DNA of 57,534 nucleotides from Prolixibacteraceae bacterium. GTDB taxonomy: Bacteria; Bacteroidota; Bacteroidia; Bacteroidales; Prolixibacteraceae. The notes beneath the pieces are model-generated. The model searched no databases. It saw nothing but the letters and a program-made list of their open reading frames with translations, and was not told the origin of the DNA. How positions within the stretch are numbered: the stretch's first letter is position 1; each line of letters starts with the position of its first letter. This document shows, piece after piece, positions 1 to 57,534 of this stretch. The stretch is from contig JABGRN010000024.1 in assembly GCA_018648265.1 (NCBI GenBank), positions 1-57,534 on the forward strand, written 5' to 3'. Both the position numbers and the translations under genes were made by a program.

Positions 1-2089
1 GGATTGCAGTTAATTCCAATTCACGGAGTTTCCTGATTTGAGCTTCTTTTCGGAATCGCTGCCGAACCCGCCATTTCCAAATAAATAAACTTGTAATTAA
101 TAGTAAAATAATTCCACCGAGAATAAAAATAATTAGCTCGGAATTCGATTTACTTTCTTTTAACTCTCTCGTATATCTCACAACTCTAAACCCACTATAT
201 TCCAGATTAGAATCATCGATAATTTCATAATTCATAGAATCTCCAAAATTTTCCCATTCCCTAAGAATTGCTTTTTTTGCAGGTGCGGGTTGCATCCTAT
301 TTAATATAAATGGAGAAAACCACTCTGGCGCATTGGTATTCAGATATGCAATTGTATCCTTTGGAACTTCGTATAGTACATTTCTGATTCTAACTTTATT
401 CTTATAGTTTTTTATCTCCTTCATGTAATCTGCTAAAATTCGAAAAGTTATTTCCGAAGGCAAAACAAAATCAGAATTGCCTTCAATTTTATTCTTTTTA
501 TTCATCCAAATACAAAAGAACTCGGCACCTTTTAGTGGAATTCCAACAACCGGATAGTTATCAAATTTTCTATTATTTAAATATTCAATAATATTAATTT
601 CACGAATATTACCTTCAAAAAAAGCATCAACAGCCAGGCTCGAATCAATTAAACTTTTCGCAATTTCTGAGTAGATTTCAACATTTGTCTTTTTTTCGAA
701 CATTTTTGATGTTGAACTGAATTCCATTTTTTCCCACTGAATTATCTTCTTGGGATTAGAAATAATATCATCTGCAAATTTTCGATATTCTTTATTTGTT
801 ATCTCATTGCTAATCCAAAAGCTATCTGAGGCTATTGTTGTCGATCTTAGTTCAACGTTCATTTTCACGGCTCTTCGAGGAACAAAAAACAGATTGTTCT
901 TAATTCTAATGTTTTTATAAGACAGCTCTTTAAATCGTTCTAAATCAGATTTGCTGGCCGATAAAATCAAATTTAAATGTTCATTCTCGGTCAGTTCAGA
1001 AAAACGATTACTAACATCTAAATTAAGACTCATTCTTTTTATTAAACTGTGCCTTAAAGTTGTATTGGCACTTTCTCCCATATACAGAGAAGGAACTTCT
1101 TTGCTACCGGAATTTACAAGATGAAACATATTTTTACCAGGAAGAAGGAAAATGTTTTCTCTCCCTGTGGGTAAACGCACATCTACTTCCTGTGGATTTT
1201 CTATTGATAATTCAAAGGAAAAACTCCCATCTTTTTCAATATCTGCCACTTTAGCAAAAGATTCATTGTTTTGTTTGTTTCTGTAAATGAGAGATACGAA
1301 TGTTCCAATCTGTGGATTAAATTTTTTAATTATCCCACTATAAATAACAATATTAGATTCCGCTGGAAATGGTTTTTTTTGTTTTTCTTCAAGAGATTTA
1401 AAATATACTTTAGAAAGTTTTGAATAGTGTTCATAAGGTTCTCCCCTGAGGCACAAAAAATAATTATTCTCATTGTCAGCCCGGCACATCAAAGTTTTTT
1501 GAATATTGCCATTTTTAATAATTAATTCGTAAATATTTTCATTTTTTTGAATTGATCCGTAATTAAATATTTTTTTATCAAAAACTGCCAGAGAATCTAA
1601 TAAACTAAAAGTCCATTTGCCATTCTCGGTTGAAAACCAATTGCCAAGCAACTCTTTGGGTATAATCGATTGATTGGAATTTTCGATTAGTTCAATATCA
1701 AAAAATTTCCATCCTGAAGGATGTGGGTCAATATAATTTATCTCTTTTACTAAAGGGTCAATCGGAGGAAATACAATTCTATAAGTTAATCCATTTTCGT
1801 CGGGTACTATAATCGATTCCCAAAATTCATACTCTAAACATTTAACAGCTTTAAGTTTTGTTGTGTCTCCGCTAATTTGAATATAGTCGTTTTTGTTAAT
1901 AATATTATTAGCTCCAACCCGTAACTTTACATTAACAGTTAAAATAGTTGCTGCATCAGTCAATTCAATATTCGTAATAAAAACATCAGGACGAGAACTA
2001 ATCCCAACTTTAGGGTTTTCAATTATTTTCTGTGCAGTGTTAGTATATGCCAGAAACAGAAATAGAATTATAAAAAGATGAACTTTCAT
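1..2089 (-). CDS. Membrane sensor protein with FGE-like segment, probable LytS-type histidine kinase (partial, C-terminus beyond left edge)
   Basis: This reading frame is open from an ATG at 2089 to the left edge (696 codons seen). A signal peptide (MKVHLFIILFLFLAYTNTAQ) is followed by ~345 residues clearly homologous to the neighbouring gene at 2426-4753 (shared QKIIxNP, IIPxELxGxWFS, CRAD, FHLxNS and MGESA blocks). Residues ~424-560 resemble the formylglycine-generating-enzyme/GldK fold: FWISNEITNKEYRKF, YPVVGIPLKGAEFFCIW and a degenerate LPSEITFRI in place of LPTEAEWEY. A single membrane helix lies at ~652-673. The last visible residues (RKEAQIRKLRELELTA) look like the linker that precedes the histidine-containing block of LytS/YehU-type kinases, so the unseen C-terminus is probably a kinase. 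The FGE-like part is read from motif spacing; the kinase is inferred. A LytTR-like double operator lies 58 bases upstream. Confidence 0.7.
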   Translation of the reverse strand, partial: MKVHLFIILFLFLAYTNTAQKIIENPKVGISSRPDVFITNIELTDAATILTVNVKLRVGANNIINKNDYIQISGDTTKLKAVKCLEYEFWESIIVPDENGLTYRIVFPPIDPLVKEINYIDPHPSGWKFFDIELIENSNQSIIPKELLGNWFSTENGKWTFSLLDSLAVFDKKIFNYGSIQKNENIYELIIKNGNIQKTLMCRADNENNYFLCLRGEPYEHYSKLSKVYFKSLEEKQKKPFPAESNIVIYSGIIKKFNPQIGTFVSLIYRNKQNNESFAKVADIEKDGSFSFELSIENPQEVDVRLPTGRENIFLLPGKNMFHLVNSGSKEVPSLYMGESANTTLRHSLIKRMSLNLDVSNRFSELTENEHLNLILSASKSDLERFKELSYKNIRIKNNLFFVPRRAVKMNVELRSTTIASDSFWISNEITNKEYRKFADDIISNPKKIIQWEKMEFSSTSKMFEKKTNVEIYSEIAKSLIDSSLAVDAFFEGNIREINIIEYLNNRKFDNYPVVGIPLKGAEFFCIWMNKKNKIEGNSDFVLPSEITFRILADYMKEIKNYKNKVRIRNVLYEVPKDTIAYLNTNAPEWFSPFILNRMQPAPAKKAILREWENFGDSMNYEIIDDSNLEYSGFRVVRYTRELKESKSNSELIIFILGGIILLLITSLFIWKWRVRQRFRKEAQIRKLRELELTAI

Positions 2090-2109
2090 ATCAGTTGAAA
2101 TTGGTTACC

Positions 2110-2136
2110 CAAAGTTGGCTGATTAAATCGACTTAA
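2110..2136 (-). promoter_or_regulatory. Putative promoter of the sensor gene (weak -7 element CAACTTTG)
   Basis: On the minus strand TTT-N19-CAACTTTG matches the Bacteroidota pattern TTG-N17-23-TAnnTTTG except for the first base of the -7 box and the last base of the -33 box. The same element sits at the same distance (42 bases) from the double operator in front of the paralogue at 4753. The off-consensus boxes suggest a promoter that needs an activator. Start of transcription is inferred at about 2103. Confidence 0.5.
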
Positions 2137-2147
2137 AAAAGAGGCAT

Positions 2148-2180
2148 TTATTAAACGGTGGATTTGACTTATTAAACGGT
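2148..2180 (-). promoter_or_regulatory. Double operator, 21-bp period (LytTR-like)
   Basis: Two copies of ACCGTTTAATAA (minus strand; plus 2148-2159 and 2169-2180) are exactly 21 bp apart, two helical turns. The 9-mer ACCGTTTAA followed by a 12-bp spacer fits the published LytTR-regulator site, two direct repeats of [TA][AC][CA]GTTN[AG][TG] separated by 12-13 bp, with one mismatch in the last position. It lies directly upstream of the -33 region of the sensor gene. The same site recurs at 4825-4858. Confidence 0.65.
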
Positions 2181-2217
2181 AAAATATATTGATTAGTGAT
2201 TAATTATTATTGATTAT

Positions 2218-2398
2218 TTCATGCAAAGGGCGCTAAGGTTTTCGCAGAGAACGCAAAAGTTTTCTTTGCGAGCTTCATACTACTTTGCGCCTTTGCGTGA
2301 TCCTTTCTATATTATTATTTCACGCAAAGGACGCCAAGGTTTTCGCAGAGAGCGCAAAATTGTTCTGCGAACTTCGCGCTACTTTGCGCCTTTGCGAG
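2218..2398. repeat. Pair of dispersed imperfect-palindromic repeats (copies A and B)
   Basis: Two ~80-bp copies (about 2218-2299 and 2329-2398) share the blocks GCAAAGG-CGC-AAGGTTTTCGC, AGAG-GCAAAA, GCGA-CTTC and CTACTTTGCGCCTTTGCG. The ends CGCAAAGG and CCTTTGCG are inverted, so each copy can fold into a hairpin. Two more copies lie at 4888-5071. They fill the 336-base gap between the two paralogous genes together with the operator. Elements of this look occur between genes in many Bacteroidota; here they may also serve as the 3' hairpin of the gene ending at 2426. Confidence 0.75.
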
Positions 2399-2425
2399 AA
2401 ACTTCTTTTTTTGAAACTTATATTT

Positions 2426-4753
2426 TCATTTGTTTACCTGCTCCATTAAAACTTTTTTTAATTTTTTGTTTTCAAGCGGCATCATGTGTGCATTCACAAC
2501 CTTCCCGTTTTTATCTAACAAAGCATAATGTGGAATACCATAAATATTGAACTTTTGAGTCAGGTAGTTCCATTCATCAGCCGAAACCTTAAAATGTTCG
2601 CCTTTTATATTGGGAATTGCTTTTTTATAATCTTTCTCCGGAGAAGTGTTATTGGTAATATAAACAAAAACAATGTCTTCATTTTTTAATTCCTCCTTAA
2701 GCGGTTTTATTCTTTCTATTCCGGTTTTGCAAGGCCCACACCAGGTTGCCCAAAAATCGACAAAAACTACTTTCCCGCGAAAATCTTTTATGATTGAATG
2801 AAACAGTTTATCGCCCTCTGTTTTTAAAATTGGCTCTTCTTTTAAGTTCTGAATTTCAATTTTTGCTTTCTTTTGGTAGTATTCCGAAATTAAATATTCT
2901 TTTAATGCTTCGTTTTTAATAGCTGCTTTTGTTTCGCTAAACTCATCTTCCATCACTACTTCCGACCTCGATTGGTTCGACAGAAAATCTTTGACAAGCG
3001 CAATTTCAACAAGTTTTTTGCCCGGCTCTCCAAATATTAGTTCACTGTTTTTACGTGCATTATTTTTGTAATAATTATTTAAAAGTACTTCAAATTCTTT
3101 TGTGAATTTTTCGCGAAAATCTTTTAAAACCTTTCCATACGATTTGTTGAAATTGTTGCGTGCTTCATCGCTATACTTTTCAACAAGGTTCATTTTTACA
3201 AAGTCCAGCATATCCTTTTCTTCTCCTGATATTTGTTTCCCTTGCTTTAATATATCAGACCCCAAAACCGTAAGTAAATAATAATACGATCCTTGTGGAT
3301 ATTCAATACTGAAATTTTTTAAGGCCTGTATTAACCTGAAATATTCGCCACTAATAAATGCCAATTCTTTGTTTACAGGAACGTCACTAATTTTCTTTAA
3401 TAAATCAACATTTATATCTTTTGGAACAAAGGATTTTTGCTCTTCCTTTTTTAAGTTTCGGTTGGCATAAAAATTTGACATTCGGGCGTTCTGATTAAAA
3501 TTAATCAAATTGCTGGCTGCCCTGAATTGAATATCCAATAACCTGATTTGAAATACTTTATTGTTGCCTGAATTTCCTTTTAGTGTTTCCTGCAGTTTTT
3601 GAAATTGTTCTTTTTTTGCAGACAAAACATAGTTTACATATTCTTCTGGGGTCATTGAATTTACACCCTTAACAAAGTTCATTTGGTTGGGGGCAATTGA
3701 TTGAGTTGCTTTTAAGCCAATATTTACAAGCGCCGATTCACCCATAAAAAGTGAATTTGTTTCTGGAATTTTTGAATTTATTAAATGAAATACACTCTTT
3801 CCCGGTTCAAAAAATATTCGTTCGTTGCCCGATGGCAAACTAACGCTTAGTTCCTGTGGGAAATCCAAAATAAATTTTGTTGTAAATGTTCCGTTTTTAT
3901 CAATTTTAATCAAGTGGCTTTCTTGTTGATTGTTCATTGGATTAAAAAACCGGATCATCCCGGTTGACTTTCCCAATCTTTCTGTAAATCCATTTATAAC
4001 GCCACTGTATTTCACCTTTTCCTGATTTAACACACGACCTTCAAAAGCTTCTTCATCAAACACTTTTGATTGTAATTTGGCCTTATTCGAGTATCTGATT
4101 AATGTTCGGTTGTTGGTGCGCATAAAACAAAAATCCTTTTCATCTGCCCGGCAATAAAGAATTTCTGTTTCTTCGCCGTTTTTTAGTTTTACTTCCGTAA
4201 CATTTCCCTCTGGTTTTGCCGAAACGTATTCCCATGTTTTATTTTCGTAAACCGCAATTTTTTCTAAAAAACTAAAAGTCCACTGCCCGTTGTTTGGCGA
4301 AAACCAGTGTCCTGCCAATTCCTCTGGAATTATCGATGAATAAGGTGATTTATTAATTACAATGGCGTAAATCATCCAGGGTTGAGAAGTAGGCTCACCG
4401 AAATCGATTTTTTCAGTTTTTGGATCGATGGAAGGAAAATACAATGTATATTTCAAACCACCTTCCGGTACTGTAATCCACCCATTCACCGGTTCGGGTG
4501 CATCCTTTCGAATCATAAACAATGAATCGGGTTGACCAACTATTTGAATGTAACTTTTATTGGCAATTCCGAAAGTTCTACCGGGTTCCAGATTTATTTT
4601 AAATGTCAGAGCAGTTTCGGTACTGGTTAACTCAATCTTCGTAATAGTTACGGCAGTAGTTCCTATCCCATAATCAGGATTATCAATTATTTTCTGCGCG
4701 TCAACAAAAAATACCAGGCAAACCAAAACAAAGGTTCCAATTAATTTTTTCAT
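2426..4753 (-). CDS. Exported TlpA-type thioredoxin-fold protein with paralogous N-terminal module
   Basis: 775 residues with a signal peptide (first 19-20 residues). Residues 1 to ~345 are homologous to the adjacent sensor gene. The middle (~360-650) is largely helical and not recognised. The C-terminal ~118 residues are a TlpA/ResA-type thioredoxin domain: VVFVDFWATWCGPC with the redox pair at 671-675 and the cis-proline in YGIPHY (P741). Family knowledge places such proteins in the periplasm or at the outer face, reducing or exchanging protein disulfides. The N-terminal part with its block near residues 250-330 resembles the beta-sandwich that precedes many Bacteroidota TlpA domains. Promoter and double operator match those of the sensor gene, so the two are probably co-regulated. 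The substrate is unknown. Confidence 0.8.
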   Translation of the reverse strand: MKKLIGTFVLVCLVFFVDAQKIIDNPDYGIGTTAVTITKIELTSTETALTFKINLEPGRTFGIANKSYIQIVGQPDSLFMIRKDAPEPVNGWITVPEGGLKYTLYFPSIDPKTEKIDFGEPTSQPWMIYAIVINKSPYSSIIPEELAGHWFSPNNGQWTFSFLEKIAVYENKTWEYVSAKPEGNVTEVKLKNGEETEILYCRADEKDFCFMRTNNRTLIRYSNKAKLQSKVFDEEAFEGRVLNQEKVKYSGVINGFTERLGKSTGMIRFFNPMNNQQESHLIKIDKNGTFTTKFILDFPQELSVSLPSGNERIFFEPGKSVFHLINSKIPETNSLFMGESALVNIGLKATQSIAPNQMNFVKGVNSMTPEEYVNYVLSAKKEQFQKLQETLKGNSGNNKVFQIRLLDIQFRAASNLINFNQNARMSNFYANRNLKKEEQKSFVPKDINVDLLKKISDVPVNKELAFISGEYFRLIQALKNFSIEYPQGSYYYLLTVLGSDILKQGKQISGEEKDMLDFVKMNLVEKYSDEARNNFNKSYGKVLKDFREKFTKEFEVLLNNYYKNNARKNSELIFGEPGKKLVEIALVKDFLSNQSRSEVVMEDEFSETKAAIKNEALKEYLISEYYQKKAKIEIQNLKEEPILKTEGDKLFHSIIKDFRGKVVFVDFWATWCGPCKTGIERIKPLKEELKNEDIVFVYITNNTSPEKDYKKAIPNIKGEHFKVSADEWNYLTQKFNIYGIPHYALLDKNGKVVNAHMMPLENKKLKKVLMEQVNK

Positions 4754-4787
4754 GGTTTTAAAAATTATGGTTGATATTGATTTTTAC

Positions 4788-4817
4788 TAAAGTTGGGCGA
4801 ATTATCCGGGAAATCAA
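4788..4817 (-). promoter_or_regulatory. Putative promoter of the TlpA-type gene (TTG-N19-CAACTTTA)
   Basis: On the minus strand TTG is followed after 19 bases by CAACTTTA, close to TAnnTTTG. It lies 42 bases from the proximal operator repeat, exactly as in the paralogue's upstream region. Transcription would begin near 4781, giving a leader of about 28 bases. Confidence 0.55.
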
Positions 4818-4824
4818 AGGCCCA

Positions 4825-4858
4825 CTTATTAAACGGTGGGTTTGACTTATTAAACGGT
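4825..4858 (-). promoter_or_regulatory. Double operator, 21-bp period (LytTR-like)
   Basis: Two perfect copies of ACCGTTTAATAAG (minus strand; plus 4825-4837 and 4846-4858) are 21 bp apart. The core ACCGTTTAA with a 12-bp spacer fits the LytTR-type direct repeat with one mismatch. Same sequence, period and distance to the promoter as at 2148-2180, so both paralogues should answer to one regulator. Confidence 0.65.
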
Positions 4859-4887
4859 AGATTAATTGATTAGTTATTATCAATTAT

Positions 4888-5071
4888 CTCACGCAAAGAA
4901 CGCCAGGGTTTTCGCAGAGAACACAAAATTGTTCTGCGAGCTTCGCGCTACTTTGCTGCTTTGCGAGAACATTTTCTATTTAATATTTCACGTAAAGAAC
5001 GCGAAGGTTTTCGAAATGGAAGCAAAAATATCCTTAGCGAGCTTAACGTTTCTTTGTATGTCTTTGCGTGA
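4888..5071. repeat. Pair of dispersed imperfect-palindromic repeats (copies C and D)
   Basis: Two copies (about 4888-4968 and 4986-5071) of the same ~80-bp element found at 2218-2398, with blocks such as CACGCAAAGAACGCC, GGTTTTCGCAGAGAACAC and CTTTGCGAG. Copy D is the most diverged. Together with the operator they occupy the 356-base gap before the next gene, so the whole upstream region of the two paralogues is duplicated. Confidence 0.7.
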
Positions 5072-5109
5072 AAAAATTCCTCTGTAAAAATCAAAACCAG
5101 GGTAAAAAT

Positions 5110-5640
5110 CTAATTGTTTTGGTGGCCTTTGTTTTTTAATTTTTTTATAATTGCCGGATTTAAATCGTGGCTGTTTGGCGAAACATAAGCGACTGATCCG
5201 TTGCTAATATCCAAAACATACGTAAATTCCTCTCTATCAGACATTTCTTTTATCGTAGAATTTATTTGTACATAAAGTGGTTGTAACAACTCCATATTTC
5301 TTCTTTGCAATTGTTGTTGTGCATCTTGATTGTACTCCTGAATTTTTTGTGCCAAATCAATTAATTCTTTCTCTTTCGATGACCTCACAAAATCAGAATA
5401 ACCCGACTTTTCTTTTTCAAACAATCCCAATTTTACGTCGTGTTCTTCTATCATTTCACTATATAATTTTTCCATCTCTTTGGTCTCATTTTCCAAAATA
5501 ATTTTAATACTATCTGACGCCGGATGTTTTTGCACCAGTTCCTGAATATTTACATGACCGATTTTTAGCCCACTCTGGGCGTTTACAAATTGCCCGATAA
5601 CAAGAAACAGTAGTAAAATTGCAAGTTGTTTTATTTTCAT
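5110..5640 (-). CDS. OmpH/Skp-family periplasmic chaperone
   Basis: 176 residues with a signal peptide ending near residue 21 (FVNAQ). The mature part starts with LKIGHVNIQELVQKHP, the typical Skp/OmpH opening (strand, then helix), followed by a long charged helical segment (~35-145) and a short C-terminal strand region (FTYVLDISNGSVAYV). Family members form trimers that hold unfolded outer-membrane proteins during transit through the periplasm. It is transcribed alone, upstream of the duplicated repeat region. There is no nearby bamA or lpxD, so it may be an accessory paralogue. Confidence 0.85.
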   Translation of the reverse strand: MKIKQLAILLLFLVIGQFVNAQSGLKIGHVNIQELVQKHPASDSIKIILENETKEMEKLYSEMIEEHDVKLGLFEKEKSGYSDFVRSSKEKELIDLAQKIQEYNQDAQQQLQRRNMELLQPLYVQINSTIKEMSDREEFTYVLDISNGSVAYVSPNSHDLNPAIIKKLKNKGHQNN

Positions 5641-5791
5641 AATAATTGATTTTTTTTATAATATCAAAATTGCAATAATCAAATTATTGACAACTGTAAC
5701 AGATGTTAAAAGTTGGATTACAAAACGTTAAGTTTAAAAAAAAATGTTGTGTTTTTCATAATAAGTGTTTCGAATCTTAAAAAAAGATCTT

Positions 5792-5822
5792 AAAAAAAGC
5801 CGGTCCTACACGGAATCGGCTT
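5792..5822 (-). terminator. Rho-independent terminator of mutA-mutB
   Basis: On the minus strand, AAGCCG and CGGCTT form a stem (5797-5802 with 5817-5822) followed by seven T. It lies 70 bases after the mutB stop. A second hairpin (AAGCGGTT, loop TGGA, AACCGCTT; 5868-5887) is closer to the stop but lacks a good T run. Confidence 0.7.
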
Positions 5823-5892
5823 CAATATCTAATTGGGTGTGGCAAATTCCAATTAGCCATTTATTTAAAGCGGTTTGGAAACCGCTTCACCT

Positions 5893-8049
5893 TTAATTTT
5901 CTTTAAAAGCTTCTATCAGAACTTCCAAAATTTTCTTCCCTGCAGCAGCAACGCTACTTCCCGGTCCAAAAATGGCAACGGCACCTGCATCGTATAAATA
6001 TTTGTAATCCTGTGCCGGAATAACACCGCCACAAATTACCATAATATCATCGCGCCCCAGTTTTTTAAGTTCTGCAATTACAGCCGGAACCAATGTTTTA
6101 TGACCAGCTGCAAGCGATGAAACACCCAAAACATGCACATCATTTTCAACTGCTTGTTTGGCTGCTTCTTCCGGAGTTTGGAAAAGTGGTCCCATGTCCA
6201 CATCGAAACCAAGGTCGGCATAACCGGTTGCAACTACTTTTGCTCCCCGATCGTGACCGTCCTGCCCCATTTTCGCAACCATAATTCGTGGCTGGCGACC
6301 TTCCATTTCAGCAAATTTCTTTGCTAAATCCTGTGCTTCTTTAAATTCCGATTTATCTTTTGCTTCCGATTTATACACGCCTTCAATAGTTCTGATTACT
6401 GCTTTATAACGTCCTGCAACTTTCTCGCAGGCATCTGAAATTTCTCCCAACGATGCACGTTTTTGAGCTGCATCAATTGCCAAAGCTAATAAATTTCCTT
6501 CACCTGTTTCGGCTGCTTTTGTAATTGCCGCTAGTGAACTTTGAACTTCAGTTTCATTTCTATTGGCACGCAGTTTATTTAATCGCTCAATTTGAGAAGT
6601 ACGAACCGCAGAGTTATCAATCTCCAGGATATCAATGGGATCTTCTTTCTCCAAACGATATTTATTCACTCCAACAATGGTCTGGTTGCCGCTGTCGATT
6701 TTTCCTTGTGCACGAGCTGCAGCTTCTTCAATCCGCATTTTCGGAACACCAGTTTCAATGGCTTTCGACATGCCGCCCAGTTTTTCAACCTCTTCTATTA
6801 AAGCCCAAGCTTTTTGTGCTATTTCGTGAGTCAATGTTTCAACATAATACGAACCTGCCCACGGATCAGCCGAACGACAAATTTCTGTTTCCTGTTGAAT
6901 ATATAACTGTGTGTTACGTGCAATTCGTGCTGAAAAATCGGTTGGCAATGCAATTGCTTCATCCAGTGCGTTGGTGTGCAAACTTTGTGTATGACCAAGT
7001 GTTGCGGCCATCGCTTCAATTACCGTTCTACCTACATTGTTGTATGGATCTTGCTCGGTTAACGACCAACCCGAAGTTTGTGAGTGTGTACGCAAAGCCA
7101 TCGACTTAGGATTTTTAGGATTGAACTGTTTTACCAACTTCGCCCAAATCATTCGCGCTGCACGCATTTTTGCAATTTCCATAAAATGGTTCATTCCCAC
7201 TGCCCAGAAAAATGACAATCTTGGCGCAAACACATCGATGTCTAACCCGGCTTTGACACCCGTTCTAAGGTAATCCAAACCATCGGCTAAAGTGTATGCC
7301 ATCTCAATGTCGGCTGTTGCACCGGCCTCTTGCATGTGGTAACCCGAAATTGAAATTGAATTAAACTTTGGCATTTTCTGCGAAGTAAATTCAAAAATAT
7401 CAGCTATAATTTTCATTGAGAATTCAGGTGGATAAATGTAAGTATTACGCACCATGTATTCTTTCAAAATATCGTTTTGAATTGTTCCTGAAAGTTGTTC
7501 TAATGTTGCTCCTTGTTCCAAACCTGTAACAATGTAAAATGCCAAAATTGGTAAAACCGCTCCGTTCATTGTCATCGACACCGACATTTTATCCAATGGA
7601 ATTTGGTCGAAAAGGATTTTCATATCCAAAATTGAGTCGATAGCAACACCAGCTTTCCCCACATCGCCAATTACTCGCGGATGGTCTGAATCGTAACCTC
7701 GGTGTGTGGCAAGGTCGAATGCCACAGACAAACCTTTCTGACCGGCAGCTAAATTACGTCGATAAAACGCATTTGATTCTTCAGCAGTTGAAAAACCTGC
7801 ATACTGACGAATGGTCCATGGACGCATGGGATACATTGCCGAGTAGGGTCCACGAAGAAAAGGTGCGAGTCCGGCAGCATAATTCAGATGCTCCATCCCC
7901 TCCAAATCGTCTTTGGTATAAACTGGTTTAACAGGAATTTGCTCTGGTGTTTTCCAGACTTTTTCTATTTTATTTTCGGCATTCCATTCAGCAGTATCTT
8001 TCTGTGCTACGGCTGCCTTGATATCTATATTTTTAAAATCTGGCTTCAT
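5893..8049 (-). CDS. mutB: Methylmalonyl-CoA mutase large (catalytic) subunit
   Basis: 718 residues, normal length. Converts methylmalonyl-CoA and succinyl-CoA into each other with adenosylcobalamin, in the cytoplasm; in Bacteroidota it belongs to the succinate-propionate route. The N-terminal (beta/alpha)8 domain shows [16 protein letters not shown] and [20 protein letters not shown]. The C-terminal B12 domain begins near residue 587 with [10 protein letters not shown], whose histidine (~599) is the lower cobalt ligand, followed by [13 protein letters not shown] and [10 protein letters not shown]. It lies 12 bases after mutA in the same direction, as expected for a heterodimer. No epimerase or meaB gene is present next to it. 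Confidence 0.97.
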
Positions 8050-8061
8050 TTTTTCTACTTT

Positions 8062-9924
8062 TTAGATTCCCAATTTAGTTTGGTACGACTTAAGTTCTTC
8101 TAAAATATTGCTCTTTACGTGAATGAAATTCGTGATACCTTTAGCTTTAAGCTCATCTGCACAAGCAGGAGCACCGGCAACAACTAATATTTCATCATCT
8201 AATTGTTCTGCAACAGCAGGAACTATTTCAGCATATTCATCGTCGGAACTACAAACCACAATAATATCAGCACCGGCAGATTTTGCAGCAGAAACACCCT
8301 CTTCAACATTAGCAAACCCGTTATTATCGATTGCCGTAAATCCGGCAACAGCAAAAAAGTTACAGCTAAATTGTGCACGGGCTTTCCTGAAATTAAGGTT
8401 CCCGATAGTTAACATAAATACAATTGAACGTTTGTTTTCTTTCGAGTAAACATCGGTTGTGTACCGCAAAGCCTCAAATGCTTGTGCCCCTCGATACGGT
8501 TTTAAAGTTTCAATCTGAGCGTCTTCTGCTGATAAATCAATGGCTTCGAAAAGTGAACCGTCGAATTCAGTTTCCATTTTTTCAGTGAAGTTTGGAAATT
8601 GATTAGTTCCCAATAAATTCTCGCGGCGCATCGCAATATTTTTATCACGTTTAGCGGCCATTTTCTTTATTTCAGTTTGAACAAAACCTTCCCTGAAAGC
8701 AGAAATAAAACCACCTTTTTCCTGAACAGTTAAAAACAAAGCCCACGCTTTATCAACCAACGAATCAGTTAAATTTTCGATATAATAAGAACCCGCTGAA
8801 GGATCTACAATTTTATTGAAATACGATTCCTCTTTTAATAGAGACTGTTGGTTGCGTGCAATTCGCTCCGAGAATTCAGTTGTCTCTTCATAAATTGCAT
8901 CGAACGGTAAAACGGTAATTGAGTGTGCTCCGCCTAAAGCAGTCGACATCGCCTCGGTTTGTGTACGAAGCATATTTACGTATGGGTCGTAAATTGTTTT
9001 ATTGAAACGGTTTGTTTCGCAATGTGCAATAAGTTTTGCTGAATCATCGGACTTCGGAATATAAGCTTTTACAATTTGTGCCCAAAGTAAACGGGCAGCT
9101 CGAAGTTTGGCAATTTCCATGAAATAATTATTGCTTATTCCAAAATTGAATTTAATCGAATTTGCAACTTGGTCGATGCTCAACCCAGCTTCTGTTAGTT
9201 GAGTTAAATACTCGACTCCCTGCGCAAGGGAAAATGCCAACTCCTGAACAATTGATGAGCCACTGTTTGCGAAAAATTTTCCATGAACTCCAATAATTCT
9301 AAACTGAGGAATTACTTTGGTTTTCTCGATAGCCGGTTTCAATCTTGAAATAGCGTTTTTATCTAATTTGCCTTTTAAAATAAAGGTCCCAATTGGGTCG
9401 ATTGATGCAGAAGCATTAACATTTTCGTTGTTCCATTTTCCTTTAGAAACAAATTCTGCTAACAGTTTTGCGCAATTACTGCTGTCTGTTGGGCAAACTA
9501 AATTTATTTCTGCAGCCTCCAAACAAATGTCTTTTAGCAAAACACCCAAATCTTGTTTTGTAATTTTATTACAGTCTTTGAACAAAAAACCAAGAGAAGT
9601 AACACCTTTTCCTAAAATATCGAGTGCTTTTTTATTGGCCTCTTCAAAATCGTTAACAAAAATATTTTGCCGCACCAACCAGTCGTTATTGTTTTTTTTA
9701 TTTCCTCGAACAAATGGAAATTTTCCTGGCAAGGTGTCGAGGTAATTTAAGTTCTTAAGATTTTCTTCGCGATAGTAGGGGCGAACATTAAAACCTTCGT
9801 AAGTTTTCCAAACCAGTGCCCTTTCATAGTCTCTGCCTTTTAAATCGGCATTAATTTTTGCTTCCCATTCTTCAGTTGTAACGGGCGCAAAATCGTTGAA
9901 AAGCTTTTGCTCTTTATCTGCCAT
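8062..9924 (-). CDS. mutA: Methylmalonyl-CoA mutase small subunit
   Basis: 620 residues, the usual size of the small subunit. Its fold repeats that of MutB (EWEAKINADLKGRDYE, WKTYEGFNVRPYY, MEIAKLRAARLLWAQIVKAY), but the C-terminal B12-like domain lacks the DxHxxG cobalamin-ligand motif, so it is structural. It is the first gene of a two-gene operon with mutB. An upstream promoter matches TTG-N18-TAATTTTG. Confidence 0.96.
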   Translation of the reverse strand: MADKEQKLFNDFAPVTTEEWEAKINADLKGRDYERALVWKTYEGFNVRPYYREENLKNLNYLDTLPGKFPFVRGNKKNNNDWLVRQNIFVNDFEEANKKALDILGKGVTSLGFLFKDCNKITKQDLGVLLKDICLEAAEINLVCPTDSSNCAKLLAEFVSKGKWNNENVNASASIDPIGTFILKGKLDKNAISRLKPAIEKTKVIPQFRIIGVHGKFFANSGSSIVQELAFSLAQGVEYLTQLTEAGLSIDQVANSIKFNFGISNNYFMEIAKLRAARLLWAQIVKAYIPKSDDSAKLIAHCETNRFNKTIYDPYVNMLRTQTEAMSTALGGAHSITVLPFDAIYEETTEFSERIARNQQSLLKEESYFNKIVDPSAGSYYIENLTDSLVDKAWALFLTVQEKGGFISAFREGFVQTEIKKMAAKRDKNIAMRRENLLGTNQFPNFTEKMETEFDGSLFEAIDLSAEDAQIETLKPYRGAQAFEALRYTTDVYSKENKRSIVFMLTIGNLNFRKARAQFSCNFFAVAGFTAIDNNGFANVEEGVSAAKSAGADIIVVCSSDDEYAEIVPAVAEQLDDEILVVAGAPACADELKAKGITNFIHVKSNILEELKSYQTKLGI

Positions 9925-9952
9925 TTGAAAATTGTTTTATAAAATCGTAGGG

Positions 9953-9981
9953 CAAAATTAGTCTAATTATAAGTCTGTCAA
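9953..9981 (-). promoter_or_regulatory. Promoter of mutA-mutB (TTG-N18-TAATTTTG)
   Basis: On the minus strand TTG (9981-9979) is followed after 18 bases by TAATTTTG (9960-9953), a full match to the Bacteroidota consensus TTG-N17-23-TAnnTTTG. Transcription should start near 9946, leaving a leader of ~22 bases. No cobalamin riboswitch is visible. Confidence 0.65.
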
Positions 9982-10202
9982 TCAGAAAACTGATTGTTTT
10001 TACTAAAACTTAACAATCTGCATCTGCCTGAAATTAACAACTGAAGACTGGTAATTGTTGGGAGAAATTACAAATTGTTGATTATTGAGAAGTGTTAATG
10101 TAGCCGTAAAATAAGATTAGAAAAGGCACTTTTTGAATAGCAGGATACTTTGGGTTACCATCATTTTTATTTAGATAATATTTCAAAAAGTGATTTTGTA
10201 AT

Positions 10203-10242
10203 TTCAAGAATATTTTCTCGATACTGATTCAAGAATATTTTC
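10203..10242. repeat. 15-bp direct repeat, 25-bp period, upstream of 10273 gene
   Basis: TTCAAGAATATTTTC occurs at 10203-10217 and again, identical, at 10228-10242, just 31 bases before the next start codon. The 348-base gap 9925-10272 otherwise holds the mutA promoter and AT-rich sequence. The pair may be a regulator site or part of a core promoter. Confidence 0.45.
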
Positions 10243-10272
10243 CTAAATTGCATATAAGTTATTAGAAGAAAA

Positions 10273-10773
10273 ATGGAAAAGCTAAAGTGGTCGAAGGATG
10301 TTTTTGGGTCGAAGCTGGAAATCAGGCAGGGTGCTGAGCAAATTGGGAAAATCCATTGGGAAAATATGTTGAGTTCCAAGGCGCAAGCCATGATTAACGG
10401 CAAACTTTTTATGCTTAATCGTGAGTTTTTTCTTTCGAAGTTAGAGATTTATGATGCCAACGACCAATCGCTGCTTGCAACGGTAATGATAAATTTGTTT
10501 AATCCGCGAAGTGATGTTGTAATCAATGGAAAACGGTTTGAGTTGGAAATTAAAAACTTCTGGCAATCACGCTGGTCATGGAAATTCAATAATTCAGAAA
10601 TAATTACTTATACCTCAAACGAATTCATAACCAAAGATAAAGGCGAAATAGAACTTTTTACAGCTTGTAACGAAGAAGTGGAAATCCTAATTTTACTTGG
10701 ATTATTTGTACGCAATCAGTTTATACTTTTTATGTTGTTGGGAATTTTGGTAGTACTTTTTGTGGTTTTTTAA
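10273..10773 (+). CDS. Small membrane-anchored protein, tubby/LURP-one-like
   Basis: 166 residues. No named function. The first ~130 residues alternate short strands with polar turns (LKWSKDVFGSKLEI, AQAMINGKLFMLNREFF, SKLEIYDANDQSLLATVMIN), the layout of tubby-C/LURP-one-like beta-barrels with a central helix. The C-terminus is strongly hydrophobic (about 135-166, ILILLGLFVRN then FILFMLLGILVVLFVVF), one or two membrane helices. Its stop codon overlaps that of the convergent radical SAM gene by four bases. The family assignment rests on pattern only. Confidence 0.6.
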   Translation: MEKLKWSKDVFGSKLEIRQGAEQIGKIHWENMLSSKAQAMINGKLFMLNREFFLSKLEIYDANDQSLLATVMINLFNPRSDVVINGKRFELEIKNFWQSRWSWKFNNSEIITYTSNEFITKDKGEIELFTACNEEVEILILLGLFVRNQFILFMLLGILVVLFVVF

Positions 10774-12122
10774 GAATTGATTTTTCTAAATAATAGGCGT
10801 GCATTTCTAATATGCGACAAAATATCAAGTTCAAGTTCTTTGTTCTTTAAATAGTAATAGAATAAGAGATATTCATCAAGATAATATTTCCAATTAGTGC
10901 AATCACGTTTTCCTGTTTTGCTTTTTAGAAACGGACATCCACCCATACAAATTGGCAATAATAAACAATCTTTGCATTCGTCGTCGAATGGATCGGGAAT
11001 ATCCCAGCTTCTATTATTAAATGTTTTATCTATAGCTAATAAATTTCCGATGGAATCATCCTTGTTTCCAATACTGTTCCAACACTTTGAAATATTTCCT
11101 GTGGGAGAAATTACAAATGCATTTCTCCGGTCGGCCATACAAAAATTAGAAAGTGCTTTTGGGTAAGCAAAAGTAGCCTTAAAATCCTTCGCCGCCATTT
11201 TTACAAGTGTTTTAAAACCGATGGCAGCATATTTTTTGTCAGACAAACAAGAATCTGAAATGTTGCTGCAAACCTCTGTGTAAGGCAATACCTGACCGAG
11301 GTAAAAACCTATTTTATCCTTTAGGCCCTCTTTTTCCAGAATATTAAGAACTGCATCTATGTTTTTTATATTAGAGCTATCTACGTTCATACGCAGACTT
11401 AACTTCACAAATGGATAAATATCTTTTATATTTTGAAGTATTTTTTTGAATGTAGGACTTCCGTTTCGTAGGGTTCGTCGTTGATTGTGTACCTCTGGTG
11501 GTCCATCGATAGTAACCTGGATGTCTTCTATTTTTAGTTCTTTGAGCTGATTAACATATATTTTATTTAACAAATAACCATTTGTTATTAAGGATGCAGA
11601 GTAACTTGCTTTTTTTTCAACACATAAGTTTTGAAATTCAGAGCTCATTTTTTTTATCTGATCCCATCTTATTAAGGGTTCTCCGCCGAACCATGTTACA
11701 TGCAAAGTACCTTCGTGCTGTATTTGGTTTAAAGTGAATTTATAAAGATTGTTTTGAACTTCTGTACTCATATTTTCCTCATTTCCTTCCTGATAACAAT
11801 ACGGGCATGCAAAATTGCACCCAAGGGTAGGTGCTATTGTTAACTCCAGATTTTTAACAGAGGTTTTGGCACTAATATATGATTGTTTTAATAAGAATAA
11901 TTCATCAATTTCCTGATTTATTAAAAATCCGTTTTCCTGCAGTTGGACTTTTAATTTTTTTTCTTCATCAGATCTAATTTGTCGGTGTGGGTTTTTAAAA
12001 AATGAAAGAGCTTTTTGTGTGTCTCCTTCTTTTAAAACAATAAGTTTTAAGGTATAAAAATTAAAGAATATTGTTAAGCCGTTTCCCAGTTGTGAATAAT
12101 GATTGTATCTTGAATTTTTCAT
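10770..12122 (-). CDS. Radical SAM/SPASM peptide-maturase-like protein
   Basis: 450 residues. The radical SAM cluster motif is GCNFACPYC (C102, C106, C109), followed by a WFGGEPL segment typical of SPASM maturases. A SPASM-like C-terminus carries FCMADRRNAFVISPTG, KCWNSIG and CKDCLLLPICMGGCPF for auxiliary Fe-S clusters. The first ~90 residues look like the small peptide-recognition domain of many RiPP maturases. Its ATG shares a base with the stop of the upstream Cys-rich gene (TAATG), which suggests translational coupling. Inference: it modifies the Cys-rich neighbour, probably by thioether or similar crosslinks. An alternative is an anaerobic sulfatase-maturase-like enzyme, but no sulfatase is near. 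Confidence 0.85.
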   Translation of the reverse strand: MKNSRYNHYSQLGNGLTIFFNFYTLKLIVLKEGDTQKALSFFKNPHRQIRSDEEKKLKVQLQENGFLINQEIDELFLLKQSYISAKTSVKNLELTIAPTLGCNFACPYCYQEGNEENMSTEVQNNLYKFTLNQIQHEGTLHVTWFGGEPLIRWDQIKKMSSEFQNLCVEKKASYSASLITNGYLLNKIYVNQLKELKIEDIQVTIDGPPEVHNQRRTLRNGSPTFKKILQNIKDIYPFVKLSLRMNVDSSNIKNIDAVLNILEKEGLKDKIGFYLGQVLPYTEVCSNISDSCLSDKKYAAIGFKTLVKMAAKDFKATFAYPKALSNFCMADRRNAFVISPTGNISKCWNSIGNKDDSIGNLLAIDKTFNNRSWDIPDPFDDECKDCLLLPICMGGCPFLKSKTGKRDCTNWKYYLDEYLLFYYYLKNKELELDILSHIRNARLLFRKINS

Positions 12123-12856
12123 TATCTTACTTCCTGCACTATAGCATCGACTTTTATTTCAAGCATATTTACTAACTCTGCCGATGTCATCACATTAAAC
12201 TCTTGAAACAGTAATTCAACATAGGGGTCAGTTTTGAATTTATCTAATAAATCGGCAGCACAGGACGGGACAATCTTTTGTTTGTTTTTGTCACAATCAG
12301 TTAGCTGCGGGCATGATTGATCGCGACATTTGTTATTTCGGCAAGTGTACAGTTTGTCGCAAGTTTGGCCATTACAAGTATTTTTAGTTTCACAACCTGA
12401 ATCCTCTTCTCCTGGGCCAGGCCACCCATCCATCCCTTGTCCATTGCAAACATTAACATTGGTGCATGTCCATAATCCCTGCTCAAATCCCATATTAAAA
12501 TTTGAAAAACAAGATGATAAATCATTTCCCAATCCATCAGGAATATTTCCATCTGGGAAAAAATCAGTTGTTGGCCGGGTTACAATTGGGGTTAAACGGC
12601 CATATTCATTAACAAACACCGGCCGAGAATTTTCCACTAAAATTTTTATGTCCCTTAATTCTTCATCAAACGTTTTTCGCATAAGAACACGATTTCTTTT
12701 TACGCCAGATATGTTTTTAGGCCGTTGAACCTTTTTCCTCTTTTGAGGAACCTTTTTTTGTGCATTTACTTTTAAACCTAACAATACTACACCTGCAGAA
12801 CCAGCAATGGCTTTTGAAATGTAGCTTATGGCTTTTCTACGGTTCATTGGTTTCAT
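12122..12856 (-). CDS. Cysteine-rich exported protein with Tat-like leader, candidate substrate of the adjacent radical SAM enzyme
   Basis: 244 residues, not recognised as a named family. The N-terminus MNRRKAISYISKAIAGSAG resembles a twin-arginine leader followed by a hydrophobic stretch (VVLLGL) and a basic region. Eleven cysteines all lie between residues 116 and 199 (116, 131, 137, 155, 161, 166, 172, 177, 182, 188, 199), several preceded by threonine (WTC, NTC, QTC, YTC) and with CNGQ occurring twice. A long non-cysteine C-terminal helix follows. It overlaps the maturase by one base. Tat export would let a cytoplasmic enzyme act first on the folded protein. Precursor status is inference; it could instead be a structural or metal-binding surface protein. 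Confidence 0.7.
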   Translation of the reverse strand: MKPMNRRKAISYISKAIAGSAGVVLLGLKVNAQKKVPQKRKKVQRPKNISGVKRNRVLMRKTFDEELRDIKILVENSRPVFVNEYGRLTPIVTRPTTDFFPDGNIPDGLGNDLSSCFSNFNMGFEQGLWTCTNVNVCNGQGMDGWPGPGEEDSGCETKNTCNGQTCDKLYTCRNNKCRDQSCPQLTDCDKNKQKIVPSCAADLLDKFKTDPYVELLFQEFNVMTSAELVNMLEIKVDAIVQEVR

Positions 12857-12925
12857 AATTTATGATTTTTGTTTTGAATAAGTTACAACAAAAAACCGAA
12901 ACATGAAACAAACAATTAAAAAGAA

Positions 12926-14869
12926 TTACTTGTCTGAATTAAACCAAACCGCCATTTCGCCTAATCCACGGTGACTCCAGGCGTAGTAGGGAACAAGCGT
13001 AAATCCATCGTCCGATACTAATTTAACAACTCCTTGTAATTCGCTTGCAACAAAATTAGGAGTAAAATTGGATTCCGTTGAAATGTTTTTTGTCAGAACT
13101 TCGTCGTTGTTATCGATTTGCTCGGCACAATAAACAATCGGGCCGCGTTCAATTGCAACTTTTCCGGCAATTTCTTTTACATTTTCATTTGGTATAACTT
13201 GTCTTGCTTGCATGGGCAGAATTAATTCAACAAAATCGCCATCATTCCAGTTTTTTTGTATTGAAATGTATCCGTTTCTAATTTCAAATGGGTGCGATTC
13301 GTCGTTAACAAAAAGCATTACTTCGTTGCTGTTTTCATCAATGTAAGAATATAAATCGCTCGGAACAGGTTGATTTTGTGCCCAGCCCGGAACGCGGATT
13401 TTAAAAATAAAATCGACCGGTTTTTCTGCTGAAATTATAAACTTTACATTTCCTTCCCAGGGATATTTGGTTTCCTGTTCGATGGTAAAATTGTTTTTAT
13501 TCAAATTGAACTTTGTTTTGCTGGCCATAAAAAGATTGGCATAAATTTCATCTTCAGATTGTGCATAAATATAGTTGGGAACTGCCGGAATAAAACGCGA
13601 AATATTCGAGGGACAACACGAACAATTAAACCATGGTTTTCGCTCGGGTGCTCCCTGGTTGAAATTATCTTCTCCGTCGAATTCCAATACATTCGGATAA
13701 AAAAAAGTATTTCCTTCAAACGAGATTCCCGAAAGCATTCCGTTATAAAGTGTTCGCTCCAAAACATCGATGTACTTGCTTTCGCCATTCATTAAAAACA
13801 TACGGTGGTTCCAGAAAACATTGGCAATTGCAGCACATGTTTCGTTGTACGCCCGGTTTGGAAGTTGATAGTTTTCTCCAAATGCTTCGCCTCCGTACAT
13901 GGCACCAATTCCGCCGGTAATGTAATATTTTTTGCCAACTACATTTTCCCAGATTTTATTTATGGCATTCATGTATTCCTGGTTTCCTGTAAGTGCTGCA
14001 ACATCGGCCATTCCAGAATACATATAAACAGCACGTACTGCGTGTCCCACTGCTTCGTCTTGTTCAACCACCGGTTTGTGGTCTTGCCAGTAAGCACCAT
14101 TTTCCCACTGACTTTGACTTTCATAATCACGGATATCTGATTTCCCACGTTCATCGAGGAAAAATTTGGCAAGATCCAGATATTTTTTTTCACCGGTTGC
14201 CCGATATAATTTAGATAAACCGATTTCGATTTCCTGATGGCCGGGCGCATCATGTCTTTTTTCTGGTCCGTAAACCGATTCAATTAAATTGGCACTTTTA
14301 ATGGCAATATCTAAAAAAGTGGTTTTGCCGGTTGCATTAAAATGTGTGACTGCCGCTTCGTACATGTGTCCCATGTTGTACAATTCATGACTGTGATTTC
14401 GAACTTCTTTCCAACGCTTGTTACCTTCCCGTTCAGTTAGTGCTGAATCTCCTTTAATTGTTCGAATGGTATATAAATAACCGTCGTCTTCCTGAGCTGC
14501 TGCAACTTTTGCAATCAAGTCATCAAGGTATTTATCGAGTTCAGAATCATAATTTTGCTGAAGGGAATATGCGGCACCTTCCATAATTTTAAATACATCG
14601 GAATCGTTATAACGAATGCCCTCAAAAACTCCCTTTTTTAAACCTCCGGCAACTTCAAAGTTTGAAATGCGACTTGTCTCTTCACACTTTTCAAAACAAT
14701 ATGGAATGGTTACATCGTTGTTTGTCGCAATTCGTTTCGACCAAAAATTATCGGTCAGTTCAACATTATTGGACGAAACAGATTGAATTGGATAATCTTT
14801 TTGAGGTTCCTGAATAGTACAATTCGAAAAGAGGTAAACGATGATAAAAAAGGAAAGTAACTTTTTCAT
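12926..14869 (-). CDS. GH127 beta-L-arabinofuranosidase-like lipoprotein
   Basis: 647 residues from the ATG at 14869, chosen because it begins a lipoprotein signal (MKKLLSFFIIVYLFSNC). GH127 enzymes release L-arabinofuranose from plant or glycoprotein glycans using a cysteine nucleophile. Seen here: LTDNFWSKRI near the N-terminus, AAQEDDGYLYT, GGIGAMYGGEAFGENY, the YNETCA motif (zinc-ligand Glu/Cys) and WFNCSCCPSNISRF (nucleophile and zinc-ligand cysteines). A beta-sandwich C-terminus follows. It is transcribed towards the Cys-rich gene with only 69 bases between, so read-through is possible, but no functional link is evident. Confidence 0.9.
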   Translation of the reverse strand: MKKLLSFFIIVYLFSNCTIQEPQKDYPIQSVSSNNVELTDNFWSKRIATNNDVTIPYCFEKCEETSRISNFEVAGGLKKGVFEGIRYNDSDVFKIMEGAAYSLQQNYDSELDKYLDDLIAKVAAAQEDDGYLYTIRTIKGDSALTEREGNKRWKEVRNHSHELYNMGHMYEAAVTHFNATGKTTFLDIAIKSANLIESVYGPEKRHDAPGHQEIEIGLSKLYRATGEKKYLDLAKFFLDERGKSDIRDYESQSQWENGAYWQDHKPVVEQDEAVGHAVRAVYMYSGMADVAALTGNQEYMNAINKIWENVVGKKYYITGGIGAMYGGEAFGENYQLPNRAYNETCAAIANVFWNHRMFLMNGESKYIDVLERTLYNGMLSGISFEGNTFFYPNVLEFDGEDNFNQGAPERKPWFNCSCCPSNISRFIPAVPNYIYAQSEDEIYANLFMASKTKFNLNKNNFTIEQETKYPWEGNVKFIISAEKPVDFIFKIRVPGWAQNQPVPSDLYSYIDENSNEVMLFVNDESHPFEIRNGYISIQKNWNDGDFVELILPMQARQVIPNENVKEIAGKVAIERGPIVYCAEQIDNNDEVLTKNISTESNFTPNFVASELQGVVKLVSDDGFTLVPYYAWSHRGLGEMAVWFNSDK

Positions 14870-14952
14870 GGTCGGATAATTTAGTTTATCAACAGGTTTT
14901 CTCAAAGATATTGATTTTGAGCAAACAAATTTAAATGATGTTTTATAAAATT

Positions 14953-14984
14953 AAAAAAACCGCCTTTGCGTACAAAAGCGGCTT
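14953..14984 (-). terminator. Hairpin with T run, minus strand
   Basis: On the minus strand a GC stem (AAGCGG paired with CCGC plus flanking TTT/AAA, one bulge) precedes seven T. It could end transcripts arriving from metG, or insulate the GH127 gene. Confidence 0.5.
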
Positions 14985-14995
14985 ATTTATATTGA

Positions 14996-15043
14996 GTAAG
15001 TTACCGACCTGTCCGTCAGCCGACGGACAGCACTGCAACTTAC
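14996..15043. repeat. Cruciform-forming palindromic element
   Basis: A perfect 9-bp stem CTGTCCGTC/GACGGACAG with loop AGCC (15009-15030) is enclosed by a 7-bp outer stem GTAAGTT/AACTTAC (14996-15002 with 15037-15043). A further small hairpin ACCAAC/GTTGGT follows (15052-15067). It looks like a REP-type dispersed repeat within the 391-base gap between GH127 and metG. Confidence 0.6.
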
Positions 15044-15188
15044 GGAAAAGCACCAACAAGAGTTGGTACTTGTATTTTGAATCTTTTTTAGCTTGAAAGT
15101 TAAAATTCTGGTCAATTATTTTTTTTTGAATCTCCCTGACAAAAGTGGAAATAAAGGGTAATAAAAAAAGTTCTTAGGTTCAATAAAA

Positions 15189-15235
15189 AAAATCCTCCGA
15201 TTCCTTCGAAATCACATCCTTTAAAAAGGAGGACT
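15189..15235 (-). terminator. Probable metG terminator
   Basis: On the minus strand TCCTCC and GGAGGA pair around a long AT-rich loop, followed by eight T. It is located 27 bases after the metG stop. Confidence 0.6.
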
Positions 15236-15261
15236 CATTCTGAAAGAACATTACAAATATA

Positions 15262-17301
15262 CTATTTGATTTCCGAGCCTGGTTTTATATCTGAATCCGG
15301 CGAAACAATCGACAGTGAACCATCTGCATTTTCAGCACAAAGAATCATTCCCTGCGATTCGATTCCACGTAATTTTTTAGGTGCCAGATTTACCAAAATT
15401 GAAACTTGTTTTCCAATTAAATTTTCCGCTTTATAATATTCTGCAATTCCTGAGACAACGGTTCGTTTGTCAATTCCGGTGTCGATTAATAGTTTCAGTA
15501 GTTTTTTAGTTTTTGCAACTTTTTCAGCTTCAACAACAGTTCCCACGCGAATATCCATTTTACTGAAATCGTCGAATTCGATATTTTCTTTTGCCGGTGC
15601 TGCAACAGCTTCGGCCAATTCATTTTCTTTTTTAGTGTCCAGTAATTTTTGAATTTGCGCCTGAATTACATAATCTTCAATTTTTTCGAAAAGCAGCTCT
15701 GGTTTATTTGTTTTATGCCCGGCTTTTAGCAATTCCGTTTCTCCCAATTTTTCCCAATCCATTTTTTCGAAATTTAGGAACTGGCGTAGTTTATTCATGC
15801 TAAAAGGAAGGAATGGTTCCAGACAAATAGTTAGGTTTGCCGTAATTTGCAAACTTATATTCATTATTGTTTTTACCCGCTCCATATCTGTTTTTAAAAC
15901 TTTCCAGGGCTCTTCGTCGGCAAGATATTTATTGCCTAAACGAGCCAAATCCATGGCATTTTTAAGTGATTCCCGAATCCGAAAAGTTTCCAAACTTTTA
16001 TCAACTTCATCTTTAATATTTGCAATTTCTGCTAAAGTTGTTTTGTCGTAATCAGTTAGTTCGCCTCGTTCGGGAACAACACCATCGTAATATTTTTGAG
16101 TAAGTACCAGGGCGCGGTTTACAAAGTTTCCGAGCACAGCAACCAATTCACTATTGTTGCGAGTTTGAAAGTCTTTCCAGGTAAAATCGTTGTCTTTTGT
16201 TTCGGGAGCGTTGGCCGTTAAAACATATTTTAGTACGTCTTCTTTTCCCGGGAATTCTTCCAAATATTCATGCAACCAAACTGCCCAGTTTCGCGATGTA
16301 GAAATTTTATCATTTTCTAAATTCAAAAATTCGTTGGCAGGCACATTTTCCGGTAAATTGTAAGTTCCTTCAGCTTTTAACATTGCGGGGAAAATTATAC
16401 AATGGAAAACAATGTTGTCTTTTCCAATAAAATGCAACATTCTGGTTTCCGGGTCTTTCCAGTATTTTTCCCAATCTTCCGTCAATTCTTTGGTTGCCGA
16501 GATGTAGCCAATTGGCGCATCGAACCAAACATAAAGAACTTTTCCATCCACCCCTTCAATGGGAACTGGCACGCCCCAGTTCAAGTCACGTGTAACTGCA
16601 CGTGGTTGCAATCCACTGTTGATCCAAGATTTAACCTGTCCGTAAACATTTGGTTTCCATTCTTTGTGGCCTTCCAGAATCCACTTTTTTAGCCACGGTT
16701 CGTATTGATCAAGGGGCAGGTACCAATGTTTTGTTTCCTTTAAAACCGGTTTGTTTCCACTAATTACTGAGGTTGGATTAATAAGTTCGGTCGGACTTAG
16801 GGAAGCCCCACATTTTTCGCATTGATCGCCATACGCTTTTTCATTATCACAATCCGGCCTTGGACAAGCTCCTGTAATATAGCGATCAGCCAAAAATTGA
16901 TTGTTCTCTTCGTCGTAATATTGTTCTGAAGTTTGTTCTATTAATTTTCCCGTGTCGTACAATTTTTTGAAAATTTCTGATGCTGTTTCGTGGTGAATTT
17001 TGGCGCTGGTTCGTGAATAAACGTCAAACGAAATTCCAAATTTCAGAAATGATTCTTTTATTATTTTGTGGAATTTGTCAACCACATCCTGCGGGGTAAT
17101 TCCTTCGTTTTTTGCTTTTAATGTAATTGGCACACCGTGTTCATCGGATCCGCCAATTAACAAAACATCTTCGTTTTTTAATCTCAGATAGCGGGCGTAA
17201 ATATCGGCAGGAACATAAACTCCGGCTAGGTGTCCGATATGAATTGGGCCGTTTGCATACGGAAGTGCTGTGGTTATAAGTGTACGTTTGAAATTACTCA
17301 T
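15262..17301 (-). CDS. metG: Methionyl-tRNA synthetase with C-terminal tRNA-binding domain
   Basis: 679 residues from the ATG at 17301 ([18 protein letters not shown]). Attaches methionine to tRNA-Met in the cytoplasm. The HIGH motif is [11 protein letters not shown]; the KMSKS loop is the variant KISTS; a zinc knuckle carries CPRPDC and CEKC. The last ~110 residues form the EMAP/Trbp111-like tRNA-binding domain ([18 protein letters not shown]), a common dimerising extension. A longer frame to 17346 exists, but a -7 promoter box at 17344-17351 overlaps it, so the shorter start is preferred. Confidence 0.97.
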
Positions 17302-17343
17302 TATAAAATATTTGACAATCTGTTTGAATTTCGAAATAAGGCG

Positions 17344-17377
17344 CAAAGATAGTCAAAAAGAAATTCCAAAATAACAA
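17344..17377 (-). promoter_or_regulatory. Promoter of metG (TTG-N23-TATCTTTG)
   Basis: TATCTTFG-type -7 box reads TATCTTTG on the minus strand (17351-17344), an exact TAnnTTTG; a TTG lies 23 bases upstream, at the long end of the allowed spacing. Transcription would start near 17337. Confidence 0.5.
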
Positions 17378-17548
17378 GTACCAAATCTCAAATAAACATT
17401 TGAATTCCAAAGAAAGAATTGAGAAAATATGACAAATTTGGTTATTGTTTGTTGGTACTTATTTGTCATTTGGAGTTTGATATTTATGAAAAATGGTTTT
17501 GTCGCAGAAATTTCATTTACGTTTAATATCTTCGCTTTTTTAAAAACT

Positions 17549-18202
17549 ATGTCAAAATTTTCACACATTATTTTCGATTTGGACGGCACACTCACAGACA
17601 ATACCCTTGGAATTGGGAATTCGCTAAAATATGCTCTGGAACAAATGCAAATTGAAAACTATTCTGAAGAAATTTTAGGCCAGTTTATTGGTCCACCTTT
17701 GCAATGGGGTTTTAAAAATTTGTTTGGGATGAACGAAAGAAATACAGAATTGGCAGTTGGATATTTTCGCGAATATTATCAGGAAAAAGGATTGGTTGAA
17801 AATGAACCTTATCCGGGGATTTATGAACTATTGGAAGAACTTCATTTTGCAGGAATAAAAATGTTTATTGCCACAGCTAAATATGAAAAATTTGCCTTGA
17901 AAATTATTGAATATTTTGAATTCGACAAATACATCATTCAATTAAGCGGGGCAGATTATAGTGGGCGAAAAGCAACAAAAACAGCAATTATAGCTAATGT
18001 TTTGGAGTCGCAGCAACTCGTTCCTTCAAATAAAATTGTTATGATTGGCGACACGGTTTACGATATTAAAGGTGGCAAGGAAAACGGACTTTCGACAATT
18101 GCCGTTGGTTATGGTTTTGGTAAAGGAAATGAACTTAAAAATACCAATCCGGATTTTTGGGTTGAAAATGTGGAAGAACTTTATGAATTATTAATCAATT
18201 GA
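17549..18202 (+). CDS. HAD-superfamily phosphatase, phosphoglycolate phosphatase-like
   Basis: 217 residues from the ATG at 17549, directly before motif I (HIIFDLDGTLTDNT). Motif II is in MFIATAKY, the lysine in SGRKATK, and motif IV is MIGDTVYDIKGGKENG. The helical cap between ~20 and 90 is typical of PGP/5'-nucleotidase-like HAD hydrolases, which remove phosphate from small metabolites. The exact substrate cannot be told. An upstream in-frame extension is hydrophobic and looks non-coding. Confidence 0.88.
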   Translation: MSKFSHIIFDLDGTLTDNTLGIGNSLKYALEQMQIENYSEEILGQFIGPPLQWGFKNLFGMNERNTELAVGYFREYYQEKGLVENEPYPGIYELLEELHFAGIKMFIATAKYEKFALKIIEYFEFDKYIIQLSGADYSGRKATKTAIIANVLESQQLVPSNKIVMIGDTVYDIKGGKENGLSTIAVGYGFGKGNELKNTNPDFWVENVEELYELLIN

Positions 18203-18236
18203 TTTCGACAGTTTTTGTAACTTTCGTTTTTTGAAA

Positions 18237-19151
18237 ATGAGTAATATGATTTCACCTCCATTTTTAAAATCTGGCTCAAAAATCCGAATCGTTTCTCCCG
18301 CCGGGAAAGTGGAAGAAAGATATGTTTTGCCTGCTGTTGACTGGCTCAAAAAACAAGGATACAAAGTAGAACTGGGCAAACATGTTTTTGCACAACATTT
18401 TCAGTTTGCCGGAACCGATGCACAACGTTTAGAAGATTTACAAATTGCATTTGACGATTCGGAAACGGATGTCATTTTATGTTCGCGCGGTGGTTACGGA
18501 ACTGTAAGGATAATTAACCAGCTTGATTTTACGGACTTTAAAAAATATCCAAAATGGTTAGTGGGTTTCAGCGATGTTACAATTCTACATTCTTGTTTGA
18601 ATAATTTGGGTATTGCCACAATTCACGGAGTTATGCCAAAACATTTTTTAGATAAAAAAGGTAATTCAAATGAGAATCTTAATTCATTAATAAATTTGTT
18701 AAAAGGGGAAAAGACTGAATATTCTATTCTTTCTAACGAATTTAACCGAAACGGAAATGTCTCTGCCGAATTGGTGGGTGGCAATCTTTCTATAATTTCG
18801 AGTATGACAGGAACAAAATGTGACCTAGATACAACCGGTAAAATATTGTTTTTGGAAGATATTGATGAGTTTTTGTATCATTCCGATCGTATGATTCATC
18901 AATTAAAACTGGCCGGCAAATTAGATAACCTTACCGGATTGGTTTTAGGCGATTTCAGCGAAATGAAAGACAATAAATCGCCTTTTGGAAAAACAATTCA
19001 GGAAATAATTTTTGATGCCGTAAAAGATTTTGATTATCCGGTTTGTTTTGGATTTCCTGCCGGGCACAACAAAAAAAATCTGGCGCTCGCATTTGGTAAA
19101 ATTTGGGAATTGAATGTTGATGAAAAAGAAGTCAATTTAAAAATAGTTTAA
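18237..19151 (+). CDS. ldcA: LD-carboxypeptidase (peptidase S66)
   Basis: 304 residues. S66 enzymes trim the terminal D-alanine from tetrapeptides during murein recycling in the cytoplasm. The opening PPFLKSGSKIRIVSPAGKVE, the nucleophile serine in WLVGFSDVTILH, the glutamate region LFLEDIDEFLYHSDRM and the histidine in FGFPAGHNKKNLAL give a complete Ser-Glu-His triad. It is the second gene of a plus-strand run after the HAD phosphatase, 34 bases apart. Confidence 0.92.
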   Translation: MSNMISPPFLKSGSKIRIVSPAGKVEERYVLPAVDWLKKQGYKVELGKHVFAQHFQFAGTDAQRLEDLQIAFDDSETDVILCSRGGYGTVRIINQLDFTDFKKYPKWLVGFSDVTILHSCLNNLGIATIHGVMPKHFLDKKGNSNENLNSLINLLKGEKTEYSILSNEFNRNGNVSAELVGGNLSIISSMTGTKCDLDTTGKILFLEDIDEFLYHSDRMIHQLKLAGKLDNLTGLVLGDFSEMKDNKSPFGKTIQEIIFDAVKDFDYPVCFGFPAGHNKKNLALAFGKIWELNVDEKEVNLKIV

Positions 19152-19164
19152 GATAGATTTATTT

Positions 19165-19240
19165 GAACGTCATGCTGAATTTATTTCAGCATTTTCATTT
19201 TTTAATTTACAGATTCCGAAACGAGTTCGGAATGACGTTC
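19165..19240. repeat. Three-armed cruciform repeat
   Basis: An outer stem GAACGTCA/TGACGTTC (19165-19172, 19233-19240) encloses two hairpins: ATGCTGAA/TTCAGCAT (19172-19192) and ATTCCGAA/TTCGGAAT (19213-19233). This symmetrical design is typical of dispersed intergenic elements in Bacteroidota. It sits between ldcA and yraN. Confidence 0.75.
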
Positions 19241-19256
19241 TTTCAATTGTAAAAAA

Positions 19257-19619
19257 ATGGTTTCAACCCGCGAAATAGGAGAGATTGCAGAAGGACTGGC
19301 ACAACAACATTTGCTAAAATTTGGATACGATATTAAGGAGACCAATTGGTATCACGGTCATTTAGAACTGGACATTATTGCACAAGATGGAAACGAATTA
19401 GTGATTGTGGAGGTAAAATCACGCAGTGGAATTCGTTACGAACACCCATCGGAAGCAGTTACAAATTCAAAAATAAAAAGAATAGTTGAAGCTGCCGATG
19501 CTTATATTTTGGAAAACGACATTGATTTGGAAACCCGTTTTGACGTGATAACCGTAATTTTTATTCAGCAAAAATACGAGTTGGAACATTTTAAAGATGC
19601 TTTTTATCCAACTCTTTAA
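19257..19619 (+). CDS. YraN/UPF0102 family nuclease-like protein
   Basis: 120 residues, full family length. It has the restriction-endonuclease-like core: E-x-GHLELDIIAQDG followed by LVIVEVKSRSG, which matches the D...ExK metal site, and a C-terminal helix (TNSKIKRIVEAADAYI). The cellular role of the family is not settled; it is thought to act on DNA. It follows a cruciform repeat and precedes an unrelated reading frame. Confidence 0.9.
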   Translation: MVSTREIGEIAEGLAQQHLLKFGYDIKETNWYHGHLELDIIAQDGNELVIVEVKSRSGIRYEHPSEAVTNSKIKRIVEAADAYILENDIDLETRFDVITVIFIQQKYELEHFKDAFYPTL

Positions 19620-19701
19620 AATTAATCTTAAAAAGTTGATCGAATTATCATTTTGATTTAATATTGAATCTGCTAATTTTATACAACTTAATTTTTTGGA
19701 A

Positions 19702-20052
19702 ATGAATATTGAAGATATAAGAGAATACTGTTTAGCGAAAAAAGCCGTAACCGAAAGTTTTCCGTTTGACGAAACTACACTGGTTTTTAAGGTGATGAAT
19801 AAAATGTATTGTTTGCTTGGATTAGATGATATGAGGGTAAGTCTTAAAAACAACCCGGATAAAAACATTGAATTAAGGGCTCATTACCCCGCAATAATTC
19901 CTGGTTATCATTTAAACAAAGAACATTGGAATACAATTGAACTCGACGGTACTGTTCCACCAAACCTGATTAAAGAACTAATAGACGAATCGTATTATTT
20001 AATTGTAAAAAGTTTACCAAAAAAGAAACAAGAAGAATTTAAAAATTTATAG
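19702..20052 (+). CDS. MmcQ/YjbR family protein
   Basis: 116 residues. It has the classic family layout: N-terminal helix (NIEDIREYCLAKKAVTESFP), strand pair (TLVFKVMNKMYCLLGLDD), then HWNTIELDGTVPPNLIKELIDESYYLIV. YjbR-like proteins have a double-wing DNA-binding fold but no firmly assigned function. It ends 8 bases before the C1 peptidase, probably cotranscribed. Confidence 0.88.
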   Translation: MNIEDIREYCLAKKAVTESFPFDETTLVFKVMNKMYCLLGLDDMRVSLKNNPDKNIELRAHYPAIIPGYHLNKEHWNTIELDGTVPPNLIKELIDESYYLIVKSLPKKKQEEFKNL

Positions 20053-20060
20053 CATTTATT

Positions 20061-21140
20061 ATGAAATTATTGTCGCTGTTACTTGTGTTTATGCTGTTGT
20101 CGGGCATGTCTGTTTTTCCGCAAGATAAAAAAGAGAAGTTTACCATTGTTAAAGAAATTAAACATTTACCGGTAATTAGCCAGGGAAGTACCGGAACTTG
20201 TTGGAGTTTTGCAACAACAAGTTTTTTGGAATGCGAAATCATTCGAAAGGGATTACCAGAAACTGATCTTTCGGAAATGTACTTTGTGGCAGAAGCTTAT
20301 AAAAACAAAGCAAAAACATATCTGTTTTATCATGGGAATAATAATTTTAGTCAGGGAGGACAGGCGCACGATGTTTTGGATGTAGTTCTCGAAAAAGGAG
20401 TAGTAACTTTAAAAGCGTTTCCCGGCAAACAAATTGACGGACGATTTCGTCATCGTGATGTGGTAAAAGAATTGAATGAGGCAGTTAACGAATTAAACAA
20501 GAAAAGGAAAGATTTTGATGCATCAGAACTTAAATTGTTAAAACCAATATTAAAAGAACACATTGGGAAAATTCCTAAAAAAGTAACCACAAATGATGGT
20601 AAAGTTTCAACAATTGAATTTGCGGAAAAACTTCAAATAAACCCTGAAGATTATGTTGAATTGACTTCGTATTCTCATCATCCTTTTTACAAACCTTTTG
20701 TGCTGGAAGTTCCTGATAACTGGTCGCATGCACTTTATTTTAATTTACCAATCGACGAGTTAGTAGAAGTAATGTATTATTCGTTAAATAACGGATTTAC
20801 TGTTGCCTGGGATGGCGATACGAGCGAAAAAACTTTTCAGCACAAAAAAGGGAAAGCCGATTTACCCAAAAATCAAATTGGAAAAGTAGATCAAAAACTT
20901 CGTCAGGAAACATTTTTAAATAGAGAAACTACAGACGATCATTTAATGCATTTGGTCGGTCTTTCAAAAGATTCAGAAGGGAAAAGCTGTTTTTATACAA
21001 AAAATTCTTGGGGCGCAGACAGTAACGATTTTGGCGGTTATCTGCACATGACCGAAGATTACATTCGCCTCAAAACGATTGCAATTATGGTACACAAAAA
21101 TGCAATTCCTGAAAATATTAAAACCAAACTAAATTTATAA
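20061..21140 (+). CDS. Exported papain-family (C1B, bleomycin-hydrolase-like) peptidase
   Basis: 359 residues with a signal peptide (about 1-21). The catalytic set is complete: oxyanion glutamine Q41, cysteine C47 in GSTGTCWSFATT, histidine near 294 in TDDHLMHLVG and asparagine N315 in YTKNSWG. Bleomycin-hydrolase-type enzymes are aminopeptidases, usually cytoplasmic; an exported version is common in Bacteroidota. The stop overlaps the start of the next gene by one base (TAATG). Confidence 0.9.
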   Translation: MKLLSLLLVFMLLSGMSVFPQDKKEKFTIVKEIKHLPVISQGSTGTCWSFATTSFLECEIIRKGLPETDLSEMYFVAEAYKNKAKTYLFYHGNNNFSQGGQAHDVLDVVLEKGVVTLKAFPGKQIDGRFRHRDVVKELNEAVNELNKKRKDFDASELKLLKPILKEHIGKIPKKVTTNDGKVSTIEFAEKLQINPEDYVELTSYSHHPFYKPFVLEVPDNWSHALYFNLPIDELVEVMYYSLNNGFTVAWDGDTSEKTFQHKKGKADLPKNQIGKVDQKLRQETFLNRETTDDHLMHLVGLSKDSEGKSCFYTKNSWGADSNDFGGYLHMTEDYIRLKTIAIMVHKNAIPENIKTKLNL

Positions 21141-21358
21141 TGCGAGAGTTTAAACTAACTTCGGAATACATTGAATTGGTGAAATTGCTGAAACTGTTGC
21201 GAATTGCTGAGTCTGGCGGTCATGCAAAAATAATGGTGGAAGAGGGGGAGGTTTTTTTAAATGGCAAACAGGAATTTAGAAAACGTGCAAAATTAAGGCA
21301 TGAGGACAAGATTGAAGTACTGGGAGAAAATATTTTGATTCGAAAAGCAACCATTTAA
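21140..21358 (+). CDS. Small S4-domain RNA-binding protein
   Basis: 72 residues, nearly all one S4 fold: YIELVKLLKLLRIAESGGHAK, then VEEGEVFLNGKQE and RKRAKLRHEDKIEV. Members similar to YbcJ/YaaA bind structured RNA, possibly ribosomal. Coupled to the upstream peptidase by a TAATG overlap, although no shared function is evident. Confidence 0.88.
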   Translation: MREFKLTSEYIELVKLLKLLRIAESGGHAKIMVEEGEVFLNGKQEFRKRAKLRHEDKIEVLGENILIRKATI

Positions 21359-21379
21359 GCTGAAAATCGGTCTAAAAAA

Positions 21380-21400
21380 AAGCCGGTTAGATCCCGGCTT
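21380..21400 (+). terminator. Weak hairpin terminator after S4 gene
   Basis: AAGCCGG and CCGGCTT form a 7-bp stem with a 7-base loop, 21 bases after the stop. Only three T follow on the plus strand; the long T run is on the minus strand, so strength in this direction is doubtful. Confidence 0.4.
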
Positions 21401-21617
21401 TGAAGTGCGAATGAATGGGTAATAAATTTAGAAAGGAGTTTAACAAAATGTAAGTTCCATTTGGTAATTAACTCATTTCAAAATTAGAAGTTATTATTTT
21501 TTTCAACGATTGGTAAGATGCAAAAACTATAAAAGCATCAGAATTTCGTTTGAAATGATACTTTTTCGAGGCTGAATGCTTTAAAAATCGAAAGGAATAA
21601 ATCTAATCTGCCATATC

Positions 21618-24188
21618 ATGAAAAATCAATTTCAACTTACTGTTATTGTGTTTGTGTTTCTGAACATAACTGGTTCAGCACAAGAATTTTCGGCTGATTC
21701 TTATCTAAATTTTAGGCAAAGCACGCTTGGAATTTCAGAAACTCAACTGGAAAATATGTATTCCAGGCCTGCTGAGTTTTATTTAAAAGGCTTTGAAGAT
21801 AATTTGGTTTTAAATGAAATAAACTATCTCGATTCGGTTATTTTAAAACTTGAATTAACCAATGATGAACTTGATCTGTTAAAACAAAATCTGTTTTTTG
21901 TAACCGAACGATTGTCGTATTATAATTTTGGCCAGGCATTTCATTCCGTTTATAACTACGATTTACCGGTTTTTATAACTACCGATGCTGTTTTGCAGGC
22001 GCTGCACATGTCGTACGACCAAATTTTAAAAAACCTGGAGAGGGAAATTATGGCAAGGAACCTGGAGGAGTTTCTAAAATCTTTGTATGATAATTTTGGG
22101 AACCTGCAGCAAAAATATGGCAACTCAAAAGCTCTGGAATTGGGTCTGTCCGATGCTGATATTTTTATTACGATTGCTTATTCCTTAATTTCTGATAAAC
22201 TTTTAGAAGGGCACATTGCAGATGCGCAAAAACTTCGTGATGTTTGGGATGCAATTCAAAGCGAAGATTTGGTTGCAATGCCATTGTTTACTTTTCCGGA
22301 GCGTACAAGAAATTTGGATTTCAGTCAATTTACCGTCCGGGGGCATTATGTTTATACTGAACAGGAAAAGTGGCAAGGTTTAAAATCGTTGGAACCGTAC
22401 TTCCGCACAATGATGTGGTTAGGACGAATGGATTTTCTGTTAACACCTCCACCTGAAAATCCGTGGGAAAAATCCTGGACCGAAGCCGAAATTCAGCGAA
22501 TGCATTATGGAGCATTTATGGTAAACGAGTTGTTACAGGAATCAGTTAAATTACCATTGTTACAATTCAACGAACAGGTAATAAACTATCTGGTTGGCGA
22601 AAGTGATAATTTAACGCCCGAAGAATATCAATCTATTTTAAATGAGGGGAATTTAACTTCGGCTGAACAACTTACAGATTCAATAACATTTCGAAATGTG
22701 AAGGATGCCATAAATAGCAACCCTGAACTTGGCCAAAAAATCCTAAGCGATTTCTTTTTAATGGATCCACAGGGCGAAGAACCGGGCGTACTTCCCATTT
22801 CATACCGCGTTTCGGGGCAGCGTTTTATTATCGATTCTTATGTGCTGGGAAATGTGGTATTCGACAAGTTAATGTTTAACGGACAGAAAGTAATGCGAAT
22901 GATGCCTAAACCAATGGATGCTCTTTTTACCCTTGGAAATAATGATGTTTTACCTCTTTTGCAGGATGAATTTGCGATTTACCCGTATGCTGAGCAACTG
23001 GCTAATTTGCGATATATTGTCGATCAAAAAACTCCGGAATTTTGGTCGGGCAGTTTGTATAATGTTTGGTTAAACAGTATCCGTGAGTTAAGCCCGGTGG
23101 CAGAAAATTCAAATCATCCTTTGTTTATGAAAACTGCTGCCTGGCACCAGGAAAAAATAAATACACAACTGGCAAGCTGGTCGCAATTGCGGCACGACAA
23201 CTTGTTGTATGCCAAACAATCGTACACCGGAGGAACGGGCTGTTCGTTTCCGTATTCTTATATCGAACCGTATCCTGAATTTTATGGCCGGTTAAAACAG
23301 TTTGCCAACGATGCCGGAAACTTTTTTAGTCAGTTACCAACAACGAATTACGAACTCAATAAAATAGTTCAGTTTTTCCCGGGATTTATGGAGGTTATGG
23401 AAAAATTGGAATTCCTGGCTGGGAAACAACTCCAGGGGATACCTTTTTCAGAAGAAGAAAACGATTGGCTGAAATCTATGCTTTTTAGCGAAGGTGGCAG
23501 CGGAATTCCACCATATTCGGGTTGGTACACCGATCTGTTTTACGATAAATGGGATGCTGCTGAAGGCGATTTTACAGTGGTTGACATTCACACTCAACCA
23601 ACCGACGAAGCGGGGAATGTTGTTGGAAAGGTTTTGCACACAGGAGTTGGAGAGGTTAACTTGGGAGTTTTTGTTGCCAATTGTCCTTTTGCACAAAACG
23701 AATTAATGGCGTATGTTGGCCCGGTAATGTCGTACTACGAAAAAATTACCGAAAACTTTCAGAGGATGACTGACCAGGAATGGGAAGATTTGGTGTACGA
23801 CAGTCAACTTCCTGAAAGACCCGCCTGGACGAGCATTTATCTGGCTGGAAGAAAAGGCGAAGTCCTCGAAAAAGGCCTTGAACTACCTTCGAAAGTTTAT
23901 ACCGATGTTGTTAACATTTCGAATTCGGCAAACAAAATAGTTGCCTACCCAAATCCGGTTGGCGATTTACTTACATTAACTATTTCAACAAATGAAAATG
24001 TCAACGGCGAAATTTCAATTTATAATTCGACCGGAGTTTTGATAAAACAATCTGGGTTAAAACAGTTTGTTATTGGAATTAATTCGGTTCAGATTTCATT
24101 TAAAGGATTACCCGAAGGATTGTACATTGCTAAAATTTTATTAGATACGCGAAAAACATTGGCAGTAAAAATTATAAAAAAACAGTAA
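21618..24188 (+). CDS. Secreted DUF3160 protein with type IX sorting domain
   Basis: 856 residues with a signal peptide (about 1-21). The main part matches the DUF3160 pattern: NYDLPVFITTDAVLQALHMSYD, a long helical solenoid and the FTVVDIHTQPTDEAG block. The last ~80 residues (from KIVAYPNPVGDLLTL to the end) are a type A C-terminal sorting domain, with the SISIYNSTGVLI-like strands and the final GLYIAKI...KIIKK lysines. The protein should be exported by Sec, carried across the outer membrane by the type IX system, and its tail removed. Enzymatic role unknown; DUF3160 proteins are often found at cell surfaces. Confidence 0.88.
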   Translation: MKNQFQLTVIVFVFLNITGSAQEFSADSYLNFRQSTLGISETQLENMYSRPAEFYLKGFEDNLVLNEINYLDSVILKLELTNDELDLLKQNLFFVTERLSYYNFGQAFHSVYNYDLPVFITTDAVLQALHMSYDQILKNLEREIMARNLEEFLKSLYDNFGNLQQKYGNSKALELGLSDADIFITIAYSLISDKLLEGHIADAQKLRDVWDAIQSEDLVAMPLFTFPERTRNLDFSQFTVRGHYVYTEQEKWQGLKSLEPYFRTMMWLGRMDFLLTPPPENPWEKSWTEAEIQRMHYGAFMVNELLQESVKLPLLQFNEQVINYLVGESDNLTPEEYQSILNEGNLTSAEQLTDSITFRNVKDAINSNPELGQKILSDFFLMDPQGEEPGVLPISYRVSGQRFIIDSYVLGNVVFDKLMFNGQKVMRMMPKPMDALFTLGNNDVLPLLQDEFAIYPYAEQLANLRYIVDQKTPEFWSGSLYNVWLNSIRELSPVAENSNHPLFMKTAAWHQEKINTQLASWSQLRHDNLLYAKQSYTGGTGCSFPYSYIEPYPEFYGRLKQFANDAGNFFSQLPTTNYELNKIVQFFPGFMEVMEKLEFLAGKQLQGIPFSEEENDWLKSMLFSEGGSGIPPYSGWYTDLFYDKWDAAEGDFTVVDIHTQPTDEAGNVVGKVLHTGVGEVNLGVFVANCPFAQNELMAYVGPVMSYYEKITENFQRMTDQEWEDLVYDSQLPERPAWTSIYLAGRKGEVLEKGLELPSKVYTDVVNISNSANKIVAYPNPVGDLLTLTISTNENVNGEISIYNSTGVLIKQSGLKQFVIGINSVQISFKGLPEGLYIAKILLDTRKTLAVKIIKKQ

Positions 24189-24233
24189 AAGGAAGAGGGC
24201 TGGTTTTTATTAAATCTTTTTATTAATCAGCTT

Positions 24234-24503
24234 TTAATTTAAACTGTATTTCCCCAAATATTGAAGGGTATCGTTAACATTTGCGAACTGTATCAGTTCG
24301 TTATCCTTTATTGAAATGTTAAAAATACATTCCAGATAATAAGTGAAAATTTTCCAGTCCACAGTGTCGAATTTCAAGTCGTCTTCAAATGAGGCAGTCA
24401 GAAAAATATCTTTTTTCTGAACCCCAGTTTTCCGTAACACACGGTAAAGATTTCTCCTGATTGTTTTGTTTTCCATCGTTTCCATATCCCAAATAGTTTT
24501 CAT
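24234..24503 (-). CDS. Acyl-carrier-protein-like protein lacking the phosphopantetheine serine
   Basis: 89 residues from the ATG at 24503 (MKTIWDMETMENKTI); an upstream extension to 24554 is possible. The four-helix pattern of carrier proteins is clear: VLRKTGVQKKDI, FEDDLKFDTVDWKIFTYYLECIF and ISIKDNELIQFANVNDTLQYL. At the place of the DSL/DSLD attachment motif it has DTVD, so the serine that carries phosphopantetheine is replaced by threonine. It probably acts as a non-acylated structural or regulatory relative, or the motif is shifted. It is monocistronic and convergent with the DUF3160 gene. Confidence 0.7.
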   Translation of the reverse strand: MKTIWDMETMENKTIRRNLYRVLRKTGVQKKDIFLTASFEDDLKFDTVDWKIFTYYLECIFNISIKDNELIQFANVNDTLQYLGKYSLN

Positions 24504-24649
24504 AATTGAAGGTTCGATTTTTAAAAGAATCGAACAAACTAATTTAATAGTCAAATGTAGGGATATAAAATGAATTACAAAATGACTTTAACACACTTTA
24601 ACTGACTTTGTCCTGATAAGTTAGTATTTATCAGAGAATTAGAATAAAT

Positions 24650-25201
24650 TTAAATTTTACGATTTAACCAGTCTTTTTTAAGAAGACTGTAAATTTCAAG
24701 ATCAAAGAATTTATTTTTATGATATTCACCACTCTTTTCAATTCCTTCAAACCAAAATCCGAGTCGTTTTGGGATAGCGGAACTTTTTGTGTTGCCAACT
24801 GCTACTTTTATTTGAATCCTGTTCAGTCTTAATTTTTGAAAAGTATAAGAAATTAGTTTTTTAATAGAGTCGGTAACAATTCCTTTTCCCTGCATTTTTT
24901 CTGCAATCCAATATCCCAGTTCTGTTTTGTGGTTTACCCAGTCGGTTTCTTTAAATCCAATTAACCCGGCAAATTCTTCTCTATAGTAAATGCAGTAAAT
25001 ATCATCTTTCTTCTTCCCTTTTTGTTTGATTACACTTTGTATGAATTTTTCAGTATCAGAAAGCAAATATGTCATTTCAACAAAAGGGAGCCATTTTTTT
25101 AAATATTCACGATCGCGATCGATGGTTGAAAATATTTCGGCGGCCATTGAAAGTTTAACGTTTTCAAGCCTAATGTTTTTATTCACAAAAATATGCTCCA
25201 T
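24650..25201 (-). CDS. GNAT-family N-acetyltransferase, RimJ/RimL-like
   Basis: 183 residues. The acetyl-CoA loop is GYWIAEKMQGKGI, followed by IKKLISYTFQKLRLNRIQIKV and AIPKRLGFWFEGI, the normal order of RimJ/RimL-type enzymes. These acetylate ribosomal-protein N-termini or small amines; the substrate here is not predictable. It begins one base after the stop of the lipoprotein gene upstream, so the two form an operon. Confidence 0.9.
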   Translation of the reverse strand: MEHIFVNKNIRLENVKLSMAAEIFSTIDRDREYLKKWLPFVEMTYLLSDTEKFIQSVIKQKGKKKDDIYCIYYREEFAGLIGFKETDWVNHKTELGYWIAEKMQGKGIVTDSIKKLISYTFQKLRLNRIQIKVAVGNTKSSAIPKRLGFWFEGIEKSGEYHKNKFFDLEIYSLLKKDWLNRKI

Positions 25202-25202
25202 A

Positions 25203-26105
25203 TTATTTTATGGTTTCCAGGTCAATTAAAAAAACCAGATGGTTAAATGTTCCGGATTGTTCGCAAGAAATTAGCAGCGAATCATTTCCTAAAAAGCAAA
25301 TACCTTCGGTTTGAGCATCAAAAATTTTATCCATTTCAACATACGTTTTTTGACCACTAAAAAAATTGTCGTCTTTAAAATTGGAGAACAACCAAAGAAT
25401 GGGTTTGTAATTTTTGTACCCCACCAATGCAAGATGTTTTTTATTAGGGCTGATATCGGCCCCTGTTATTAATCCGGTTACATTAAATTTTTCAATTGGT
25501 TTAATTTTATATTCGCCTTTTTTCGAAGGGATTTGGTACACAGAAGTTGTTCGGTCGGTCCAGTCCTTTGTAAAAATATACAAGTTGTCATTTAATTCAA
25601 CAAGTGCTTCACAGTCGAATGGCGTGCTGTGCTGCCGGGAATTAAAACTTTTTTGGTTCTGGTAATCAAATTTAATTTCGGTGGCATCTAATTTTTGTTC
25701 TTCTTTTTTACTAATTTTTTTCTTTTTGATTTTGTAGATTTTTTGATTCTTTCTTTGTCCGCTATTATTTCCAAAATCGCCAATGTAAATGTACTTTTCA
25801 TCTTGTGCGATATCTTCCCAATCTACATTTTTGGCACCCTTAATTTCAATTTCTTTTTTAATTTTCCCGGAAATATTAAATCCATAGATTTTATTTTTCC
25901 CCCCACTGTCGTTGAAAGTCCAAAACAAATTGTTATAAAAAATTAATCCCGAATTTTCAGACAATTTGCCGGGCAATTTTTGTATAAATACTTCGGGGGT
26001 TATTTGCAGAATTTTTGTTTTTTCGTGAAAAGCCTTCTTGTTGTTTTGGACTTTACACGAAATAAAAGTCAATAAAACAAAGAGTGTAAACAGAATTTTC
26101 ATCAT
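25203..26105 (-). CDS. Lipoprotein of beta-propeller type
   Basis: 300 residues with a lipoprotein signal (LLTFISC, about 1-17). Repeated blocks of the form FWTFNDSGG, YIYIGDFGNNSG, NLYIFTKDW, HLALVGYK and SLLISCEQSG suggest a six- or seven-bladed propeller, similar to esterase/phytase-like or SdiA-regulated surface proteins. Not assigned to a named family. A start three bases later is equally possible. It lies upstream of the GNAT gene in one transcript. Confidence 0.7.
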   Translation of the reverse strand: MMKILFTLFVLLTFISCKVQNNKKAFHEKTKILQITPEVFIQKLPGKLSENSGLIFYNNLFWTFNDSGGKNKIYGFNISGKIKKEIEIKGAKNVDWEDIAQDEKYIYIGDFGNNSGQRKNQKIYKIKKKKISKKEEQKLDATEIKFDYQNQKSFNSRQHSTPFDCEALVELNDNLYIFTKDWTDRTTSVYQIPSKKGEYKIKPIEKFNVTGLITGADISPNKKHLALVGYKNYKPILWLFSNFKDDNFFSGQKTYVEMDKIFDAQTEGICFLGNDSLLISCEQSGTFNHLVFLIDLETIK

Positions 26106-26249
26106 CTTTTTATCTTTACAGAAATTTTTAAAAGTCTGTCAATTTAAATAAAATTTGGAAAATGAAATATACATTTAAAAGATTGTACAAATAGACGACA
26201 TTAAAAGAGGGTTTCAGTTAATACCGTTAAGAATTTAAATTATAGTAAA

Positions 26250-27074
26250 ATGAAAAAACTGTTATTTTTTATTGCAATTGTATTGTTTGTTTCCGGGATT
26301 TCGTGTGGGACAGAAGGAAGTCAGGATAATGAAACAAAATTTTTGATTAAAACCGGATTTGGCGAAATTACGATCAGGCTATTTGATGAAACACCACAAC
26401 ACAAGAACAACTTTATAAAATTGGTAAACGAAGGGTTTTATAACGACTTGCTTTTTCATAGGGTAATCGAAAATTTTATGATCCAGGGTGGCGATCCTAA
26501 TTCGAAAAATGCGGAACCGGGAAAACGTTTAGGAGGAGGTTCCTTGGATTATACTATCCCCGCAGAATTTGTCCCGCAGTTTTATCATAAAAGAGGGGTT
26601 CTAGCAGCGGCTCGCCGGGGCGATTCCGGAAATCCTGAAAAACGGTCAAGTGCATCTCAGTTTTATTTGGTGCAAGGAACTTTATTCACTCCGGGGAAAC
26701 TAGACACAATGGAAATATCAAAAAACAGCAAACTGAAAAACGATTTGTTGAGGGAGGTTTTTACAAATGCACAAAGTGAACTGGAAAAGTTTAAGGAAGT
26801 AAATGACGAAGCAGGATTTAATATCCGTGTTGCGGAACTCAGGGAAAAAGCTGACAGTGCCTTTGAGGCATCGGAACAGAAATTTAAATTTAATGAAGAA
26901 CAACGAGAAATATATACCACCATCGGCGGCTACCCTTCGCTGGACGGTGGTTACACAGTTTTCGGAGAAATTGTTGAAGGGCTTGAAGTTTTAGATAAAA
27001 TAGCAGCAATGGAAACTGATAAAAATAACAGGCCACTCGAAGATGTTAAAATGAAAATTGAAATGGTGAAATAG
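26250..27074 (+). CDS. Cyclophilin-type peptidyl-prolyl isomerase, lipoprotein (copy 1)
   Basis: 274 residues, signal with lipobox (VSGISC). It speeds proline isomerisation of exported proteins. Active-site residues are well kept: FHRVIENFMIQGGDP (arginine, phenylalanine, methionine, glutamine) and RSSASQFYLV. A helical insertion of ~70 residues (about 150-220) sits between the QFYLV strand and TTIGGYPSLDGGYTVFGE. It is the first of three paralogues with 3-base gaps. Confidence 0.92.
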   Translation: MKKLLFFIAIVLFVSGISCGTEGSQDNETKFLIKTGFGEITIRLFDETPQHKNNFIKLVNEGFYNDLLFHRVIENFMIQGGDPNSKNAEPGKRLGGGSLDYTIPAEFVPQFYHKRGVLAAARRGDSGNPEKRSSASQFYLVQGTLFTPGKLDTMEISKNSKLKNDLLREVFTNAQSELEKFKEVNDEAGFNIRVAELREKADSAFEASEQKFKFNEEQREIYTTIGGYPSLDGGYTVFGEIVEGLEVLDKIAAMETDKNNRPLEDVKMKIEMVK

Positions 27075-27077
27075 GAT

Positions 27078-27890
27078 ATGATTCGCACGTTTTTAATATT
27101 TATCGGGTTCGCATTATTTTCGCTGAAGGGAATTTCTCAAACGAAAACTATTCAAATTTCTACTAATCTTGGAACCATAAAGTTCAAATTGTACGATGAT
27201 ACGCCAAAACACCAGGATGCTTTTATAAAATTGGCAAATGAAGGATATTACAATGGCACTCTTTTTTACAGGGTAATGCAGGATTTTCTGATTCAAGGTG
27301 GTTCGAAAAGTTCGAAAGGTGCGCCACCTGGGAAACGCATCGGTTATGGCGATCCTGACAAAACTGTTGACGATGAAATCCTTTCACACTATTTTCATAA
27401 AAAAGGAGCATTGTGCGCACCCCGCCAACCCGATGAAGTGAATCCATTTCAACAATCCGATATTTCGCAGTTTTATATTGTAAAAGGAAGAGTTCACTCC
27501 CCTGGTGAATTAGATACAATGGAAATAAGTGTTAATCGGCCAATCAGAAATAAGATTGTTAAAAAGTACATGACCCCGGAAATCAGGACTAAGTTAAAAC
27601 AGCTTAAAGAAGAAAATAAGGTTAAGGAATTCCGCGAAATTGCCCAGGACGTAAAAGACAGGATCGAAACTGAATACAAGTTGCAAACCGGGACAATTGA
27701 ATTTTCGGAGGCACAGCGCAACGCATACACTACTATTGGCGGCTATCCAGATTTAGACGGCAAATACACCATTTTTGGTGAATGTATTTCTGGGTTTGAA
27801 GTGATCGATAAAATTGCTTCGTTAAAAACAGATAAAAATAATCGGCCTATTACCGATGTGAAAATAACCGTTACGATTTTGAATGAATAA
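27078..27890 (+). CDS. Cyclophilin-type peptidyl-prolyl isomerase, exported (copy 2)
   Basis: 270 residues, signal peptide without lipobox (KGISQ), so likely periplasmic and soluble. The active site is slightly changed: FYRVMQDFLIQGG keeps arginine, phenylalanine and glutamine but has tyrosine for the usual histidine and leucine for methionine. QSDISQFYIVKG and TTIGGYPDLDGKYTIFGE are conserved. The helical insertion of copy 1 is present, so the two arose by duplication. Confidence 0.92.
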   Translation: MIRTFLIFIGFALFSLKGISQTKTIQISTNLGTIKFKLYDDTPKHQDAFIKLANEGYYNGTLFYRVMQDFLIQGGSKSSKGAPPGKRIGYGDPDKTVDDEILSHYFHKKGALCAPRQPDEVNPFQQSDISQFYIVKGRVHSPGELDTMEISVNRPIRNKIVKKYMTPEIRTKLKQLKEENKVKEFREIAQDVKDRIETEYKLQTGTIEFSEAQRNAYTTIGGYPDLDGKYTIFGECISGFEVIDKIASLKTDKNNRPITDVKITVTILNE

Positions 27891-27893
27891 AGT

Positions 27894-29219
27894 ATGAAAT
27901 TTTCATCCCTTTTATTGATTTTGGTTTTTGTTCTCTTTTCTTGTAAAACGAAAGAAAAAAAGCCATTTGACCCAAAACCGGAAACTCAGAAAATTGAGGC
28001 GAAAAACCAAAATGAGGAATGGGAAGGAATAATGTCTTCGATTGTTAAAATCGATTCGTACGATGGGAGTCGAATCCTGGAATCGGGACAAGGTTTTTTT
28101 GTGGCTGAGAATTTAATTGTTACAAAGTATTCTTTGATTAACCAGGCAAATAAAGTTTTGGTTTCACCTTTCGATTCAGATAAAAAATTCACATCGAATA
28201 AATATGTCGCATTTGATAGAATAAACGATCTGATTATTTTACAGGTCGATAGTGTAAAACGGAAACCGATAGGATTATTTTCAGGAACCGTTCCGAATTC
28301 AGCTAAAACCATGTATATTTCATCGGCTTCGGGAAAAACGATTCAACTTTTTACAGGGAAAGTATTAAATCTGGCTACTGCAAGAGGGACAAAATTGTAT
28401 AGAATTACCAATAGGGTCAGAAAATCTACTTTTGGTATGCCCATTTTTGTTTCAAATAAAAAAGCAATTGGAATTGCATTTTCGGCAACTGTAAATTACG
28501 AAATGCAAAGTTTTGCTATTCCTTCAAGTTTTATTTTTGGCCTACTACAAAAAAGAAATAATGTAGCTGAATCATTGGAATCGCTACGTTCGAATTCAAA
28601 CGCAAAGGTATCGGCTGAAAACCGTAAAATCAGGGGGCTGGTTTTGGAAACCGATTTTGGAAATATTACAATTCGGCTTTTTAATGAAACACCGGAATAC
28701 CGCGACAATTTTATCAAACTTGTAAAAGAACATTATTACGACAGTTTATTAATTCATAGGGTAATTGCTGATTTTGGGATTCAGAGCGGTGCAGCCGATA
28801 CGCGTTACGCCGAAAAAGGGGATTTAGTTGGTTACAAAGGACCCGGCTACACAGTGCCGGCACACATTGTTCCGGAGTTGTTTCATAAACGTGGAATGAT
28901 TGGATCGCCACGAAAACCCGATACCAGAAATCAACGTCGCCGTTCCGACGGCTCTCAGTTTTATATTGTTTCGGGCCGTAAATATTTCGATAATGAATTG
29001 AATGAGCTTGAAGAACAGAACGATTATAAATTTAGTTCAATCCAGCGTCAGGCATACAAAACTATTGGCGGTTCACCTCATCTCGATGGAACTTACACTG
29101 TTTTTGGTGAAGTTATTTCAGGAATGGAGGTAGTGGATAAAATTGTGAAAGTTGAAACCGACCGCGAATGGAGGCCATTGAAAGATATTCGCTTGAAAAA
29201 AATTACGATTCTGAAATAA
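27894..29219 (+). CDS. Lipoprotein fusing a degenerate trypsin-like domain to a cyclophilin (copy 3)
   Basis: 441 residues with lipobox LFSC. Residues ~45-225 follow the S1C/HtrA barrel: GQGFFVAENLIVTKYSLI, NDLIILQVD and KSTFGMPIFVSNKKAIGIAF. The catalytic histidine of TNHHV is replaced (TKYS), and GDSGSP has become STFGMP without the serine, so it is a pseudoprotease. Residues ~240-441 are a cyclophilin with LIHRVIADFGIQSG and RSDGSQFYIVSG; the methionine of the pocket is glycine, so activity may be low. The long helical insertion of copies 1 and 2 is shortened. Perhaps a peptide-binding adaptor that presents clients to the isomerase operon. Confidence 0.85.
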   Translation: MKFSSLLLILVFVLFSCKTKEKKPFDPKPETQKIEAKNQNEEWEGIMSSIVKIDSYDGSRILESGQGFFVAENLIVTKYSLINQANKVLVSPFDSDKKFTSNKYVAFDRINDLIILQVDSVKRKPIGLFSGTVPNSAKTMYISSASGKTIQLFTGKVLNLATARGTKLYRITNRVRKSTFGMPIFVSNKKAIGIAFSATVNYEMQSFAIPSSFIFGLLQKRNNVAESLESLRSNSNAKVSAENRKIRGLVLETDFGNITIRLFNETPEYRDNFIKLVKEHYYDSLLIHRVIADFGIQSGAADTRYAEKGDLVGYKGPGYTVPAHIVPELFHKRGMIGSPRKPDTRNQRRRSDGSQFYIVSGRKYFDNELNELEEQNDYKFSSIQRQAYKTIGGSPHLDGTYTVFGEVISGMEVVDKIVKVETDREWRPLKDIRLKKITILK

Positions 29220-29224
29220 TGAAC

Positions 29225-29848
29225 CTAAAAAATCTCAGCCAATTCCGCCCGATCTTTTAGCCAAAAAGTTTTTAATCCGGCTTTTTCAGCAGCCAAAATA
29301 TTTTTCTCCAAATCATCAATAAAAACAGATTCTGCCGGATTTACACTAGAAAGTTTAATTACTTTTTTGAATGAACTTAAATCAGGTTTGCGTTCGTGTA
29401 TTTCGTGCGAATAATAGGTTTTTGAAAAAAGTGAAGGAAAATCAATTTTGTGCTCAGCTTTAAAAGCGGGCAACAACCGGTCGATGTGAATTTGATTGGT
29501 ATTGCTGAAAAGATAAACATTGTAATTTTTCCTGAGTTCTTGTACAATTTTTACCCGTTCTGCCGGAATATCTAAAACCATGGCACTCCAGGCATCGTCA
29601 ATTTGAAGGTCAGTTGCATTTTCATTATTTAGGATTTCCCGCACTTTTTTTCTGAATTCTTCGGGCGTAACTTTGCCAATTTCGAGTTCATAAAAAACAG
29701 GATCTGAATAAGCTTGTTGTCTGTTTAATACGTCATTTTTTAATCCTAATTCCTGAAAAGCTTTTATTGATGCATTAAAATCTAAATTCAATAAAACATT
29801 ACCTAAATCGAAAATGATATTCGTAATGTCGGTGAGGTCAATCTTCAT
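29225..29848 (-). CDS. HAD-family phosphatase (YihX-like)
   Basis: 207 residues from the ATG at 29848. Motif I is NIIFDLGNVLLNLDF, motif II VYLFSNTNQIH, motif III the KPDLSSFKK lysine, and motif IV FIDDLEKNILAAEKAG. It resembles alpha-D-glucose-1-phosphate phosphatase YihX and epoxide-hydrolase N-terminal HADs. It is divergent from mtnA with only 44 bases between, so the two promoters must overlap; whether it acts in methylthioadenosine salvage is unknown. Confidence 0.88.
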   Translation of the reverse strand: MKIDLTDITNIIFDLGNVLLNLDFNASIKAFQELGLKNDVLNRQQAYSDPVFYELEIGKVTPEEFRKKVREILNNENATDLQIDDAWSAMVLDIPAERVKIVQELRKNYNVYLFSNTNQIHIDRLLPAFKAEHKIDFPSLFSKTYYSHEIHERKPDLSSFKKVIKLSSVNPAESVFIDDLEKNILAAEKAGLKTFWLKDRAELAEIF

Positions 29849-29892
29849 TTTATTATTTTTATGCTGCAATATAAAAATTAAATCTACCGATT

Positions 29893-30996
29893 GTGAAAAT
29901 TCAGGGTAAACAATATCATACTATCTGGTTAAAAGAAGGAGATTCAAAAACGGTTCAGGTAATCGATCAGCGTAAATTACCTTTTCAGTTTGAAGTTGTT
30001 GATTTAAAAACAACTCAGGATTCATGGTTTGCCATAAATGAAATGGTGGTTCGCGGAGCTCCGCTAATTGGTGTAACCGCAGCGTTCGGAATATACATTG
30101 CACTTCTGGAATTTCAGGAAGGAAATTTGGAAACTTATTTAATTGAAAAAGCAGATTACCTGAAATCGTCTCGCCCAACAGCTGTAAACCTGGCTTTTGC
30201 GGTGGAGGAAATGTTAAAATTCATTTTACAAGAAAAATCGAATCCTAAATTGATTGAAAAAACACTCGAAAAGGCAAATCAATTAAAAGAAAAAGAAATT
30301 CAGTTTAGTGAAAAAATTGGAGAATTCGGGGTAAATATTATTGAAGAAATTTACGAAACGAAAAAAGACACTGTAAATATTCTGACCCACTGCAACGCAG
30401 GATGGCTCGCCTGCATCGACTGGGGAACTGCAACAGCACCCATGTACAAAGCACATTTAAAAGGAATTCCTGTGCATGTTTGGGTGGACGAAACCCGGCC
30501 ACGAAATCAAGGAGCTCGGTTAACTGCTTTTGAATTGGGTGAAGAAGGGATTCCTCACACTGTGATTCCGGATAATACAGGAGGACATTTAATGCAGCAT
30601 GGTAAAGTTGATTTAGTAATTGTTGGCAGCGACAGAACAACAATTAACGGAGATGTAGCAAACAAAATTGGAACTTACCTAAAAGCACTGGCTGCAAAAG
30701 ATAATAATATTCCTTTTTATGTTGCACTTCCTTCGTCAACTTTCGATTGGGAACTTGAGGATGGAATTAAGGAAATTCCTATTGAATTACGCGACTCAAA
30801 AGAAGTTTCAGAAATTGAAGGTTGGACGGAAAATGGCGTTCAAAGTGTTCGGTTGATTCCTAAAAATAGCAAAGTAGCAAATTACGGTTTCGATGTTACT
30901 CCCGCTCGTTTGGTAACCGGGCTTATAACCGAGCGCGGTATTTGTGAGGCTCAAAAAGATAGTATCTTAAAACTTTTTCCTGAAAAGAATTATTAA
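29893..30996 (+). CDS. mtnA: S-methyl-5-thioribose-1-phosphate isomerase
   Basis: 367 residues, GTG start. Converts methylthioribose-1-phosphate to methylthioribulose-1-phosphate. Motifs: NEMVVRGAPLIGVTAAFG, the catalytic cysteine in ILTHCNAGWLACIDWGTA, VDETRPRNQGARLTAFEL and the aspartate in IVGSDRTTINGDVANKIGTY. The NAGWLA-DWGTA form and VHVWVDETRP resemble the isomerases of Rhodospirillum-type MTA shunts more than those of Bacillus. Followed 26 bases later by mtnP. Confidence 0.92.
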   Translation: MKIQGKQYHTIWLKEGDSKTVQVIDQRKLPFQFEVVDLKTTQDSWFAINEMVVRGAPLIGVTAAFGIYIALLEFQEGNLETYLIEKADYLKSSRPTAVNLAFAVEEMLKFILQEKSNPKLIEKTLEKANQLKEKEIQFSEKIGEFGVNIIEEIYETKKDTVNILTHCNAGWLACIDWGTATAPMYKAHLKGIPVHVWVDETRPRNQGARLTAFELGEEGIPHTVIPDNTGGHLMQHGKVDLVIVGSDRTTINGDVANKIGTYLKALAAKDNNIPFYVALPSSTFDWELEDGIKEIPIELRDSKEVSEIEGWTENGVQSVRLIPKNSKVANYGFDVTPARLVTGLITERGICEAQKDSILKLFPEKNY

Positions 30997-31022
30997 TACC
31001 GAAATTTGAAACCTGTAAAAAT

Positions 31023-31769
31023 ATGACAAAAATTGCAATCATTGGCGGCTCCGGATTAGAGGATCCTACAATTTTACAAAATCCTAAAACTTTAAATATT
31101 GAAACTCCCTTTGGTAATCCATCGTCGAGTTTTAAAACGGGCAGAATCATGGGAGTTGATGTCGTTATTTTATCCCGTCATGGACGGAATCATTCTATTC
31201 CACCGACGCAGGTAAATAATCGGGCAAATTTGTGGGCTATTAAAAACTTGGATTGTTCGCATATTATTGCTACAACTGCTTGTGGTAGTTTAAGAGAAGA
31301 AATTGGTCGGGGAGACATTGTAATACTTGATCAATTTATTGATTTCACGCACCACCGCGAAACAACTTTTTATAAAAATTTTCCTCCCGGAGAATTAAAA
31401 CATACCCCAATGGCAGATCCCTTTAACAAGGATTTAAGAGAAAAACTAATCGGGAAAGCAAACGAATTAAATCTTGATTACCATAAAAAAGGAACAGTTA
31501 TAACAATTGAAGGGCCACGTTTTTCAACTCGTGCCGAGTCGAACATGTTTCGTTTGTGGGGAGCAGATGTAATAAATATGTCTATAGCACCTGAATGTAT
31601 TTTGGCAAACGAATTGGGAATTCCATACGCAGCAATTGCGCTCAGCACAGATTACGATTGCTGGAAAACTGACGAAGAGCCGGTGACCTGGGAAGAAGTG
31701 ATTAAAGTTTTTAATGAAAATGTTGAAAATGTAATTCAACTTCTTACAAATACGATTTCTCTGTTGTAA
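31023..31769 (+). CDS. mtnP: S-methyl-5'-thioadenosine phosphorylase
   Basis: 248 residues. Splits methylthioadenosine with phosphate into adenine and methylthioribose-1-phosphate, feeding mtnA. It shows IAIIGGSGLED (phosphate loop), SRHGRNHSIPPTQVNNRAN, ATTACGSLREEIGRGDIV, IEGPRFSTRAE and STDYDCW (base-binding aspartates). The stop codon overlaps the left inverted repeat of a small element. Confidence 0.93.
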   Translation: MTKIAIIGGSGLEDPTILQNPKTLNIETPFGNPSSSFKTGRIMGVDVVILSRHGRNHSIPPTQVNNRANLWAIKNLDCSHIIATTACGSLREEIGRGDIVILDQFIDFTHHRETTFYKNFPPGELKHTPMADPFNKDLREKLIGKANELNLDYHKKGTVITIEGPRFSTRAESNMFRLWGADVINMSIAPECILANELGIPYAAIALSTDYDCWKTDEEPVTWEEVIKVFNENVENVIQLLTNTISLL

Positions 31770-31894
31770 TACCAATTGTACTTTGAGATGCCGCATGGCA
31801 ATTTCGAAGTTTATAATGGTTAATGCCTATACTACAACAAAGGAGTATGCTGAGTAAAACGAAAGCATGCGACATTTGATTGTTAAATCGGTAT
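31768..31894. mobile_element. Possible small inverted-repeat element (MITE-like)
   Basis: AATACCAATT (31768-31777) and AAATCGGTAT (31885-31894) are imperfect inverted repeats around 107 bases without a reading frame. Its left repeat includes the stop codon of mtnP. No transposase and no clear target duplication are seen, so the call rests on inverted ends only. Confidence 0.4.
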
Positions 31895-31896
31895 AA

Positions 31897-32048
31897 AAGA
31901 TTTTTTTTGGCATAACATTTGTAAAAACTTGCACAACTGTTTCAAAGCCATGAAACACCGTTCTCGTTCAGTAAACAAATATAATTCAGCCATCCTGATT
32001 TGTTGGCTATCAGTTCCCGGCGGTATCTTTAGGTGCCGCTTTTTTTTT
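31897..32048 (+). ncRNA. Candidate small RNA ending in a strong terminator
   Basis: About 150 bases with no plausible coding sequence, ending in GCGGTATC/GGTGCCGC and nine T. Internal hairpins include GTTTCA-AAGCCA-TGAAAC (with outer AAC/GTT) and AGCCA/TGGCT. Size and isolation would suit a regulatory RNA such as 6S, but I cannot match it to a family. The start is a guess. Confidence 0.35.
32020..32048 (+). terminator. Strong rho-independent terminator
   Basis: An 8-bp stem (GCGGTATC with GGTGCCGC, two G-U pairs), loop TTTA, then nine T on the plus strand. It lies 250 bases after mtnP, so it ends either a long mtnAP 3' region or a separate small RNA. Confidence 0.85.
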
Positions 32049-32196
32049 GGTGCCACGAATAATTGAGACAAAAGTAAAAATATTACTTTTTAACCATTGT
32101 TCAGAAATTTTTATTCCCGGAAATTAAAAAATTATTTCCCTGGTTTTTTGTTTTAAGGGTTTGTAAAAGGAAAGTGTTGGTTTGCTTTTGTCCTAG

Positions 32197-33186
32197 CTAA
32201 TTTGCAACAATTTGCATATAGATTACGATTCCGAAAAGCATTATTAAAATAAGTTCGCCCCAGAACCTGCCTTTCATAAATGCCAAAAAATTGGAAATCA
32301 GATAACTAACAGGGATTAAAATAATAATTAATATTTCTTGTGATGTAGCCGGGATCAAAATAAAACTGAATACCAGAAAAATAAAAATCAGAAAGAATAT
32401 TGTAAAATATTTACGCGAACTTACCTTTTTAGTATCGTATTGTTGAATAATTTTTATACTTCCCAAAGTTGTCAGAAGAATTAAAAATCCCAGGAAAATA
32501 TGTAAAGGAACATTAGATTTGAAATGATTATTGTCCGTAATTAAATTTTGCTCGAATGTTTTAAGCAACTCCATAAATTGTTCGGTTAAAATAGCATAGG
32601 TAAAAGCAAAAAATATTGGCAAAAGAAATCCAATAATCATTACAATAAATTCACGCCATCGGTTATCGCGTGTTAAAAAGGCAACTCCTGCAAGGAAAGC
32701 TGGAATTAGGATAAAAAGGTTCAAATAAAAAAGAGTACCAATGCCTAGTAAAAACCCACTGTCGAAAATGGCGGGGTAAGGTTTTGTTTTATCGTAAATG
32801 CTGAATAAGCGGGAAATGGCTAAAAGTAAAAAAATAACTGCAAAATAAACCGGGTGAAGAGTGTGCATTTCTGTAATACCCCCCAATAAAATTACAAATA
32901 AAGGAGCTGGTAACAATGTCCTAATTCTGATAAATGCATATCTACTATTTATTTGCTGAACCATAAATGCCAAAATAATTACCAGGATTAAAGCTGTAAC
33001 ACTTTGGGTAAAAGCTGAATTTTTCAGAAAATTATCAATGGGCAAATAAAGTAGATTTTTATTTTCGCCAAGAAAAAAAGGATATAATTGGGGATGCAAA
33101 AGACTTTCTCCCCAAAAAAGCAGGCCAATAATGGGGAAGAGGATATAATTGCCCGACTGGTTGGCTTTTAGTATTCGAAGTATCAT
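32197..33186 (-). CDS. DUF6427 family polytopic membrane protein
   Basis: 329 residues with about nine hydrophobic helices and the opening MILRILKANQSGNYILFPIIG, the family's usual start. Function unknown; the family is found in Bacteroidota, often close to purD or glycosyltransferases. It begins 2 bases after purD ends and is last of a three-gene transcript (GT117, purD, DUF6427). Confidence 0.8.
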   Translation of the reverse strand: MILRILKANQSGNYILFPIIGLLFWGESLLHPQLYPFFLGENKNLLYLPIDNFLKNSAFTQSVTALILVIILAFMVQQINSRYAFIRIRTLLPAPLFVILLGGITEMHTLHPVYFAVIFLLLAISRLFSIYDKTKPYPAIFDSGFLLGIGTLFYLNLFILIPAFLAGVAFLTRDNRWREFIVMIIGFLLPIFFAFTYAILTEQFMELLKTFEQNLITDNNHFKSNVPLHIFLGFLILLTTLGSIKIIQQYDTKKVSSRKYFTIFFLIFIFLVFSFILIPATSQEILIIILIPVSYLISNFLAFMKGRFWGELILIMLFGIVIYMQIVAN

Positions 33187-33188
33187 TT

Positions 33189-34457
33189 TTACAAATCGAA
33201 ACCTAAATCTTTTCTAAAATATTTTTTATCGAATTCAATAACTTCGGCATTTTTATACGAAGTTTTTAGTGCATCATTTATAGTTTTACCAAACGAACTT
33301 ATAGCAATAACACGGCCACCATTGGTTACAATGTTGTTCCCTACTTTTTTTGTTCCGGCATGAAAAATAATACTATTTGGGGTATTTTCAGTTCCCGAAA
33401 TAACTTTTTCTTTTTCGTAATTCTCAGGATAACCTCCCGAAACCAACATTACCGATGCCACAGATTGCTCATCGAATTCAATCTTTTTTTCTTCTAGATT
33501 GCCATTGGCTGCACCTTCAAGTAAATCGACAAAGTCTGATTTTATACGTAAAATTACTGCTTCGGTTTCCGGATCCCCCATTCTTACATTATATTCGATT
33601 ACATAAGGATTTCCTTTTACATTAATTAAGCCGAAGAAAATAAAACCAGTGTATTCTATTTGTTCTTTTTGAAGCCCGGAAATGGTAGTTTGGATAATTT
33701 GGGTTTCTACCTTGTCCATAAATTCGGCGTTTACAAAAGGAACTGGCGAAACGGCTCCCATACCTCCAGTATTTAGTCCCGTGTCGCCTTCACCAATCCG
33801 TTTGTAATCTTTAGCTTCGGGTAGAATTTTATAGCTTTTCCCATCGGTAATTACAAAAACCGAAACTTCAACACCACTCAAAAATTCTTCAATTACTACT
33901 TTATTGCTTGCATCCCCAAATTGCCCGGCCAGCATTTTCCTAAGCGAATTTTCTGCTTCTTCCAATGAATCAATAATCAACACACCTTTTCCGGCAGCCA
34001 GACCATCGGCTTTTAGAACGTATGGAGAAACCAAAGTTTTCAAAAAATTAATACCTTCTGTCAGGTTATTTGAAGAAACTGTAAAATATTTTGCAGTAGG
34101 AATAGAATTGCGTAGCATAAAATCTTTGGCAAAATTCTTACTGCCTTCCAGTTTGGCCCCGGCTTTTTTAGGTCCAACGACTTTTATCGATTTCAAATCG
34201 GGATCGTTGGCAAAAAAATCGTGTATTCCTTCAACCAAAGGAACTTCGGGACCAACCACCACCATGTTGATTTTATTTTCTACAACGAGTTTTTTTATTT
34301 TTTGAAAATCGTTGACATTGGCATTTAGGTTTATTCCAATTTCTGCCGTACCCGGATTTCCAGGTGCAAAAAATAGTTTTTTTATTTTTTTACTTTGATT
34401 TATTTTCCAACCTAAAGCATGTTCTCTTCCTCCGGAGCCAATTAAAAGGATATTCAT
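33189..34457 (-). CDS. purD: Phosphoribosylamine-glycine ligase
   Basis: 422 residues. Second step of purine synthesis: joins glycine to phosphoribosylamine using ATP. Motifs: [24 protein letters not shown], the ATP-grasp lysine loop [27 protein letters not shown] and [14 protein letters not shown]. It lies between a GT117 membrane protein and the DUF6427 gene with 20-base and 2-base gaps; no other pur genes are near. Confidence 0.97.
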
Positions 34458-34477
34458 AAATATAGGTTTACATGAAT

Positions 34478-37400
34478 TTAACCAGCAGTGTATTGTTCAT
34501 AATATGCTTGCACTGTCTGAGCAATTTTTTGAGCCATTTCAATATCACCATTGTTTCGTGTAGCCCTTTCCATTTTTTGCATATAAAAAAGAGTACGCTG
34601 GATTTCTTCGCTTACACTTTGAGTTTGTATTAATTTACGATCCAAGGAGAGGAAATAGCTCAGTTCATCGTTATAAATATCAAATGCCGATTCAATAATA
34701 TTTTTACCTTTTTCAGTTGAACCCGCCCGGAAGTAACTTTCTGCCAGGTCGAGTGCAAAATATTCGTAACGCACAATTTCGTTGGGGATAAGTTCAAAAC
34801 AACGGTCGATAACCTTAACAGCAGAATCTTTTTTACCTTCTTCTAATAATCCTATGGCAAGCCGGTTAAAGCTGTTCCTGATGTTGGTCATCATCCGAAA
34901 ATTATTCTCATCAACATAAATGTTGGGATCATTCATGTTGCCCCAGGCAAATTTGTTCATTAAATTATCATACATCAATTCGGTAGCAACACGTCCAAAA
35001 GACAATCTTTCGGGTGCACTTTCACTTTTTATTGGCACAAAACGATAAGCAAACCCTTCTACCTGGAAGTAATCGCTTAAGCCCATGTATTTGTTTCGTC
35101 CAACCGTAATAGCCCAATAAATTGGCCTTTCCCAGTTGTTTGTTGCTAGAAGATCTAAAATCATCATTTCATCTTTAGCAATATAATTCTTGCCGCTTAG
35201 ATCGATGGTAATTGTATCAACAATTTTGTCGTAATCTTCGGGTGCTACAACATTATTTCTAATTACAGCCTCTTTATCGATTTTGAAGCTTAATACTTTT
35301 TTGGGAATGTATGCTGCATTTTCTGCCTGTTGAAGTTTTGTTGCAGGATTATCGTCGGCAATAAAAGTTATTGCTTCTTTTAACCCAATCGATTTTCTTG
35401 AAATTCGCGGGTCATCCATAAGGTAAACAACATCTCTGGTTCCTTGCCGGTATTTATCAAGTGTCAACGAAAAAGGTACAGGCTTTGATTCGTAGGCCTG
35501 CAATTTCATTTGGTTAATATACCAGTCGGTTTGCAGGTAACTTAAATTACAAACCCTAACATCGGTACGCACGCCTTCTACTTCCTGGTTGTACCAAAGC
35601 GGGAATGTATCGTTGTCGCCATTAGTGAAAATTATGCCGTTTGGCTGGCATGTTTTTAGGTAATTAGCCCCAAAATCTCGTGCGGTGTACCTTTCCGATC
35701 TGTCGTGATCGTCCCAGTTTTCAATACCCATTATTCCAGGCACCAAAATCAATGTTGCTAATCCGGCAATTCCGGCTGCAATTGTTTCAGGCAAATATTT
35801 TTTTAATGTTTCTGAAATTGCCAAAACACCTAATCCCATCCAAATGGCAAAAGCATAAAACGAACCTGCGTATGCATAATCTCTTTCACGCGGTTGGTGG
35901 GGGTATTGATTTAGGTAAACAACAATTGCCAAACCGGTTAAAATAAACATTAGCGAAACTACCCAGAGTCCTTTTTTCCCTTCCTTGCCTTTATTGTATT
36001 GAAAAAATATCCCAAGCAAACCCAGAAGCAGGGGTAAAAAATAATAAGTGTTTCGTGCTTTGTTATTGGCAAACCTTCCCGGAATATTTTCCTGACTGCC
36101 CAAGCGCCATTCATCAATAAAATTTACCCCGCTTAACCAGTTCCCGTTTATAACGCTGCCATGGCTTTGAATATCGTTTTGTCGACCAACAAAATTCCAC
36201 ATAAAATACCGAAGATACATGTGCCCAACGTGGTAGCTAAAAAAGAAACGCATATTTTCAGTAAAAGTAGGCTTAACTATGGTTTCCATTTCTCCGCGCT
36301 CATTGCGGTGTTGAATTCTAGTTCCTTTAATTTGTCCCCATTCTACATAATCGTCAGCGTGAGAAGCCTCCATTGTACTCCACATCCGTGGGAAAAGTGC
36401 TTTGAACTTGTCGTCATAATTTGGTCTAACCTTGTGATCTGTAACTAAATATTCACCGTCAATTTGAGAATAAATGGGTTTGCCTTCAATATATCTTTGT
36501 TCCGGGTTTAGGGGAGTATTGTAATATTGCCCGTGTAAAAGCGGTCGTTCGCCATACTGTTCGCGATTGAGATAACTTAACAAAGTAAATGCATTGTTCG
36601 GGCTGTTTTGATCCATTGGTGGTTTGGCAGCCGAACGAATAATTATTAAGGCAAAAGAAGAATACCCGATTAGAATTGCGGTTAGGCCAACGAGAACAGT
36701 ATTCCATAAAACCTTATTATTTTTAACAGTATATTGAATACCCAAAATAATGGCAGTAATAATAGCTGCAACATAAAAGAGAATTCCCGAATGGTAAGGT
36801 AGCCCAAATGAGTTTACAAACAGCAGCTCAAACCAGGAGCCAATTGTTACAAAACCAGGAATTATCCCATACATTATAATTGCAAGAATAATAACAGATG
36901 TTGCCAAAGCAACTAAAATTCCGTTTCTGGAAACTTCGTATTTTTTGAAATAATAGACAAAAACAATTGCTGGAATAGCAAGCAAGTTTAATAGGTGGAC
37001 TCCAATGGACAATCCGATTATGTATGCAATTAAAATCAACCAGCGATTTGCGTTAGGTTCATCTGCTACATTTTCCCATTTCAGGATTGCCCAAAACACA
37101 ACTGCAGTCATTAGCGAGGAAGTGGCATAAACTTCACCTTCTGCAGCAGAAAACCAAAATGTATCGGAAAAGGTGTAAGCCAACGCCCCGATAAAACCAC
37201 TTGCAATAATCGACATGGTTTGTCCGGTTGTGATTTTACCGGATGTTACAACGAGTTTTTTTGCCAGGTGTGTAATCGTCCAGAATAAAAACATGATGGT
37301 AAATGCACTGGCCAAAGCTGAAAGTGCATTAACCATTTTTGCCGCATTTTCAGGGCCTCCACCAAAAAGGGTAAAAAACCGGCCAATAATCATAAAAAAG

Positions 37401-37564
37401 GGTGCTCCCGGAGGATGCCCTACTTCAAATTTAAAAGATGTGGTAATAAATTCACCGCAATCCCAAAAACTTACAGTTGGTTCAATAGTCATTAAATAGA
37501 CAACGGCTGCGATTAAAAAACTCATCCAACCGAACACGTTGTTAAACAGATTATATTTTTTCAT
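34478..37564 (-). CDS. DUF2723 / GT117 family membrane protein with C-terminal TPR-like region
   Basis: 1028 residues. The N-terminal DUF2723 domain has the signature [20 protein letters not shown] and [17 protein letters not shown], matching the acidic active-site loop of PMT-like transferases; about eleven membrane helices run to ~residue 600. A soluble part follows ([19 protein letters not shown]), then TPR-like helices (~880-1000). Known family features point to lipid-linked sugar transfer to exported proteins. It is the first gene of the operon with purD. Confidence 0.88.
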
Positions 37565-37852
37565 TTGTCGATGTTTTCTTTGTTTACCAAATTTCCTGAA
37601 AATTTAATAGTTGCGAAGATAATTGTTTTGTATCAAACTTAAAGGGCAGAAATGTTTTTTAAGAATTTTTTGGGAATTAGATGGTTTTATAATTGTTCAA
37701 AATTTAGACGAAAAATAAAGTAATTTGAATTTATAATCCTAAATGTTAATAATTATTATGCTTGTTACATCGGGGAAATTACTAAAACCACATCCTAAAT
37801 CCGGTATATTTCAAACATTAAATAATAAAGAATTTAATCTTCATTAACAAGG

Positions 37853-37860
37853 TATTTTTG
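37853..37860 (+). promoter_or_regulatory. -7 element TATTTTTG upstream of fba
   Basis: Exact TAnnTTTG 73 bases before the aldolase start, within GGTATTTTTGTACC, itself a short dyad. No TTG at the expected spacing. The 369-base gap 37565-37933 also must hold the promoter of the divergent GT117 operon (TATCTTCG on the minus strand); nothing else was seen in it. Confidence 0.35.
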
Positions 37861-37933
37861 TACCCTCAATTTTGAAATCGTAATATTGTATCGAACATGA
37901 CAATAGGTTAAAATCAAAATAAATAATAGAATT

Positions 37934-39010
37934 ATGGGAAAAATAGCAGATGTAGTTAAGCCGGGTGTTGTAACAGGATCCGATTTAAGTTTTATTTTTA
38001 AAGTAGCAAAAGAAAATAAATTTGCCCTTCCGGCAGTAAATGTAGTTGGTTCATCGTCGGTTAATGCAATTATGGAAGCAGCCAAATTGGTTAATGCTCC
38101 GGTTATGATTCAGTTTTCGGCTGGTGGGGCAGTATTTAATGCTGGAAAAGGCTTGAAAATGGAAGGTCACCAGGCAGCAGTTTTAGGAGGAATAGCTGGA
38201 GCAAAACATATTCATACTTTGGCTGAAGCTTATGGGGTTAGGGTTGTATTGCATACCGACCATGCTGCAAAGAAATTACTTCCATGGATTGACGGTTTGT
38301 TGGATGCGAGTGAAAAAAACTTTGCTGAAACCGGAAAACCATTGTTTAGTTCGCACATGCTCGATCTTTCTGAAGAGTCAATCGAAGAGAATATCGAAAT
38401 CAGTAAAAAATACCTGGAGCGCATGAGCAAAATAGGTATGACCCTTGAAATTGAATTGGGAATTACCGGTGGCGAAGAAGACGGTGTTGATAATAGCGAT
38501 GTTGACGCATCTAAACTTTATACCCAACCCGAAGAAGTGAGTTATGCTTACGAAGAATTGAGTAAAATTTCACCAAACTTTACTATTGCAGCTTCTTTCG
38601 GGAATGTTCATGGTGTTTACAAACCGGGAAATGTAAAACTCACCCCGAAAATCCTTGATAATTCACAAAAATATATTCAGAAAAAATTTAATACTGAAGA
38701 AAAACCTGTAAATTTTGTTTTTCATGGTGGCTCGGGTTCTACCTTGGCTGAAATTAGGGAAGCCATTGATTACGGTGTAATTAAAATGAATATCGATACA
38801 GATACACAATGGGCGTACTGGGATGGTGTACGTGTTTTTGAAGCTTCAAACCACGATTATTTGCAAGGGCAAATTGGCAATCCTGATGGAGATGAAAAAC
38901 CAAACAAAAAGTTCTACGATCCTCGCGTTTGGGTAAGAAAAGGCGAAGAATCATTAATTGCGCGTTTGAAGTTGGCATTCGAAGATTTAAATGCGATTGA
39001 TAGTTTGTAA
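37934..39010 (+). CDS. fbaA: Class II fructose-bisphosphate aldolase
   Basis: 358 residues. Splits fructose-1,6-bisphosphate to dihydroxyacetone phosphate and glyceraldehyde-3-phosphate, zinc dependent. Motifs: FALPAVNVVGSSSVNAIMEAA, VVLHTDHAAKKLLPW (zinc histidine), GMTLEIELGITGGEEDGVDN, SFGNVHGVYKPGNV and FVFHGGSGSTLAEI (phosphate site). The length and the ITGGEEDGVD block match the E. coli type (class IIA). Confidence 0.97.
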   Translation: MGKIADVVKPGVVTGSDLSFIFKVAKENKFALPAVNVVGSSSVNAIMEAAKLVNAPVMIQFSAGGAVFNAGKGLKMEGHQAAVLGGIAGAKHIHTLAEAYGVRVVLHTDHAAKKLLPWIDGLLDASEKNFAETGKPLFSSHMLDLSEESIEENIEISKKYLERMSKIGMTLEIELGITGGEEDGVDNSDVDASKLYTQPEEVSYAYEELSKISPNFTIAASFGNVHGVYKPGNVKLTPKILDNSQKYIQKKFNTEEKPVNFVFHGGSGSTLAEIREAIDYGVIKMNIDTDTQWAYWDGVRVFEASNHDYLQGQIGNPDGDEKPNKKFYDPRVWVRKGEESLIARLKLAFEDLNAIDSL

Positions 39011-39030
39011 TAGTTGATTAACAAAATATT

Positions 39031-39069
39031 AAAAAACTGCTTTGGGTTTTTCCTAAGGCAGTTTTTTTT
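39031..39069 (+). terminator. Terminator of fbaA
   Basis: AAAACTGC and GCAGTTTT flank TTTGGG...TCCTAAG, with eight T at the end, 20 bases after the stop. Confidence 0.85.
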
Positions 39070-39119
39070 GGTTTAAATTTAGCTGTCCTTTTTTAATAAA
39101 TATATTTAAATTAAAAATA

Positions 39120-39635
39120 ATGAGCCCAAGGCTTTCTACTGAATTTTTTCAACATGAAGTTTTAGAGGTAGCCCCCAAATTATTAGGGAAGGTTTTGGTC
39201 CGTCAGTTTGAAAATCAATCCGTTCAAAAATATAGAATAACTGAGGTTGAAGCTTATCGTGGTCGGGACGATTTGGCCTGCCATGCACACAAAGGTAAAA
39301 CCCAAAGAACTGAAGTGATGTTTCGCGAAGGCGGTCTTGTTTACGTTTACCTTATTTACGGAATGTACTGGATGCTCAATATTGTTACGGGCAAGGAAAA
39401 TGATGCATCAGCAATTTTAATCAGGGGTGTTGAAGGAATTTCCGGGCCGGGCCGGGTAGGAAAAGTATTGCAGCTTGATAAATCGTTTTATGGTGAAACT
39501 TTGTTCTTATCAAAAAGAATTTGGATTGAAGACTCAGATGAGATTCCTAAAATCTCAACCTCAGCAAGAATTGGAATAGATTATGCTGGTGAACCATGGG
39601 TTAGCACACCCTGGCGGTTTTTAGTAGAAAAATAA
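39120..39635 (+). CDS. 3-methyladenine DNA glycosylase, MPG/AAG family
   Basis: 171 residues, somewhat shorter than the usual 190-210. Removes alkylated and deaminated purines from DNA. Seen: LAPKLLGKVLVR-like opening, ITEVEAYRGRDDLACHA with the catalytic glutamate, TEVMFREGGLVYVYLIYGMY and SGPGRVGKVLQLD. It follows fbaA after its terminator and has its own short leader. Confidence 0.9.
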   Translation: MSPRLSTEFFQHEVLEVAPKLLGKVLVRQFENQSVQKYRITEVEAYRGRDDLACHAHKGKTQRTEVMFREGGLVYVYLIYGMYWMLNIVTGKENDASAILIRGVEGISGPGRVGKVLQLDKSFYGETLFLSKRIWIEDSDEIPKISTSARIGIDYAGEPWVSTPWRFLVEK

Positions 39636-39705
39636 ATTATGAAAATCAAATCTTTAAGTTTCTAATTTTATTGTTTTGAACATTTTAATTGACCCCTTCC
39701 ATGTT

Positions 39706-41160
39706 CTATCTAACAACCAACTTCTTTCCGATTACAAACCTGTCGTACAACCAAAGAAAAACTACGGCAGCGACTGCAATTCCTGAATAAACCACCCAAA
39801 TATTTGATGGATGGTATGTGGTCCACAAAAAACTATTAAGTTCACTGGTTTCCATCCCCAGTTTTTCCGAGGCTAATTTTACAAAGTCGTTTTTTGTAAA
39901 ATCACCTGAAATTTCGGGCAATGAAATTCCACGTTTCGCCACCTCCAGTTGAAGTAAATAAATTTTGTCTGCTATTTTCTCATAGACGTCGCCAGAAAGC
40001 CAACCTGCTAATTGATGTGCGGCGGCTATTGGCAAAAACGAGGTCCCCATGTACAATGCTTTTTGGTCGGCGGGTGCAATTTTACCAACGTATTCTGTAA
40101 ATTTGGGGGAACTTCCCATTTCACCCAAAGCAAAAATCAAAATCCCCAATAGAATAATCCAACCACTTTGCGTAGAAAACATTAAAGCCAATCCACCTGA
40201 TAAAACCAAAATACCTCCCATCATTGCTGCCAGCGGGCGAAAACGCATTACAAATGCCGAAACCATTAACTGGAAAACAATGATAAAAAAAGAATCCATA
40301 CTTAATAATGTTGGTGCTGTTAAAGTTCCAGTTTCTGTACCAATAGATTTTGCCAACCATGGCCATATTTTATAAATTCCGTCATAAAGTGTACTTGTGT
40401 CTACCCACTGATCGACAAATACCGGGAAAGAATAATAAAGCTGATTGAAGGCAGTCCAAAATAAAATCATGATGATAAGAAACAGAACATATTTCCAGTT
40501 TTTAAGCGTAATTCCGATACTTATAAAAGCTTGTAAAATACTTTTTATCAACGAAGATGTTTTATCTTTTACCACCGGTTCGCGGAAGAAAAAGAAAGTA
40601 ATCAGGTAATTTACTCCAATGGTAACCATCGACATATAGAATACATAATCCCAGCTTTTTTGCATTAAAACTCCTGCTATAAATGGACCGATAAAACCGC
40701 CAATATTTATCATCATATAAAAAATTCCAAATCCAATCGATGAGGTTTCGTCGGTTGTCGTCCTGGCAATCATTGCCGAAATTATTGGTTTAAAAAACGC
40801 ACCTCCAACACTGGTCCAGATAAATGCAAAAAACATCCAGCCAAAACTATCGAACTTCATAATCATGTAAAACCCGGAAATGTATAAAGTGAAAGCCAGA
40901 AAAAGAATCTTTTTATAACCTACTTTATCGGCAATCGCGCCTGTAATAACAGGTAAAAAATAGAGCAACATCGAACCGGTTCCCATAATAATCCCTTTTT
41001 GTGCCTGAGATAATCCGAGTGCCCCGGTGTCTTTCGAATTCACCAAATAAAGTGCAAAAGCAAGGTAAAAACCATACCACGCCCAACGTTCAAATAACTC
41101 AATTACATTGGATGCCCAAAAAGTTGCATTGTATTTTTTTATTACTGAAACAAATCCCAT
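39706..41160 (-). CDS. MFS transporter, POT/PTR-like
   Basis: 484 residues with about 12-14 helices. The first helix carries ELFERWAWYGFYLAFALYLV, the ExxER proton-coupling motif of peptide transporters; ADKVGYKKILFLAF is the MFS loop 2-3 motif. A hydrophilic stretch near 385-430 may be a periplasmic insertion. Likely a proton-driven uptake protein for peptides or similar; substrate not determinable. Confidence 0.82.
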   Translation of the reverse strand: MGFVSVIKKYNATFWASNVIELFERWAWYGFYLAFALYLVNSKDTGALGLSQAQKGIIMGTGSMLLYFLPVITGAIADKVGYKKILFLAFTLYISGFYMIMKFDSFGWMFFAFIWTSVGGAFFKPIISAMIARTTTDETSSIGFGIFYMMINIGGFIGPFIAGVLMQKSWDYVFYMSMVTIGVNYLITFFFFREPVVKDKTSSLIKSILQAFISIGITLKNWKYVLFLIIMILFWTAFNQLYYSFPVFVDQWVDTSTLYDGIYKIWPWLAKSIGTETGTLTAPTLLSMDSFFIIVFQLMVSAFVMRFRPLAAMMGGILVLSGGLALMFSTQSGWIILLGILIFALGEMGSSPKFTEYVGKIAPADQKALYMGTSFLPIAAAHQLAGWLSGDVYEKIADKIYLLQLEVAKRGISLPEISGDFTKNDFVKLASEKLGMETSELNSFLWTTYHPSNIWVVYSGIAVAAVVFLWLYDRFVIGKKLVVR

Positions 41161-41344
41161 AACCTGCTATTTTTTGTTAAGCGGCGAAAGGTAGTAAAAC
41201 AAGTTAAAAGACAAAAAATCAGAGGAAAAGAAATAAGACTCCTGTTTTATGTTCTTAATAATTAGGATAGAATATTTTCAACAAAATAATTTATTTTCTA
41301 ATTAATGGTTAAAACCCTGCAATTCCATTGCAGCTACTTTAGTT

Positions 41345-41475
41345 TCTATAAATCTTCAATGTCGAATAATGATTAACGAATAACGAATGAAGAAGCGCAC
41401 TTCAATACTTTTGTTAATTGCTTTCCTAAAAATCGTTAATACAAAATCGTTAATCGATATTCATAATTCATTACT
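41345..41475. repeat. AT-rich inverted-repeat region between convergent-spaced minus genes
   Basis: The 380-base gap 41161-41540 contains GATTAACGA (41371-41379) and its inverse TCGTTAATC (41447-41455), plus several further copies of TCGTTAAT/AACGAAT. It looks like a dispersed Bacteroidota intergenic repeat; no reading frame or T-tailed hairpin was recognised. Confidence 0.4.
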
Positions 41476-41540
41476 ATTTTTTATAGTCTATCGAATTTTA
41501 TTCGAAATCTTAAACCTATGTATTTTTAATACATTGTGGT

Positions 41541-42677
41541 TTATTTAACCAAACCTTGCTCTCTTAGAATTTTTCCTGCCTCAGTTAAAGATTTGATATC
41601 TTCATCGGGGAAACTCCCGTCGGGCAAAGGTCCAACATTCATTAATAAATTGGCATCCAAAGCCCAGGTTTCTTTTATTATTGTAACAAGTTCATCGGTG
41701 GTTTTATGCTTCCCGTCATTTTCTTTATGATAGCCCCAGGCATGTGGTTGAAGGGTATTACAAATCTCTCTCGGTTTGTTTTTATTTTTTTCGTAAACCA
41801 TTTTTGCTACTTCGAATTGCGAACCAACTTTTGCGCTTGCATTTCTTTCTGGTGCAGAAAAATCTTCATCGCCATTTGCACCTTGTTTAAATGAAATCAA
41901 AGCATGAGGACTTAAATTTCTTATTAAAGCATAGGTTTCTTCAACCGGAAACAAGTCGGGCCTGTTGTAAAAACCCATAATTGGATCAAACCAAATTCCT
42001 GCAATTGTTGGATACTGAGTGAGTAGTTCTGTTACCTGTTTGTGCACATAATCAACATAAATTCTAAAATCGGCATCTTTTTGAAATTTATATTCGGGTT
42101 GTGCCTCTTTGTATGCCGGGCGTGCATTTTTCCAACCCGCCTCACGCGAATAAAAATAGGGATGTTTCCAATCGGCAGCATACGAATAATACAAAAACAA
42201 ACCCAGTCCTTTTGCGTCACAAGCTTCTGCTAATTCACCCATTAAATCACGGCCACATGGCGAATTGATACTATTAAAATCAGTTTGCTCGGTTGTAAAC
42301 AAGCAAAACCCATCGTGGTGTTTACTGGTAATCGTAATGTATTTCATGCCGGCTTTTATCGCCAGATCAGTAATAAAATTGGCATCAAATTTATCGGCAG
42401 TAAAAGTGTCTTTTAGTTTTGCATATTCTGCAACCGGAATAGTATCGCGCAACTGCACCCACTCGCCACGCCCTAACTGGGCATATAAACCATAGTGAAT
42501 AAACATACCATATTTAGCATCGGTAAACCAATGCAGATTTGCTTCGCGCGGGTTTTCAGCATACTTTTCGGCAAAATCGGCTAGATAGTTTGGGACATCA
42601 GATTGCTGTTTTGTACAAGACTGTATTGAAAAAGTTAAATAGAGAATAACAAATATTAATGTTGCTTTTTTAGTCAT
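41541..42677 (-). CDS. GH29 alpha-L-fucosidase lipoprotein
   Basis: 378 residues, lipobox in SIQSC. Short GH29 form, catalytic barrel without the beta-sandwich. Motifs: WFTDAKYGMFIHYGLYA, YITITSKHHDGFCLF (substrate histidines), and IAGIWFDPIMGF with the nucleophile aspartate. It ends with NLLMNVGPLPDGSFP, the normal GH29 closing block. It should remove terminal fucose at the cell surface. No sulfatase, SusC/D pair or regulator is near, so it is not in a full polysaccharide locus. Confidence 0.93.
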   Translation of the reverse strand: MTKKATLIFVILYLTFSIQSCTKQQSDVPNYLADFAEKYAENPREANLHWFTDAKYGMFIHYGLYAQLGRGEWVQLRDTIPVAEYAKLKDTFTADKFDANFITDLAIKAGMKYITITSKHHDGFCLFTTEQTDFNSINSPCGRDLMGELAEACDAKGLGLFLYYSYAADWKHPYFYSREAGWKNARPAYKEAQPEYKFQKDADFRIYVDYVHKQVTELLTQYPTIAGIWFDPIMGFYNRPDLFPVEETYALIRNLSPHALISFKQGANGDEDFSAPERNASAKVGSQFEVAKMVYEKNKNKPREICNTLQPHAWGYHKENDGKHKTTDELVTIIKETWALDANLLMNVGPLPDGSFPDEDIKSLTEAGKILREQGLVK

Positions 42678-42775
42678 AACTTAAGTTTTTCGATTAGTAC
42701 GTAAATATAACAAATGTTGTTTTACCGAAAGCTCTTGAAATAAAAAACATTGTACTCTTACACAGATTGTAGTTA

Positions 42776-43028
42776 AGGGCATCTCTAAAAACTCATTTCT
42801 TTCAAATAATGAATAATATGCAAGGCATAATTTTTTAGAATAGCCGTAGCTATTTCAAAAAATTATAACGCAGTCAGATTGTTTATTATCTTCGTTCCCG
42901 AAGGGTTTCCAGAGTTTTCCATATCCTGCTTCAAATTTTATTACATTATCCCGATAGTGTTTCAAAAATTTGAATTGTCTCTGAAAAACTCTGAAAATTT
43001 TGATGCGAGGGATTTTTAGAGATGCCCT
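42776..43028. mobile_element. MITE, 253 bp, 16-bp perfect terminal repeats, TA duplication
   Basis: AGGGCATCTCTAAAAA (42776-42791) and its exact inverse (43013-43028) bound the element, and TA is present on both sides (42774-42775, 43029-43030). Inside is a long hairpin: 42827-42844 pairs with 42849-42866 (16 of 18) around loop CGTA. There is no transposase frame. The ends resemble those of small IS families that duplicate TA; the parent element is not in this window. Confidence 0.85.
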
Positions 43029-43365
43029 TAGAACAATTCCTGTAAAAAACACACAATTAACATTTCAATAATTCCTATTTTAAATCTGTTGAGACAGTAA
43101 GTTAAAAAAATTCATAATTTTTATGTAGTGTCTAATCTTTTTAATCAATGGTTTGGTATATCTTTTAGAATCGAATTTTGGGAAAAGTGTATTTCAGTCA
43201 ATCGACTACGAAATTACGATGCGAAAAACACTGTTAAATTATGTGCCGATCTTCTTTGAAATATGTATAGTTTTATCGGTACTTGTTGAGTTAAAAACAG
43301 GAATATTTTTGACAAAGAAATTGAAAATAAATCACCAAAAAACCATGGTGAAAAATATTATCTGT

Positions 43366-43373
43366 TAAGTTTG
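43366..43373 (+). promoter_or_regulatory. -7 element TAAGTTTG of coaX
   Basis: Exact TAnnTTTG, 17 bases before the ATG of coaX. No TTG in the 17-23 range upstream. The rest of the 713-base gap 42678-43390 holds the MITE and AT-rich sequence; a 71-codon frame at 43153-43368 has no support. Confidence 0.4.
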
Positions 43374-43390
43374 TTTTAAAATTTAATAAT

Positions 43391-44164
43391 ATGTTGCTGG
43401 CAATAGATATTGGAAATACAAATATTGTTTTTGGGGCCCATGATTCAAACCAATGGCTTAACCATTGGCGCATTCAAACCGATGCCTTAAAAACGGCCGA
43501 CGAATATGAGGTAATTTTCCGTTCGCTATTAAGTGCCGGTAAAATTTGTCGTACGGATATCGGTAAAATTATTGTTAGCAGTGTTGTCCCTTCGTTGGTG
43601 CGCCCTTTTTCTGAGATGTTTTTGAACCTATTCCCCAGCACAAAAATTACTGTTGTGAATCCGGAAATTTATCAACAACTCCCTATAAAAATTTTAAACC
43701 CTTACCAAATGGGAACAGATTTGGTTGCCAACGCAGTTGCCGCTTTTCAAAAATTTGGCACTCTGACAACGATTATTGACTTTGGTACTGCGCTAACTTT
43801 TACAACCATTGGCAAAAATGCAGAAATTTTGGGAGTTGCGATTGCCCCGGGTTTGCACACAGCGGTTAATGCCCTGGCAGGAAAAACTGCCCAACTTCCA
43901 GAAATTCATCTAACACCGCCTCCTTCGGTATTGGGAGAAAATACGGTACATGCAATCCAGGCAGGGGTGGTATTTGGTTTTTCTGGGCTCGTAGATTCAA
44001 TAATTGAAAAAACACGGAACGAATTAAATGAGCAAATTACGGTAGTCGCTACCGGCGGATTAAGTTCTGTGATAGCCCCGTTGACCAAACATATAAAAAT
44101 TGTCGAGCCAATGTTAACACTTGACGGGCTCTGCTTTATTAGTAATTTTGTTGAAAATAGTTAG
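43391..44164 (+). CDS. coaX: Type III pantothenate kinase
   Basis: 257 residues. First step of coenzyme A synthesis, not inhibited by CoA. Motifs: LLAIDIGNTNIVFG (phosphate loop), NPYQMGTDLVANAVAA, IDFGTALTFTTI and ATGGLSSVIAPL. No partner gene adjacent; the OmpA-type gene ahead is convergent. Confidence 0.95.
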   Translation: MLLAIDIGNTNIVFGAHDSNQWLNHWRIQTDALKTADEYEVIFRSLLSAGKICRTDIGKIIVSSVVPSLVRPFSEMFLNLFPSTKITVVNPEIYQQLPIKILNPYQMGTDLVANAVAAFQKFGTLTTIIDFGTALTFTTIGKNAEILGVAIAPGLHTAVNALAGKTAQLPEIHLTPPPSVLGENTVHAIQAGVVFGFSGLVDSIIEKTRNELNEQITVVATGGLSSVIAPLTKHIKIVEPMLTLDGLCFISNFVENS

Positions 44165-44356
44165 CATCCCAAAAAAAGGTTTAAAGTTGATTTTATTTCT
44201 CCCGAATTATTCAGCAATAAAACTATTCAGTAACATTTTTTAGGCAACGTTAATAATGCAGTTTTGTGCAAGGTTTAGATGAAATCCTCAAAATAAAATT
44301 TAAACGAGTCTCTTAATATAACTGCTTGAAGAACACCTAAATTCTATGTATTGTGT

Positions 44357-45319
44357 TTAATTCAACTCAAGAAGTTTAAGTAACTCGTCCAGTTTAGGTG
44401 TGAGAATTATTTCAGTCCGTCGGTTCATTTGTCGGGCTTCGGCAATTTTGTCGGGGGAAAGTGGTAAATATTCGCTTCTTCCGGCCGAAATAATTCTTTT
44501 GGGATCAATCTGTTTATTTTGTGTCAGGATTTTTGTTACCGCCGTAGAGCGCATCACACTCAAATCCCAGTTGTCTTTAACATCGCCCAATCCGTGCATC
44601 GGAACATCGTCGGTGTGCCCTTCAACCATAATATTGATGTCGGTATTTTGGGCCAGCACTTTGCTCAATTCCCTGATTGCATTTTGCCCGTTTGGATCAA
44701 TATCCCATTTTCCGGTTTTAAAAAGTAATTTCTCATCGAGCGAAACATAAACTTTCCCGTTTTTTTCGTGAACTGTTAAACCGTTGTTGTTAAAACCAAC
44801 CAAGGCATCCACTACTTTGCTTTTTAAATCTTTTACAGCCTGGTCTTTTTGGGCCAGGATATTTTGAAGTTCAATCAATTTGGCATTTCTGTCTTCCAGT
44901 TCTTTTTCCGCCCCGCGTAATTTGTCTTCCCGGTTATTTAAATCGTGGCGTGCTGATAATAATTCCTCTAATAATTTTTCAATTTCAGACGAACTTCCTG
45001 AATTCAGCATTTCCATTTGACGTTGCAAATCTGCACTCTCTTTTTCGAGTACATTAACATTTTGTTTTTCAACATTTAGTTTGTAAAGAGATTCTTCTAA
45101 TTGCGCTGACAGCTCACGGTTTTGTGCCGAAAGCTGTTCATTTTTACTTGTAAGTTCGGTATTGGCTGCTTCCAATTCCATTTTTCCATGTTTTAGCTGT
45201 TCGTTTTCAGAGGCATAATTTCGTAATTTGTCTTGAACTTCGCTAAATTGTTTTGTTGACACACAAGATGCTGAAAAAATCAGCAAACTTAATACCAGTG
45301 TTTTTTGAATTGCATTCAT
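44357..45319 (-). CDS. OmpA-family lipoprotein with coiled coil
   Basis: 320 residues from the ATG at 45319 (MNAIQKTLVLSLLIFSASC, lipobox). A long coiled coil (~25-170, rich in leucine, glutamate and lysine heptads) is followed by an OmpA C-terminal peptidoglycan-binding domain: LLFKTGKWDIDPNG, MVEGHTDDVPMHG and SVMRSTAVTKIL, RIISAGRSEYLPL. It probably tethers the outer membrane to the cell wall, MotB/Pal-like. The longer frame to 45373 overlaps its promoter and is rejected. Confidence 0.9.
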   Translation of the reverse strand: MNAIQKTLVLSLLIFSASCVSTKQFSEVQDKLRNYASENEQLKHGKMELEAANTELTSKNEQLSAQNRELSAQLEESLYKLNVEKQNVNVLEKESADLQRQMEMLNSGSSSEIEKLLEELLSARHDLNNREDKLRGAEKELEDRNAKLIELQNILAQKDQAVKDLKSKVVDALVGFNNNGLTVHEKNGKVYVSLDEKLLFKTGKWDIDPNGQNAIRELSKVLAQNTDINIMVEGHTDDVPMHGLGDVKDNWDLSVMRSTAVTKILTQNKQIDPKRIISAGRSEYLPLSPDKIAEARQMNRRTEIILTPKLDELLKLLELN

Positions 45320-45343
45320 TTTTTTTGACTTTTTTATTGCGGT

Positions 45344-45373
45344 TAAAGTTACTTCTTTTACTTTTTTGTTCAA
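45344..45373 (-). promoter_or_regulatory. Promoter of the OmpA-type gene (TTG-N19-TAACTTTA)
   Basis: On the minus strand TTG (45373-45371) is followed after 19 bases by TAACTTTA (one base off TAnnTTTG). It gives a leader of about 18 bases and shows that translation starts at 45319. Confidence 0.6.
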
Positions 45374-45400
45374 ATTTGTTTTAATTCAGTTTTCAACAAT

Positions 45401-45428
45401 TTGTAGTAAAGTATTTGTTTTATCTTTG
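45401..45428 (+). promoter_or_regulatory. Promoter of dxs (TTG-N17-TATCTTTG)
   Basis: TTG at 45401-45403, 17 bases, then an exact TATCTTTG at 45421-45428. Leader of ~14 bases to the ATG at 45449. It shares the 130-base gap with the divergent OmpA-type promoter. Confidence 0.7.
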
Positions 45429-45448
45429 TAAACATTTTTTCAAACTAC

Positions 45449-47356
45449 ATGGATGAAATAAAGGGGCGATTGTTAGAAAGAATAAAAAACCCGGAAGATT
45501 TAAAAAAACTTAAACTGAATGAACTTCCAGAGGTCTGTAGCGATTTAAGGGATTTTATTATAGATGCCTTATCAACAAACCCGGGTCATTTTGGGGCAAG
45601 TTTAGGTGTTGTTGATTTAACTGTTGCGTTGCATTACGTTTATAATACACCTTATGACTTATTGGTCTGGGATGTTGGACATCAGGCTTATGGCCATAAA
45701 ATTTTAACCGGGCGCAGAGAAAAATTCAATACTAATAGAAAATTTAAAGGGATAAGTGGGTTTCCGAAACGCGAAGAAAGCGAATATGATGCTTTTGGCG
45801 TTGGCCATGCCTCTACATCTATTTCTGCAGCTTTGGGAATGGCAGTTGCCACACGGCTTAAAAACGAAAAAGAGCGAAAAGTTGTTGCTGTTATTGGCGA
45901 TGGTGCAATGACCGGGGGAATGGCATTTGAAGCCTTAAATAATGCAGGTGCAAACAAATCGGATTTGCTTGTTATTTTAAACGACAACAACATGGCCATC
46001 GATCCGAATGTTGGGGGGATCAATCAATATTTATTAAATATTTCAAAATCAAATACCTACAACCGATTTAAAAACGATGTTTGGGAAGGGTTGGGAAAAC
46101 TGGATGGTTTTGGCCGTAAGACAAGGAGGTTTCTTCAGAAAAACCAACATGCCTTAAAAAATATGTTGTTGAAAGAAAACAACTTATTTGAAGCTTTTGA
46201 TTTTCGCTATTTTGGTCCTGTTGACGGGCACGATGTAGTTTATCTCACCAAAGTTTTAAATGATTTAAAAGATATTCCGGGGCCAAAACTTTTACATTTA
46301 ATTACTAAAAAAGGGAAAGGTTTTAAGCTGGCCGAACAAAATCAAACGAAATTTCATGCTCCCGGCATTTTTAACAAAGAAACTGGTGAAATTTATTCGT
46401 GCGACTGTCCAATTGAAAAAGCACCAAAATTCCAAAATGTTTTTGGCGAAACGCTGGTAGAACTGGCAGAACAGAATCAAAAAATTGTGGGAATTACTCC
46501 GGCAATGCCTTCGGGTTGTTCTATGAACCTGATGATTGAAAAAATGCCCGACCGTGCTTTCGACGTGGGCATTGCCGAACAACACGCTGTTACTTTCTCG
46601 GCCGGGTTGGCTACCCAGGGTTTGGTTCCTTTTTGCAATATTTATTCTACTTTTATGCAACGCGCCTACGATCAGGTGGTGCACGATGTAGCCATTCAAA
46701 AATTGCCAGTTGTATTTTGTCTCGATCGGGGCGGATTGGTTGGTGAAGATGGCCCGACACACCATGGTGTTTTCGATATTGCTTTTATGCGTTCAATCCC
46801 AAACATGGTTGTTTCGGCGCCAATGGACGAAATTGAATTGCGAAACCTGATGTACACCAGCCAACTTGATGAAATTAATCAACCCTTTTCTATACGTTAC
46901 CCGCGAGGTTGTGGTATAAAACCTAATTGGAAAAAGCCATTCGAAAAAATTGAGATTGGAACAGGGCGCAAATTGGCCGATGGGAAAGATATTGCATTAT
47001 TATCTATTGGTAAAACTGGGATTTTTGCACAGAGGGCAGTGAAAAGCCTGGCCAACAAAAACATATCGGCGGCTCATTACGATTTAAGATTTGTTAAACC
47101 GCTTGATAAAAAACTGCTTACTGAAGTTTTTGAAAAATTCGAACATATTGTTACTGTTGAGGACGGGGTTATCCGTGGCGGTTTTGGCAGCACAATCCTT
47201 GAATTTATGGCTGAAAACGGATATTTGGCAAATGTAAAATTGCTTGGTGTTCCAGACGATTTTATTGAACAAGGGACTATAGAAGATTTGTACAAGGAGT
47301 GTGGGATTGATACAAAAGGAATTGTAAATTCGGTATTGAATATTTTTGGGAAATAA
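45449..47356 (+). CDS. dxs: 1-deoxy-D-xylulose-5-phosphate synthase
   Basis: 635 residues. Condenses pyruvate and glyceraldehyde-3-phosphate, the first step of the MEP isoprenoid route, with thiamine diphosphate. Motifs: [35 protein letters not shown], the TPP motif [19 protein letters not shown] ... LNDNNM, and the transketolase C-domain [18 protein letters not shown] with HHGVFD. It is followed 49 bases later by a histidine kinase. Confidence 0.97.
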
Positions 47357-47405
47357 TTTTGCATTTCACTCGTTATCAACAATTGTACAACTAAAATATT
47401 TCGCA

Positions 47406-48587
47406 TTGGATATTTATCTAAAAAGAAGGCGTGGCAAAATTTTATTACTAATTATTGCCATTTTGATTGGTGTGGCTTCCTTGCTTTACACTAATTGGCT
47501 TACTGAAAAAATGGCTCAGGAAGAACGCAAAAAAGTGGAACTTTGGGCCGAAGCAACTAAACGGTTAAGCAATATTGAAATAGAATCCTCGTCTCCTGAA
47601 ATGGAGTCGCTTAATTCAAATTACCTGAGTTTCCTCAGTTTGGTAGCAACTCAAAATACAACTATTCCAATTATTATTGTTGAACAAGATGGGTCATTTA
47701 ACGCCGACAAAAATGTGTCTTACAACGAAGGAAGAAGAGAAGAAGTTCTAACAAAGGAGTTGAAAAAGATGAAAGACAGGATAGAACCTATTCGAATTGA
47801 CCTCTCAGAAAGTGAATACCACCTGCTCTATTATCGAGAATCGAGTATTTTACGAAACCTCAGGTTTTACCCTTTTGTACAGCTTTTTGTAATAATTATT
47901 TTTATACTTGTTGCCTATTTTGCTTTTAGCGCAACTCAACGGGCCGAGCAAAACCAGGTGTGGGTAGGAATGTCGAAAGAAACAGCTCATCAACTGGGGA
48001 CACCAATTTCGTCACTTATGGCATGGATTGAGTTGCTCAAGTTGCAGGATGTTGACCAGAAACTGATTAACGAATTTGAAAAAGATACTCAGCGCCTTGA
48101 AAAAATAACCGAACGGTTTTCGAAAATTGGATCAAAACCTGAATTATTGCCTTTAAACGTAGTAGAAGTACTTAATTCAACAATAAATTATTTAAAAACC
48201 CGGTCGTCGCAAAAAGTGAATTTCGAAACGTCGTTTAATGAAAATGATTTTGTAGAAACACCTTTAAATGCGGCACTCTTTTCGTGGGTAATCGAAAATA
48301 TTTGCAAAAATTCACTCGATGCCATGAACAACGATGGTATTATCGCTATTGCATTAAAAGAAAAAAACGAATCGATTTTTATTGATATTACAGACAACGG
48401 AAAAGGCGTGATAAAATCTCATTTTAAAACTATTTTCCAGCCTGGTTACTCCACTAAAAAAAGGGGCTGGGGCCTTGGTTTGTCGCTGGCAAAGCGGATA
48501 ATCGAAAATTACCACAATGGCAAAATTTTTATTAAATGGTCGGAAATTGGCAAAGGGACTACTTTTAGGATTGTATTAAATAAGTAA
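47406..48587 (+). CDS. Membrane sensor histidine kinase
   Basis: 393 residues from a TTG at 47406, chosen because DIYLKRRRGKILLLI matches the usual start of these Bacteroidota kinases; the reading frame extends further upstream into the end of dxs. Two membrane helices (~11-30 and ~160-180) flank a ~130-residue periplasmic sensor. The H box is SKETAHQLGTPISSL, N box NICKNSLDAM, G boxes ITDNGKGV and GWGLGLSLAKRI. No response regulator is adjacent, so it is an orphan in this window. Confidence 0.88.
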   Translation: MDIYLKRRRGKILLLIIAILIGVASLLYTNWLTEKMAQEERKKVELWAEATKRLSNIEIESSSPEMESLNSNYLSFLSLVATQNTTIPIIIVEQDGSFNADKNVSYNEGRREEVLTKELKKMKDRIEPIRIDLSESEYHLLYYRESSILRNLRFYPFVQLFVIIIFILVAYFAFSATQRAEQNQVWVGMSKETAHQLGTPISSLMAWIELLKLQDVDQKLINEFEKDTQRLEKITERFSKIGSKPELLPLNVVEVLNSTINYLKTRSSQKVNFETSFNENDFVETPLNAALFSWVIENICKNSLDAMNNDGIIAIALKEKNESIFIDITDNGKGVIKSHFKTIFQPGYSTKKRGWGLGLSLAKRIIENYHNGKIFIKWSEIGKGTTFRIVLNK

Positions 48588-48814
48588 AATACTTTAGGTT
48601 ATTAGCTTATCGTAAATTATTGGTATTAGTCTTCAATGAGCAAAGTATGTTAGACAAAAGGAGTCGATTTGAGCGGTATTCCAGTAGGGTGTAATTTAAA
48701 TCCCAAACAGCTTGTTTCAAATAGTTTCAATTTAAAAAAAAAGAGGAGTTTACTAAAACAATGATCTTAAAGAAAATATTTATGCAAAATTTTCGGGCAT
48801 TTATAAAAAATTTA

Positions 48815-48822
48815 TACTTTTG
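48815..48822 (+). promoter_or_regulatory. -7 element TACTTTTG of the DUF177-rpmF operon
   Basis: Exact TAnnTTTG. A TTG start codon that lies inside it (48820) therefore cannot be used; GTG at 48841 lies 18 bases after it. The -33 region is only TTTT. The gap 48588-48840 otherwise holds a GGTATT-flanked AT-rich stretch. Confidence 0.55.
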
Positions 48823-48840
48823 CAACACTTTTTTCAAACC

Positions 48841-49374
48841 GTGAGTTGGAAATCGAAATATAATATTGAATTCAAAGGCCTTACAGAAGGTCAACACGAT
48901 TTCGAATTTGAAGTTGACGATACGTTCTTTGCACATTTTGAAAAGAGCCTTATGGATAATGGGGATGTAACGATTAAAGTAATGTTGGAAAAACGCAGTG
49001 CTTTTATTAAATTACATTTCAAAATTAAGGGCTGGATCGAACTTACTTGCGATCGTTGCCTCGACAGTTATCAACAAAAGGTAAAATACAAAACAGAAAT
49101 TTTTATAAAATTCGGCGAAAGAGAGTTCGAAGAGGGCGAAAATATTATTTGGGTTTCAACAGAAGAACACGACATTAACCTGGTTCAGTTAATATACGAA
49201 TTTATAATTCTCAGTGTTCCATTAAAACACATTCACCCGAAAAACAAAGATGGTGATAGAGATTGCAATAAAAAAATGCTCGAAAAGCTAAAAAAATATA
49301 CACAATCCGAAAACGTTGAGGGAGATTTAACCGACCCACGTTGGGATGCATTAAAAAGTTTGAATAATAATTAA
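48841..49374 (+). CDS. DUF177 protein (YceD-like, 23S rRNA accumulation)
   Basis: 177 residues from the GTG at 48841 (SWKSKYNIEFKGLTEGQHDFEFE). The conserved cysteine pair is WIELTCDRCLDSY, followed by NLVQLIYEFIILSVPLKHIH and a second set near DRDCNKK. It precedes rpmF by 11 bases, the almost universal DUF177-rpmF pairing, and is thought to help 50S assembly. Confidence 0.92.
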   Translation: MSWKSKYNIEFKGLTEGQHDFEFEVDDTFFAHFEKSLMDNGDVTIKVMLEKRSAFIKLHFKIKGWIELTCDRCLDSYQQKVKYKTEIFIKFGEREFEEGENIIWVSTEEHDINLVQLIYEFIILSVPLKHIHPKNKDGDRDCNKKMLEKLKKYTQSENVEGDLTDPRWDALKSLNNN

Positions 49375-49385
49375 AAAAAAATACA

Positions 49386-49571
49386 ATGGCACATCCAAAA
49401 CATAAAATATCAAAATCGAGAAGGGATAAAAGACGTACACATTACAAAGCAACCCTTCCAACGCTTGCAACTTGTTCCAATTGTGGTACAACGGTAAAAT
49501 ATCACACCGTTTGTCCAGAATGTGGATATTACAGGGGCAAGCAGGTAATTGAAAAAGAAATTGCAGTTTAA
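49386..49571 (+). CDS. rpmF: 50S ribosomal protein L32
   Basis: 61 residues. AHPKHKISKSRRDKRRTHYK is the diagnostic N-terminus, with a zinc ribbon CSNCG and CPECG. Zinc-binding form. Part of the large ribosomal subunit near the peptidyl-transferase exit. Confidence 0.98.
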   Translation: MAHPKHKISKSRRDKRRTHYKATLPTLATCSNCGTTVKYHTVCPECGYYRGKQVIEKEIAV

Positions 49572-49597
49572 CCAGGTTTGATACCTGGTTTTTTATT
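49570..49597 (+). terminator. Terminator after rpmF
   Basis: AACCAGG/CCTGGTT stem with 7-base loop, followed by TTTTATT. It starts at the rpmF stop codon and separates the operon from fabH, 264 bases on. Confidence 0.8.
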
Positions 49598-49860
49598 AGT
49601 CCGGCTCTCTTAAATTACCTGATAGGATTAGGAGTTATAAATTTAACTTACACATTCGATCAGTGCAATTAAAAAGTGTAATTACATTGAAGAAAGCTGA
49701 TTTTTTGAACACATTAATTAATTGTTCCACAAAAACTTAAGCATTTATTAACCCCCGGTTTAATTCTTTGTTATTCCCCGTTTTTACATCTATATTCACG
49801 CCCTGAAAAAATCAAAACAAATTTGTAGTAATAGTATAATCTGAATAGAAGTATTTTATT

Positions 49861-50862
49861 ATGGCAAAAATTAGAGCGGCAATTACAGGGGTAGGGGCAT
49901 TTTTACCCGAGTACAGGTTAACTAACGACGAACTTAGCACAATGGTTGACACCTCCGACGAATGGATCATGCAACGTATTGGCATTAAAGAACGCCGTAT
50001 TTTAAAAGAAGAAGGAAAAGCCACCAGCGACATGGCCGTTGAAGCTGTAAAACAGTTATTTAAAAAAACAAAAACTTCTCCAGATGAAGTTGATTTATTG
50101 ATTTGTGCTACCATCACCCCCGACATGCCTTTTCCTGCTACTGCAAATATTATAGCCCACAAAGCGGGGATTCATAATGCCTGGAGTTTCGATTTAAATG
50201 CTGCTTGTTCAGGTTTTCTTTTTGCCCTTGCAACGGCGGCACAATTTATAGAATCGGGCCGTTACCGAAAAGTGGTAGTGGTAGGTGCCGACATGATGTC
50301 GTCGATTACCAATTACAAAGACCGCACAACATGCCCTCTTTTTGGCGATGCCGGAACTGCCGTGATGCTGGAACCAACTATCGAAGAAGTTGGTATAATC
50401 GATTATATCCACCATGTTAACGGGTTGGGAAGGCATCATTTACACATGAAAGCAGGAGGGTCGCTCCGGCCAGCTTCTTGTGAAACTACTAAAAATGACG
50501 AGCATTTTGTTTATCAGGAAGGACAAGCCGTTTTTAAACATGCAGTTACAGGAATGGCGGATGTTGCAGTTGAAATTATGAAAAAACACAACCTGGATTC
50601 TGATGATATTGCGTGGTTGGTCCCACACCAGGCCAACCTCCGGATTATTGATGCCACTGCCCGCCGGATGGGTCTTAATCCCGACAAAGTATTGATAAAC
50701 ATTGAAAAATATGGAAATACCACTGCTGCAACCATCCCACTCTGTTTATACGATTTCGAAAAGCAACTTAAAAAAGGCGATAATATTATTTTAGCTGCTT
50801 TTGGTGCAGGTTTTACCTGGGGGAGCGTTTATTTAAAATGGGCCTACGATACACCGGAATAA
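49861..50862 (+). CDS. fabH: 3-oxoacyl-ACP synthase III
   Basis: 333 residues. Starts fatty-acid synthesis by joining an acyl-CoA to malonyl-ACP. Catalytic cysteine C116 in [11 protein letters not shown], histidine in VPHQANLRI and asparagine in [10 protein letters not shown] are all present, so it is an active enzyme. In many relatives plsX sits between rpmF and fabH; here 290 bases and a terminator stand instead. Confidence 0.95.
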
Positions 50863-50892
50863 AGCTATCCCCATGTTTTTAAAAATTAGTTT

Positions 50893-50900
50893 TACTTTTG
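50893..50900 (+). promoter_or_regulatory. -7 element TACTTTTG upstream of bactofilin and atp genes
   Basis: Exact TAnnTTTG located 75 bases before the bactofilin start. No TTG at the right spacing. Probably drives bactofilin and the overlapping atpZ. Confidence 0.4.
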
Positions 50901-50974
50901 TTGAAGTTGCAAAAAATTGTAATTTCAACCCTCTAAATATTTTCCCATTTACACTTTATATTAATAATTGAATA

Positions 50975-51385
50975 ATGTTCAAAACGAAAACAAAAATGGC
51001 AAAACAAATTACAAAACCATACGGCGAAGTTCAAAATCAGTCAATAAATATTATTAGCGAAGGTACAACTATTAAAGGCGATATTTCGGCAACTGGCGAT
51101 ATTCGCATTGATGGCGAACTGGTTGGAAACATTGAAGCAAAGGGGCGGCTTGTAATTGGACCAATGGGAAAAATAGAAGGCGAAATTAAATGCAATAACA
51201 TTGAAGTTTCAGGCTCTATTAAGGGAAAAATAACTGTTCCTGAAATGCTAAATATGAAATCGTCAGCAAAAATTGAGGGTGAAATTATTGCAGGTAAACT
51301 TTCGGTCGAGCCAGGTTCGGTATTCAACGGTACTTGTACAATGGGAACAGCAAAACCCAACAATGAAAAACCTAAATCGAAATAA
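50975..51385 (+). CDS. Bactofilin (polymer-forming cytoskeletal protein)
   Basis: 136 residues; a start seven codons later (50996) is also possible. Repeated short strands with the pattern GDISATGDIRIDGELVGNI, GRLVIGPMGKIEGEI and NNIEVSGSIKGKI form the right-handed beta-helix of the family, flanked by disordered ends rich in Lys and Pro. Bactofilins assemble into filaments that place cell-wall enzymes. Its 3' end overlaps atpZ by 23 bases. Confidence 0.93.
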   Translation: MFKTKTKMAKQITKPYGEVQNQSINIISEGTTIKGDISATGDIRIDGELVGNIEAKGRLVIGPMGKIEGEIKCNNIEVSGSIKGKITVPEMLNMKSSAKIEGEIIAGKLSVEPGSVFNGTCTMGTAKPNNEKPKSK

Positions 51386-51587
51386 ACCTAAAAAACCTAA
51401 TGATTTTATCCGTTATTCCAATTTAGGTTTCGAAATGATGGCAATTATCGGTATTAGTACATTTGGTGGATACAAAATGGATCAATGGATGAAAAATGAA
51501 TTTAAAGCTTTTACATTTGGGCTGATGGTTTTTTCTGTGCTTTTAGCCATTATTTACGGAACAAAAACCCTGATTAAAAAGAAATAA
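51363..51587 (+). CDS. atpZ: AtpZ/AtpI-family membrane protein
   Basis: 74 residues from the ATG at 51363, inside the end of the bactofilin gene. Two helices (MMAIIGISTFGGYKMDQW and AFTFGLMVFSVLLAIIYG) with the conserved lysine-rich N-terminus. Family members associate with F0F1 and are thought to help assembly or ion movement. The overlap ties it to the bactofilin transcript. Confidence 0.8.
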   Translation: MKNLNRNKPKKPNDFIRYSNLGFEMMAIIGISTFGGYKMDQWMKNEFKAFTFGLMVFSVLLAIIYGTKTLIKKK

Positions 51588-51709
51588 AATAATAACGAAA
51601 TTTCGAATTTGTTTCAGGTTCTTTAAATAGAAGGCAGGTTTCAAAACGAATAATATTTTTTAAGCAGCCATCTTCAATACATTAAAATTGGTAATTGAAA
51701 ATAAATAAT

Positions 51710-52087
51710 ATGAAACGATTTATTGTAAAAATAATTGGTGTATCGCTCGCTATCACGCTAATTGGCTGGCTTGTATTTTCTTTATTCATCCCGGAATATT
51801 ATATCCCTATTTTGCCTTTTCTGCTTGCTTTTTTTCTGCTTGTTAATATTGTTATACACCTATTCCAGTTACGACAAGCAAAAAAAGATCTGGCTAAATT
51901 TACCCGAAGCAACATGCTGCTTACTTTTTTTAAATTAGTATTATATTCGGTTTTTGCCTTTGTTTATATTGCTAACGACACAGAAAATGCCCTGGTTTTT
52001 GTTATTTGCCTGATGCTTCTCTATATTATTTTTACTTTTATTGAAGTTACCGAACTTTCACGCATTACCAGAGGGACAAAAGAATAA
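51710..52087 (+). CDS. AtpI-like small membrane protein of ATP synthase operon
   Basis: 125 residues with four hydrophobic helices (about 7-27, 33-57, 71-90 and 96-115) and a polar middle (RQAKKDLAKFTRS). Its position between atpZ and atpB, size and layout fit ATP synthase subunit I, which helps insert the c-ring; the sequence alone is not diagnostic. Confidence 0.65.
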   Translation: MKRFIVKIIGVSLAITLIGWLVFSLFIPEYYIPILPFLLAFFLLVNIVIHLFQLRQAKKDLAKFTRSNMLLTFFKLVLYSVFAFVYIANDTENALVFVICLMLLYIIFTFIEVTELSRITRGTKE

Positions 52088-52224
52088 AAACCAATATTCT
52101 TTGAAATCAACTTATTTCTTCTTTTTCAGCCTCTTGACATTAGTAATCTTCACAAATAAATTTTAATCATTGTTAATTATTGAATGAAATATCTGATTTT
52201 TACTTCGACATAAGAAAAAACTTT

Positions 52225-52232
52225 TAAATTTG
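52225..52232 (+). promoter_or_regulatory. -7 element TAAATTTG of atpB
   Basis: Exact TAnnTTTG, 18 bases before the ATG at 52251. It implies a promoter inside the atp cluster, separate from the one before bactofilin. No clear -33. Confidence 0.5.
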
Positions 52233-52250
52233 TGGCACTTGAAAATTTGG

Positions 52251-53375
52251 ATGAAAACTATGTTGAAGACAGCTAAAGTATTCCTAATTATACTTGCATT
52301 ATCGATTGTTAATTTTGTTCCTTTAGGAGCACAGCATGCCAACGAACATATAAGTGAAGAACAGGAAACACATACTGAAGAATCTTTTAACGCAGGGAAA
52401 TTTGTAATAGATCATGTTTCGGATGCGTACGACTGGCATATTGCTTCGTTCGGGGATAAACACATTAGTATCCCCCTCCCGATTATCCTTTATAGCAAAA
52501 ACCCTGATTTGCACAATGGAAAAGGATTTCATGTTTTTATGTCTTCAAAATTTCATCACGGCCATTCCGATTACAAAGGATTTAGGATTTCGCATAGCGA
52601 AGAATTTGAAGGGAAAATTGTTGAACTCGATGCACAAGGAAGCGAAATAGGTAAACCCATTGATATTTCGATCACGAAAACTGTTGCAGGGATTTTTGCT
52701 TCTGTTGTTATTTTATTTTGGATATTTTTGACGGTTGCCAGAAATGCAAAAAACAATAAAGGGAAAGCTCCATCGGGGCTGCAAAATTTATTCGAACCGA
52801 TTATTATTTTTATTCGCGATGAAATAGCCAAAGAGGCAATTGGTGAAAAGGAACATGAAAGATTTATGCCTTTCCTGCTATCGCTTTTCTTTTTTATTCT
52901 GGTTAATAATTTTATGGGATTAATACCAATTCCCCCCTTTGGCGCAAATGTTACCGGGAATATTGCTGTAACAATGGTTTTGGCACTTTTCACATTTGGG
53001 GTTACAACAATAAGCGGAAATAAACATTACTGGAAAGAAATATATAACCCCGATGTACCCTGGTGGTTGAAGTTTCCTATTCCTTTAATGCCAATTGTTG
53101 AGCTATCGGGTGTAATTACAAAGCCTTTTGTTTTAATGGTTCGTTTGTATGCAAATATGTTGGCCGGCCACATGATTGTAACTGTTTTTGTAAGTTTAAT
53201 ATTTATTTTTACAAGTTTAATGGGGACCGCGGCAGGTTTTGGGATTAGCCCCGTTTCAGTTGCCTTTTCGGTATTTATTTTGTTACTCGATGTTTTAGTT
53301 TCGTTTATTCAAGCTTATGTTTTTACGCTGTTGTCGGCACTCTATTTCGGGATGGCGACATCAGAACATCATTAA
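52251..53375 (+). CDS. atpB: ATP synthase subunit a
   Basis: 374 residues; ATG at 52260 is an alternative start. A signal-peptide-like segment (LGAQ) and a ~120-residue histidine-rich extracytoplasmic extension precede the usual helices, a known feature of Bacteroidota subunit a. The key arginine is in FVLMVRLYANMLAGH, and AYVFTLLSALYF closes the ion channel. Forms the proton half-channels with the c-ring. Confidence 0.95.
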   Translation: MKTMLKTAKVFLIILALSIVNFVPLGAQHANEHISEEQETHTEESFNAGKFVIDHVSDAYDWHIASFGDKHISIPLPIILYSKNPDLHNGKGFHVFMSSKFHHGHSDYKGFRISHSEEFEGKIVELDAQGSEIGKPIDISITKTVAGIFASVVILFWIFLTVARNAKNNKGKAPSGLQNLFEPIIIFIRDEIAKEAIGEKEHERFMPFLLSLFFFILVNNFMGLIPIPPFGANVTGNIAVTMVLALFTFGVTTISGNKHYWKEIYNPDVPWWLKFPIPLMPIVELSGVITKPFVLMVRLYANMLAGHMIVTVFVSLIFIFTSLMGTAAGFGISPVSVAFSVFILLLDVLVSFIQAYVFTLLSALYFGMATSEHH

Positions 53376-53399
53376 TATTAATTTTTAAAATTAAATGCT

Positions 53400-53663
53400 A
53401 TGTTATCAGCAATTTTAACTGTATTGTTACAAGCAACCGCTGGGGCTGCTATCGGTCAAGTAGGTGCAGCGTTAGGAGCAGCTTTAGCTGCAATTGGTGC
53501 AGGTATGGGTATCGGTAAAATCGGTGCTGCGGCAATGGAAGCTATTGCACGCCAACCGGAAGCCAGTGGTGACATTCGCTCAAACTTAATCGTTTCGGCT
53601 GCATTAATTGAAGGAGTAGCCTTCTTTGCGGTGATTGTTTGTGCTCTTGTTTTGTTTGTTTAA
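53400..53663 (+). CDS. atpE: ATP synthase subunit c
   Basis: 87 residues, two helices with a polar loop ARQPEA. The ion-binding glutamate is in AALIEGVAFFAV; the glutamine and serine of sodium-type rings are replaced (I and G), so a proton ring is expected. The next intergenic gap contains a large hairpin. Confidence 0.95.
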   Translation: MLSAILTVLLQATAGAAIGQVGAALGAALAAIGAGMGIGKIGAAAMEAIARQPEASGDIRSNLIVSAALIEGVAFFAVIVCALVLFV

Positions 53664-53675
53664 CAAAAAAAATTT

Positions 53676-53711
53676 GGCAACAACCCCCGGGATTGCCGGG
53701 GGTTGTTTGCC
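53676..53711 (+). promoter_or_regulatory. Large stem-loop between atpE and atpF
   Basis: GGCAACAACCCCCGG pairs with CCGGGGGTTGTTTGCC (one bulged base) around loop GATTG, a 15-bp, GC-rich stem. It is not followed by a T run. It probably protects the 3' end of atpE mRNA or partly stops transcription, so that more c than b is made. Confidence 0.8.
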
Positions 53712-53734
53712 TGTAAACTGTAAAAATTAAAATT

Positions 53735-54229
53735 ATGGGTTTATTTATACCAAATCCCGGAACTATTTTCTGGATGGTCATAATTTTTGGGATTGTACTT
53801 TTTATACTCAAGAAATTTGCCTGGAAACCAATTTTGAGTGCTTTAAAAGATAGGGAAGAATCGATTGCAAAAGCATTGAATTCAGCCGAACAAGCCCGAA
53901 AAGAAGTAGAAGGACTTAAAGAGGGTAACGAAAAAATAATTGCAGAAGCAAGGATTGAAAAAGATATAATTATTAAAGAAGCGATTAATATAAAGGAAAA
54001 AATTATTGACGAGGCTAAAGAAAAAGCCAGGCTCGAAACCGAGAAGAATATTGAACAGGCCCGTCAGCAAATTCAAGCTGAAAAAACAGCAGCAGTAAAC
54101 GATATTAAAAAACAAGTTGCTGAATTGTCAGTGATGATTGCTGAAAAAGTTATAAAAAAGGAGCTGGGCAACAACGGGGAACAGGAAAAATTGGTGAATG
54201 GTTTAGTTGACGATATTAAGTTGAATTAA
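53735..54229 (+). CDS. atpF: ATP synthase subunit b
   Basis: 164 residues. One N-terminal helix (GTIFWMVIIFGIVLFILKKF) followed by WKPILSALKDREESI and a long charged coiled coil, the peripheral stalk. Ends 3 bases before atpH. Confidence 0.95.
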   Translation: MGLFIPNPGTIFWMVIIFGIVLFILKKFAWKPILSALKDREESIAKALNSAEQARKEVEGLKEGNEKIIAEARIEKDIIIKEAINIKEKIIDEAKEKARLETEKNIEQARQQIQAEKTAAVNDIKKQVAELSVMIAEKVIKKELGNNGEQEKLVNGLVDDIKLN

Positions 54230-54232
54230 TTT

Positions 54233-54784
54233 ATGGATCATAGTGCAATAGCAGTCAGGTACGCAAAAGCATTTTTCTCTTTAGCAAAAGAAAAAAACAG
54301 GTTGAAAACCCTTAAAACCGACATTGAACTTATTGCCAATGTTTGTGAAAATTCCGCCGATTTTAATCGCTTGTTGGAAAGCCCGATAATAGGAACTTCA
54401 AAAAAGGTAAAATTATTAACTGATATTTTCAAAGGCAGAGTCGATGGTTTAACCCTAAAATTCATAAGTTTAATAACAAGAAATAAAAGAGAAGTTCATA
54501 TTCCCGGAATTTGCAGGAATTTTGTGAACCTATTGCGAAAGGACCAAAATATTAAATCGGCAATAATTACGACTGCGACTGAAATTGATTCAGAAACAAT
54601 TAAAAAAATTATTGCATTGGTTGAAACTGAACTTGAAACAAAAATTGAAATTTCGAGTAACATTAATCCTGAAATTATTGGTGGGATGGTTTTAAGGCTG
54701 GATGATAAACAATACGATGCCAGCGTTGCTACCCAGCTAAAAAAAGTAAAACAGGAGTTATTAGAAACAGAGTTAGAAATATAA
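54233..54784 (+). CDS. atpH: ATP synthase subunit delta
   Basis: 183 residues. N-terminal helical bundle (AVRYAKAFFSLAKEKN), and the typical C-terminal block PEIIGGMVLRLDDKQYDASVA. It connects the stalk to F1. Located between atpF and atpA as usual. Confidence 0.94.
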   Translation: MDHSAIAVRYAKAFFSLAKEKNRLKTLKTDIELIANVCENSADFNRLLESPIIGTSKKVKLLTDIFKGRVDGLTLKFISLITRNKREVHIPGICRNFVNLLRKDQNIKSAIITTATEIDSETIKKIIALVETELETKIEISSNINPEIIGGMVLRLDDKQYDASVATQLKKVKQELLETELEI

Positions 54785-54813
54785 CTGAATTCAAAGAGTA
54801 AAAAAAATATAAA

Positions 54814-56394
54814 ATGGCGAATATTAAACCTGCTGAAGTATCTGAAATTTTAAAACAACAACTTGAAGGTTTCAAAACTGAAGCAGAACTGGAAGAGGTT
54901 GGGACCGTTTTACAGGTAGGCGACGGAATAGCCCGTGTTTATGGACTCTCGAATGTGGAAGCAAACGAAATGATTGAGTTTGAAAGTGGGATGAAAGGCA
55001 TTGTACTAAACCTTGAAGAAGACAATGTTGGTGTTGTTTTGCTAGGCCCTTCGCAGGAAACCAGAGAAGGGGATACGGTTAAACGCTTACAAAGAATTGC
55101 ATCCATTATGGTTGGTGAGGGTTTGCTTGGCCGCGTTATAAATACTATTGGCGAGCCGCTCGACGGAAAAGGGGCAATTCAGGGTGAATTATTTGAAATG
55201 CCTTTAGAAAGAAAAGCACCTGGCGTAATTTACCGGCAGCCGGTAAAACAACCACTTCAAACAGGATTAAAAGCTATCGATGCTATGATTCCCATTGGAC
55301 GCGGCCAGCGTGAATTGATTATTGGTGACCGGCAAACCGGGAAAACTGCGGTTGCTATCGACACAATTATTAATCAACGCGAAAATTTTGAAAAAGGGAA
55401 ACCGGTTTATTGTATTTATGTTGCTATTGGCCAAAAAGGATCGACCGTTGCAAACATTGCTGCAACCCTTGAGAAAAATGGCGCTATGGAATATACAACA
55501 ATTGTAATGGCAACGGCTTCCGACCCGGCTGCTTTGCAATTTTACGCTCCTTACGCAGGTGCTTCCATTGGTGAATTTTTCCGCGATACTGGTCGCGATG
55601 CACTGATTATTTACGACGATCTTTCGAAACAAGCTGTTTCATACCGCGAAGTATCTTTACTACTTCGGCGACCTCCAGGGCGTGAAGCGTATCCGGGCGA
55701 TGTGTTTTATCTGCATTCACGATTACTGGAAAGAGCTGCAAAAATTATCGATTCAGACGAAGTTGCTGCACAAATGAATGACCTGCCCGACTGTTTGAAA
55801 GGAAAAGTAAAAGGCGGTGGCTCGTTAACCGCGCTGCCAATTATTGAAACGCAAGCAGGCGACGTGTCGGCTTATATCCCAACCAACGTAATATCAATTA
55901 CGGATGGGCAGATTTTTCTTGAATCGAATTTATTTAATTCGGGTATCCGGCCTGCAATTAACGTGGGTATTTCGGTTTCGCGTGTGGGGGGAAATGCTCA
56001 AATCAAGGCGATGAAAAAAATTGCCGGGACACTAAAACTCGATCAAGCTCAATTTCGCGAATTGGAAGCATTCTCTAAATTTGGATCCGACCTCGATGCA
56101 GCTACTATGAGAGTTCTCGATAAGGGGCGCAAAAACGTGGAGATATTGAAACAAGGACAATATTCACCAATGAAAATTGAACATCAGGTTGCCATTATTT
56201 ACTGTGGAACCAAAGAGTTGCTTAGAGATGTTTCGACTGATAAAGTAAAGGAATTTGAGGCCGATTTCCTCGAAATCATGGAAATTCAGTATCGTACTGT
56301 TTTAGATGAATTAGAACAAGGAAAATTATCTGCTGAGACTGAAGATGTAATTCGAAAAGTTGCTTCTGAAGTTGCAGAGAAATATAAAAATTAA
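54814..56394 (+). CDS. atpA: ATP synthase subunit alpha
   Basis: 526 residues. Walker A is [14 protein letters not shown]; the arginine finger region is in [16 protein letters not shown], and the N-terminal beta-barrel has [21 protein letters not shown]. Non-catalytic nucleotide-binding F1 subunit. Confidence 0.98.
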
Positions 56395-56473
56395 AGAGAG
56401 ACCAATTGAAAGATTGAATAACTGAAAAATTAAATTCATACACTCAATCTTTCACGCATTCAATCATTAAAAT

Positions 56474-57352
56474 ATGGCTGGGTTAAAAGAAATACGTACG
56501 CGGATTGCATCTGTAAAAACAACAAGGCAGGTAACAAGTGCAATGAAAATGGTTTCGGCGGCTAAACTAAAAAAAGCCCAGGATGCCATCCTTCAAATCA
56601 GGCCTTATGCCAATAAAATGTATGAAATACTAACTTCACTTAGCTCAAGTCTTGTTAATGTTGAAGATTCGGTTTATACACAACCCCGCGATCCAAACAA
56701 AATATTAATAATCCTAATCTCTTCGAACCGTGGTTTGTGTGGTGGGTTCAACACAAACATTTCTAAAAAAGCGGCAGAGTTAGTCAACACGAGGTATAAA
56801 AGGCAATTACATTTGGGTAATGTCGAATTTATTTGCATTGGAAAACAAGGAGAACGGCAATTAAAGTATTTGGGATTGAAAACAGCATACAGTAATAATG
56901 AAATTTTTGATTCACTTACTTTTGAAAATGTTTCTGATTTTGCTTCGAAAATAATGAAGACTTTTGTCGATGAAGAGTACGACCGAATTGAAATCGTGTA
57001 TAATGAGTTTAAAAACGCCGCTGTTCATTTTCAAGTTGCGGAGCAATTTTTACCAATTGAGCCTAATGAGGAAAACAAGCATAATACCAACTTAGATTTT
57101 ATTTACGAACCCTCAAAAGAATACATTGTCCAGGAATTGATTCCAAAATCATTGAAAATACAATTTTACAAAGCTTTGCTCGACTCACATGCAGCAGAAC
57201 ATGGTGCCCGGATGACTGCCATGCACCAGGCAACCGACAACGCTTCTGAAATGCTAAGCGAACTTACTTTGCAGTACAACAAAGCCCGTCAAGCTACAAT
57301 TACCGGGGAGATTTTGGAAATAGTAAGTGGAGCCGAAGCACTAAAAGAATAA
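56474..57352 (+). CDS. atpG: ATP synthase subunit gamma
   Basis: 292 residues. Both termini form the rotor coiled coil: AGLKEIRTRIASVKTTRQVTSAMKMVSAAK and EHGARMTAMHQATDNASEML. An SSNRGLCGGFNTN loop lies between. It ends the atp run in view; the next 182 bases show no gene start. Confidence 0.97.
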   Translation: MAGLKEIRTRIASVKTTRQVTSAMKMVSAAKLKKAQDAILQIRPYANKMYEILTSLSSSLVNVEDSVYTQPRDPNKILIILISSNRGLCGGFNTNISKKAAELVNTRYKRQLHLGNVEFICIGKQGERQLKYLGLKTAYSNNEIFDSLTFENVSDFASKIMKTFVDEEYDRIEIVYNEFKNAAVHFQVAEQFLPIEPNEENKHNTNLDFIYEPSKEYIVQELIPKSLKIQFYKALLDSHAAEHGARMTAMHQATDNASEMLSELTLQYNKARQATITGEILEIVSGAEALKE

Positions 57353-57534
57353 CTATTTTTTGCTTGCTTCGGAAGAAGTTGTACAAGTATAAGTTTTTAC
57401 AATTTGTTTTTCTATTATTAGTGCAACATCAATTTTTTCCTCCAATATCGACTCCGATAATTTTCATAATATAATTTGAAGAAGTTAAAATGCGCAATAC
57501 AAATGTTTCGCCTTACAGTTTTAGTTCTCCCCAA

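Follow-up and report, generated by a model that had tools for sequence, protein, structure and literature searches.

Two neighbouring genes in a Prolixibacteraceae genome, here called P0001 and P0002, encode exported proteins that begin alike and end differently, one in what appears to be a sensor and the other in a thioredoxin domain. This arrangement raises the question of whether a sensor and an enzyme that share a module also act within one regulatory system, as the initial annotation of the locus had suggested. The stretch analysed, hereafter the window, is the entire contig C6 of 57,534 bases, taken from a genome of 5.58 Mb in 164 contigs (Table 1).

Table 1. Features of the window, with positions counted from its first base
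Feature	Positions	Strand	Description
P0001	2-2089	minus	exported sensor protein, 696 aa, open at left contig edge; orthologue in two pieces, L056/L124
Shared N-module of P0001	1052-2089	minus	residues 1-346; signal peptide, parts without a name, and a DUF4369-like segment (265-328) under cut-off
FGE/GldK-like domain of P0001	170-889	minus	residues 401-640; single cysteine
Membrane helix of P0001	74-136	minus	~residues 652-672, by eye
Juxtamembrane stretch of P0001	2-73	minus	ends RELELTAI; in relatives runs into LytS kinase
LytTR-type tandem operator before P0001	2148-2180	minus	ACCGTTTAATAA-N9-ACCGTTTAATAA
Promoter-like elements before P0001	2110-2141	minus	CTTTT 2137-2141, 19 bases, CAACTTTG 2110-2117
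P0002	2426-4753	minus	exported TlpA/ResA-like protein, complete, 775 aa
Shared N-module of P0002	3719-4753	minus	residues 1-345
Thioredoxin domain of P0002	2429-2848	minus	residues 636-775, WCGPC
LytTR-type tandem operator before P0002	4826-4858	minus	ACCGTTTAATAA-N9-ACCGTTTAATAA
Promoter-like elements before P0002	4788-4819	minus	CTTTG 4815-4819, 19 bases, CAACTTTA 4788-4795
OmpH/Skp-like gene	5110-5640	minus	PF03938 E 2.9e-24; often beside related kinases

A shared N-terminal module with two different outputs

The description of P0001 and P0002 as tandem paralogues with a common N-terminal part is borne out by BLASTP, which aligns residues 1 to ~390 with 134/390 identities (34%), 3 gaps and an E-value of 3e-65; the blocks QKII, GESA and WTFS are present in both proteins alike. 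For this N-terminal module (N-module), searches of the own genome with P0001 retrieve P0002 only, and vice versa, and because each retrieves only the other, the likeness goes beyond chance. P0002 also found ten further places, matched by its thioredoxin end alone. A contig scan with P0001 alone confirmed no relative. The profile of the N-module had no match among solved structures at E-values up to 1, and the DUF4369 model (PF14289, gathering cut-off 25 bits) gave 19.4 bits for P0001 and 23.0 for P0004, regions that we call DUF4369-like only. The possibility that the similarity reflects a common beta-sandwich found in unrelated proteins applies to a part of the module, since its first ~145 residues match alone elsewhere. 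These solitary matches are short open frames (~140-260 aa) in other Bacteroidia, for example G141:C120 and G545:C126; the G-labelled comparison set has a single genome for each species and was searched with a loose initial screen. The first part is perhaps a free-standing domain, to which scans of longer proteins gave no Pfam name.

The output of P0002 is of the TlpA type, as had been claimed: its CxxC-bearing thioredoxin domain matches Redoxin/thioredoxin PF08534 at E 2e-15 and solved relatives from E 6.8e-16, and the WCGPC motif and signal peptide, both read by eye, give the exported CxxC thioredoxin fold of TlpA and ResA. With 53.2 bits against a cut-off of 170 for NF002854, 42.7 against 230 for NF047696 and 33.3 against 123 for TIGR00385, its sequence places P0002 as a relative, not an equivalog, of ResA, TlpA or DsbE. 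P0002 thus resembles the TlpA/ResA reductases with a DUF4369-like domain in export, fold and active-site motif, and differs from them in an extra N-terminal module of ~220 residues that it has in common with a kinase.

For P0001, an FGE-like segment, a membrane helix and a LytS kinase had been proposed, and the first two can be recognised within the window. The FGE-sulfatase match (E 0.0034) and the GldK match (E 5e-11, 42.6 bits against a model cut-off of 350) both lie under curated cut-offs, and the helix and the juxtamembrane stretch after it were placed by eye. Formylglycine-generating enzymes use a catalytic cysteine pair; P0001 has a single cysteine in residues 401-640 (C526), and its orthologue likewise has one, in a different place. 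The domain resembles FGE-sulfatase and GldK/PorK-like proteins but lacks the cysteine pair and is fused to a kinase stem, and it is probably non-catalytic.

A probable kinase half beyond the contig end

The kinase domain itself falls outside the window because the left edge of the window is the contig end; indeed, PF06580 (LytS-type kinase) is absent from the 696 aa of P0001 up to this point. The LytS-type output is seen instead in the orthologue from Mariniphaga sp. bin.676 (L056/L124), which matches P0001 in two pieces (35% and 40% identity) and ends in a LytS kinase (PF06580 E 3.7e-23). An apparent frameshift, real or an assembly error, splits this gene at L056 4922-4934. In the same genome, the kinase orthologue is followed by a TlpA gene and then by a regulator ORF that runs off the contig. 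The labels of a redox arm for P0002 and a signalling arm for P0001 fit. Other parts of the initial annotation, namely recognition by the shared module, a redox or damage signal and repair, found no support here.

At the right edge of contig C118 of the own genome, 98 residues match the end of the Mariniphaga sp. bin.676 kinase with 67% identity, and this kinase end is followed by a GxxExxY gene and a regulator with receiver and LytTR domains. The C118 regulator is 74% identical to P0006, the regulator that accompanies the TlpA and kinase genes of Mariniphaga sp. KA03; P0006 has 12 matches in the own genome, of which the next two reach 36 and 40%. A match on contig C24 was rejected as a carrier of the kinase half, as it does not lie at a contig edge. 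We infer that C118 continues P0001, with ~93 residues missing between the contig ends as counted on the orthologue, and, across this gap, that the C118 regulator is linked to the window genes. The GxxExxY gene (TIGR04256; L078 10820-11278) was not noticed at related loci and may have been inserted between the kinase end and the regulator.

A putative tandem operator before both genes

At 63-105 bases upstream of both P0001 and P0002 lies the same pair of direct repeats, a putative common operator that is new here. Perfect copies of its eight-base halves at a 21-base period occur only twice in the 5.58 Mb of the own genome, and these are the sites at P0001 and P0002. The weight of the operator evidence is in these perfect copies and in their conservation: when 2 mismatches are allowed, 5 places in the own genome match against 28 for the reversed pattern (12 and 16), so this loose count is no evidence, and at 3 mismatches in the window the two sites are not significant, as 29 of 100 shuffles reach 2.

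Named relatives belong to the Prolixibacteraceae and include Mariniphaga, Tangfeifania and Gaoshiqia. In 1.02 Mb of fetched loci together with the window, the 8-base halves spaced by 13 free bases were matched 21 times with at most 2 mismatches, and 16 of these matches precede a related kinase or TlpA gene. By comparison, the reversed pattern gave 2 matches, and spacings of 12 and 14 free bases gave 1 and 0; since the loci were fetched for their kinase and TlpA genes, this count shows placement and not frequency. Across 120 genomes, including the own, a longer pattern with at most 1 mismatch was matched 25 times, in 19 genomes (reversed control 6). Nineteen of the 25 precede a long kinase, an FGE kinase or a TlpA gene, the window's two included; one precedes an 827-aa ORF at the same locus, and five lie elsewhere. 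This ORF, whose start looks carboxypeptidase-regulatory/outer-membrane-like by eye, follows an operator with 2 mismatches (L096 7095-7123) at a distance of 265 bases and is a possible third target.

Downstream of the repeats, 17 aligned sites mostly show CTTTT and, 19 bases on, a CAA.TTTG box, with the spacing between operator and promoter largely kept; these 17 come from the 21 sites, the other four being those of L097 and L149 and two opposite-strand sites of L122. Exceptions are an L122 site without the TTTG box and the window's TlpA gene, which has CAACTTTA. We take these elements to fit the -33/-7 promoters of Bacteroidota. The window sites agree with the LytTR repeats described in an excerpt of PMC4847170, which are 9-11 nt long, 11-13 nt apart and upstream of their targets, and an excerpt of PMC6193735 places such repeats, in LytTR regulatory systems, for the most part 10 bp upstream of the -35 element.

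A probable autoregulated system

Because the operator is shared, recurs before the genes of relatives and is followed by a largely conserved promoter, the pair is probably one autoregulated system, and we consider it likely that P0001 and P0002 are the sensor and the effector of a single LytS/LytTR two-component system of the envelope. The annotated notion of one system is supported by the common operator and the gene neighbourhood. Homology, domain order, the repeats with their conservation and position, and neighbourhood are read from the sequence, whereas we infer the contig junction, what the module does, what signal is involved, and that the regulator binds and activates. P0001 would be a membrane kinase whose kinase half lies across the contig break and whose exported part consists of the shared module and the FGE-like domain; P0002 would be a thiol-disulfide reductase that is exported, begins with that module and carries a CxxC motif. 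The C118 LytTR regulator would bind the tandem ACCGTTTAATAA repeats just upstream of both promoters, so that one signal would raise sensor and reductase together. The two most likely form one regulon with feedback. The shared module most likely serves as a dock that would bring both proteins to the same envelope partner, or to each other.

The proposed system has a PF06580 kinase (in the orthologue), a LytTR regulator (on C118) and tandem repeats close to the promoter, as in LytS/LytTR systems, but its exported sensor is built from TlpA-type and FGE-like parts, and a thiol reductase gene carries the same repeats. No description of such a gene pair or sensor was found in the open-licence literature, as represented in part by titles and the beginnings of abstracts; in the available part of PMC10434189 the relevant terms occur, but in separate gene lists. 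If the proposal is true, an envelope enzyme family has been turned into a two-component sensor while the working enzyme was kept under the same operator, and the locus offers a defined DNA site and few targets for direct tests of an apparently unstudied LytS/LytTR system of Bacteroidota.

Gene neighbourhood in relatives

The initial annotation also raised the question of whether the pair is conserved in related genomes. The fetched loci contain 44 genes with a full N-module and a TlpA end. A LytS kinase (HK) lies within 5 kb on their strand in 13 cases, a receiver-type regulator in 14 and both in 12 (11 loci), whereas 32 of the 44 are without this pair of neighbours; the window, which stops at a contig edge, is scored as lacking it. 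By chance, a kinase neighbourhood would be expected in a few per cent of cases by our estimate, with 17 PF06580 matches in the 5.58 Mb of the own genome, and none of the ten other places there that match the P0002 thioredoxin is within 5 kb of a PF06580 match, contig ends not being allowed for.

Viewed from the kinases, 25 of 30 related kinase genes have a receiver-type regulator within 5 kb on their own strand, 17 (the window included) have an Skp-like gene and 5 an N-module TlpA gene; three of the 30 are ORFs without an HK match in broken frames, and the window's contig-cut gene is one more such special case. The Skp-like neighbour makes outer-membrane protein folding a possible theme, although this is a guess.

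In five of the loci (L106, L126, L127, L128, L130), the kinase comes from another, distant lineage, on a long branch in the tree, and the gene order is HK-TlpA-regulator. Here a different repeat pair, GCAGTTTATC-N11-GCAGCTTGTC, recurs at the same 21-base period with 0-1 mismatches (reversed control 0; spacings one base off, 1 match each), a motif first spotted by eye in the loci where it was later counted. It lies 38-64 bases ahead of the HK gene in L106, L126, L127 and L128, and in L130 before a 386-aa ORF that precedes a short HK ORF; one more match in L130 has 3 mismatches.

Related kinases and a possible reading of redox state

Kinases of the same type in the fetched loci of relatives are ~1000 aa long, and in the kinase-domain tree the Mariniphaga FGE kinase and the C118 end nest within the long-kinase clade (nodes 99/91 and 95/88), with the C118 row filling 47% of the columns and a long-branch warning elsewhere in the tree. 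In hhalign comparisons, the DUF4369-like part of the long kinases' ectodomains matches the N part of TlpA (Prob 95.8, E 7.9e-9) and its middle part (Prob 95.9, E 6.4e-9). Column shuffles tested against the middle part, five in number, gave E 0.19 or worse. The thioredoxin-like segment before the membrane, in a first, shorter cut from 22 kinases, matched TlpA thioredoxins with Prob 24 and E 8e-4 (no better than 0.06 in 5 column shuffles), and in a wider cut from 26 kinases with Prob 95.0 and E 3.8e-8 (92.4 and 5.1e-7 without L149; best E of 20 column shuffles 0.011), a figure that is not blind because the bounds of the segment were changed after the weak first result. A profile search of the ectodomain against solved structures gave no match.

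One LytS kinase, at L149 2402-5377, has an ectodomain without CxxC that still matches ResA (NCBIfam, E 2.5e-10) and AhpC-TSA (E 1e-4), both under the model cut-offs; against the thioredoxin-like segment of the other kinases it alone gives Prob 26 and E 7e-4, and it is perhaps a bridge between TlpA proteins and the kinases with a dead TlpA.

The CxxC of a catalytic TlpA was found in 0 of the 27 distinct ectodomains (31 rows minus 4 duplicates; 4 from partial ORFs), and the complete ectodomain of the L122 kinase has no cysteine at all. With a DUF4369-like part and a thioredoxin-like segment but no CxxC, these kinases seem, as far as their sequences tell, to carry a redox-dead TlpA-like sensor, and a common thiol switch is unlikely, given the 0/27 and the cysteine-free case. 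One cysteine, set within a CN[DN] motif, does recur in 17 of the 27 and leaves room for thiol chemistry; by eye it is placed ~60-70 residues ahead of the dead thioredoxin segment, as in L082 4086-7127.

These counts bear on a different reading of the locus, in which the kinase would directly sense whether P0002 is oxidised or reduced, its ectodomain being docked by the thioredoxin domain in one of these two forms, in the manner proposed for PrrC and PrrB. PrrC is thioredoxin-like, and we know of no module common to PrrB and PrrC. The PrrB-PrrC-PrrA system of Rhodobacter likewise joins a kinase and a regulator to a third, membrane-localised protein thought to relay a redox signal to the kinase (excerpt of PMC3923116), but its proteins belong to other families. 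This precedent, the gene linkage with the common operator and the CN[DN] cysteine would all suit such a reading, but CxxC is missing throughout, a complete ectodomain without any cysteine exists, the kinases that stand beside the N-module TlpA genes of L122, L123 and L149 lack the CN[DN] cysteine, and most such kinases do without an N-module TlpA neighbour, as only 5 of 30 have one nearby. We regard direct redox reading as unlikely.

Returning to the proposed autoregulated sensor and effector, P0001 has the N-module and the FGE-like domain where its relatives have the thioredoxin-like segment. A tentative extension, to which we would give somewhat less than even weight, is that this Prolixibacteraceae kinase lineage senses the envelope through a retired, redox-dead TlpA, sometimes beside a co-regulated working one, and that the lineage of the window kept kinase, regulator and operator but swapped the dead thioredoxin for an FGE-like domain; in that case one envelope partner would be bound by sensor and enzyme either in competition or jointly.

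How the module came to a kinase

Within the fetched loci, the full N-module occurs together with a thioredoxin domain in 44 genes; four further genes have the module but no such domain, namely P0001, its Mariniphaga orthologue, one contig-cut ORF and one 429-aa ORF. In the N-module tree, the module of the Mariniphaga kinase clusters with that of the adjoining TlpA and not with P0001 (99/93; 94/94 in a repeat). The tree suggests two separate fusions, yet a single origin is not rejected (p-AU 0.08), and it is weak as to the number of fusions. This topology counts in favour of domain shuffling with no shared function, the N-module and promoter being copied between TlpA and kinase genes and the module acting as a stalk or folding aid. 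Local duplication would also yield similar promoters in the absence of any function, which is a point against one system, and the window's two promoters are indeed alike, by eye, upstream of the operator too; the first part of the module, moreover, matches alone in short open frames. On the other hand, the repeats are conserved across genera and the bases preceding them are not, TlpA and LytS/LytTR genes are also linked in the second kinase lineage (with long branches there in the tree), and the p-AU value leaves room for a single origin of the two kinase modules. Shuffling of this kind appears rather improbable to us. That P0001 is not a working kinase here, its gene being broken at the contig edge or the C118 end belonging to another gene, is very unlikely: the C6/C118 junction is unassembled, but the own genome holds one upstream half and one frontless downstream half of this kinase kind, both at contig edges, searches for a second upstream half in that genome returned none, and the C118 end falls inside the same kinase clade, though on 47% of the tree columns.

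Two minor observations concern tandem arrangement and repeats. In genome G328, three N-module/TlpA genes stand in tandem (L144 5111-12374), with no kinase match within 5 kb. Around P0001 and P0002, imperfect intergenic repeats of the ctttgcgcctttgcg kind lie next to both genes, at 2221-2410 and about 4880-5070 of the window, and by eye similar repeats surround the GxxExxY gene on C118 (L063); a search with 1 mismatch gave 3 matches in the window, all within 2221-2410.
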